Shown piece after piece: positions 1 through 38,653 of a stretch of DNA of 38,653 bases. The notes beneath the pieces are model-generated. The model was given only the letters and a program-made list of their open reading frames with translations, was not told the DNA's origin and searched no databases. A program made the position numbers and the translations under genes. Position 1 is the stretch's first letter; each line of letters starts with the position of its first letter. Source of the DNA: Thermotogales bacterium (GTDB lineage: Bacteria; Thermotogota; Thermotogae; Petrotogales; Kosmotogaceae); contig PWXG01000009.1 in the NCBI GenBank assembly GCA_003561215.1, positions 1-38,653 on the forward strand, in the 5' to 3' direction.

Positions 1-53
1 CCACAATCTCTGGGTCCCGTAACGAAGAAGCGCGCAGTATGCGATTCAGTCAT
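1..53 (-). CDS. Start of a possible P-loop NTP-binding protein (partial, runs off the left edge)
   Basis: Only about 18 residues are visible: MTESHTARFFVTGPRDCG, then the window ends. The ATG overlaps the stop of the glycosyltransferase by 8 bases (ATGACTGA), a usual sign of translational coupling. GPRDCG fits the beginning of a Walker A loop (GxxxxGK[ST]) after a short hydrophobic strand (FFVT), which suggests a P-loop nucleotide-binding protein. The lysine and Ser/Thr that would confirm this lie outside the window. Too little is present to name a family. Confidence 0.45.
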   Translation of the reverse strand, partial: MTESHTARFFVTGPRDC

Positions 54-1215
54 TATCCTGTCTTGGTTTGGCAAGCAGGCGTTCATACAGGGCGACGGTC
101 TTCCTGGCATTCTCTTCATCAGAGAACTGGAGAGAGAACTTTCTGGAGTTTTCGGAGAACCTTTTCAAGAGTTTCTCCTGCTCCAGAAGCTGCAGCATGG
201 CCTCACAAATCTTATCTTTTTCAGCGCAAAGGAAGCCGTTCTCTCCATCGACTACCATGCCGTAGAAGGAATCGTCCTTATATGCGATGACAGGGAGCCC
301 CGCTGCAATAGCTTCGAGGACAACGAGGCCGAATGTCTCTGTGTGTGACGCTATTACAAAGGCGTCGCTCGAATGATAAGCAAGAGAAACCTCCTCTGGC
401 CAGCTCAAATATCCCGAGAACGTTACGTGATCACGTATCTTCAGTTGAACAGCCAGCTTACGGAGATAACCTTCCAGGGGGCCACCTCCGACGAGCAACA
501 GGTGAGCATCTTTTCTTGTCTGAAGAAGCCTCTGCATGTTTTCCAGGAGTTTGTCTATGCTCTTTTCTTCTCCCAGCCTTCCCACAAAGATAAACAGCTT
601 TCTATCTGACGGTATCTGCAGGCGCTTCTTGAACTCGGAAAGCTCCTCAATACTGAATTCTTTCTGAAAAGGCTCCAGCCGAACACCGTTTGGGATAACT
701 TCAATGGGCACTTTTACACCATAACCGAGGAGCAGTTTCATTATCTTCTGCGAGGGTGCTATTACTGCTTTGTAATGGTTGCAGAATCGCCTGGTCGCTC
801 CCTTCATGTAGACCCTGAGAAGAGGTTCCATGAAAGGAATGTAATGAACGTATTCTTCCATCATTGTGTGATAGGTGTTGACACCCGGGAGTTTCAGTGA
901 TCTAGAGGCAAACCCTGCAACATAACCTACAATCACCGGGGTGTGCGTGTGTATTATGTCTACTTTCTTGTCTGAAACGTTTTTCAGCAGCTTCTTGTAG
1001 TCAATCGGAAGACCGATTCGCTGATCCTTTTCCCACGGAAACTTCAAAGAAGGAATCCTGTATACGTTCTCCATCGGAGATGCCTTCGGATGATTAATGG
1101 TATAGATGAAAACCCTGTGTCCCATTTTCCGAAGGTTTTCTTCAAGTAACCTGATCATGGTAACAACGCCATTGACTTGAGGCAAATAGGTATCACTGAA
1201 CATCGCGATATTCAT
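46..1215 (-). CDS. Glycosyltransferase family 4 (GT-B fold)
   Basis: Retaining GT4 glycosyltransferase of 389 aa, probably cytoplasmic or membrane-associated and transferring a sugar from a nucleotide-sugar donor to a lipid or polysaccharide acceptor. The N-terminus SDTYLPQVNGV is the typical glycine-rich acceptor loop. IIHTHTP and NTYHTM follow in the first Rossmann domain. The C-terminal domain has FVGRLGEEKS, LLVGGGP and the donor-binding E-x7-E motif in ETFGLVVLEA. I chose the ATG at 1215 because GGAGGTGATG lies just ahead of it; the upstream in-frame ATG at 1242 would place this ribosome site inside the gene. Relatives include diacylglycerol glucosyltransferases, but the acceptor cannot be read from sequence. 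It lies divergent to tRNA-Gln and is probably co-transcribed with the gene at the left edge. Confidence 0.9.
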   Translation of the reverse strand: MNIAMFSDTYLPQVNGVVTMIRLLEENLRKMGHRVFIYTINHPKASPMENVYRIPSLKFPWEKDQRIGLPIDYKKLLKNVSDKKVDIIHTHTPVIVGYVAGFASRSLKLPGVNTYHTMMEEYVHYIPFMEPLLRVYMKGATRRFCNHYKAVIAPSQKIMKLLLGYGVKVPIEVIPNGVRLEPFQKEFSIEELSEFKKRLQIPSDRKLFIFVGRLGEEKSIDKLLENMQRLLQTRKDAHLLLVGGGPLEGYLRKLAVQLKIRDHVTFSGYLSWPEEVSLAYHSSDAFVIASHTETFGLVVLEAIAAGLPVIAYKDDSFYGMVVDGENGFLCAEKDKICEAMLQLLEQEKLLKRFSENSRKFSLQFSDEENARKTVALYERLLAKPRQDND

Positions 1216-1235
1216 CAAGGCATCACCTCCGCACA

Positions 1236-1264
1236 TTGACACTATACGTACCTTACATTATAAT
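1236..1264 (+). promoter_or_regulatory. Consensus sigma-70 promoter of tRNA-Gln
   Basis: TTGACA at 1236-1241 and TATAAT at 1259-1264 are both perfect hexamers separated by exactly 17 bases. The tRNA starts 12 bases after the -10, giving a leader of about 5 nucleotides. The -10 sits in the self-complementary octamer ATTATAAT, so a second -10 also reads on the minus strand toward the glycosyltransferase, though no good -35 accompanies it there. Confidence 0.9.
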
Positions 1265-1275
1265 CAATTTGACCC

Positions 1276-1350
1276 TGGGAGGTCGTCTAATTGGTAGGAC
1301 AGCGGACTCTGGATCCGCCGGTGGAGGTTCAAGTCCTCCCCTCCCAGCCA
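1276..1350 (+). tRNA. tRNA-Gln (anticodon CTG)
   Basis: Complete cloverleaf. Acceptor stem TGGGAGG pairs with CCTCCCA, followed by discriminator G and an encoded CCA. The D stem is GTC/GAC around TAATTGGTAG. Anticodon stem GCGGA/TCCGC encloses CTCTGGA, giving anticodon CTG (reads CAG). T arm is GGAGG-TTCAAGT-CCTCC. A U at position 1 is usual for bacterial tRNA-Gln. The gene ends 7 bases before the convergent 3' end of comF; no clear terminator follows it. Confidence 0.95.
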
Positions 1351-1357
1351 TTGATCT

Positions 1358-1990
1358 TCACGGTTTGCTTCTTGCCAGGGAAACGAGCGTGACTTCAGAT
1401 GTTCCATTGTCTTTGAGAGTTTTTGCGCACTCCCTGATGGTTGATCCGCTCGTAACAACGTCATCGAATAGGATCACCCTATCCGGGAGCCTGTTGTTTA
1501 CGATTACAAAGCTCCCCCTGACGTTCTCCTTGCGCTCCTCCATCCCCAGAGATGACTGCTGTTGACGCATACCTCTTGTGGTGAGTATTTCGACAACTGA
1601 TACATCAAGCTTCTTGTTCAGACTACTGAGAATCATCCTGTTGGTATCAAACCCCCGCCTTCGTATCGCCTCGGGAGTCGTCGGCACGGGGACTATCGGG
1701 ACTTCAACATCGAGAGACAGTGTTATCATCGTCTTGAAAACGAGTTCAGCAAAATACTTCGAGAGCCTGTGTCTTCCTGAGAACTTGTACTGCTTTATTA
1801 TCTCACTGAACGGGGGGTCGTACCACCAGTAGGAATAGGCCCGGTCTACGTAAGGCAGTTTGTAGTGAAACGTCATGGGACCTCTCATCGAAGACTCGCA
1901 ACTGTCGCAAACAAGCGCCAAAAAGGAGATCTGTTTTGCGCAACCAGCACAGAAATTGGGAAACACCTTCCCCAGTATCAGGTCAACCAT
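1358..1990 (-). CDS. comF: ComF family phosphoribosyltransferase-like protein
   Basis: 210-aa ComF/GntX-type protein. The N-terminus has the two-pair cysteine site of the family (CAGC, then CDSC), expected to bind zinc. YKFSGRHRL and the RRRGFDTN segment are family hallmarks, and VILFDDVVTSGST matches the PRPP-binding loop of type I phosphoribosyltransferases. ComF proteins are needed for uptake of transforming DNA in naturally competent bacteria and are thought to act on incoming single strands with helicases; the enzymatic reaction is unresolved. The start overlaps the end of the upstream helicase gene by 13 bases, so the two are probably translated together. That pairing with a helicase fits a role in DNA uptake or repair, which is inference. 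Confidence 0.88.
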   Translation of the reverse strand: MVDLILGKVFPNFCAGCAKQISFLALVCDSCESSMRGPMTFHYKLPYVDRAYSYWWYDPPFSEIIKQYKFSGRHRLSKYFAELVFKTMITLSLDVEVPIVPVPTTPEAIRRRGFDTNRMILSSLNKKLDVSVVEILTTRGMRQQQSSLGMEERKENVRGSFVIVNNRLPDRVILFDDVVTSGSTIRECAKTLKDNGTSEVTLVSLARSKP

Positions 1991-4467
1991 CCGGTCTTCT
2001 TGAGGTTTCTTAAATTCGTCAGAACCTGTCTGGTGGTTATTCTTTCAACCAACAGGCCTGCAGGAAGCGAATTCAGCAGTTTGACGGAGTAATTCCTTTG
2101 CGGGTCGACGATCCTCTTGTCAAGAACGATGATTACACCGTGATCCTCTCTTGTTCGAATAACTCTTCCTATACCCTGTCTGAACAGGGTGATCATCTTT
2201 GGGTAATAATACTTGTGCAGTCCTTCAACAAAGCTGCGTTCACCGTAATGCCTGATCCTGGCACGGGTGAGAGGCTCATCGGGTCTATCAAAGGGGAGTT
2301 TGAATATGATCAGCAATTTCAGTTTGTCGCCCGGCAGGTCTATTCCTTCCCAGAACGTCCGTGTGCCGAAAATCACTGACTTTTCGTTGGTAACGTGTTC
2401 GGAGAGAATCACGCTTGCACTTTCGAAAGGTCTTTGAACGTGAAGATCAACCCCCTTTAACCTGTTGGATAATCGAGATTCCACTTGCTTCATATCGCTG
2501 TAAGAGGTAAACAAGACCGCAGATCCGCCACCGACAATGTTGATGGCGTTACAGATAAACTCTGCGCCATTGTCGATATACTCCAGGGAGTTCTGAAAGT
2601 ACTCTGGCATATCCTTCAGTAACATCAGTCTGAGCTGGTTACCGAAATCAAAAGATGTACCCAGCTTCAGCGCGTGGAAATCCTCTCCGAGCCCCAGTAT
2701 TCTTCTCGAGTAGTTGAACCCGTCACTCCCTCGACTGAAAACCCACATTGTTGCAGAGATGAATATCTTGATTGGAATTGCCCTCATTACGTCAGATATG
2801 ACAGTGTCATTTCCGACGGGTGCGGAGCACAATGCTCCGTTGCGATTGCTTTCAGACGGAGAAAAGAAGACGATCCTGTTATCGTCTCTAGTCATGACTC
2901 CAGAGGTGTTCTTGATTATTTCGAATACTTGCGATCGGAGAGTGCGAAAAACATCTCTATTTGAGTCTTGAGGGGCTTCGTCGCCATCTCTTGAGCTCTC
3001 ACTAAGCATCTCGTCAAGTTGTACCAACATCGAGGCTTGCGCCCTTAGCAGTTGATCAATTTTCTCTGTAAGAGATCTTGCTTCCTCGCCTAGTGCGCCC
3101 TGGAGGATCATATCTCTTCTTGTATATGAGCTGTGAAGCAAAGATGCTAGCATTTTTGCTGCATGAACGGTTTCTTTGTGGAGCAACGAGATCCGAGATT
3201 TCGCAGATTCTATGAATGTTTCGTCGAAAAGAGCAGCCAGTTGCTCAAGAACCTTTCCGGTGACACTGATAACGCCTTCAGTTATGTCTTTGATATTCCG
3301 GGGAGATATGCTGAATGTGAGGGTGTCTGTAAGAGCCTTTTCAAAGCCATGTGCTTCGTCTATGACCAGGACATCAAAACTGGGCAGCAATACACCATTC
3401 TCTGAATCAGCCTCCGGAGATTTCATCTGGATTTCGCTTGAGAGAAGCGCATGGTTGGTGATCACAATGTCCGATCTTCTGGAGTTTTCTCTGGCCCTAT
3501 AATACGGACAACGACCACGATCACCGCAAGAGCGGGAACCACACTCGAATCTGCTTGCGCTGACACTGCTTCTTGTTTCCTGGGATATCCTGATCCTGTC
3601 CAGATCTCCGTCACGTGTTGAAATCGACCATAGAACGAGCGCAAGCATTTCTTTTGCGTATGGGTTCATCGAGTTGTCCAGAAGTGCGATGTGCGCATGT
3701 CCAAGCAGTTTGTTCGGACAAAGATACCTCTCCCGACCCTTCAGCGAGGTCACTCTTACTTCCTTTAGCTCCGGGAGGTTTCTCATGATCTGAACATCCT
3801 TCTGCATTAATTGATCCTGGAGGGTCCTGGTCCTTGTTGAAATAACAGCCCGTCTCTTCGAAGATACAACATGGTAAGCAACAGGCACAAGGTAGGCAAG
3901 GGTCTTTCCTGTGCCCGTACCGCTTTCGAGAAGAATGCCTTTTTCAAGCGCAATAGATTCAGCTACTTCCAGAGATGTCTGGAACTGTTCCTGTCTGAAC
4001 TCGTACCCGGGATGAATATCTTCTAGAAGGCCGTTCTCGGCAAATACAAGCTTCACAGCTTCCAGAAGATCGATCGCCTTTTCCTCCGACCTCCTTTTCT
4101 TGATATTCTCCAGACCCGAGCAGATGTACTCTTCCCAGGGAACCGATCTTGTTGATGACCCGAGCCCGATCTCGAGAAAACGCGCAATGGCATCATCTTC
4201 ATTGAAAACACTTTTGAGAAGAGGAAGTAAGGTAGTCGGCATGGTAGATAGGACGGAAAGGTAGTGATCGACTCTTTCGGCAACAGAGCCCAAAGAGCTA
4301 GGAAAACAAAGCCTCAAGAACTCCTCGTCAACCAGGCCCGGGGTCCCGCGCAGTCTGGCAAATGTCTCGACGCTCTCACAGAACAAGAGCGCGCTGCTCT
4401 TTCCGAGAAGAGTTATCAGCTCGCTCTTCTGCAGTGACAGCGGCTCTTCTGCACCAACATATGTCAA
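1978..4467 (-). CDS. DinG/XPD-type Fe-S DNA helicase
   Basis: Superfamily 2 helicase, about 829 aa. Walker A GTGTGKT is near residues 183-189 and the DEAH box (VIDEAHG) near 370. Four cysteines between them (about 250, 309, 314, 320) match the XPD/DinG [4Fe-4S] cluster. The C-terminal motifs GTRTFWEGIDLPGD and RQGIGRVIRT fit motifs V and VI. The longer open frame reaches into tRNA-Leu and its terminator, so its first 46 residues cannot be protein. I chose TTG at 4467 because AGGAG lies 7 bases ahead; the adjacent TTG at 4470 or GTG at 4542 are alternatives. About 175 residues precede the helicase core, where many Gram-positive DinG proteins carry a 3'-5' exonuclease; no DEDD catalytic residues are visible here. 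The gene likely acts in repair of unusual DNA structures and is coupled to comF. Confidence 0.85.
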   Translation of the reverse strand: MTYVGAEEPLSLQKSELITLLGKSSALLFCESVETFARLRGTPGLVDEEFLRLCFPSSLGSVAERVDHYLSVLSTMPTTLLPLLKSVFNEDDAIARFLEIGLGSSTRSVPWEEYICSGLENIKKRRSEEKAIDLLEAVKLVFAENGLLEDIHPGYEFRQEQFQTSLEVAESIALEKGILLESGTGTGKTLAYLVPVAYHVVSSKRRAVISTRTRTLQDQLMQKDVQIMRNLPELKEVRVTSLKGRERYLCPNKLLGHAHIALLDNSMNPYAKEMLALVLWSISTRDGDLDRIRISQETRSSVSASRFECGSRSCGDRGRCPYYRARENSRRSDIVITNHALLSSEIQMKSPEADSENGVLLPSFDVLVIDEAHGFEKALTDTLTFSISPRNIKDITEGVISVTGKVLEQLAALFDETFIESAKSRISLLHKETVHAAKMLASLLHSSYTRRDMILQGALGEEARSLTEKIDQLLRAQASMLVQLDEMLSESSRDGDEAPQDSNRDVFRTLRSQVFEIIKNTSGVMTRDDNRIVFFSPSESNRNGALCSAPVGNDTVISDVMRAIPIKIFISATMWVFSRGSDGFNYSRRILGLGEDFHALKLGTSFDFGNQLRLMLLKDMPEYFQNSLEYIDNGAEFICNAINIVGGGSAVLFTSYSDMKQVESRLSNRLKGVDLHVQRPFESASVILSEHVTNEKSVIFGTRTFWEGIDLPGDKLKLLIIFKLPFDRPDEPLTRARIRHYGERSFVEGLHKYYYPKMITLFRQGIGRVIRTREDHGVIIVLDKRIVDPQRNYSVKLLNSLPAGLLVERITTRQVLTNLRNLKKTGWLT

Positions 4468-4545
4468 CAAGATTCTCCTACTGGGTGCCGGTAGACCCCT
4501 GGCAAAACAGATTTCGGGAAGATCCTGCAGAAAACACACCACCCT

Positions 4546-4572
4546 AAAAAAGAAACCGGGGGAAGCCCGGTT
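4546..4572 (-). terminator. Rho-independent terminator of tRNA-Leu
   Basis: On the minus strand AACCGGG pairs with CCCGGTT around a short CTTCC loop and is followed by TTCTTTTTT. It begins 4 bases after the encoded CCA of tRNA-Leu and lies upstream of the helicase gene, so it should separate the tRNA transcript from dinG-comF. Confidence 0.85.
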
Positions 4573-4575
4573 CTC

Positions 4576-4664
4576 TGGTGCCGAGGGCGGGACTTGAACC
4601 CGCACGAACTACAACGTTCACATGGCCCTCAACCATGCGTGTCTGCCAATTCCACCACCTCGGC
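4576..4664 (-). tRNA. tRNA-Leu (anticodon GAG)
   Basis: 89-nt class II tRNA with a long variable arm. Acceptor GCCGAGG pairs with CCTCGGC, then discriminator A and an encoded CCA. Anticodon stem CATGG/CCATG encloses TTGAGGG, giving GAG (reads CTC/CTT). The variable arm includes AACG/CGTT. T arm is GCGGG-TTCAAGT-CCCGC. Its own promoter and terminator flank it. Confidence 0.96.
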
Positions 4665-4676
4665 GACTCAAAGAGA

Positions 4677-4705
4677 ATTATAGCCCGGTGTTAGATCTTT
4701 GTCAA
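4677..4705 (-). promoter_or_regulatory. Consensus sigma-70 promoter of tRNA-Leu
   Basis: On the minus strand TTGACA (plus coordinates 4700-4705) and TATAAT (4677-4682) are perfect hexamers separated by 17 bases. The tRNA begins 12 bases downstream of the -10. Spacing and layout are the same as at the tRNA-Gln promoter. Confidence 0.9.
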
Positions 4706-4725
4706 GGATGCAAAAGCTCGATGGA

Positions 4726-4944
4726 TCAGGGAAGAAGCGTGTAACCCTTTTCTGCGAAAAGCCTTCTTATCGTCTCTCTATCAACGAGGGCGTTCTCGTA
4801 CTCTATCTCAACGACGCCAGCGTCGATGATCGGTTCGACCTTGACTATCCCGCTGATATCACGGAGAGTTTCCCTGATTGTCTCAGCATCCGCATTACTG
4901 GTTAACTCTTTCACCTGGAAAATCCTGAGTACTCTCGAAATCAC
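4726..4944 (-). CDS. Small HMA-fold-like protein lacking the metal-binding CxxC
   Basis: 72-aa protein whose pattern (VLRIFQV, then DISGIVKVEPI, VVEIEYEN and LFAEKGYTL) follows the beta-alpha-beta-beta-alpha-beta layout of heavy-metal-associated domains. Where the family has MxCxxC, this sequence has LTSNADAE, so both metal-binding cysteines are missing and copper or zinc transfer is unlikely. GTG start at 4944 overlaps the fmt stop by one base (TAGTG), with GGGGGG just upstream. It is the last gene of the surE-def-fmt operon, 61 bases before the tRNA-Leu promoter. Function unknown; a structural or protein-binding role is possible. Confidence 0.7.
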   Translation of the reverse strand: MISRVLRIFQVKELTSNADAETIRETLRDISGIVKVEPIIDAGVVEIEYENALVDRETIRRLFAEKGYTLLP

Positions 4945-5876
4945 TATCCCCCCAATCTCGAACCATCTTCTATAAGCCTTCCAGATCGTGCTTCCCAGGG
5001 CGACATGATCCTCTTTCCCGGAAGCTGGACTCTCTCTATGGTTAGCGCTCCTTCTTCACAAGAAACGAGCATGCCTTCTTTGGTGATCACGGCAATTGTT
5101 CCAGGATATGCATTTGTTCTGTTATTGCTTGTCATCGCTCCAAACAGCTTCAGCCTCTTTTGACCAAGATGCGTGTATGCACCAGGAGCAGGATCAAAAG
5201 CTCTTATCGTGTTACATACTGTTCGCGCTTCGGCGAAGTGTGTGATTCTGAGATCATCTTCGGCGATTTTCGGAGCGAGTGTAGCTTGAGACTCGTCTTG
5301 TGGTCTAAGGTCCACTCGGCCAGATTCAAGTGATTCCATGAACTCCAGGAGGACTTCTACACCGAGATTGCAGAGGCGATGCGAGAGGGAACCAAAAGTC
5401 TCAAACTCTCCTATAGAGAGCTCTCTTAAGATTGCAACAGGGCCGCTGTCCATACCTTTGTCCATCTCGAATATCGTGATACCAGTTTCTTTCTCTCCGT
5501 TCATCAAGGCACGCTGAATGGGAGCCGCTCCCCTGAATTTCGGCAACAACGAAGCATGAACGTTGTAACAGCCAAGAGGTGGCAACTTCAGGGCCCTTGC
5601 CTTAAGAAGCTTTCCAAAAGCCACAGTAATTATCACGTCAGGCTCGAGAGATTCGAGAAGAGTTATGCCCTCATCATTGTTGATACTGCGGGGCCGGAAA
5701 ACAGGTAATCCCAACAATTTTGCGGTCTTCGTAACAGGAGTAGGCTCGACGACTCTTCCCCTCCCACGGGGTCTATCTTTCTGCGAGAAGACACCCACCA
5801 CATCATAATGACCGGAAACAAGCGCTTTCAAGTGTTCCGCGGCAAAGAAAGGTGTTCCCATGAACACGACACGCAT
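4944..5876 (-). CDS. fmt: Methionyl-tRNA formyltransferase
   Basis: 310 aa, the usual length. Fmt transfers a formyl group from 10-formyl-THF to initiator Met-tRNA in the cytoplasm. The N-terminus VVFMGTPFFA and the motif NVHASLLPKFRGAAPI are diagnostic. Catalytic Asn105, His107 and Asp143 (in KGMDSGP) line up with the N-H-D triad of the family. A C-terminal tRNA-binding domain follows from about residue 205. The ATG overlaps the def stop by one base (TGATG), with AAGGGA 7 bases upstream. Placement directly after def, the enzyme that removes the same formyl group, is a common bacterial arrangement. Confidence 0.97.
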   Translation of the reverse strand: MRVVFMGTPFFAAEHLKALVSGHYDVVGVFSQKDRPRGRGRVVEPTPVTKTAKLLGLPVFRPRSINNDEGITLLESLEPDVIITVAFGKLLKARALKLPPLGCYNVHASLLPKFRGAAPIQRALMNGEKETGITIFEMDKGMDSGPVAILRELSIGEFETFGSLSHRLCNLGVEVLLEFMESLESGRVDLRPQDESQATLAPKIAEDDLRITHFAEARTVCNTIRAFDPAPGAYTHLGQKRLKLFGAMTSNNRTNAYPGTIAVITKEGMLVSCEEGALTIERVQLPGKRIMSPWEARSGRLIEDGSRLGG

Positions 5877-6364
5877 CAGACATTCCCTTTCATGATCTCT
5901 ATGAGCCGCGACCTTACTGCGATTTTCTTTCCGTGAGATATATAGTCGATAAAGAGTTTGCCGTCTAGATGATCCGTCTCGTGCTGAACAATTCTGGAAG
6001 AATAGCCATCCAGCATTTCTTCAAAGATATCTCCATATACGTCCTGATACCTCACCCTCACGGAAACAGGTCTCGATATATCGGCGTAGACACCAGGCAC
6101 ACTAAGACAACCCTCTTCCATCACAACAGTCTCTTCTCCGAACGAAAGCATGACAGGGTTGACCATAGTCTTTGTGCCAGAGCCGTCATCGAAGACAATG
6201 ATTCTCTTCAAAACACCTACCTGAGGAGCGGCCAGACCGACTCCATCTTCAGTGTACATGACTTCTGTAAGCTTCTCGACAAAGCTCTTCAGAGAGTCAT
6301 CAAAAACGCCGATTTCCTTAGAGCGTTTTCTGAGAATAGGGTTTCCTACATAGATAATCTTCAC
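5876..6364 (-). CDS. def: Peptide deformylase
   Basis: 162 aa. This metal-dependent hydrolase removes the N-formyl group from new proteins at the ribosome. All three family motifs are present: GVGLAAPQVG (about 41-50), EGCLSVP with metal ligand Cys86, and QHETDHLDG with ligands His128 and His132 and catalytic Glu129. The GTG start at 6364 overlaps the surE stop by 4 bases (GTGA), with AAGGTG 7 bases upstream, so it is translationally coupled to surE. It forms a functional pair with fmt. Confidence 0.97.
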   Translation of the reverse strand: MKIIYVGNPILRKRSKEIGVFDDSLKSFVEKLTEVMYTEDGVGLAAPQVGVLKRIIVFDDGSGTKTMVNPVMLSFGEETVVMEEGCLSVPGVYADISRPVSVRVRYQDVYGDIFEEMLDGYSSRIVQHETDHLDGKLFIDYISHGKKIAVRSRLIEIMKGNV

Positions 6365-7125
6365 TTCTTTGCACCTTCCAAAATCTCCCTCAGTGTTTCA
6401 GCGTAACCCGGAACATTCATCATTGCAGTAATCGGGGTGATCGAGACATATTCTTCCCTAATAGCACTGTAGTCAGAGTCATCGCCTGGATCGTCCTCGA
6501 TAACATCTCCGAACATCCAGTAATAGCTTTCCCCGAATGGGTCCTTGCGCTCTTCGAAGTAGTCCCTGTAACGCCTTCTGCTTTGTCTGGTTACTCGCCA
6601 CCCCTTGATTCTGTCTGTGCTAGAAGCAGGAACGTTCACATTCAAAGCTGTCATATCCGGCATCTTCCGGACATCATACACTCTAAGAAACTCCAGCATG
6701 AATTCTGCGGAAGATTCATAGAAGGGTTCGTTCCAGTCTGCACAGGAGATCGCTATTGACGGTCTTCCCATGATGGCACCTTCCAGTGCTCCAGAGACAG
6801 TTCCGGAATAGAGAATATCCGTTCCCAGGTTTGGTCCTCTATTTATGCCGCTCACTACAAGATCCACATGTCTCTTGGATATTGCCAGTAAACCCAGTTT
6901 TACACAGTCTGCGGGGGTTCCGTTAATGGCATATCCGAGGGACCTGCGTCCCAACCTCACTTCTTTTGCCCAGAGTGGCGTCCTTATGGTAATCGCATGA
7001 CCTGTTGCACTTCTTTCCACATCAGGTGCCACAACGATCACCTCATGTTCCAGCACAAGCGTATCTCCCAATGCCGCGATTCCGGGAGACATGATTCCAT
7101 CGTCATTGGTCAACAGAATATTCAG
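6361..7125 (-). CDS. surE: 5'/3'-nucleotidase SurE, probably with a CTG start
   Basis: SurE nucleoside monophosphate phosphatase, 254 aa with the start used here. The family begins with MxILLTNDDGI, where the two aspartates bind the metal. Here the frame reads CTG-AAT-ATT-CTG-TTG-ACC before AATGACGATGG, and an in-frame TGA lies just upstream at 7129-7131. The only conventional start, TTG at 7113, would remove the first beta strand and sit 20 bases from the GGAGG at 7134-7138. CTG at 7125 sits 8 bases from it and restores NILLTNDDGI, so I take CTG as the start, with ATT at 7119 as an alternative. Other family motifs include INGTPADCV and SGINRGPNLG. It is first gene of the surE-def-fmt operon. 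Confidence 0.88.
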   Translation of the reverse strand: MNILLTNDDGIMSPGIAALGDTLVLEHEVIVVAPDVERSATGHAITIRTPLWAKEVRLGRRSLGYAINGTPADCVKLGLLAISKRHVDLVVSGINRGPNLGTDILYSGTVSGALEGAIMGRPSIAISCADWNEPFYESSAEFMLEFLRVYDVRKMPDMTALNVNVPASSTDRIKGWRVTRQSRRRYRDYFEERKDPFGESYYWMFGDVIEDDPGDDSDYSAIREEYVSITPITAMMNVPGYAETLREILEGAKK

Positions 7126-7376
7126 AGTTCAGCCCTCCTCTGATTGCAAATCTTTCTCTAGAACAATTCTACATGAAAAGGGACGGGTATGAATGATGAA
7201 AACACCTAACGCATTAGCCAGGAGTAAATACGTTTACTGATAACACTATCTTTGTTTCGGCGAACTCGATGGTGTTTGTAGCATCGTTCAGGGGCATCAC
7301 GAATATGGGTCTCAACACTCGCAGCAATGGAAATACCTTAAGCATTCCTCAAAACAACAGTATGAACAGAACTGAA

Positions 7377-8285
7377 CTAAAGAACTTCGTTATCTTCACC
7401 CCATATCGCAAGGGGAATTCCGTTCTTCTTCTTTGCGCTGTAGAGGGCCTTGTCCGCTCTCTCTATCAGTTCGAGCGGATGAGCTACATCAGAGCATTCG
7501 CACAAACCCACCGACACAGAAAGAGACCTCGTCTCGCCGAAGAGGTGACGCGCAACATTGTTGATGATCCTGTTCGATGCGATCTTCGCCTCTCCTTTTG
7601 TCGAACAGAGTAGAAGAGCAATGAACTCGTCCCCTCCGTATCTTCCAAGAAAGTCACCTCTTCGAATACTACCTTCCAGAACCCCAGCCAGTTCCGTGAG
7701 TATCTTGTCGCCTACAAGGTGACCTTCACTATCGTTTATCCTCTTGAAGCCATCGATATCGATCATGGCAACAAAAAAACCGTTAAGTGTTTCTCGCCTG
7801 GCATTTGCACTATACTTCACCAAAGCTTCCTGTATGGCCATCCTGTTCGGAAGCTCCGTGAGAGGGTCAACTCTGACCAGTCTCTCCAACTCGTAAGCGT
7901 GTTGTTTGTAGAGGTGTTCAATGTTTCTATCCTGAAACAGTTCAACCAGTCCTATCCTCTTCTCCTCGCTAAAAACAGTCTCAGCATAAACACGAACTGG
8001 TCTCAGGGTCATGTTCTTCGTACGAAGCCAGAGGTCGGAGACACCGAAGCCTGTGATCTTCCTGAGATCCTGATCATCAGGGTGAACGGAAAAAGCCTGG
8101 CGTCCATATTCATCTTCATGAATCAGCCCACATTCTTCGCAGGTCTTGCCAAGAACTTCAGATTCTCTGAAGCCTGTAATAATCTCTGCTCCTTCATTCC
8201 AGGCAGTGATTCTTCCCTTTGAGTCGACCACCATGATACCCATGGGAAGTCTCATTAAAGAAGAAAGAATGAGTTCTTCCTTCAT
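7377..8285 (-). CDS. PAS-GGDEF diguanylate cyclase
   Basis: 302 aa, no membrane segment seen, so probably cytoplasmic. A PAS sensor (about 5-120, with VVDSKGRITAWNEGAEIITG) is joined by a short helix to a GGDEF domain (about 137-300). The active-site GGDEF is at 217-221, and an RxxD inhibitory site (RRGD, 208-211) lies five residues before it, so product inhibition by c-di-GMP is expected. The PAS domain holds CEECGLIH (about 49-56), a cysteine-rich stretch that could sense redox or metal. I chose ATG 8285 because GGAGG lies 8 bases upstream; the longer frame overlaps acyP. Last gene of the 12561-7377 operon. Confidence 0.9.
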   Translation of the reverse strand: MKEELILSSLMRLPMGIMVVDSKGRITAWNEGAEIITGFRESEVLGKTCEECGLIHEDEYGRQAFSVHPDDQDLRKITGFGVSDLWLRTKNMTLRPVRVYAETVFSEEKRIGLVELFQDRNIEHLYKQHAYELERLVRVDPLTELPNRMAIQEALVKYSANARRETLNGFFVAMIDIDGFKRINDSEGHLVGDKILTELAGVLEGSIRRGDFLGRYGGDEFIALLLCSTKGEAKIASNRIINNVARHLFGETRSLSVSVGLCECSDVAHPLELIERADKALYSAKKKNGIPLAIWGEDNEVL

Positions 8286-8299
8286 CGCCACCTCCGCGT

Positions 8300-8569
8300 T
8301 CACTCTATAATAAATCCCTCAATTCCGGGATCGTTGGCCGGGTGGATTTCTGCGTTTTTGATCCTGGCCATCATGGGACCTCTTTTTACTTCTTCCAGGA
8401 AGCTGTTCAGCATGTCTCGATCACCTGATGCTACGATTTCCACCCGACCGTCACTGAGATTTTTCACGTATCCGCTTATTTCGTACTTCTTTGCCTTACG
8501 GTATACGTAGTACCTGAATCCTACGCCTTGAACCACGCCAGATAGAAGAACCTTGTAACTCTCCTTCAT
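8300..8569 (-). CDS. acyP: Acylphosphatase
   Basis: 89 aa, the usual small size. It hydrolyses acyl phosphates such as acetyl or carbamoyl phosphate in the cytoplasm. GVVQGVGFRYYV carries the catalytic Arg (residue 19), and GYVKNLSDGRVEI carries the catalytic Asn (residue 37). The ATG is 2 bases after the LUD gene stop, with GGGG 8 bases upstream. It stands alone here, not fused to HypF. Confidence 0.95.
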   Translation of the reverse strand: MKESYKVLLSGVVQGVGFRYYVYRKAKKYEISGYVKNLSDGRVEIVASGDRDMLNSFLEEVKRGPMMARIKNAEIHPANDPGIEGFIIE

Positions 8570-8571
8570 TG

Positions 8572-9213
8572 CTAGAGCCCCAGATCCTCCCCCACGAGGA
8601 TAATCGTGAACCTTTCCCTTCTTGCATTGGCGTCCCTTATTATTGCGTAGGATTCGCAGATTCGCTGTGTGCTATTACATTCCATGCAGATACCAGTGGT
8701 AACGCAAGGTGTGTGAAGCTTGAGACGTCTGGCATTCATGGGTGCAATGGTCTTGATTCTCTTGAAAGCGCTGTCAAGATCAGGAACAACTTTATTCATG
8801 CCCACTATCAATATGACCTTTTCAGGACCGAATATCATCGGGGCAACGCGTGTTCCGAGACCATCAAGCTGAACGATTTCTCCTTTGACGGTTAAAGCGT
8901 TTACGCTGCTCAGAAAGCAATCGGCGGAAAAAGTCGCCCGGAAAATGCTTTTCAGTTCTTCTGCGTCGGTGGTTGCATGTCGATCCAGGAAATCGCATTC
9001 ATACTTCCTGAGGAAATCAATGACTCCGGTCTGCTGGAGTGTGAGTGATCCTCCCACGGCGACCGTCGCGCCTTTAGGTATCAGTTTCTCAACCACCTCG
9101 ACAACTCTATCCGTGTCTTCCACAAATTCACCTGCGATACCCATTTGAGAAAGGTTTTCGAGCAGGACTCCCGAAAGCCTTTCATATTTCCATCTCCAGA
9201 GTTTTGATCTCAT
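8572..9213 (-). CDS. LUD-domain (DUF162) protein, LutC-like
   Basis: 213 aa. The LUD fold is seen in VAVGGSLTLQQTGVIDFLR and in SSVNALTVKGEIVQLDGLG plus VGMNKVV, all typical of the stand-alone LUD proteins related to LutC of the lactate-oxidation LutABC complex. LutA and LutB are not in the window, so a lactate role is not supported. A cysteine group near the C-terminus (170, 176, 179 and 186) is conserved in this subfamily and may bind a metal or cluster. The gene lies 6 bases after the DsrE-like gene and 2 bases before acyP, within the seven-gene operon. Confidence 0.85.
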   Translation of the reverse strand: MRSKLWRWKYERLSGVLLENLSQMGIAGEFVEDTDRVVEVVEKLIPKGATVAVGGSLTLQQTGVIDFLRKYECDFLDRHATTDAEELKSIFRATFSADCFLSSVNALTVKGEIVQLDGLGTRVAPMIFGPEKVILIVGMNKVVPDLDSAFKRIKTIAPMNARRLKLHTPCVTTGICMECNSTQRICESYAIIRDANARRERFTIILVGEDLGL

Positions 9214-9219
9214 AGAACT

Positions 9220-9564
9220 TCAGAATGTTATGAATTCGTACCCAGCTTCAAGATACTCGGAAAGCTGGACGTGTCCGTCTAGTGCCGACGAGATTGGCAG
9301 CTCTTCTTTTTTGGCAACATCAAGAGCACCCACCATCTTCGAGCAGGCAAGACATACTGCGATGATCCTGTCTCTGGCTTCCTGATAGAGCCGATGAAGC
9401 GGATCTTCCGGCTTTGTGATCTCCTTCAGGAGAGCAGGAGATTCTCCTTCGAGAATCATGATAACGTCTGTTCCCCTCTTCTTGAGATCTACAACATTCA
9501 GCAGTGCGTGCAAGAAACAAGAACGTTGTCCCCTAAAAGCCATTACTGCAAAGCGTTTTGCCAT
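9220..9564 (-). CDS. DsrE-like small cytoplasmic protein
   Basis: 114 aa, resembling the DsrE/DsrF-like fold: a first strand (RFAVMAFRG), then a helix, VIMILEGE and a cysteine-bearing loop (VCLACSK), ending with EAGYEFITF. DsrE-type proteins commonly move sulfur or bind small ligands through a cysteine; CxxC (about 88-91) could do so here. I chose the ATG at 9564 because GGGGTGG lies 5 bases ahead; a GTG three codons upstream overlaps that site. The substrate is unknown. Neighbours (SCP2, LUD, acylphosphatase) do not point to one clear pathway. Confidence 0.75.
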   Translation of the reverse strand: MAKRFAVMAFRGQRSCFLHALLNVVDLKKRGTDVIMILEGESPALLKEITKPEDPLHRLYQEARDRIIAVCLACSKMVGALDVAKKEELPISSALDGHVQLSEYLEAGYEFITF

Positions 9565-9577
9565 ATATTCCACCCCG

Positions 9578-9895
9578 TTATTCGAAGAGGATACTGTTCA
9601 TTCTTATTGCATAGTTCATATCTCCCTTAATCTTCAGCTTGCCCAGCATGAAAGCAGTTACCGCGCTCTTCCTTCCTTCCATTATTGCTTTGAAAGTGTC
9701 GAGATCCGTGATGATCTTGCAGTTCGCTTCTTGTGAGTCCTTCTCTTCGATCTCGAGATTGTCGTCCCTGACTTTAATGGTGAAGAACTCAGGATCGCCA
9801 TCCTTTACTTCAAATGAGAATGTGCCTTCAAATCCAGAGTGTTTCTCTGGATTGAATCTTTCCTTCATTTTCTTGAGTGCCTCTCTGATGGTCAT
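9578..9895 (-). CDS. SCP2 sterol-carrier-type lipid-binding domain protein
   Basis: 105 aa, the length of a single SCP2 domain. The pattern is typical: GTFSFEVKDGD, TIKVRDDNLEI, then DCK-like CKIITDLDTFKAIMEGR and AFMLGKLKIKGDM near the C-terminus. Such proteins have a hydrophobic tunnel for lipids or acyl-CoA; bacteria have no sterols, so the ligand is probably a fatty acyl species. AGGAGGTGAAGC precedes the ATG, which overlaps the upstream 60-aa gene by 4 bases (ATGA). Confidence 0.85.
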   Translation of the reverse strand: MTIREALKKMKERFNPEKHSGFEGTFSFEVKDGDPEFFTIKVRDDNLEIEEKDSQEANCKIITDLDTFKAIMEGRKSAVTAFMLGKLKIKGDMNYAIRMNSILFE

Positions 9896-10074
9896 GCTTC
9901 ACCTCCTGAAACCACTCTTATAACAAGTTTACCATTTGCGTTGACGTAAGCAAAAAACGATTCTGACATACGCTCTCCACACGAATCGATCTTGCTTCTG
10001 GAGCTATTCACGAGATAATCACGTTCTATCAAACGTTTGACAGTGAGCTCAATGTCTGAGAGAAGGAAATCCAA
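9892..10074 (-). CDS. Small hypothetical protein (60 aa)
   Basis: I do not recognise this protein. It starts at TTG 10074, 3 bases after the stop of the large secreted-protein gene, and ends with a 4-base ATGA overlap with the SCP2 gene. That packing is the main reason to call it real. It has an N-terminal amphipathic helix (SDIELTVKRLIERDYL), one cysteine and a C-terminal strand pair (SFFAYVNANGKLVIRVV). The ribosome-binding site is weak (GAGAG), so translation may depend on coupling to the upstream gene. Confidence 0.55.
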   Translation of the reverse strand: MDFLLSDIELTVKRLIERDYLVNSSRSKIDSCGERMSESFFAYVNANGKLVIRVVSGGEA

Positions 10075-10077
10075 CTC

Positions 10078-12561
10078 TCAGTCCGAGAACGGAAAGGAAA
10101 TCTCAAAATAGGGAAGTGCACCGTCGGAGCCAAGATTCACGCCCAGTTGAAAACGAAGTCTTGCCCTTGAGTAGAGATATATCGTCTCGTACTTATAGAC
10201 AAGGAGTCTCCACATAGCTGATTCCGCAAATAGAAGAGCCGCATCAATTCCGTAACCCTCTGCAGAGAAATGGATAATCTGACCATAGTTTATGTCACGT
10301 CTAGACAACGGGTATTCAAACCCAACCGAGAATCCTGCAAGTATGGAGGCTTCGGACTGAAATCCCTTAAACCTTATGGGTACGGAGGAAGGATCTCCAA
10401 CAGCAAAACGTGTTACACCCGCTGCGTTGAGAGTGATGTTATCATTTCTCCATAACGCTTTTAGCTCAAGCATTCCGTCAACAGTGTTTGCTGTGAGTGT
10501 TTGTGTATCCCTGAGGCTGACCGTAGCACTTGCCCTTGACAACCCTCCCAGAAGAAGAGCGGAGTCTGAAAGACTTCCAGAAAGAGACAGTGAAGCCTTG
10601 AAAGGATACTGAATTGTCGCTGCCCAACCGGCAGAGATCTTCCGTGTTATCCCATAGTCTCTTGCCAGGGTGAGCTCTGCAAACGAACCAGATTGTGCTG
10701 CAAAGAAGGAGACTTCCAGATCAACGATTGAAAGCCTTCTCGAAGATATTTCGAGTCCGAGAAAGGGTTTGCTCAGAGACCCGTCCACTCCGAAGGAAAG
10801 CATAGTCCTTGTAGTGCCAAGCAGATCTTCAAGCACAGTACCGACTCCGAGTCTTTCCGGAATTGTGTATACATTCTGCCAGTCCACGAAGAGCGAATAT
10901 GGACGCGCATCGTAGATGATTCTGTCATCAGAACGGATGCACTCAATCAGCTCTCCCTTGAGTTCCATCACAGACAATATTTCCAGTGCAGGTATAACTC
11001 TGAAACCACATAAGATCGAAACAGCATAGTATGTGTCATTCTGGAGTTTTGGCCACAAACACAGTCCCGGCAACGACGAAGACGCAACAATGCTGTCCTT
11101 AGATGGGTTGAACAAGCCCAGGTATGATTCGTTCCCCCCGACTACTGAGACTGCTAACTGTTCTCTTGACCAGCTTCCCAGATTCAAGTCGAAACCGAAA
11201 TCAAGCAACCTGGTCTGTTGAAGACTGGCATCATAAATGAGTAGAAGGCTTCTACTTTCAGTGAAGATCTTCGCGGCTACATACCTGCCTGATGGGGAAA
11301 CGCTCAATTGTCCCATCCATGAAAAGGGACAAACAGAATCATAAAGCCTTACCCTTCTTCCTGTTCTGAGCGAGTAGCTCTCGAGGTAGTATCTCCCGCT
11401 ATCGTTTACAAGCATTGCAAGACGGTCTTTGCCAAGGAATTGCGCAGAGACTACTCGTGACTGTATAAGGCTCAGATCCTGTCCGTCTTCCGTTGTGTAG
11501 AGCCTGCCCTGCAAGCACCCCTCGACTTCTTCAAGAAGAGTGATAGCTGTCGTTCCATCGACGAGAGAGAAATCAAGGATTTCTTCTTCCGTGGAGAAGA
11601 GAGTATTTCCTTCCGAAATTAGTCTTGTTACACCGGTCAGAGTATTAAGCACAGAATAGTGCGACTCGCCGTGGAAAACTTTTACGGCCTGCACCATATC
11701 CGCTTCGAAAAGCTCTCCGGCAATCGGCGAAGCAGCGCAGTGTTCTGCGGGCATCAGTGTTCGTTGATGCCTAACGAAAGCTTCCCTTAAAGTCTGATAA
11801 TCTCTTCCGAAGACTTCGAGGAAGGCCCTGTCTATACCTAGAAGCATGTTTAAGCCTGATCCCGAATAATGGATCAGTTCAAGAATCTTCTCTTCGCCAA
11901 AGCTACTGGCAAGGTAATCCATGAAGGTTATTGCGAATATCGTCCGGGGGAGTGTTCCGCCTGGTACGAATCCAGATATCAAGCTTTCGTTGGAGAAAGG
12001 ATCTGAAGAACGGAGATGGAATGCCAGCATAGATCGGGAGTTAATGTCATCTGGAACATCAATGACCCTTCTCAATCCCAGGTAGGAAAGCCCGTCCACA
12101 AACCATACAGGTAGGAATAGATTCAGTGCCGAGTATTCCTTGAGGCTGCGCACAACGCGATTGGTGTCACTGAGAATGAGGTCCAGCACAAACGTTCTGG
12201 CGACTTCAAAGGCGATTCTGCTTCTGATCCATGATCCAGAAAACCAGTTAGGATTGTGGTCCTGGGTCACACCTACGTAGATCTTGTATGGACTGAGCAT
12301 GCGGACGATCCCGACATCGTTGCAACCTGTCAGGACGAAAACCATCGCCTGCTTGAGTTTGGTCCTGTACTCCTCTGAGAAGATGTCGAGGACTCCTTCA
12401 ACGAATGAGACAATTTCGACAACCAGATCTTCTACGCCTTTCTGATAGACAAATACAGCCCTATCTGTCTCATGGACCACCCAGTCTGTGCTCCCCTGGC
12501 TTGCAAGACCTGACATGGCAAAAGAAACGATTAGCAGAAACAGAAGAAAGAGTCTCTTCAT
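10078..12561 (-). CDS. Secreted envelope protein: degenerate gluzincin-like region, propeller-like middle, possible beta-barrel C-terminus
   Basis: 827 aa. A signal peptide is clear (MKRLFLLFLLIVSFAMSGLA). Residues about 25-240 resemble the 'peptidase MA-like' gluzincins often joined to WD40-like propellers: the helix AFEVARTFV (117-125) lies where HExxH is expected and LPVWFVDGLSYL (151-162) matches the WFxEGxA segment. Both histidines are replaced (Phe118, Arg122), so catalysis is unlikely. Residues about 290-590 have repeated four-strand blocks suggestive of a TolB-like propeller, and about 600-827 alternate polar and hydrophobic strands as in an outer-membrane barrel. ATG 12561 is chosen for GAGGTG 6 bases upstream. 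It heads the operon that ends with the GGDEF gene. Domain assignments beyond the signal peptide are inference. Confidence 0.75.
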   Translation of the reverse strand: MKRLFLLFLLIVSFAMSGLASQGSTDWVVHETDRAVFVYQKGVEDLVVEIVSFVEGVLDIFSEEYRTKLKQAMVFVLTGCNDVGIVRMLSPYKIYVGVTQDHNPNWFSGSWIRSRIAFEVARTFVLDLILSDTNRVVRSLKEYSALNLFLPVWFVDGLSYLGLRRVIDVPDDINSRSMLAFHLRSSDPFSNESLISGFVPGGTLPRTIFAITFMDYLASSFGEEKILELIHYSGSGLNMLLGIDRAFLEVFGRDYQTLREAFVRHQRTLMPAEHCAASPIAGELFEADMVQAVKVFHGESHYSVLNTLTGVTRLISEGNTLFSTEEEILDFSLVDGTTAITLLEEVEGCLQGRLYTTEDGQDLSLIQSRVVSAQFLGKDRLAMLVNDSGRYYLESYSLRTGRRVRLYDSVCPFSWMGQLSVSPSGRYVAAKIFTESRSLLLIYDASLQQTRLLDFGFDLNLGSWSREQLAVSVVGGNESYLGLFNPSKDSIVASSSLPGLCLWPKLQNDTYYAVSILCGFRVIPALEILSVMELKGELIECIRSDDRIIYDARPYSLFVDWQNVYTIPERLGVGTVLEDLLGTTRTMLSFGVDGSLSKPFLGLEISSRRLSIVDLEVSFFAAQSGSFAELTLARDYGITRKISAGWAATIQYPFKASLSLSGSLSDSALLLGGLSRASATVSLRDTQTLTANTVDGMLELKALWRNDNITLNAAGVTRFAVGDPSSVPIRFKGFQSEASILAGFSVGFEYPLSRRDINYGQIIHFSAEGYGIDAALLFAESAMWRLLVYKYETIYLYSRARLRFQLGVNLGSDGALPYFEISFPFSD

Positions 12562-12578
12562 CTGCGACACCTCGCTCA

Positions 12579-12584
12579 ATTATA
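12579..12584 (-). promoter_or_regulatory. Candidate -10 element of the secreted-protein operon
   Basis: A perfect TATAAT reads on the minus strand 17 bases upstream of ATG 12561, in the 105-base gap between divergent genes. No recognisable -35 lies 16-18 bases upstream, so support is weak. If used, the leader would be about 11 nucleotides and still include GAGGTG. Confidence 0.35.
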
Positions 12585-12666
12585 CATGTTACTTCTGAAC
12601 GTTCGTCCTTCATAGCTTCTTGTGTTAGTCTAATTACATGTGAAGTGGTTCAGGAAGGGGAGCGAG

Positions 12667-13167
12667 ATGACGAAGAATCTTTCATATGCTGCTATATGGC
12701 TGGCAATAGGCTTTCTGACATCTCACCTGGTGCATATGTTCCCGATACTGGTGGGTCAGATCCTCCTTCCGCTTCATCTCGTAGTGCTTTTGGCAGGGCG
12801 ACTTTCAGGTCCTGTTGTGGGAGGAACAACCGGGATGATGCTTCCTTTGATGACTGCGGTAACGCTTGGACGTCCTCCAATTCAGCCCCCAGTAGCTTTG
12901 TTTATGTCTGCAGAACTCTTTTGCTATGGCCTTATCATGGGCCTGATGAAAAGGCAGAATGTCTACAAGGCACTCCTGCTATCCTGGATAACCGGCAGAG
13001 TAGTGTTTGCGCTCAGTCTCCTTGTCATTGCCCCGATGCTTGGTTTTAGAATGGAAACGTTCAGCTCTTTGATGCTTTCTTTCGCCATAGGCGTTCCGGG
13101 AGTCCTTGTGCAACTGCTACTCATCCCGGCGGTATCCGGGCGAGTGAGCCTTTCAGAAACGGTCTGA
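12667..13167 (+). CDS. ECF transporter S component-like membrane protein
   Basis: 166 aa with about five or six hydrophobic segments. The pattern HMFPILVGQILLPLHLVVLL, then GPVVGGTTGMMLPLMTAV and a PPxxP stretch, is typical of substrate-binding S components of energy-coupling-factor vitamin transporters. These sit in the cytoplasmic membrane and depend on shared EcfA/A'/T units, which are not in this window, as is usual for group II systems. The substrate cannot be told. ATG 12667 is chosen because GGAAGGGGAG immediately precedes it; the open frame extends nine codons further upstream. The GH13 gene follows after 46 bases on the same strand. Confidence 0.75.
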   Translation: MTKNLSYAAIWLAIGFLTSHLVHMFPILVGQILLPLHLVVLLAGRLSGPVVGGTTGMMLPLMTAVTLGRPPIQPPVALFMSAELFCYGLIMGLMKRQNVYKALLLSWITGRVVFALSLLVIAPMLGFRMETFSSLMLSFAIGVPGVLVQLLLIPAVSGRVSLSETV

Positions 13168-13213
13168 AGAGATGCATACATACCGTGAACCCTAATGGGA
13201 GTTGAGAGATGAT

Positions 13214-15214
13214 ATGAAACGCCTGCTTCTATTGCTTCCAGTGCTGACGATCGCGCTGACAGTGTTTTCCGTACCGATTATGATGAGTGCTGAGTCTTTG
13301 CCTCTTCTGGTAGCTTCTTTCACGGATTGGGAGCCTTTGGAGATGCAGAAAGCTAAGGGAAGCTGGTGGTACTCCGAGGGACCGGACGAACCCGGCGAGC
13401 ATCTGTTCTACTACCTTGTCGAGGAAGAACGTCTTATCGATCAGAACCATCACTTGGTCAGGAAAGGCGGTCAGGAGTATTCCTCTTTCTCGATCAGTGA
13501 GGGATACCCGGATGCTGTACACCATCCGTGGCGCAGAGACTATTTCAACCCGGTTAACCGCCATACGACATACTATTCTGTTTCAGTACCTGCCGGAACA
13601 GAGGCAATGATTTTTCTTGTTATTGGAAATGACAAAATCGAACTCGACTATTCGCGAGAATTCGGAGGGAGACATTTCTACAGGACCAGTTTAACGGGCT
13701 GCTCGGTTCGTGAGTATCATTTTGAGATTGTAGTCGATGCAGACAGCTATTACCTTGGTTCGAACGGCGTTGTCGCGGAAGATCCCGTTCCTTTCCTGTT
13801 CGAGGCCGAAGACCTGCCTGTCCTGGTATTCGACACACCTGAATGGTCAAAAGGGGCGGTAGTCTATCAGATCTTTCCAGAGCGATTTCACAATGGCAAC
13901 CCCTTGAATGATCCTCCAGGGACCCAGCCGTGGGATGCGGATCCCATGAAGGCGAATCTGGGAAACGATGGATTCTTCGGAGGCGATCTCGAGGGTGTTA
14001 TTGACAAGCTTGATTACCTGTACAATTTGGGCGTGGACGCGATCTATCTGAATCCGATATTTGAAAGCGTTTCTAGCCACAAGTACGACACCACTGATTA
14101 CATGAGAGTCGATCCACACGTCGGCGATGACATGGTGCTTCAGGATTTGATCTACTATGCCGAGCTTGATGATATTGGAATCATACTCGATGGTGTTTTC
14201 AATCATTCTGGTACTGAATTCTGGGCCTTTCAAGATGTGATCGCGAATGAGAAAGACTCGGAGTATGTTGACTGGTTCTTCATAAGGCGTTTTCCGATCA
14301 GATCTTTCCAGGGAATGGCACTCTCATACGATGGTTGGAGCGGATACGCTCACATGCCCAAACTGAACGTCCTCAATCCAGAGCTTCAGGATTACTTCGC
14401 AGGGGTAGTTGAGAAATATGGAAAAATGGGCATATCTGGCTGGCGACTAGATGTTGCGGGAGAGGTAAGACCGAGATTCTGGCAAGAGTTCTTCAGACCC
14501 TCAGTCAAGGAGATTAATCCTGAGGCGATACTCGTCGGAGAACTCTGGGGAGACTCCAGGGCCTACTTGAGGGAAGACATGTTTGACTCTGTGACGAATT
14601 ACCTTTTTAGAGATGCCCTTTTTCAGTACGTTTTGAGAGCGGGAAAGTCTGCGGAAAGATTTGTCAGCATGACGAATTACTACCTCAACAACTATCCGCC
14701 TCAGGTACTGCATTCTCTCTGGAATCTGCTTGGCTCACACGACACAGAAAGAGCCTTTACGGCAGCGCGCCATGACCTGGACCTGATGAAGATTATGGTC
14801 GGTATACAGATGACCTTTGTCGGAAGTCCCGTGATCTACTATGGTGACGAGATCGGGATGTCAGGAGGTAGTGATCCGGACTGCAGACGCCCGATGATCT
14901 GGGACGAAGCAGACTGGAACACAGAGCTATTCGAATACTACAACCTTTTGATAGATCTAAGGAGAGAACATGAAGCCCTGAGAACAGGCGACTATAGCGC
15001 TCTTCTTGCTGATGGACCGGTATTGATCTTCAGCAGGAGCAATGGGGATGACTGCGTAATTGTTGTCGTAAACCCTTCTGATGAAGAAATTGAAGTGCCG
15101 TTCCCGGTTACCGGAGAATACCGTGACTATCTTGACAGAACAAGACTAGACCTGTTTTCAGGAGAGAACTTTGTCGTGGAAGCAAGGTCGCTGAGGATTC
15201 TAGTGAGTCATTAG
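13214..15214 (+). CDS. Secreted GH13 alpha-glucan hydrolase (cyclomaltodextrinase/neopullulanase-like)
   Basis: 666 aa with signal peptide (MKRLLLLLPVLTIALTVFSV, likely cut after MSA). An N-terminal beta-sandwich-like region (about 30-205) precedes the catalytic barrel, which begins at WSKGAVVYQIFPERF. Catalytic regions are intact: DGVFNHSG (326-333), GWRLDVAGE with nucleophile Asp413 and Arg411, VGELW with acid/base Glu443, and GSHDTER with Asp510. A short beta C-terminal domain ends the protein. The layout resembles cyclomaltodextrinases and neopullulanases, which cut alpha-1,4-glucans to maltose or glucose. Most such enzymes are cytoplasmic, so export is notable. ATG 13214 is preferred over TTG 13202, which lies only one base from GGGAG. 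Confidence 0.92.
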   Translation: MKRLLLLLPVLTIALTVFSVPIMMSAESLPLLVASFTDWEPLEMQKAKGSWWYSEGPDEPGEHLFYYLVEEERLIDQNHHLVRKGGQEYSSFSISEGYPDAVHHPWRRDYFNPVNRHTTYYSVSVPAGTEAMIFLVIGNDKIELDYSREFGGRHFYRTSLTGCSVREYHFEIVVDADSYYLGSNGVVAEDPVPFLFEAEDLPVLVFDTPEWSKGAVVYQIFPERFHNGNPLNDPPGTQPWDADPMKANLGNDGFFGGDLEGVIDKLDYLYNLGVDAIYLNPIFESVSSHKYDTTDYMRVDPHVGDDMVLQDLIYYAELDDIGIILDGVFNHSGTEFWAFQDVIANEKDSEYVDWFFIRRFPIRSFQGMALSYDGWSGYAHMPKLNVLNPELQDYFAGVVEKYGKMGISGWRLDVAGEVRPRFWQEFFRPSVKEINPEAILVGELWGDSRAYLREDMFDSVTNYLFRDALFQYVLRAGKSAERFVSMTNYYLNNYPPQVLHSLWNLLGSHDTERAFTAARHDLDLMKIMVGIQMTFVGSPVIYYGDEIGMSGGSDPDCRRPMIWDEADWNTELFEYYNLLIDLRREHEALRTGDYSALLADGPVLIFSRSNGDDCVIVVVNPSDEEIEVPFPVTGEYRDYLDRTRLDLFSGENFVVEARSLRILVSH

Positions 15215-15257
15215 GGGAGTCATCACGTCCGCACTGAGAAAGGATCCGTAGCCAGAG

Positions 15258-17012
15258 TCAGGCAAATTCATGAACCCATATCGAACGAGGTTCAACATAC
15301 GTTAGGCCATATTCAGCACTGTGCCCCAGCCAGTCTAGAGCACTGTCGGGGATAAGAACGCTTGTTGCGGTGGATCCAAGATTCACTACTGACAGGACTG
15401 AAGAGACTCCGGCGCCCCTTGCGCCAAAAATAAAGATATCGTTGTTCCCGTTCAAGAATACTCTCGTCTTCCTTCCCTTGAACGAAAACGCTTTCATGAG
15501 TATCTCCAGACCCTCCGGACCGACCAGGCTCATGTCGTCACTCTCCAAGAGCAGATTGTCGAGGATCCCGCAAGCAAGCGCAAACATTCTTGCCTCCGAA
15601 AGCGAGAGTTCAGCTTGCTGGCCCCGGAGTATGATGGTATCGGGGTCGTTTAGCCACAGCTTCCCATGCATGAATGATCTTGTCAGGGCGTTTCTCAGGC
15701 AGTGCCTGAAACTGGGGATCCCGTTGTCCGGAATGTCTTCATTCCAGGAAGGAGCAGTGTCCGCGCCGATTCTCATTGCGTCGACATGACCAACTGATGG
15801 CAGAAGAGGTGCCCCGCAACCGACGATGAACACATCTTCACCGAGAGCTTCTCTGATTATCCTGAGGCCTTTGACGTATGCTTCGACTGGTGTTGTATTC
15901 GGGATATGCCTCCTTCCCGGAATTGCCCCGCCAAAAAGGAAGTCGATCTTAACGTACTTAAAACCGGCATTTCTAAGAGCTAACATCGTCTCGGCAAGGA
16001 AGTCGGCGGCTTTTGGATTAGTTGGATCCAGCGAGTATATATTCTTTCCCCAATTTCGGTATGCGCGTTTTGGTTCTCCTTTTGCGTCCTTCACCAGCCA
16101 TTCCTTGTGCTCGGCAAAGACTCTAGAGGTCTCCGAGACGCTGAAAGGTGCTACCCAAATCCCCGGTTTCAAGCTCTTGCTCCGTATGTATGATGAAATG
16201 ACATCAAGCTGAGGGAATTTCTCGTTTGTCGTTGTCCACTCACCAATGTCTTTCTGATAGCCGTCATCAAGCTGTACCAGGCTGAAGGGGACGCCGTCTT
16301 TCTTTGCCAGGTCCGAGACCATTTCAGTGTTTTTCTGCAACTCGGACATGTCAATCTCTTCGAAGTAGTGATACCAGCTACACCACCCGATACCTTCAAA
16401 CGATTTGAACGATGGTCTCTTGTATTCGCTAATAAGAGTTGCGTATCTTTCCAGCATGGAGGGGAGCTCGTCACCCGAAATCACGACTACCGGCTCGAGG
16501 TGGATACCTGATCCCGGCTCCAGTGGTTTGCCAAAGAGTTCGACCCTTGCTTCAATACGTTCTTCCGACGTACTCCAGGCAAAATACGGATGAGAAACTG
16601 CGGAATCAAGAAAGCCGCAAACCACAGATCTGGATGCAACGAAGTAGTCACTCGGGAAAACGCCGGTCTGCAGGATTTCTGGTGTCGGTGTGAGATGATA
16701 AGGTGTTGTATCAGTCATTCTGGCAAAATCGAGCAGATCTTTCGTCTCTGGCTGTTCCATGTAAGCCTTGAAAGGCAGCCATGATTGCCAGGAATTATGA
16801 TAGACCGGTGGGTAAATCTCGAATATATCGAGTATGTCCAGACTTGATAGCTTGACTGTCTGAGAACCGGTATTCGATAGTGTCATGTGAATTTGCACCA
16901 GATCGCGTTCTTGGTGGATTTCGTAGTCAATCCTCAAATCTGCCCTGTTCACCGCAACCCTGTTTTCACCGAAAACCAGGGGCTTATCCCGCCCTGGAAG
17001 ATACAGTTTCAA
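15258..17012 (-). CDS. galA: GH36 alpha-galactosidase (GalA type)
   Basis: 584 aa, no signal peptide, so probably cytoplasmic. It releases terminal alpha-1,6-galactose from melibiose, raffinose or galactomannan fragments. An N-terminal beta-sandwich (about 1-195) is followed by a barrel beginning SFEGIGWCSWYHYFEEI. Nucleophile Asp357 lies in KIDFLFGGA and acid/base Asp418 in MRIGADTAPSW; the 61-residue spacing closely matches Thermotoga GalA. VGCGAPLLPSVG is also typical. The start is TTG 17012, 8 bases after GGAGG. It lies 13 bases after nrdG on the same strand, so it is probably co-transcribed with nrdD-nrdG. Confidence 0.95.
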   Translation of the reverse strand: MKLYLPGRDKPLVFGENRVAVNRADLRIDYEIHQERDLVQIHMTLSNTGSQTVKLSSLDILDIFEIYPPVYHNSWQSWLPFKAYMEQPETKDLLDFARMTDTTPYHLTPTPEILQTGVFPSDYFVASRSVVCGFLDSAVSHPYFAWSTSEERIEARVELFGKPLEPGSGIHLEPVVVISGDELPSMLERYATLISEYKRPSFKSFEGIGWCSWYHYFEEIDMSELQKNTEMVSDLAKKDGVPFSLVQLDDGYQKDIGEWTTTNEKFPQLDVISSYIRSKSLKPGIWVAPFSVSETSRVFAEHKEWLVKDAKGEPKRAYRNWGKNIYSLDPTNPKAADFLAETMLALRNAGFKYVKIDFLFGGAIPGRRHIPNTTPVEAYVKGLRIIREALGEDVFIVGCGAPLLPSVGHVDAMRIGADTAPSWNEDIPDNGIPSFRHCLRNALTRSFMHGKLWLNDPDTIILRGQQAELSLSEARMFALACGILDNLLLESDDMSLVGPEGLEILMKAFSFKGRKTRVFLNGNNDIFIFGARGAGVSSVLSVVNLGSTATSVLIPDSALDWLGHSAEYGLTYVEPRSIWVHEFA

Positions 17013-17025
17013 CTGATCCGCCTCC

Positions 17026-17676
17026 TCAAAGCCTTAGTCTTACTTCCCCAACACATCTGCGCAAGCCTTCACAGAACTCCTCAAGCATTTGTTTGTCACA
17101 TTGAGGTTTGCCGTTCAGGTAGCACTGTTGAATGGCGACCACGCTGGAACTATTGAGAATTGTGCAGTAATCATCGGGCTGGCTGGCATCAACGTAGTCC
17201 GGAAACATTGTTATCCTGATCTCGTGTTGGGGAAATCCGGCGGCTATTCTTATGGAGCACAACACAGTTTCCAGTTCAACAGCGGAAAAGCTCTTGTATT
17301 CAAGGCTCTTGAGATCTACCGCCACCATATCAACTGCGCCTATGACCTTTTCCAGAAAACCGGGATCACTACCGTTCGTGTCCAGCTTCAACAACATTGC
17401 AGGGAACCTCTTCTTCAGGGCAAATATGAATGATACAAGATCCTCGCCATGAAGAGTAGGTTCACCCCCGGTAATTACCACGGCATCAATAATCGCTTTT
17501 CTTTGGGTAATTTCTGCGAGTGCAGTTTCTCCTGCAAGAGTACCTTCTTGCATCTCTTTCAGCTCCGGGTTGTGGCAATAAGAACAGTCGAAATTACAGC
17601 CGGAGGTAAACAGAACCAGGGCTATCCTGCCCGGATAGTCCACCAGGCTCGTCTTTTTCAACCCTGCGAACTTCAT
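17026..17676 (-). CDS. nrdG: Anaerobic ribonucleotide reductase activating enzyme (radical SAM)
   Basis: 216 aa. It uses S-adenosylmethionine and a [4Fe-4S] cluster to place a glycyl radical on NrdD. The cluster motif CNFDCSYCHNP has Cys27, Cys31 and Cys34 (CxxxCxxC), and VVITGGEPTLH is the SAM-binding GGE motif. The N-terminus MKFAGLKKTSLVDYPG is characteristic of this branch, which fixes the start at ATG 17676 with AAAGGA upstream, even though this lies 83 bases inside the nrdD frame. The next gene is galA, 13 bases downstream. Confidence 0.93.
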   Translation of the reverse strand: MKFAGLKKTSLVDYPGRIALVLFTSGCNFDCSYCHNPELKEMQEGTLAGETALAEITQRKAIIDAVVITGGEPTLHGEDLVSFIFALKKRFPAMLLKLDTNGSDPGFLEKVIGAVDMVAVDLKSLEYKSFSAVELETVLCSIRIAAGFPQHEIRITMFPDYVDASQPDDYCTILNSSSVVAIQQCYLNGKPQCDKQMLEEFCEGLRRCVGEVRLRL

Positions 17677-19747
17677 CAATTCTGTTCCTTTCGATTCTAT
17701 AAGTCTTTCTCGATCTGAATTCCTCCTGCTTGCCGACATTCCAGTTCTGTACGGGTCTGTAATAACCCGTTACCCTGGAGTAGATTTCTGTTTGCATTCC
17801 GCATGTCGGACACTCCCGCTGTTCACCCTGAAGGTAGCCATGATTGACACAGACTGAGTATGTCGGGGAAATGGTGAAATAGGGTATTCTGTAACTGGTT
17901 GCAACCTTCTTCACCAACGCCCGGGTTGTCTCCCAATCGCTCACCTTTTCGCCAAGGAAGGCGTGAAAAACCGTTCCGCCCGTGTACTTCTGCTGAAACT
18001 CTTCCTGCAGATCAAGAGCGTCGAATATGTCGTCTGTGAAGTTCACCGGAAGATGGGAAGAATTGGTGTAGAAGGGAACCTCTTCGCCTGCTGTCCTTAT
18101 ACCCGGGAATCTTGCCTTATCGATTTTTGCAAGTCTGTAAGCAGTTGATTCTGCAGGAGTTGCTTCAAGATTGTACAGATTTCCCGTCTTCTCCTGGAAT
18201 TCTGCGATCTTCTCGCGCAAGAAGTCCAGCGTTTTGAGAGTAAAACCGTGAGCTTTCTCCTGAGAAAGCGGTTCCTGTATCCAGCGCGCATTGACAGTGG
18301 TCTCATTCATTCCTACTACACCGATCGTAGAGAAGTGATTGTCGAAGTTCTCGAGGTAACTCCTTGTGTATGGATAGAGCCCCTGCTCGTTGAGCTTTTC
18401 CACGACTTCCCGCTTGACTTCAAGGCTCCTGCTTGCAATTCCTGCAATTCGTTCCAGCCGAATGAAAAACTCCTCTTCATTCTCACTCAGATAAGCAATT
18501 CTGGGAAGATTCAACGTAACGACGCCTATTGAGCCTGTGAACTCGTCAGAGCCGAACAGGCCGCCGCCCCTGCGCCGCAACTCTCTCCTATCCAGCTGGA
18601 GTCGACAGCACATACTGCGCACATCGTCAGGTTTGAGATCCGTGTTCAGGAAGTTCTGAAAATATGGGGCTCCGTACTTGGCTGTTATGCCAAAGAGAAG
18701 CTTCGCGTTTTCGTTGTTCCAGTCGAACTCCCTGGTGATGTTATAGGTGGGAATCGGATACTGAAATCCTCGACCGCTAGCATCTCCCTCGTCCAGAATC
18801 TCGAGAAACGCTTGATTTATCATGTTCATTTCCTGCTGGCAATCTCCATATGTGAAGTCTGCTTCCTTGCCTCCCACAAGAGCCTTCTGAGAAGTCAGAT
18901 TCTGTGGAACCGTCCAGTCGAGGGTGATGTTTGTGAAGGGTGCCTGGGTCCCCCATCTGGAAGGTGTATTGACTCCGAATACGAATGATTGGATATTCTG
19001 CTTTACCTGCTTAAACGAAAGTTTGTCAATCTTTACGAAAGGGGCCAGATAGGTATCAAAAGAAGAGAAAGACTGTGCACCTGCCCATTCGTTTTGAAGA
19101 ATGCCCAGGAAATTCACCATCTGATTCACAAGCGTCGAAAGATGCCTTGCCGGCGAAGAGGAAACTTTACCGGTGACCCCGCCAAGGCCTCGTTCAATCA
19201 GCTGCCTCAGGCTCCATCCCGCGCAATATCCAGACAACATGGACAGATCGTGTATGTGGAAATCGCCGTCGCGATGAGCTCTGCCGATTTGCTCGTCGTA
19301 GATCTCGCTTAGCCAGTAGTTTGCGGTAACCGTGCCACTGTTGTGGAGTATAAGACCACCGATGGAGTATGTCACAGTGCTGTTCTCTTTGATTCGCCAG
19401 TCCAGATGATTCAGGTAGCTGTTGACAGTCTCGGAGAAGTCCAGCATGGACGAATGTAGATCGCGTATTTTCTCCCGCTGTTTTCTGTACAGAATGTATG
19501 CCTTGGCGACATCGAAGAATCCGAGCGTCTCAAGCGTTCTTTCCACAGAGTCCTGAATGTCTTCTATGTAGATGACCCCGTCCTTGATTTTCGGTTGGAA
19601 GTCTGCCACTACTCTTAATGCGAGTCGCTCGAGAATATCGGGAGTGCAGGCCGAATAAGTGGCTTCAAAAGCCTTTTCCATTGCGTTTGTAATCTTGGAA
19701 AGATCGAAATCGGTAATTTGTTTGTTTCTCTTCCTTACCCTCAGCAT
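17594..19747 (-). CDS. nrdD: Anaerobic (class III) ribonucleoside-triphosphate reductase
   Basis: 717 aa. It reduces ribonucleoside triphosphates to dNTPs without oxygen, using a glycyl radical. An N-terminal ATP-cone (about 1-95, beginning VRKRNKQITDFDLSKI) allows allosteric control. The glycyl-radical site is Gly661 in RVTGYYRP, preceded by a probable zinc site of Cys633, His636, Cys646 and Cys649 (CVNH and CPTC). The catalytic core includes GSIGVVTLNLPRIAY and GLYPYTRSYL. Start ATG 19747 is preferred because GGGAGGGG lies 4 bases upstream. The C-terminus runs about 30 residues past the usual end and overlaps nrdG. Two NrdR-like boxes flank the promoter. Confidence 0.96.
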   Translation of the reverse strand: MLRVRKRNKQITDFDLSKITNAMEKAFEATYSACTPDILERLALRVVADFQPKIKDGVIYIEDIQDSVERTLETLGFFDVAKAYILYRKQREKIRDLHSSMLDFSETVNSYLNHLDWRIKENSTVTYSIGGLILHNSGTVTANYWLSEIYDEQIGRAHRDGDFHIHDLSMLSGYCAGWSLRQLIERGLGGVTGKVSSSPARHLSTLVNQMVNFLGILQNEWAGAQSFSSFDTYLAPFVKIDKLSFKQVKQNIQSFVFGVNTPSRWGTQAPFTNITLDWTVPQNLTSQKALVGGKEADFTYGDCQQEMNMINQAFLEILDEGDASGRGFQYPIPTYNITREFDWNNENAKLLFGITAKYGAPYFQNFLNTDLKPDDVRSMCCRLQLDRRELRRRGGGLFGSDEFTGSIGVVTLNLPRIAYLSENEEEFFIRLERIAGIASRSLEVKREVVEKLNEQGLYPYTRSYLENFDNHFSTIGVVGMNETTVNARWIQEPLSQEKAHGFTLKTLDFLREKIAEFQEKTGNLYNLEATPAESTAYRLAKIDKARFPGIRTAGEEVPFYTNSSHLPVNFTDDIFDALDLQEEFQQKYTGGTVFHAFLGEKVSDWETTRALVKKVATSYRIPYFTISPTYSVCVNHGYLQGEQRECPTCGMQTEIYSRVTGYYRPVQNWNVGKQEEFRSRKTYRIERNRIDEVRRVEKDEPGGLSGQDSPGSVYLRL

Positions 19748-19770
19748 ATAACCCCTCCCAGAAGTAAAGT

Positions 19771-19786
19771 ACACAATAAATGGTTG
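19771..19786. promoter_or_regulatory. NrdR-like operator, proximal box
   Basis: acacaataaatggttg matches 12 of 16 positions of the NrdR box consensus acaCwAtATaTwGtgt, with the first half-site perfect. It lies about 8 bases downstream of the proposed -10, over the likely transcription start. Its start is 30 bases from the second box, close to three helical turns, as expected for paired NrdR sites. Confidence 0.65.
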
Positions 19787-19794
19787 CAGAGAAT

Positions 19795-19822
19795 ATTCTA
19801 ACACAAAATGTAGTGGTTACAA
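19795..19822 (-). promoter_or_regulatory. Proposed nrdD-nrdG-galA promoter
   Basis: On the minus strand TTGTAA (plus 19817-19822, 4 of 6 to consensus) and TAGAAT (19795-19800, 5 of 6) are separated by 16 bases. The leader would be about 40 nucleotides to ATG 19747. The overlap with two NrdR-like boxes raises confidence in the call. Confidence 0.55.
19801..19816. promoter_or_regulatory. NrdR-like operator, distal box
   Basis: acacaaaatgtagtgg matches 13 of 16 positions of the NrdR consensus, keeping CAC-8-GTG. It exactly fills the 16-base spacer between the proposed -35 and -10 of nrdD, so binding should block RNA polymerase. NrdR is an ATP/dATP-sensing zinc repressor of ribonucleotide reductase genes; the nrdR gene itself is not in this window. 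Confidence 0.72.
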
Positions 19823-19899
19823 AGCTTTTTCCAGAGATTTTCTGCTGATGATAGAGATGCGAAAAGAAGGTGCAAGAAGCTGATCATTGTTGAACGGGT

Positions 19900-20439
19900 T
19901 CATCTGCGCACAATGAACTCGCCTAGTCGTTTCTCCCCCATAAGCTTCGCCATCTTGATGAAAGCTTTCGCTGTTACCAGGGCATCTCCCAGCGCCCTGT
20001 GCCTGTCGGCGCTGAGAATTCCCAAACGTGCGAGGAGGATGTCAAGATTATGCCGACCTCTGAACATGGCTCTGGAAAGGGCTATTGTATCGATGAAGGG
20101 GTTGTCGAAACAACCGAGTCCGCAGCGCCTGCTGAAGAAATCAAGAAATGAGAGATCGAAGGGAGCATTGTGCATTACCATGATGCGGTCTCCCACAAAA
20201 GAGATAAACCGGACGATCACTTCCTTGACGTCTGGTTTATTGCTGACCATGTCCCTGGAAATACCTGTGAACCTGGTTATGAATACCGGTATATGCGAAT
20301 TGGGGCAGATCAACTCAGAGAAGAAGGAGTTTTCGTCGATTTCCCAGTCCTTGACCACTACTGCCCCGATTTCGAGGAGCTCTGCTCCCTTTTCGGGACA
20401 CATTCCCGTTGTCTCTGTATCCACCACAATGAATTCCAT
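19900..20439 (-). CDS. DEDDh 3'-5' exonuclease (DNA polymerase III epsilon-like)
   Basis: 179 aa, a single RNase T/epsilon-type exonuclease domain. Metal ligands are visible: Asp7 and Glu9 in VVDTETTG, Asp95 in HNAPFDLSFL, and His147 with Asp152 in HRALGDA. This is the DEDDh pattern of proofreading and DNA-processing exonucleases. It stands alone rather than fused to PolC or DinG. A polymerase proofreading subunit or a repair nuclease are both possible. It begins one base after the M20 gene stop, so the two are coupled. Confidence 0.9.
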   Translation of the reverse strand: MEFIVVDTETTGMCPEKGAELLEIGAVVVKDWEIDENSFFSELICPNSHIPVFITRFTGISRDMVSNKPDVKEVIVRFISFVGDRIMVMHNAPFDLSFLDFFSRRCGLGCFDNPFIDTIALSRAMFRGRHNLDILLARLGILSADRHRALGDALVTAKAFIKMAKLMGEKRLGEFIVRR

Positions 20440-20440
20440 C

Positions 20441-21562
20441 TTATGAGAACCTGGCTAACAACCGGTACATTGTCTCAACACCTATTTCAATGCATCCGTG
20501 ATCGGGAAGAAATCTGGGAGTGTGCAGATTCTCTTTCATATCTTCGTTTGAGCATCCCAGCCAGAATAAACCTGCAGGATAGCGTTGTGCGAAGAAACCA
20601 AAATCCTCCCCGGTGAACGTAGTTCCGCACGCAATGTAGTTGTACCCGAGCTCTGTGACTGTATTCTGGATTTCCTTGACGACTGCAGAGTCGTTGTCTA
20701 CTTCTGGATACATCGCCCCATATTCTACCCTGAAGTCCACGTCCCAGACTGAACCCAATCGCTCTGAAAGCTTTTCGATCGTATCCATTATGAGACGTTT
20801 TGTTTTTTCGCTCAGAGCCCTGAACGTTCCTTCAACCACGGCTCTTCCGGCAACGATGTTTCTGCGACTTCCTGCTATGAGTTTTCCAATAGTATAGACA
20901 AAGCGGTCTTCCTCTGCAACGACTCTTGAAAGCATTTCATAGCTTGTTTTCACAAAATCAGAAGCTGGAAGAATTGCGTCCCTACCTCTGTGTGGAAAAG
21001 CCCCATGAGCCTCTTTTCCCTCGAAGATGACATCAAACTCTGTTGCGTTTCCGAATATTGCCCCTGCTGTTGAAGCGATTGTTCCTACGGAATAGTCAGG
21101 ATTTACGTGGAGTGCTAGAGCAGATCCAATGTCGAAGTCTTCCAGCACTCCGGATCGCAAGATTGGTTGTGCTCCACCAGGGCCTTCCTCCGCAGGTTGA
21201 AACAGGAAGATCGCGTTGAGGCAAGGTTGAAGCTCAACGACTCTAGCAATCACCCCGGCAAGAACTGTCATATGAACGTCGTGACCGCAAGCATGCATCC
21301 ATCCAGGGATTCTGGAGCAGTAGCTAACGCCGGTCTCCTCTTCAAGGGGAAGTCCGTCCATATCAGCCCTGAGTAACACAAAGGGGGTATCCGAGTTATG
21401 ATAAACGAATATCAGCCCCGTGTCCGGTGCATCAAGTCTCTCAATCTTCTTCAGGGGAAGTGACTCGACAAACCTGAGGAGCTCTTCCCTGGTCCTGTGC
21501 TCCTCCATACCGGGCTCAGGAAACATATGGAGCGTTTCTCTCAGCACTTTGAGTGTGGACAT
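20441..21562 (-). CDS. M20D amidohydrolase (N-acyl-amino-acid or N-acetyldiaminopimelate deacetylase-like)
   Basis: 373 aa cytoplasmic dinuclear metallohydrolase of the M20D group. Motifs are LLRADMDGLPL, MHACGHDVHM (metal ligands Cys/His), FLFQPAEEGPGGA (catalytic and ligand Glu pair), HAAFPH-like AHGAFPHRG and the C-terminal FTGEDFGFF. Members remove acyl groups from amino acids: N-acetyldiaminopimelate in lysine synthesis, hippurate or IAA-amino acids. The substrate cannot be decided, and no lysine genes are adjacent. GGAGG lies 8 bases before ATG 21562. First gene of a two-gene unit with the exonuclease. Confidence 0.9.
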   Translation of the reverse strand: MSTLKVLRETLHMFPEPGMEEHRTREELLRFVESLPLKKIERLDAPDTGLIFVYHNSDTPFVLLRADMDGLPLEEETGVSYCSRIPGWMHACGHDVHMTVLAGVIARVVELQPCLNAIFLFQPAEEGPGGAQPILRSGVLEDFDIGSALALHVNPDYSVGTIASTAGAIFGNATEFDVIFEGKEAHGAFPHRGRDAILPASDFVKTSYEMLSRVVAEEDRFVYTIGKLIAGSRRNIVAGRAVVEGTFRALSEKTKRLIMDTIEKLSERLGSVWDVDFRVEYGAMYPEVDNDSAVVKEIQNTVTELGYNYIACGTTFTGEDFGFFAQRYPAGLFWLGCSNEDMKENLHTPRFLPDHGCIEIGVETMYRLLARFS

Positions 21563-21594
21563 CTGTGCTTCCTCCTCGTCTCTAGTCTATAGAG

Positions 21595-21600
21595 TATAAT
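21595..21600 (+). promoter_or_regulatory. Candidate -10 element for the 21619-27834 operon
   Basis: A perfect TATAAT in the 56-base gap between divergent genes, 18 bases before the proposed TTG start at 21619. No convincing -35 is found 16-18 bases upstream, so this is tentative. Confidence 0.35.
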
Positions 21601-21618
21601 AGCCTAGAGGTGGCTAAA

Positions 21619-21891
21619 TTGGAAAACTGCCAGACGGACAAAGTAGAAAACACGCTGGAGAGCTTCAAACGTGCTCTCGATTCTGCCATCTGCAAAGCCC
21701 CGATAAGAAGCGGCAACAGGATCTATCTGACCGACCTTTGGATCATTACATCGATTCCGGAAGAGATGATTATCGAGCTTCTTGCGAGTAACCAGTTCAG
21801 GCTTCCGGAGGAGGCTGTAGCAATTGTTGACGACAGACGAAAGCACAAAAGAGTCCTCTGCGAGGCAGAAAGCCAGGGTGGCGATCAGTGA
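21619..21891 (+). CDS. Hypothetical protein (90 aa), first gene of the DUF362-glpK-lon operon
   Basis: I do not recognise a family. The start is probably TTG 21619, 5 bases after AGAGGTGG; GTG 21610 is an alternative but overlaps that site. The protein looks soluble and mostly helical, with a segment [18 protein letters not shown] in the middle and a charged C-terminus (DDRRKHKR). It overlaps the DUF362 gene by up to 68 bases in another frame. Position behind a TATAAT and the good ribosome site support a real gene. Confidence 0.6.
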
Positions 21892-22951
21892 ATGCCGGTC
21901 TTACCGGGATTCAAGACAAGCAATAGAGAAGCTCTTCTCTTTGATCAAGGCCCACAGCCTGTTTAAGGCTGGGGACAAGGTTCTTGTCAAACCCAACCTT
22001 CTTGCTGCAAGATCCCCCGAAGAAGCTGTAACAACGCATCCCTCGATTGTTGATGCGGTCCTGTCGCTTCTTCTTGATCTGAGGGCAAAACCTGTCCTTG
22101 GAGACAGCCCCGCGAGCGGGAAGACTCTCTATGTAGCAAGAGTAGCAGGTATAGAATCGGTCTGCAAGAAATACAATGTGCCTGTTGTCGGATTTGACGA
22201 AGGCGTTCAAGTGCGTTCGAAAGAAGGAGTCTACCGACGTTTTGTTGTTGCTCGTGAAGTCCTTGAAGCTGAATCGATGATAAACCTGCCGAAACTGAAG
22301 ACACATTCCCAAATGACTATAACGTTGGCAGTGAAGAACACTTTTGGCTGCATCGTAGGTTCAGCAAAACAGAAGTGGCACTTCAGAGCGAAAGATAGAA
22401 ACGCGTTTGCAGATATGTTGATTGATTTGCACAGGGTGATCGCTCCTTCTTTGAACATACTCGATGCTGTTATCGGAATGGACGGCAACGGTCCTTCAAA
22501 TGGCAGGATAATCTCTCCCGGGTTTGTTGCTGGATCAAGAGACGGCTTTGCCCTTGACGATAGTATCATCCGCATGTTGAAAATCAGCCCGCGCTTTGTT
22601 CCAGTTGCTTCAAGGGCTATCAGGAGGGGAATTGTACCTTACTATGATGTTGTGGGAGATCCCATGACTTATGGACAGCGATTCACTCTGCCAGCTACTG
22701 CACCTTTGACATTTGTTCCTTTCGGCAGGTTATTGAGAAGACTTGCTACGAAATTTCCCTCGATTTCCGCAAGCAGATGCAGGCGTTGCGGACTATGTGA
22801 GAGCCATTGTCCGGCCGATGCCATATCAGTGGACAACGGTGCCATAGATTACAAAAAGTGTATTACGTGTTATGTTTGTCAGGAAGTCTGTCCTTATGAT
22901 GCTGTAGTATTCAGAAGAATACTCCTGGGCAGAGGGGGGAAAAAGCGTTGA
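21824..22951 (+). CDS. DUF362 protein with C-terminal 2[4Fe-4S] ferredoxin domain
   Basis: 375 aa. The DUF362 domain (about 15-290) shows [28 protein letters not shown] and a glycine-rich [11 protein letters not shown] ferredoxin domain follows with two clusters: [12 protein letters not shown] and [15 protein letters not shown]362 proteins are widespread in anaerobes, and their reaction is unknown; electron transfer is implied by the clusters. TTG 21824 is chosen because GGAGGAGG lies 9 bases upstream, although it overlaps the preceding gene; GTG 21878 is an alternative that still keeps the first strand (VAISECRSY). The stop overlaps the glpK start by 4 bases. Confidence 0.87.
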
Positions 22952-24408
22952 GCTTCATTCTTGCTGTCGATCAGGGGACAAGCAGTACAAAAGCGATAAT
23001 ATTCAACGAGAACTTCTTTGAAGTGGCTTCGGCACAGCAGGAGTTCCAGCAAATATATCCGAAGGCTGGGTGGGTCGAGCATAACCCTTATGACCTGGTG
23101 CAAACAACAATGAACGTAATTGAGCGTGCAGTCAATGAAGCAGGTCTTTTCTACAAAGATATCAAGGCCATCGGAATCACGAATCAGCGAGAGACTGTAG
23201 TGGCATGGGATGCTGAGTCGGGCAGACCTCTTCATAACGCCATAGTCTGGCAGTGCAGGAGGACTTCGGCACGAGCGAAAGAATTGCGCGACGGGAATCT
23301 CCAGCTAATCCATCCTCGAACAGGACTCGTGCCTGATCCGTACTTTTCCGCAACGAAGATGGAATGGCTCCTGGAGAATGCTCCAGAAGTCAGGGATGCA
23401 GCAGCAAGGAAGAGGCTTCGTTTTGGAACTGTTGACACATGGCTTATCTGGAATCTGTGTCGGCAGAAGACCTTTGTTACGGATATGAGTAACGCCTCGA
23501 GGACGATGCTTTACAATATCACCGAAAAAACCTGGGATAGAGATCTTGTGGAGTTTTTCGGTATTCCGTACGAATCGTTGCCGGAAGTTGTTTCATCGTC
23601 GAAGGTGGTCGGAGAATCCGTATATGGTCCCCCTGTGGCAGGCATTGCCGGAGATCAACAGGCATCTCTGTTTGGTCAGACTGCCTTTGAGCCTGGAGAT
23701 ACAAAATGCACCTACGGCACGGGCTCCTTCATACTGATGAACACCGGAACAACACCCTGCTTTTCCAGTAACGGACTGCTGACAACGATCGCCTGGGAAT
23801 TGGATGAAAAGACCTGCTATGCTGTCGAAGGATCGATTTTCGCAACCGGCGCGTTGATCAGCTGGCTGAAAGACGAGATGGGACTGATCTCTTCTCCTGA
23901 AGAGACCGAAACACTGGCAAGCAGTGTTGAAGACAGTAATGGGGCTTTCTTTGCGGGAGCGCTGACAGGGCTGGGGGCTCCATATTGGGATCCATCTGCG
24001 AGAGGTTTGCTCATAGGGATTACCAGGGGAACGACGCGCGCGCACATTGTAAGAGCCGTTCTGGATTACATTGTGTTCAGGACCAGAGAACTCGTGGAAC
24101 TCATGATAAGGGATACGGGCATAGAGGTGAAGAGGTTGCTCGTTGATGGCGGCGTTACCAAGAACAACTTCTTGATGCAACTACAGGCAGATGTTCTGGG
24201 TGTCGATGTAGACAGATCGACGATCAGAGAGACAACAGCGCTTGGAGCCGCGATGCTCGCCGGCTTGGGCCTGGGGTTGTGGAGTATCGATGAGCTTAGG
24301 GGCAAGAGAAGAAGCCAGCGAATGTTTTCTCCGGGAGCGAAGCGCTGGGATTCGGAGTATAGAAGATGGAAAGAAGCACTCAGAAGGTCTATGAACTGGG
24401 TGCAGTAA
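22948..24408 (+). CDS. glpK: Glycerol kinase
   Basis: 486 aa FGGY-family kinase. It phosphorylates glycerol to glycerol 3-phosphate with ATP in the cytoplasm. The N-terminal phosphate loop is [14 protein letters not shown]. Glycerol-contacting Arg81-Glu82 are in [11 protein letters not shown], and [17 protein letters not shown] and [13 protein letters not shown] are typical of GlpK rather than xylulokinase. The second half has [12 protein letters not shown] and [15 protein letters not shown]. Start is TTG 22948, 8 bases after GGGGGG, overlapping the DUF362 stop (TTGA). No glpF or glpD is present. It leads into tsaE with a 43-base overlap. Confidence 0.95.
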
Positions 24409-24875
24409 ACGAACAGGAGCTCTGCAGTTGGGCAAAGGTCCTCGGAGAGTGTCTTAGAGGGGGGGAGCTTCTTCTTCTCGAAGGCGAACTGGGATCAGGC
24501 AAGACGAAGTTCGTCCGCTGTGTTGCTCAGTCTCTGGGGATTGATGAAACAGTGATAAGGAGTCCCTCGTTCACCATTGTGAACGTCTATCCGGGGAGTG
24601 TCCTGACCCTTATTCACGCAGATCTGTTTCGTCTATCCAGTGCTGAGGAAGCCTGGGATACGGGGCTCATGGAAATGCTTGATAGCAAGAGTGTCGTGGC
24701 TGTTGAATGGCCCGAACTCATAATGAAAGACCTGCGAGAAACGAAGACGATAATCGTGGAACTGAGCCTGGTAGACAGCAGTCATAGATTGGTCAGTGTC
24801 TTTGTTGACAGTGAACTCGATTATCTGAGAGAATCACTTGACAAGTATTTTGAGCGTTTTTCAGGAGGATTATAG
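24366..24875 (+). CDS. tsaE: tRNA threonylcarbamoyladenosine synthesis ATPase TsaE
   Basis: 169 aa. TsaE is the ATPase that assists TsaB/TsaD in making t6A at position 37 of ANN-decoding tRNAs. Walker A is GELGSGKT (40-47). RSPSFTIVNVYPG and HADLFRLSS are hallmark segments, and AVEWPEL follows. The start ATG 24366 lies inside the glpK frame, 8 bases after GGAG, so the genes overlap by 43 bases. The stop abuts the lon start directly (TAGATG). Confidence 0.93.
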   Translation: MERSTQKVYELGAVNEQELCSWAKVLGECLRGGELLLLEGELGSGKTKFVRCVAQSLGIDETVIRSPSFTIVNVYPGSVLTLIHADLFRLSSAEEAWDTGLMEMLDSKSVVAVEWPELIMKDLRETKTIIVELSLVDSSHRLVSVFVDSELDYLRESLDKYFERFSGGL

Positions 24876-27251
24876 ATGGCGCAGAAATTTCAGTTATTGG
24901 AAGAAGCGGCAGCCAGTTCTGACAAGAAAACCAGAATACCTGACTCGCTGCCTGCAATACCCACAAGAACCAACATGATTGTCTATCCATCTTCTGTGAT
25001 GCCCATGTATGTGGGACGCGACAAATCTCTCGGAGCGCTTGAGGAATCTCTTGCCAAGCACAATCAGCTGATATTCCTTATCTCCCAGAGAGAGATAACA
25101 AACGACGATCCTTCCGTTGACGAGCTTTATTCAGTCGGAACTGTGTCGCGCATAGTTCAGCTTATGAAGATGCCTGACGGCAACTACAAAATCCTTGTTG
25201 AGGGGCTTGCCAGGGCGAAAATCGAATCAGTTGTTGAAGAAGAGAGAATCCTCGTCTTCAAACTGGGCATAATCAGGTCTAAGTACAGGAAAAGCAAAAT
25301 GCTGGAAGCCCTTGTACGGAAAGTAAAAGAACTCGCATACAGGTACGTGACCATGAGCAGAAGATTCCCTGACGAAGCACTTGTCGCTCTTGAAGATACC
25401 AGTAATCCAGAGAAGTTTGCCGATTTCGTTTCTTCGCTCATGCCCTTTCCGCTGGAGCAGAAGCAGCGATTGCTCGAGCTCTCTCCTCCAAAGGATCGGC
25501 TTGGGTTCTTGCTGGAATTACTCACAAAGGAAGTCCAGATACTTTCTCTCGAAGAAGAACTTGACAAACGTGTTAAGGACAAGATCGAACAAGGACAGAA
25601 AGAATACTATCTGAGAGAGAAAATGAGGGCGATTCAGGAGGAACTCGAGGGAGAAGAGGATGTTGAGATCAAGGAGCTTAAACAAACGGTTGAAGAAGGG
25701 GACTATCCCACCGAGGTAATAGAAAAGGCAAGGCAGGAAATTCTAAGGCTGGAGAGGATGTCGACCTACTCACCTGAAGCGACAGTAGTAAGAACCTATC
25801 TTGACTGGCTGCTAAACATGCCGTGGCAGAAGTCTACGGAAGATGGCTTGGATCTAAGACACGTCCGTGAGTGTCTTGACAGGAATCATTACGGATTGAC
25901 CGATGTCAAGGAGAGAATCCTGGAGTTTCTTGCAGCGAGGCAATTCTCGAAGAATCTTCGGGCTCCTATCCTCTGTCTCGTTGGCCCTCCGGGGGTGGGC
26001 AAGACATCACTGGGAAGATCGATCGCAGACGCCATGGGAAGGAAATTCGGGAGAATCTCTCTGGGCGGTATGAGAGACGAGGCGGAAATCAGGGGACATA
26101 GAAGGACGTATATAGGCGCCTTGCCCGGGCGAATTATCCAGTTGATAAGGAAACTTGGTACAAACAATCCCGTACTGGTGCTTGACGAAGTAGAGAAGAT
26201 GGGAGTGAGCTTCCAGGGAGATCCGGCTTCGGCCCTGCTGGAAGTGCTTGATCCGGAGCAGAATGACAGTTTTGCAGACCATTTTCTGGAAGTCCCCTTT
26301 GACCTGTCAAGAGTCATCTTCATAACAACAGCGAACGTTCTCCATACGGTTGCTCCTGCTCTTCAGGACAGAATGGAAGTTATTCACATTCCTGGCTACA
26401 CAGATTCCGAGAAGCTGCACATAGCAGTGGACCACATCGTTCCGAAGCTTTACGGGGAGTATAGTATTGCGAAATCCGATCTGTCTATTACTAAAGGTGC
26501 GATTAAGAGGATCATCAGGGAATACACAAGAGAGGCCGGGGTAAGAAACCTCGACAAGAATCTGTCCAAGACTATACGAAAGGCGCTCGTCAAACTGTCT
26601 GAAGGAGACAAGGGAATAAGAGTCACAGCATATAACCTGGAAGAGTACTTGGGGGCAGCCACTTTCAAAGACAGTGATTTCAGGAAGAAGCCCGAAGTGG
26701 GAGTAGCGACCGGACTGGCCTGGACAGCTTACGGGGGCGAGATAATGTACATCGAGGTTCTCCCCGTGCCTGGAAGAGGGAAACTCTTCACGACAGGGCA
26801 GCTCGGCGAGGTGATGAAAGAGTCTGCTCAGATTGCAATCAGCTTGGCGCGCAAACTATGTGATGAAGCAGATCAAGCAACAGCTTTCGAGAAAATGGAC
26901 TTCCACATCCATGTCCCCGAGGGGGCTGTCTCGAAGGATGGACCTTCAGCGGGCATTGCGCTTTCTACAGCGATTGTCTCCGCCGTAACCGGATCACCTG
27001 TGCGACATGACATCGGTATGACGGGCGAGATAACTCTCAGAGGGAAGGTTTTGCCGATCGGTGGGCTCAAAGAAAAGCTTATGGCTGCGTACAGAGCAGG
27101 ACTCGAAGCAGTCATAATTCCTTCTGCCAACAAGAAGGACCTGGAGAAAATCTCTGATGAGATCAAATCCAAACTTCAATTCATCTTCGTTGACGATGTT
27201 AGACAGGTCCTGAGAGAGTGTCTGGTGAAGAAGAGTGTTCAAGCAAGCTGA
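24876..27251 (+). CDS. lon: ATP-dependent protease Lon
   Basis: 791 aa, LonA architecture: N-terminal substrate-binding domain (about 28-220), coiled coil, AAA+ module and protease domain. Walker A is GPPGVGKT near residues 370-377 and Walker B is VLVLDEVE near 433. The catalytic dyad is Ser691 in DGPSAG and Lys734, 43 residues later as in the family. Lon degrades misfolded and regulatory proteins in the cytoplasm. AGGAGG lies 7 bases before ATG. In many bacteria lon sits next to engB, as here, where the two overlap by 17 bases. Confidence 0.98.
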   Translation: MAQKFQLLEEAAASSDKKTRIPDSLPAIPTRTNMIVYPSSVMPMYVGRDKSLGALEESLAKHNQLIFLISQREITNDDPSVDELYSVGTVSRIVQLMKMPDGNYKILVEGLARAKIESVVEEERILVFKLGIIRSKYRKSKMLEALVRKVKELAYRYVTMSRRFPDEALVALEDTSNPEKFADFVSSLMPFPLEQKQRLLELSPPKDRLGFLLELLTKEVQILSLEEELDKRVKDKIEQGQKEYYLREKMRAIQEELEGEEDVEIKELKQTVEEGDYPTEVIEKARQEILRLERMSTYSPEATVVRTYLDWLLNMPWQKSTEDGLDLRHVRECLDRNHYGLTDVKERILEFLAARQFSKNLRAPILCLVGPPGVGKTSLGRSIADAMGRKFGRISLGGMRDEAEIRGHRRTYIGALPGRIIQLIRKLGTNNPVLVLDEVEKMGVSFQGDPASALLEVLDPEQNDSFADHFLEVPFDLSRVIFITTANVLHTVAPALQDRMEVIHIPGYTDSEKLHIAVDHIVPKLYGEYSIAKSDLSITKGAIKRIIREYTREAGVRNLDKNLSKTIRKALVKLSEGDKGIRVTAYNLEEYLGAATFKDSDFRKKPEVGVATGLAWTAYGGEIMYIEVLPVPGRGKLFTTGQLGEVMKESAQIAISLARKLCDEADQATAFEKMDFHIHVPEGAVSKDGPSAGIALSTAIVSAVTGSPVRHDIGMTGEITLRGKVLPIGGLKEKLMAAYRAGLEAVIIPSANKKDLEKISDEIKSKLQFIFVDDVRQVLRECLVKKSVQAS

Positions 27252-27834
27252 ACTGGTCAAGACTGTCTTTTCACCCGGCGATTATCCCCCCAGACTTGGA
27301 GTGGAGTTTTCCTTCGCCGGGCGCTCTAACGTCGGCAAGTCGACACTCCTAAATGTCCTTCTTGGGGTAAGAATTGCGCACGTAAGTGGAACACCGGGAA
27401 AAACAGGATCGGTCAACTTCTACAAAGTCGATGGACGTTTCTACTTTGTGGATCTGCCCGGGTACGGTTATGCCAGACGTTCCCGGGTGGAGCTGGAAAG
27501 ATGGCGTGTGCTGGTGGAAGATTATTTCGCCGAACGTTATGAGGTATCGTTTCCCATTGTGCTTATAGACATCAGACATCCTTTGCAGAAAGCAGATATC
27601 ACGATGCTAGATTTCCTCAGGGCCAGAGAGCTTCCTTTTGTGACCGTTCTGACGAAAAGCGATAAACTCTCAGCGAGTCAGTTGAAAAAGATGCTATCTG
27701 TTCATGAAAAACAAGTCCTCGATTACGGAGCTGTGGCGGTCTTTCCGGTATCTGCGATTTCCGGTAAAGGTATTTCAGAGCTCAAAAGAGAGATTAGTTC
27801 GATTTTGGGAAGCTACTCTGTTGACAGAAGGTAA
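27235..27834 (+). CDS. engB: Ribosome-biogenesis GTPase EngB (YsxC/YihA)
   Basis: 199 aa small GTPase needed for late 50S subunit assembly. G1 is GRSNVGKS (29-36), the switch region is VSGTPGKTGSVNFYKV, G3 is DLPGYGYA, G4 is TKSDK and G5 is VSA. The GTG start at 27235 lies inside the end of lon, 7 bases after GGTG. The 3' end overlaps the convergent GH1 gene by 22 bases. Confidence 0.95.
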   Translation: MFKQAELVKTVFSPGDYPPRLGVEFSFAGRSNVGKSTLLNVLLGVRIAHVSGTPGKTGSVNFYKVDGRFYFVDLPGYGYARRSRVELERWRVLVEDYFAERYEVSFPIVLIDIRHPLQKADITMLDFLRARELPFVTVLTKSDKLSASQLKKMLSVHEKQVLDYGAVAVFPVSAISGKGISELKREISSILGSYSVDRR

Positions 27835-29072
27835 TGCCTGTTGTGTTTTCTAATTATCTCTCGCAGTTTTTGCGCTGTGTTTCTCGGTCTGAGTTCAAGT
27901 GTTTCGAAATCGGTCTCAAACAGACCGATCCTCATGGAGTATCCGTGCTCCCAGTGAAAGCAATCCATCAGGGGTCGGTACAGGTATCCGGCGATTGTCG
28001 CACCGGCTCTGGAGGCCTCGTTCAATGAGTCAACCACGGTATCGATATAGTGCTCTCCTTCCAGAGCTTCGCCTGCTTGATTACCTTCTGTTATAAACAT
28101 GATCGGGAGACCGTATCTTTTTTCGATTCCTTTGATTATCCTCCGGAGACTCCGCGCGTAGGTTAGTAAGTCTCCAGACGTTTTCTCTGAAGAACAAGAG
28201 ACGACCCTGGACCCAGCAGGACCGTGTTTAACGAATTCTGATCCGCGATAGTTAACTCCCACATAGTCGATGGCCCCCTCTATCTCCTGCCGTTTTTCGC
28301 CTGAACCCAGTGGTGGCCTGAGAATTCCAGAAGACAATGCATCAAGCAGGGCGTAGTTGCGAGAGGACACTGCTGATCGTGCTGCCAGGCGATCCAGAGG
28401 GTTTGATCTCCTTGACGGGCAGTAGTCGATGATACCTTGAGTAAGGCCTACCATTGCCTTGGGAAAGCGACCCTTTATTGTCTTGTAAGCCTCTGAATGA
28501 GCTAGAACCAGATGTTTTGCAGCTTTGCAGGCACGACGTCGATCCTGAATACCGGGAGGCCACTTTCCCTCAATGTAGGACTTCTCTACGTAAGTGTTGG
28601 GCTCACTTATTGTTATCCACATCTTGACCAGATCGCCCATTGAGTCAACCACATTCTCGACGTACCTTCTGAAGTAACCAAGGCAGTCCTCTTTCTCCCA
28701 TCCCCCGAGGTCTGAGAACCATTTTGGATTTACGAAACTGTGCAGTGTGACGATTGGCAAGATCCTCTCGCGGAGCAACTGTTCAGTAAGGGAACGGTAA
28801 GTTTCAAGAACGCGGCTATCGAACCTATGTTGTCGCGGTTCCACTCTTGCCCATTCTATGGAAAAGCTGTAGCTGTTGACTCCGAGATCCCTGAGGGCTT
28901 GGATATCCCTTTCTGTTCTGTTCCAGCTATCGCAGGCGGTCTTCGAGGTCTGTCCGTCCAGGATATTGCCCTTGCGTTCCCATTCGTACCAGTCAGAGAA
29001 GACGTTGTTGCCTTCGATCTGGTGGCCAGACGTTGAAACTCCCCAGAGAAAACGCTTGCCGAGGTCGTTCAC
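27813..29072 (-). CDS. Divergent GH1 family glycosidase
   Basis: 419 aa, no signal peptide. The GH1 barrel is clear: FLWGVSTSGHQIEGN at the N-terminus, acid/base Glu157 in TISEP and nucleophile Glu329 in FITEG. Several conserved sugar-binding residues differ from typical beta-glucosidases. The Asn before the acid/base Glu is Ser156, the TLHHW-type His is Ser112, and the NFEW motif is CFHW, with His373 in place of the O4/O6-binding Glu. The enzyme is probably active, but its sugar specificity may be unusual. GTG start at 29072 lies 3 bases after GGGGTGAT. Single gene, divergent from the WD40 gene and tail-to-tail with engB. Confidence 0.88.
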   Translation of the reverse strand: MNDLGKRFLWGVSTSGHQIEGNNVFSDWYEWERKGNILDGQTSKTACDSWNRTERDIQALRDLGVNSYSFSIEWARVEPRQHRFDSRVLETYRSLTEQLLRERILPIVTLHSFVNPKWFSDLGGWEKEDCLGYFRRYVENVVDSMGDLVKMWITISEPNTYVEKSYIEGKWPPGIQDRRRACKAAKHLVLAHSEAYKTIKGRFPKAMVGLTQGIIDYCPSRRSNPLDRLAARSAVSSRNYALLDALSSGILRPPLGSGEKRQEIEGAIDYVGVNYRGSEFVKHGPAGSRVVSCSSEKTSGDLLTYARSLRRIIKGIEKRYGLPIMFITEGNQAGEALEGEHYIDTVVDSLNEASRAGATIAGYLYRPLMDCFHWEHGYSMRIGLFETDFETLELRPRNTAQKLREIIRKHNRHYLLSTE

Positions 29073-29184
29073 AGAATCACCCCTGGTCTGATTGTACCAC
29101 TCGTTGACTCAAACAATTGTGTAGGCCCTGGGGGTCATAATATTAGAATGCAGAAGAAAACTAATCGTTAAGGAGATGCTTCGT

Positions 29185-31014
29185 ATGAAGAGATTGAGGT
29201 ACTGTCTGTTGTACACTATTGCATCGATTATTATGGCAAGCACTGTTCTGTTCTCAAATAGCCTGTCACTGATCGGAACGATCGGACCTGCCCCTTCTGG
29301 TGTTTTTCTTTGTACTCATTCGGAACACCTTATGGTGGGTGGTTGGGACGGAGTGGTGCGATTGCTTGATTCAGTAACCCTCGAAGAGAGGAAAGCATAC
29401 ATGATCTCTGACTCGGCGATTGTGACAATCCTCTTCTCAGAGAAAGGTTGCTGTTACATGATATCTGAGAACGGACTCATAAAGAAGCTTTGCCCTGATC
29501 ATGAGCACGGCATCAGCAAGCTGTCCGAGCTGGAAAGTCGAATAAGATCGGCGGCTCTTCATGAGAAGCAATCACTGCTGATTGTCGGAACAGCGACAGG
29601 CGAGATAATGGCGCTCGACACGCATACTGGAAAGACAGTATGGGAGAAGCCCTTACACGACAGGGGCATCCATTCTCTAAAGATCGCTGTCGAAAAAGGT
29701 TGGGGTCTTTCTCTTTCATACGATGGAGAGCTTATGCTATGGGGCGTTGATGACGGTCATGTCATTCAGAGGATGAATGCCGAAGCTTTCGCACCTGGGC
29801 TGGTCTTGATTCATGAAAGAGGGACTTTTGCCCATATAAAAGGTGAGGACACAATCGTATTGCGTCATATGCCTGCTGGAGATCTCTTTGCTGAGATTCA
29901 GGCAGATTCCATTGTGCGAGTCATCAGAGCTTCCAAAGACGAGACGTTACTGATTTTGGGGCTGGAAAACGGCTTTGTTGAGTACTGGGATTTGGACCGT
30001 CTCGAAAGGTTATTCTCTTTCAAAGCTCATGATGACCGGGTGACTTCAGTTGAATATGACCACGCAAGGGGAATGCTCATCACCGGTTCTAGTGACAACT
30101 CTGTGAAGCTCTGGGAAAGCTTTTCCGATAAACTGCTTGCCTGTAACCGTGGGCATATGTGGCATATTTCTTCTCTTGACTACAGTAACGAGCTGGGAAT
30201 ACTGGTTTCGGGTTCCTTCGATAACACTGTCTGCGTATGGAAGCTGAAAGATCGCGCAGAAATAAGTCTTCTCGAGCACGGGAACTGGGCCGTCACATCC
30301 CTGGCTATTGACTCCACGGGAATGAAGGTCTTCTCAGGCGACGCGCGGGGATTAATAAGAGTCTGGGATCTTAGGGGTGGATTTGTTGTCAACGAGTTTA
30401 AGGGACATACGGACAGAGTACAGGCGCTCGCTCTTTCCAGAGAGGAAGAGCTTCTCTTTTCGTCTTCGTGGGATGGCACTATTCGTATTTGGGATCTGAA
30501 AGAGGGAGAAGAGATAATGCTCCTCGAATACCATGATGGTTCCGTAAACACCCTTGATGTTTCTCCTGACGGAGAACTGCTGGTCTCAGGAGGTTCTGAC
30601 GGGAAGATAATCGTATGGAATATCGCAGATCAGGAGATCGAATTCGTTCATTTGAGAGAAAGCATTCGGGTACATTGTGTAAGCTTCAACAGTGTCGGCA
30701 ACATACTGGCAGCAGGCTATTCTGATGGCACTGTCAGTGTTTTCGCTGTGTCCGGAAACATGCTGGTTATCAAAGAAAAGGCTCACGATAGCTGGGTGAA
30801 TTGTGTCTTGTTTTCGCATGAAGATGAACTCCTTGTCACAGGCTCTCAGGATGGAAGTATAACGGTCTGGAGTCCCGATTATCTATCTCTGCTTTCCTCG
30901 CAGAAAGGACACATCGGTGGAGTCAAAGCGATTGCAATCGCTTCTTCCGAAGGACTTATCGTAAGTGGTGGAGGCTGGCTTGACAGTACAATAAAGATCT
31001 GGAGCATCGAATAG
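29185..31014 (+). CDS. Exported WD40-repeat protein, 14 repeats (two propellers)
   Basis: 609 aa. A hydrophobic N-terminus (CLLYTIASIIMASTVLF) suggests a signal peptide or membrane anchor. The rest can be divided by eye into 14 repeats of about 40-42 residues. The first six are diverged; repeats 7-11, 13 and 14 carry clear GH...(V/I)xWD-type ends such as TGSSDNSVKLWE, SSSWDGTIRIWDL and SGGSDGKIIVWNI. Fourteen blades fit two seven-bladed propellers and fill the whole protein, so no other domain is present. Such propellers are scaffolds for protein complexes. ATG 29185 is chosen because AAGGAG lies 9 bases upstream. The partner is unknown. Its 3' end is 13 bases from the convergent RND pump. 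Confidence 0.85.
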   Translation: MKRLRYCLLYTIASIIMASTVLFSNSLSLIGTIGPAPSGVFLCTHSEHLMVGGWDGVVRLLDSVTLEERKAYMISDSAIVTILFSEKGCCYMISENGLIKKLCPDHEHGISKLSELESRIRSAALHEKQSLLIVGTATGEIMALDTHTGKTVWEKPLHDRGIHSLKIAVEKGWGLSLSYDGELMLWGVDDGHVIQRMNAEAFAPGLVLIHERGTFAHIKGEDTIVLRHMPAGDLFAEIQADSIVRVIRASKDETLLILGLENGFVEYWDLDRLERLFSFKAHDDRVTSVEYDHARGMLITGSSDNSVKLWESFSDKLLACNRGHMWHISSLDYSNELGILVSGSFDNTVCVWKLKDRAEISLLEHGNWAVTSLAIDSTGMKVFSGDARGLIRVWDLRGGFVVNEFKGHTDRVQALALSREEELLFSSSWDGTIRIWDLKEGEEIMLLEYHDGSVNTLDVSPDGELLVSGGSDGKIIVWNIADQEIEFVHLRESIRVHCVSFNSVGNILAAGYSDGTVSVFAVSGNMLVIKEKAHDSWVNCVLFSHEDELLVTGSQDGSITVWSPDYLSLLSSQKGHIGGVKAIAIASSEGLIVSGGGWLDSTIKIWSIE

Positions 31015-31027
31015 CGCCTAGCAGGGC

Positions 31028-34000
31028 TTACTGATCTTGTTGAACGGCTTTCTTGCTTGATAGTCTGTCTACAAGGTCGTAGACAATGGGCATGAAGAAC
31101 AGTGTAAACACCATCCCGACAACTAGTCCCCCGATTATCATGATAGCGAGAGACCTGTTTATTTCCGCTCCTTCAGCCCTGGAAAACGCCATCGGTACAA
31201 GCGCCATGGCAGTGGTCAATGTCGTCATTATTATCGGACGGGAGCGTATTTCAGCCCCTTCAATGATGGCCTGTCGCTTGGGAAGCCCCTGTTGGAAACG
31301 CAAATAGTTTATGTTTGTGACCATAACAATGCCATTGTTGACTGTGAGGCCAGCGACAGTGAGCATACCGACTAATGCACTGATGTCGATCTCCAGTCCC
31401 AGAAGAAAAGTTACCAGTGTTACGCCGACCAGTGACATTGGAATGGTGAAGAAGATTATCAGCGGATACACAAAGGACTCGAACTGGGCCCCGATTATCA
31501 GATACATCAGCACTAAACCGATTATGAGCGCGAGAACGAACTGATCAACCGCTTCTCGCATGAGATATGCCTGTCCTCCGATAGACTTTCTCATGGAGCT
31601 GATCTCCTCGTCTTCTTCAAGAAGCTCGACGATCTCTCTTTCCACATCACTCAATGCCCTACCGACAACATTGGCATCCACGTGGGATACCCTTTGTCCC
31701 CCCCTATGGAATATAGTCATGGGGCTCTCGACGACTTTAATGGATGATATCATTCCCATATAAACATCATCTCCTATCATTGAAGGCACCTTGAGCCTCT
31801 CAATCTTCTCGGAAGACAACTCATCTATTGAGCGATAGATTTTTATCGGCATCGTCACACCGTCAACAAAGATGTTGCCGGCTTCGAGGCCGATTGTGTA
31901 TGGCTGCAGAGTACCTAAAGCCTGCATGAAGTAAACCCCGGAGAGCAAAGCCTTGCTTCTGTCGATATCTATCTGGTATGCGAAATGCTTCTGGTCAAAT
32001 GAAGATCCGAGATCCTGAAGGCCATCAACTCCGGAGATCAGGGACTTGACTCTTTCAGTGCTGCTGACCAGTTGATCCAGGTCCTGGTCAAAGAGAGTGA
32101 TTACCATGTCCTTCCCAAACAATGCCTCCAGCTCGAGTCCCTGGTAACTCAAATCGATACGCGCGTTCGTTTCATCGAGTATTGCGCTGAGAGCATCGCG
32201 GATCTCAGCCGCGATCTGTTCAGACGATCTGTCGCGTTGTACAGGCGGGACAAGAGATATCTGTACGCTACCCATGTTCTCTGCACCGCCAAGTAAAGCG
32301 CTGATTAAGTCGCCTGTCTGTCCGCTGGTAGTATAGATCTGGGTGATCTCGTATTTGTTTCTGTTTTCGAGCAGATACTCTTCTGCCCGAGCAATAGCGT
32401 CCGCCGTCACATGATACGGTGTATTGTCAGGCAGAGTTACGTTGACAGTTACAAGGCTATTATCAATCTTGGGGATGAAATCCAGTCCCTTCAGCAGAAG
32501 ACCAGTAAGCCCGAGCGTAAAGACCAGCAAGAAGACTACTACAGTAGCAAGCTTCCTTCTGAGCAACAAATCAAGCGATCTTGAATACCACTGTCCTGTG
32601 CGCACAGATCGTTTCTTCTTGTGACTTATGAACTGTGTCAGGCCGGGGATAATGGTGAGTGCAACAAGCAAAGAACCAGCCAGAGTGAAGGCAAGAGCAA
32701 GGGCGAAGAACTTGAATATCTGGGCTGCAAACCCCGTTATGAAGGCAAAGGGAACAAACATTGCAAGAGTGGTGGCAGTTGATGCGATTATTGCTCCCGC
32801 AACCTCACTGCCACCTTTTCCAGCGGCTTCGGAGAATTCCTTGCCTTTCTCCAGGTGTCTGAATATCGCTTCCAGTACAACGATGCTGTTGTCGACAAGC
32901 ATACCCACGCCCATGGTGAGTCCGCCAACTGTCATCAAGTCCAGTCCGAGTCTGCTGAAGAACATGAATACAAGTGCCATAGTCAGGGATAAGGGAATTG
33001 ATGCAGCGATGATCAAAGTCGCCCCGAGATTTCTCAGAAAAACAAAGATCACTATAGTTGCGACAATCGCCCCCATAAGCAGGTTCCTGAACAAACCGCT
33101 TATAGCGCTTTCGGTAAAAACACTTGTGTCTGTTATCGTGTAGACAGTAGCTCCGGAGTGGAGTTCTTCCCAATGTGAAAGAGCCTCCCTTATTCTTCGA
33201 GCAACGTCAACAGTGTTTGCTCCACCTTGTCTGAAGACAACAAGGACCGAGGATTCTTTCCCGTTAACCCTCACAGTTCCCCTGAGTGGTACATCAGCGA
33301 CTGATACAGATGCAATTTGATTCAACCTGACAGGTATTAGCACATCGGGGAGGTCAAGATCAAACCCTTCCTGAAGACCCATGGAAGAGGTATTCATGAG
33401 TTCGCCCATCCCTCTGAAGCCTATGACGGCACTTGAGAGCTCCTTTATGTTCTTGAAGTTAGTGTTCACAGAAAGTGTATAGTATTTGCCTTCTTCTTCA
33501 AACCTGCCAAAAGGGTAACGGGCACCCGGTTCAAAGACCATACGAAGAACGTCGAAGGGGATATCAAATTCCTCGAGCTTGCCTTCCTGAATGTCCACCC
33601 TGATTTCCCTGTCCGGTATGCCCATTCTGTCCACATTGGCAACACCCTCGACTTGTGAAACGGTCATTCTGAGGCTGTTTGACAAATCCACCAGTTCTTC
33701 TGCAGAAGGCGCTGAGATTCCGATTATATAGACGGGAAGGAGTGCAGGGTTCAGCTCAAACACCATCGGGTTTGCCCCTTCGGGCAACTCTCCGGAAAAC
33801 GCATCAACAGCTTCACGAATTCTCAGCATGGCAAGGGATATATCTGTGTCCCAGTCGAATTCTATCTCAATTACTGAAAAACCGTCCATTGAGCGTGACG
33901 AGATCTCCTTTATCCCTCCCACAAGCATAATCGCGCCTTCGAGGGTGTTTGTAACATTGGCTTCTACTTCTTCCGGCCCTGCACCGATATATGGTGTTAT

Positions 34001-34147
34001 GACAACGGCAAAAGGCACGTCCATCATCGGAAGCAGATCCACAGGAAGTTCGCGCCAGGCGAGTACACCGAGGAAGATAACAACACTCATCAGAAGGATT
34101 ACGGTAACTGGCCGCTTCGATATTGAAGACAGAATCTTATGCCACAT
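31028..34147 (-). CDS. RND-family efflux transporter (AcrB/SwrC-like)
   Basis: 1039 aa with the duplicated RND layout: TM1 (VTVILLMSVVIFLGVLAW), a large external loop, TM2-6, then TM7 and a second loop before TM8-12. Typical motifs are YIGAGPEEVEANVT, GMLVDNSIVVLEAIFRHLE and VNNGIVMVTN. Only one Asp stands in the TM4 motif (VDN rather than VDD), and the TM10 Lys of AcrB is Asn, as in SwrC-like relatives. It should export drugs, lipids or peptides using the ion gradient. No membrane-fusion adaptor or outer-membrane channel gene is next to it. ATG 34147 is chosen for AGGAG 8 bases upstream. Confidence 0.93.
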   Translation of the reverse strand: MWHKILSSISKRPVTVILLMSVVIFLGVLAWRELPVDLLPMMDVPFAVVITPYIGAGPEEVEANVTNTLEGAIMLVGGIKEISSRSMDGFSVIEIEFDWDTDISLAMLRIREAVDAFSGELPEGANPMVFELNPALLPVYIIGISAPSAEELVDLSNSLRMTVSQVEGVANVDRMGIPDREIRVDIQEGKLEEFDIPFDVLRMVFEPGARYPFGRFEEEGKYYTLSVNTNFKNIKELSSAVIGFRGMGELMNTSSMGLQEGFDLDLPDVLIPVRLNQIASVSVADVPLRGTVRVNGKESSVLVVFRQGGANTVDVARRIREALSHWEELHSGATVYTITDTSVFTESAISGLFRNLLMGAIVATIVIFVFLRNLGATLIIAASIPLSLTMALVFMFFSRLGLDLMTVGGLTMGVGMLVDNSIVVLEAIFRHLEKGKEFSEAAGKGGSEVAGAIIASTATTLAMFVPFAFITGFAAQIFKFFALALAFTLAGSLLVALTIIPGLTQFISHKKKRSVRTGQWYSRSLDLLLRRKLATVVVFLLVFTLGLTGLLLKGLDFIPKIDNSLVTVNVTLPDNTPYHVTADAIARAEEYLLENRNKYEITQIYTTSGQTGDLISALLGGAENMGSVQISLVPPVQRDRSSEQIAAEIRDALSAILDETNARIDLSYQGLELEALFGKDMVITLFDQDLDQLVSSTERVKSLISGVDGLQDLGSSFDQKHFAYQIDIDRSKALLSGVYFMQALGTLQPYTIGLEAGNIFVDGVTMPIKIYRSIDELSSEKIERLKVPSMIGDDVYMGMISSIKVVESPMTIFHRGGQRVSHVDANVVGRALSDVEREIVELLEEDEEISSMRKSIGGQAYLMREAVDQFVLALIIGLVLMYLIIGAQFESFVYPLIIFFTIPMSLVGVTLVTFLLGLEIDISALVGMLTVAGLTVNNGIVMVTNINYLRFQQGLPKRQAIIEGAEIRSRPIIMTTLTTAMALVPMAFSRAEGAEINRSLAIMIIGGLVVGMVFTLFFMPIVYDLVDRLSSKKAVQQDQ

Positions 34148-34209
34148 TCTTCTCTCTCCTAACAAGGGGATGAAAGAGCTGTTGCATTAGATAAAGCATA
34201 ACACATGAA

Positions 34210-34241
34210 TTGAAGGGGCTTATCTTTCAGAAGCTTTTCAA
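34210..34241. repeat. Imperfect inverted repeat between divergent RND genes
   Basis: ttgaaggggctt and aagcttttcaa can pair over about 11 bases with one bulged G and G-T wobbles, around a 9-base loop. It lies in the 193-base divergent region shared by the two RND-superfamily genes. No T-tract follows, so a regulator site or leader hairpin is more likely than a terminator. The rest of the gap shows no further gene or clear promoter. Confidence 0.35.
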
Positions 34242-34340
34242 CAAAGGAGACCAAGCAATTAACCGAGTCAGTTCTATTCATGACAACAGGATCAGCATCA
34301 TGAAAAAATCTAGCTCATTCCAGAGCAAGGTGGGAATCTG

Positions 34341-34934
34341 GTGATAAATGGTCTGAGGACTCTTCTTCGAAAGACTACCGGCGTCCCCATGAAGCTGGCT
34401 AAGGCTGCATCAGAGACCCTGAGCAATGCTGCAAGTGATTATCCTGTTATTACGCTGGCAGTCATCTTCGCACTTGTCTTTCTTCTGACGATTCAGATCA
34501 GGAATATCAGGTTTGAGACTGATATAACTAATCTGGCCGACGAAGCATCGGAAGCAGCGAGGGAGATCGAACGGGCAGCTCGTGACTTCTCTGTTGGTGA
34601 TCCTCTAAGGCTTGTCTTGATAGGAGATGCCACCGATCCGTCTGTTCTATGGCGCGCCTCAGAAATAGCGGCCGATCTTCGCCGGATACAGAATGTCGCC
34701 AGGGTTTCCACCCCTTTTGATGCCATGTATCTTTCTTTGGAGGGACTCTCTGTTGTTTCCAGGTTTGTGATGCAAGATTTTCCCAGAACCGAAGAAGCCG
34801 TGTTGGGTTTCTTCAGCAATCTCTCGAAAAGCTACACTGCAGGACATATGATAAGCGAGTCAGCGGATGCCATCCTTTTCGACCTATTCGTGCGTGGAGG
34901 AGCGGGATCAAGAGGGAAAACCGCGATTTCTTAA
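34341..34934 (+). pseudogene. RND-superfamily (MMPL/COG1033-type) exporter, N-terminal part, ended by in-frame TAA
   Basis: 197 codons from GTG 34341, with AAGGTGG 7 bases upstream. It holds TM1 (VITLAVIFALVFLLTIQI) and part of the first external domain (RNIRFETDITNLADE, then FSVGDPLRLVLIGDA). It stops at TAA 34932-34934 in the middle of that domain. The same frame then stays open without any shift to 36671, and the joined product would be about 776 aa, a normal size for this family. One base change would account for the stop. It is most simply the 5' half of a broken gene; a sequencing error or stop readthrough are alternatives. Confidence 0.78.
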
Positions 34935-36671
34935 ATAGAGCAGACTCTGGAGGAGAAATGGGATTCCGGAAACTATTTCCTTGTTGGAGAGGTTTTTCTC
35001 GGATACTCGGTGGACAGAACGGTCCTCAGAGATGTGTATCTCCTTTTTCCGATTTCAATTATCCTTTTCATTTTAGTGGTGATGTTCAGCTTTCGTTCAT
35101 TAACTGCGTTGCTGGTTATCGGATCTACTGTGATTGTTACAGTTACCAGCACACTGGGGCTCATGGCCTGGAGAGGGACAACTCTTACCATAGTGAGTGC
35201 TACACTTCCAGTACTTCTTGTTGCGCTTGGAAGTGCAGATGGTATTCATGTGTTTTGTCGATACAAAGAAACACTTAAGACCGAAGCCAACAAGAAAACA
35301 GCCCTGAAAAAGGCTATGCGCTCGCTGGTTGCTCCGATATTTATGACCTCCGCGACTACAGCAGCGGGATTCGCTGCTCTTATGACGTCATCAGTTATAC
35401 CTGTGCGTGATTTTGGTCTATACAGTGTATTCGGTATTCTCCTGGCCATGGTTTACTCGCTGTCAGGCATACCGGCTATCCTTGCTATTGTGCCGAAACC
35501 ACGAGAAGCATTAAGTGGGTCAAGAACCGGCCTTTCATTGGCAAGAGTTCTCGAATTCGTTGCAGTTGCCGGACAGAAGCACTGGAAAGCGGTTCTGGTG
35601 GTGGGGCTTTCCAGTGTAGTTGTCTCTGCGCTCGGCATTACACAGCTGCAGTTCGAGTCAAATCTTGCAAGGTATTTCAGGAGAGGAAGCGACGTTTCAC
35701 TCGGAATTCGGGAATATGAGAAACGATTCGGTGGATCTTCAACGCTAATGGTAATTGTGGATTCCGGAAACGAGGGCGGCACTCTCCAACCGGATTTCAT
35801 GGAGATGCTAGGAGAAATGCACGCGCGAGTTGAGGGTTATCCCCTGCTCTCTAACACCAGTTCATTCCTTAGTTTTGCAGAAAGCATCACCCCTCATGGA
35901 ACGCAAGGCACCATAGCTGCGCTGTTACTGAAAAACCTTGGAACCATAGGCTTGCAAGGATATATTAGCAGAGACGGGATGAGAAAAGCTGCCATTCAAA
36001 CATACATCTACAGTGCTGAAGCCGCTGACGCATCTAGAACGCTCTTGCAGCTTGAAAAAGAACTCAAGGGGGTTGCCCATCCTGGCGTTGATGTGGTCCT
36101 GGCCGGTACTCCGAAGGTCGTAGAGTTTCACATGAAAGAATTCGCATCAAGTCAGACAAGAAGCATCTTGATTTCCGGCGCAGCTGTATGGCTGATTGTC
36201 TCGTTCCTTTTTGGCTCAATCGGAATCGGAACACTCGCGATGATTCCTCTGTGTCTTGCCGTTCTTATCAATTTCGGGATGATGGGGATAGCGGGAATTC
36301 CACTTGACGCTGCCACAATCCTGATTGCGAGTATCTCGATAGGAGTTGGTGCTGACTACTCGATTCATCTCCTGGAAAAGATTACCGAGGATGAGAAGCG
36401 CTTGAGTGGAAGTTTGGAGGCCTTCGTGAGTTCGATCAGGAGCGTAGGAGAGGCGATTGTGATAAATACTATGACATTGTTCGCAGGATTTGCAGTCTTT
36501 GCCTTTTCTTCTTTTCTCACAGTCGCCTACTTTGGTGTTCTTACTGCCATGACTCTTGCTGTGAGCTGCTGTACGGCGCTGATCATCATCCCTGCGTTTC
36601 TTGCAATTCGGATCAACAGACACGCATCTAGCTATAGAGAGCCGATCCGAGTGAAAGACGTCAAATGGTGA
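34935..36671 (+). pseudogene. RND-superfamily (MMPL/COG1033-type) exporter, C-terminal part after the in-frame stop
   Basis: Continues in the same frame as the N-terminal part. The first 25 codons (IEQTLEEKWDSGNYFLVGE and onward) match the rest of the first external domain, then TM2-6 (LFPISIILFILVVMF onward, with GSADGIHVFCRYKE), TM7 (WKAVLVVGLSSVVVSALGI), the second external domain and TM8-12 (SISIGVGADYSIHLLE). The only in-frame starts are internal, such as GTG 35010 just before TM2, with no good ribosome site. The fragment alone would lack TM1 and half a domain, so independent function is doubtful. Substrate of the intact exporter is unknown; relatives move lipids or hopanoid-like molecules. 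Confidence 0.78.
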
Positions 36672-36687
36672 TATTCTTGTCTTGAGA

Positions 36688-36709
36688 ATTGGCAATTGAT
36701 TCTGCCAAT
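36688..36709. repeat. Inverted repeat upstream of the PfkB kinase gene
   Basis: attggca and tgccaat form a perfect 7-base stem around an 8-base loop in the 60-base gap. No T-run follows, so it is either a weak terminator for the exporter gene or an operator for the kinase gene, whose ribosome site begins 8 bases further on. Confidence 0.4.
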
Positions 36710-36731
36710 GATTGCAGGGTGATGAGCAATC

Positions 36732-37616
36732 GTGATTGCAGTTTGCGGAAATGTCAATGTTGATATTTCGGCCTTCATCGAATCCTCAGAGAACCGTGAA
36801 GACAACCGGATTAAGAGGCTTATCACCGGTCTTGGCGGTACTGCGGCAAATACTGCAGTTCAGCTGGCAAGAATGGGTGAAAGAGTTGTTCTGTACTGCT
36901 CAGTCGGCGACGATGTTCTGGCAGGTTTTGTTCGGCAGAAGCTTCTTGAAGAGAATGTTAGGTCATTCGAGCTGGTTAACCTTGGTGCATCAACGGGACT
37001 ATGTTTCGTTAAGATCTCTGAGAACGGAGAAAGACAGTTATTCACGCACAGAGGAGCCAACGACCTTATCAAAGCACAGGATATTGACAAAAACGCATCG
37101 ATTCTTTACTTTGCAGGTATCCGCCCGCTTGACCTCAAGGAGTTTTGCGAGATGTCAGATTATGGCCGAACGGTGGTTTATTCACCTGGCGGAATTGTAT
37201 CGTTCGAGAACACCGGGGAGCTTGCAGAAATCTCCAGCATGGTAGACCATCTGATAGTTAACGAGAGTGAATATGAGCAGATAAGGCAGGAGGACAAGAT
37301 CTCGTCGAGATTCACGGTAGTCACACTCGGAAAAGAAGGCGCGAAAATATCAGAGACGAATGTGAAGAAGGCATCTTACTTTGTTCCTGTGATCGATACC
37401 ACAGGAGCAGGGGATGCCTTCTCCGCGGGTTATCTGTTTGGAGTCCATCACTGTCTTGCCATTGATGACTGTCTCGTACTCGGCAACATCATGGGAGCCC
37501 TTGCAGTTTCTGGAGAAGGTTCTCAGGGCCCGCTGTCTCTACACGATATAAAAAGGTTCCTTCGGGAACGAGAGCCCGTATTATTCAGCAGGATCAGGTG
37601 CTTCTTCGATCAGTAG
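36732..37616 (+). CDS. PfkB-family (ribokinase-like) carbohydrate kinase
   Basis: 294 aa. The N-terminal strand VCGNVNVDI and [17 protein letters not shown] form the sugar-binding part. The C-terminal signature [14 protein letters not shown] (222-235) carries the anion hole and catalytic base Asp228. Substrate could be ribose, a hexose, a deoxygluconate or a nucleoside; sequence alone does not decide. GTG start at 36732 lies 8 bases after GGGTGAT. Its 3' end overlaps the convergent rubrerythrin gene by 7 bases. Confidence 0.9.
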
Positions 37617-38197
37617 TTCTCTGCCAGGAGCTCAAAATGGCTTCTGGAATGCTTGCAGGCAGGGCAAGCTTCAGGAGCCCCCACCCCTTTGGCAATATAT
37701 CCGCAGTTTCTACACTTCCAGACAGTTGTGGCAGGTTTGATGAAGACCTGGTTATTCTTCACGTTTTCGGCGAGCTTCAGATAACGAATCTCATGCTTCT
37801 CTTCAACCTTTGCTATTTGTCTGAAAGAATCCGCGATTTCTCTGAAGCCCTCTTTTTCTGCAGTTTCTGCAAAATTCGGATAGAGTTCCGTCCATTCTTC
37901 ATTTTCGCCAGCAGCAGAAGCCTTGAGATTCTCGAACGTGGTTCTGAGTTCGACAGGGTAATCAGCATCAACGCGAACCATGACAGGTAGATCGGTTATG
38001 TTCTCAACGATGTGCTTGTAGAAAACCTTGGCGTGTTCTTTCTCGTTGTCGGCAGTCTCGGTGAAGATCGCTGCTATCTGTTCATACCCTTCCTTTTTTG
38101 CAATCGATGCAAAGAAGGAATAGCGATTTCTTGCCTGTGATTCTCCCGCAAAGGCCTTCATAAGGTTTCCCAGCGTCTCTGTTCCGTTAAGTTTCAA
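37610..38197 (-). CDS. rbr: Rubrerythrin
   Basis: 195 aa. Rubrerythrin reduces hydrogen peroxide in the cytoplasm of anaerobes. The four-helix diiron domain shows Glu19 ([10 protein letters not shown]), ExxH at 52-55 and ExxH at 132-135. A C-terminal rubredoxin-like domain has CxxC pairs at 162/165 and 178/181 (CRNCGY and CPAC). I chose TTG 38197, 8 bases after GGAGG; a GTG three codons earlier lies inside the ribosome site. The N-terminus [16 protein letters not shown] fits the family. It stands alone, with no adjacent superoxide reductase. Confidence 0.96.
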
Positions 38198-38266
38198 ATC
38201 GCTCACCTCCGCAATTATGTGAAATGAATTCGCCGTAAAAATACTATCAAGGACGCATCCGGATCT

Positions 38267-38653
38267 TCAGAAAATGCTTTTCATAAAGTCTCCGGAGATG
38301 ATGAATCTGTCTGAAAGCGTCTCAAGGTGCATCTCTATTTCGGAGAAAGCTTCGACGACAAGAGGATCATAACGCTTGCCTGACCCCTCATTGATGCTTC
38401 TCACGACCTCCATGTGTGTGAAGATTCTGTTGTATGGCCTGGGTGTTCTCATTGCTCCGTAAGCATCGCATACCGCCAGGATTCTTGCAGACAACGGGAT
38501 CTTGTCCGATTGAAGTCCTTCCGGATATCCCTTCCCGTCGTATCTTTCATGGTGAAACAGAGCGGTACATCTAGCAAACTCGAGAGCGTCGTGAGAGCCG
38601 CCCTGCTCCTGGATAAGCATATCAACCAATTCTGCGCCTTTTGCAGGATGCTC
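38267..38653 (-). CDS. HD-GYP domain c-di-GMP phosphodiesterase (C-terminal part)
   Basis: The gene enters from the right edge; 128 codons are visible. HHERYDGKGYPEGL carries the H-H and GYP signature, preceded by EHPAKGAEL and followed by ILAVCDAYGAMRTPRPY, all typical of HD-GYP domains that hydrolyse c-di-GMP. The first HD motif and any sensor domain lie outside. The gene ends 69 bases before rubrerythrin on the same strand. With the PAS-GGDEF protein it shows that c-di-GMP is both made and broken down. Confidence 0.92.
   Translation of the reverse strand, partial: EHPAKGAELVDMLIQEQGGSHDALEFARCTALFHHERYDGKGYPEGLQSDKIPLSARILAVCDAYGAMRTPRPYNRIFTHMEVVRSINEGSGKRYDPLVVEAFSEIEMHLETLSDRFIISGDFMKSIF

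Follow-up and report, generated by a model that had tools for sequence, protein, structure and literature searches.

A single in-frame stop codon probably marks a young pseudogene of an RND/MMPL-type exporter in Kosmotogaceae

Is a transporter gene that carries one stop codon in an otherwise open frame a dying gene, an error in the assembled sequence, or a gene that is still translated, in full or in pieces? This question is raised by a locus in a member of the Kosmotogaceae (Thermotogota), of which a 38,653-nucleotide stretch of DNA (the window) was analysed. The frame of an RND/MMPL-type transporter comprises 776 codons (34341-36671, + strand) and is broken by one in-frame TAA at 34932-34934. 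Reading from the GTG at 34341, a putative start that was the choice of the ORF lister, 197 codons precede the TAA, and past it the identical frame stays open for 578 codons as far as the TGA at 36669-36671. The features of the locus are given below, where the sister genome G001 is the only other genome of the window's genus in the comparison set.

31028-34165, - strand: HAE1-like RND permease, the divergent neighbour; uninterrupted, 79% identical in G001, synteny anchor.
34341-34934, + strand: N-terminal fragment of the RND/MMPL-type transporter; 197 aa from a GTG start, covering TM1 and the larger part of the first extracytoplasmic domain.
34932-34934, + strand: the in-frame TAA; no stop at that column in any of the four open orthologues.
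34935-36671, + strand: the frame continued, 578 aa from TM2 to the C-terminus; no other stop or shift of frame, PF03176 at 94.5 bits.
34958-35278, + strand: ORF from an out-of-frame ATG behind an SD-like GGAGG; 106 aa, probably a chance ORF.
35010-35012, + strand: GTG, the first in-frame ATG, GTG or TTG after the stop; would give 553 aa from just before TM2, with a weakly placed SD-like match.
36732-37616, + strand: PfkB-type (ribokinase-like) kinase, the downstream neighbour; uninterrupted, 53% identical in G001, synteny anchor.

Elsewhere in the window, a 612-aa protein (29176-31014, + strand) has strong WD40 repeats (PF00400, E 7.5e-62) and many matches to beta-propeller profiles with eukaryotic names, and an 833-aa ORF (10078-12579, - strand) has no Pfam match at 1e-5. 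A tRNA-Leu(GAG) at 4576-4664 (- strand) overlaps the start of a mechanical ORF (1978-4605, - strand), so the true start of that ORF is probably further inside.

The original prediction had described an RND-superfamily exporter whose frame is open on both sides of the TAA, with the same external domain continuing past the stop without a shift. Both points were borne out by the ORF reading and by a multiple alignment, in which homology crosses the TAA without a shift and the flanking residues align free of gaps with four orthologues. The stop replaces a single column. The alignment, which had been proposed as a way to find the replaced residue, has T (G016), E (G009), G (G013) and E (G011) at that column, and a decayed copy in G004 has G. 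The N-terminal fragment is 38-46% identical to the four open orthologues, and the 578 residues after the stop are 45-49% identical to them (E down to 4.5e-163); therefore, the stop lies inside a homologous frame far beyond chance. In read-through numbering, hydrophobic stretches lie at about 29-58 and 227-277, and the stop is in the first large extracytoplasmic domain between them. No second stop or frame change was found in the 2.3 kb of the frame. No long homopolymer spans the site, where a base has been substituted, with no insertion or deletion. In agreement with the prediction that one base change suffices as explanation, the damage can be put down to a single base, with nothing else wrong in the frame.

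Downstream of the stop, the sequence matches PF03176 (MMPL) above the gathering cut-off of 20.5 bits, with weaker matches to the sterol-sensing and Patched domains. The best NCBIfam models were TIGR00921 (HAE3) and HpnN, both under their curated cut-offs (195.8 bits against 351.9, and 137.5 against 751.85, respectively). The part before the stop matched TIGR00921 weakly (21.6 bits, E 4.6e-05) and gave no Pfam match at E 0.001. The two parts were scored apart, and since the TIGR00921 score is under the curated cut-off, the transporter was not filed as HAE3. The top-ranked solved relatives are structures of HpnN-type or RND transporters (6wu0, 5khn). The family plan of RND/MMPL transporters has 12 TM segments, and acidic residues in the TM4 and TM10 regions form their proton relay. 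In the window frame, Asp 300 (TM4 region, read-through numbering) aligns with Asp in the four orthologues, and Asp 672 (TM10 region) with Asp in the three that cover this position. No second close copy that might be the intact gene was found in the same genome, where the other seven matches are 21-34% identical.

We examined the distribution of the gene among 16 other genomes of the family, counting as no match anything outside E <= 1e-40 for the long part and E <= 1e-5 for the short part. Four have an open orthologue, one a decayed copy (G004), one a relic (G001), and ten have no match. The open frames are full length in G016 (Thermotogales bacterium Thermo_02, L085), G009 and G013 (Kosmotogaceae bacterium UBA1373, L084); in G011 there are two open pieces at contig ends, which were taken as one gene. 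The G004 copy (L081, G004:C60, ~3253-5702) has seven stretches that match the G011 piece at 75-86%, with in-frame stops and changes of frame among them; it decayed independently. Across the phylum, 5 of 103 searched genomes match at E <= 1e-60, all of them in the same family and the window's own genome included. More distant RND paralogues occur in many of the 16 genomes. For one of these, in G003 (C1:1764698-1766318), the match came in two pieces, and five TAA codons lie within one of them; the locus may be another broken gene, or a stretch matched in the wrong frame.

In the sister genome G001, the HAE1-like and PfkB neighbours stand in identical order and on the same strands, with 530 bases between the match ends, compared with ~2.6 kb in the window. 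Between them (L082, G001:C81, ~80713-80966) lies a relic that matches residues 5-69; the frame changes near residue 70, and the match continues in another frame to ~90. Nucleotide homology to the relic covers 34435-34604 of the window (score 76, compared with 38 for the best of 200 shuffles), and the 3' part was not detectable at the G001 locus (score 21; shuffle mean 21.2, maximum 39). Over 65 codons, the window and the relic differ at 30, 19 and 46 sites in codon positions 1, 2 and 3 (46%, 29% and 71%). The corresponding values for control genes are 39%, 26% and 68% (pfkB), 17%, 7% and 59% (HAE1) and 10%, 4% and 55% (Lon), so that the relic is nearest to pfkB among the three, with positions 1 and 2 less constrained than in HAE1 and Lon. 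The excess at third positions suggests that the gene was coding in both lineages after their split, for a good part of the time since, and was lost later in G001; 65 codons allow no firmer statement. Since positions 1 and 2 are less constrained than in HAE1 and Lon, the coding past of the relic may be shorter than the pfkB comparison suggests. In G003, which belongs to another genus, the same two neighbours are divergent with 119 bases between match ends and the transporter has no match at our thresholds; either a gain in genus g1 or a loss in G003 may account for this.

The age of the stop was bounded from the lesions that a neutral copy would have gathered. If the window copy is neutral, its freedom from a further stop corresponds to at most ~0.044 neutral substitutions per site, and the bound falls to 0.010-0.016 substitutions per site assuming indels at 5-10% of the substitution rate. 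Since further lesions are absent, the inactivation appears recent, with at most about 0.01-0.04 neutral substitutions per site since then. Long-standing neutral decay of the window copy was rejected on the same ground. Divergence was compared as a distance ratio against the g4 orthologues, on the basis of three open orthologues; the fourth, G011, was left out because a contig end truncates it. The ratio was 3.57 for the downstream part (34935-36668), compared with 1.99 for the upstream part, 2.26 for HAE1 and 2.43 for pfkB. Drift after the stop is excluded as the cause of this faster divergence, because the age bound is too short. The ratio may reflect constraint that was relaxed or altered in the genus before the stop arose, particularly strong constraint in g4, or saturation (the distances are above 1). 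With the same three orthologues, the transporter keeps 291 of 505 invariant columns and HAE1 keeps 368 of 588, the two reference sets differing in divergence.

Together, these results make it likely that the window copy encoded a dispensable RND/MMPL-type exporter and has recently become a nonsense pseudogene. On these comparisons, the gene is repeatedly decaying or lost in Kosmotogaceae, and a young pseudogene is therefore the simplest reading of the window copy. It is also the best fit because all that is left at this place in the sister genome is a broken relic, and because the cousin copy in G004 was independently wrecked. Of the three options that the original prediction had named, the young pseudogene thus fits best, a base-call error stays a candidate, and recoding found no support. 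The frame is broken where orthologues are open and the gene is lost or broken in close relatives, as expected of a nonsense pseudogene. Further lesions have not accumulated in the 2.3 kb, which is compatible with a recent event only. Translation would yield only 197 residues, a stub that comprises TM1 and the greater part of the first extracytoplasmic domain. About eleven remaining membrane segments and the two proton-relay aspartates would not be made, so no pump would form, and the gene would be heading for deletion, as apparently happened in the sister genome. Against a pseudogene, there is no second lesion and the case rests on one base, both aspartates and the remaining frame are intact, and the downstream part diverges relatively faster than two control genes.

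The main rival is that the real gene is intact and that the TAA stems from a consensus or base-call error, or from a variant of a minority strain that became fixed in the assembled sequence. The assembly is fragmented (278 contigs, 93% complete), and one base explains the whole defect in a frame that is otherwise in order. Errors of this kind are not common in this genome, however, as none of its 76 ABC-ATPase domain matches contains an internal stop. The site is a substitution outside any long homopolymer, and the gene is independently broken both in the sister (G001) and in the cousin (G004). We consider an error unlikely, but it is the alternative that survives best.

Could the exporter instead be made in two pieces? 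A stub and a second polypeptide begun at GTG 35010 might assemble into a pump, and this codon is preceded by an SD-like match of -6.5 kcal/mol. That match lies at the far edge of the scanned stretch, at least 13 bases from the codon; in other ORFs of the window, the strongest sites are 4-8 bases away from the start. The SD-like AAGGTGG 5' of GTG 34341 (-7.5 kcal/mol) is better placed. The strong SD-like GGAGG (34949-34953) belongs to the ATG at 34958, 23 bases past the stop and in a different frame, as the original prediction had claimed in denying it a rescuing role, and looks like a coincidence within codons for LEEKW. Promoter-like sites in the region (4, with 2.7 expected by chance) and terminator-like sites (2, with 2.2 expected) are near chance level. 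Moreover, no such split is seen in the four open orthologues, and the fragments would need separate synthesis and insertion. Split translation is therefore very improbable.

Slightly less probable still is programmed readthrough or recoding of the UAA to give some full-length exporter, an idea that draws on the intact frame and key residues past the stop. A conserved stop in relatives would be expected, but the column holds a sense codon in all four open orthologues, and the sister lacks the region. There was also no sign of a decoder tRNA or of TAA reassignment. A UAA-reading (TTA) anticodon occurs in none of the 34 tRNA genes found, in a tRNA set and an assembly that are incomplete. The lack of internal stops in the ABC-ATPase matches argues against general reassignment, and TAA terminates 4 of the 23 listed ORFs of the window. 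An idea that spans both of these routes is as far-fetched as split translation itself: either both pieces are expressed as a split RND pump or the UAA is read through at a low level, and the stop would serve as a dosage valve while the lineage is losing the exporter.

Three further candidates were rejected. A naturally split gene, which the original prediction had named as the finding that would count against it, fails since the four open orthologues cross the point in one frame. Frameshift rescue fails because the downstream frame is the upstream frame and a net shift is needless, and rescue from ATG 34958 fails because this codon is out of frame.

As a probable young pseudogene, the locus is part of a small, clean case of repeated exporter loss, with one single-stop copy, one relic in the same genus, one wrecked copy in a cousin genus and four open orthologues. 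An annotation should not count the stub and the downstream ORF as two genes. Only if readthrough of the stop were demonstrated would the locus have consequences beyond this.

Like MMPL (PF03176), HAE3-like (TIGR00921) and HpnN-type transporters, the window gene has a two-fold repeated membrane domain. Unlike them, it is interrupted by a stop, and its larger piece scores under the TIGR00921 and HpnN cut-offs. The open orthologues (UBA1373, Thermo_02, G009 and G011) are 44-46% identical to the window copy after the stop in the multiple alignment, but their frame is uninterrupted and free of a stop at the column. In UBA1373 the orthologue also has other neighbours than in the window: an MFS gene, and one that lacks any Pfam match at 1e-5. 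Ordinary bacterial nonsense pseudogenes have a single stop in an otherwise open frame and decayed copies in relatives. The window copy is like them in both its single stop and its decayed relatives, and differs only in the particular gene.
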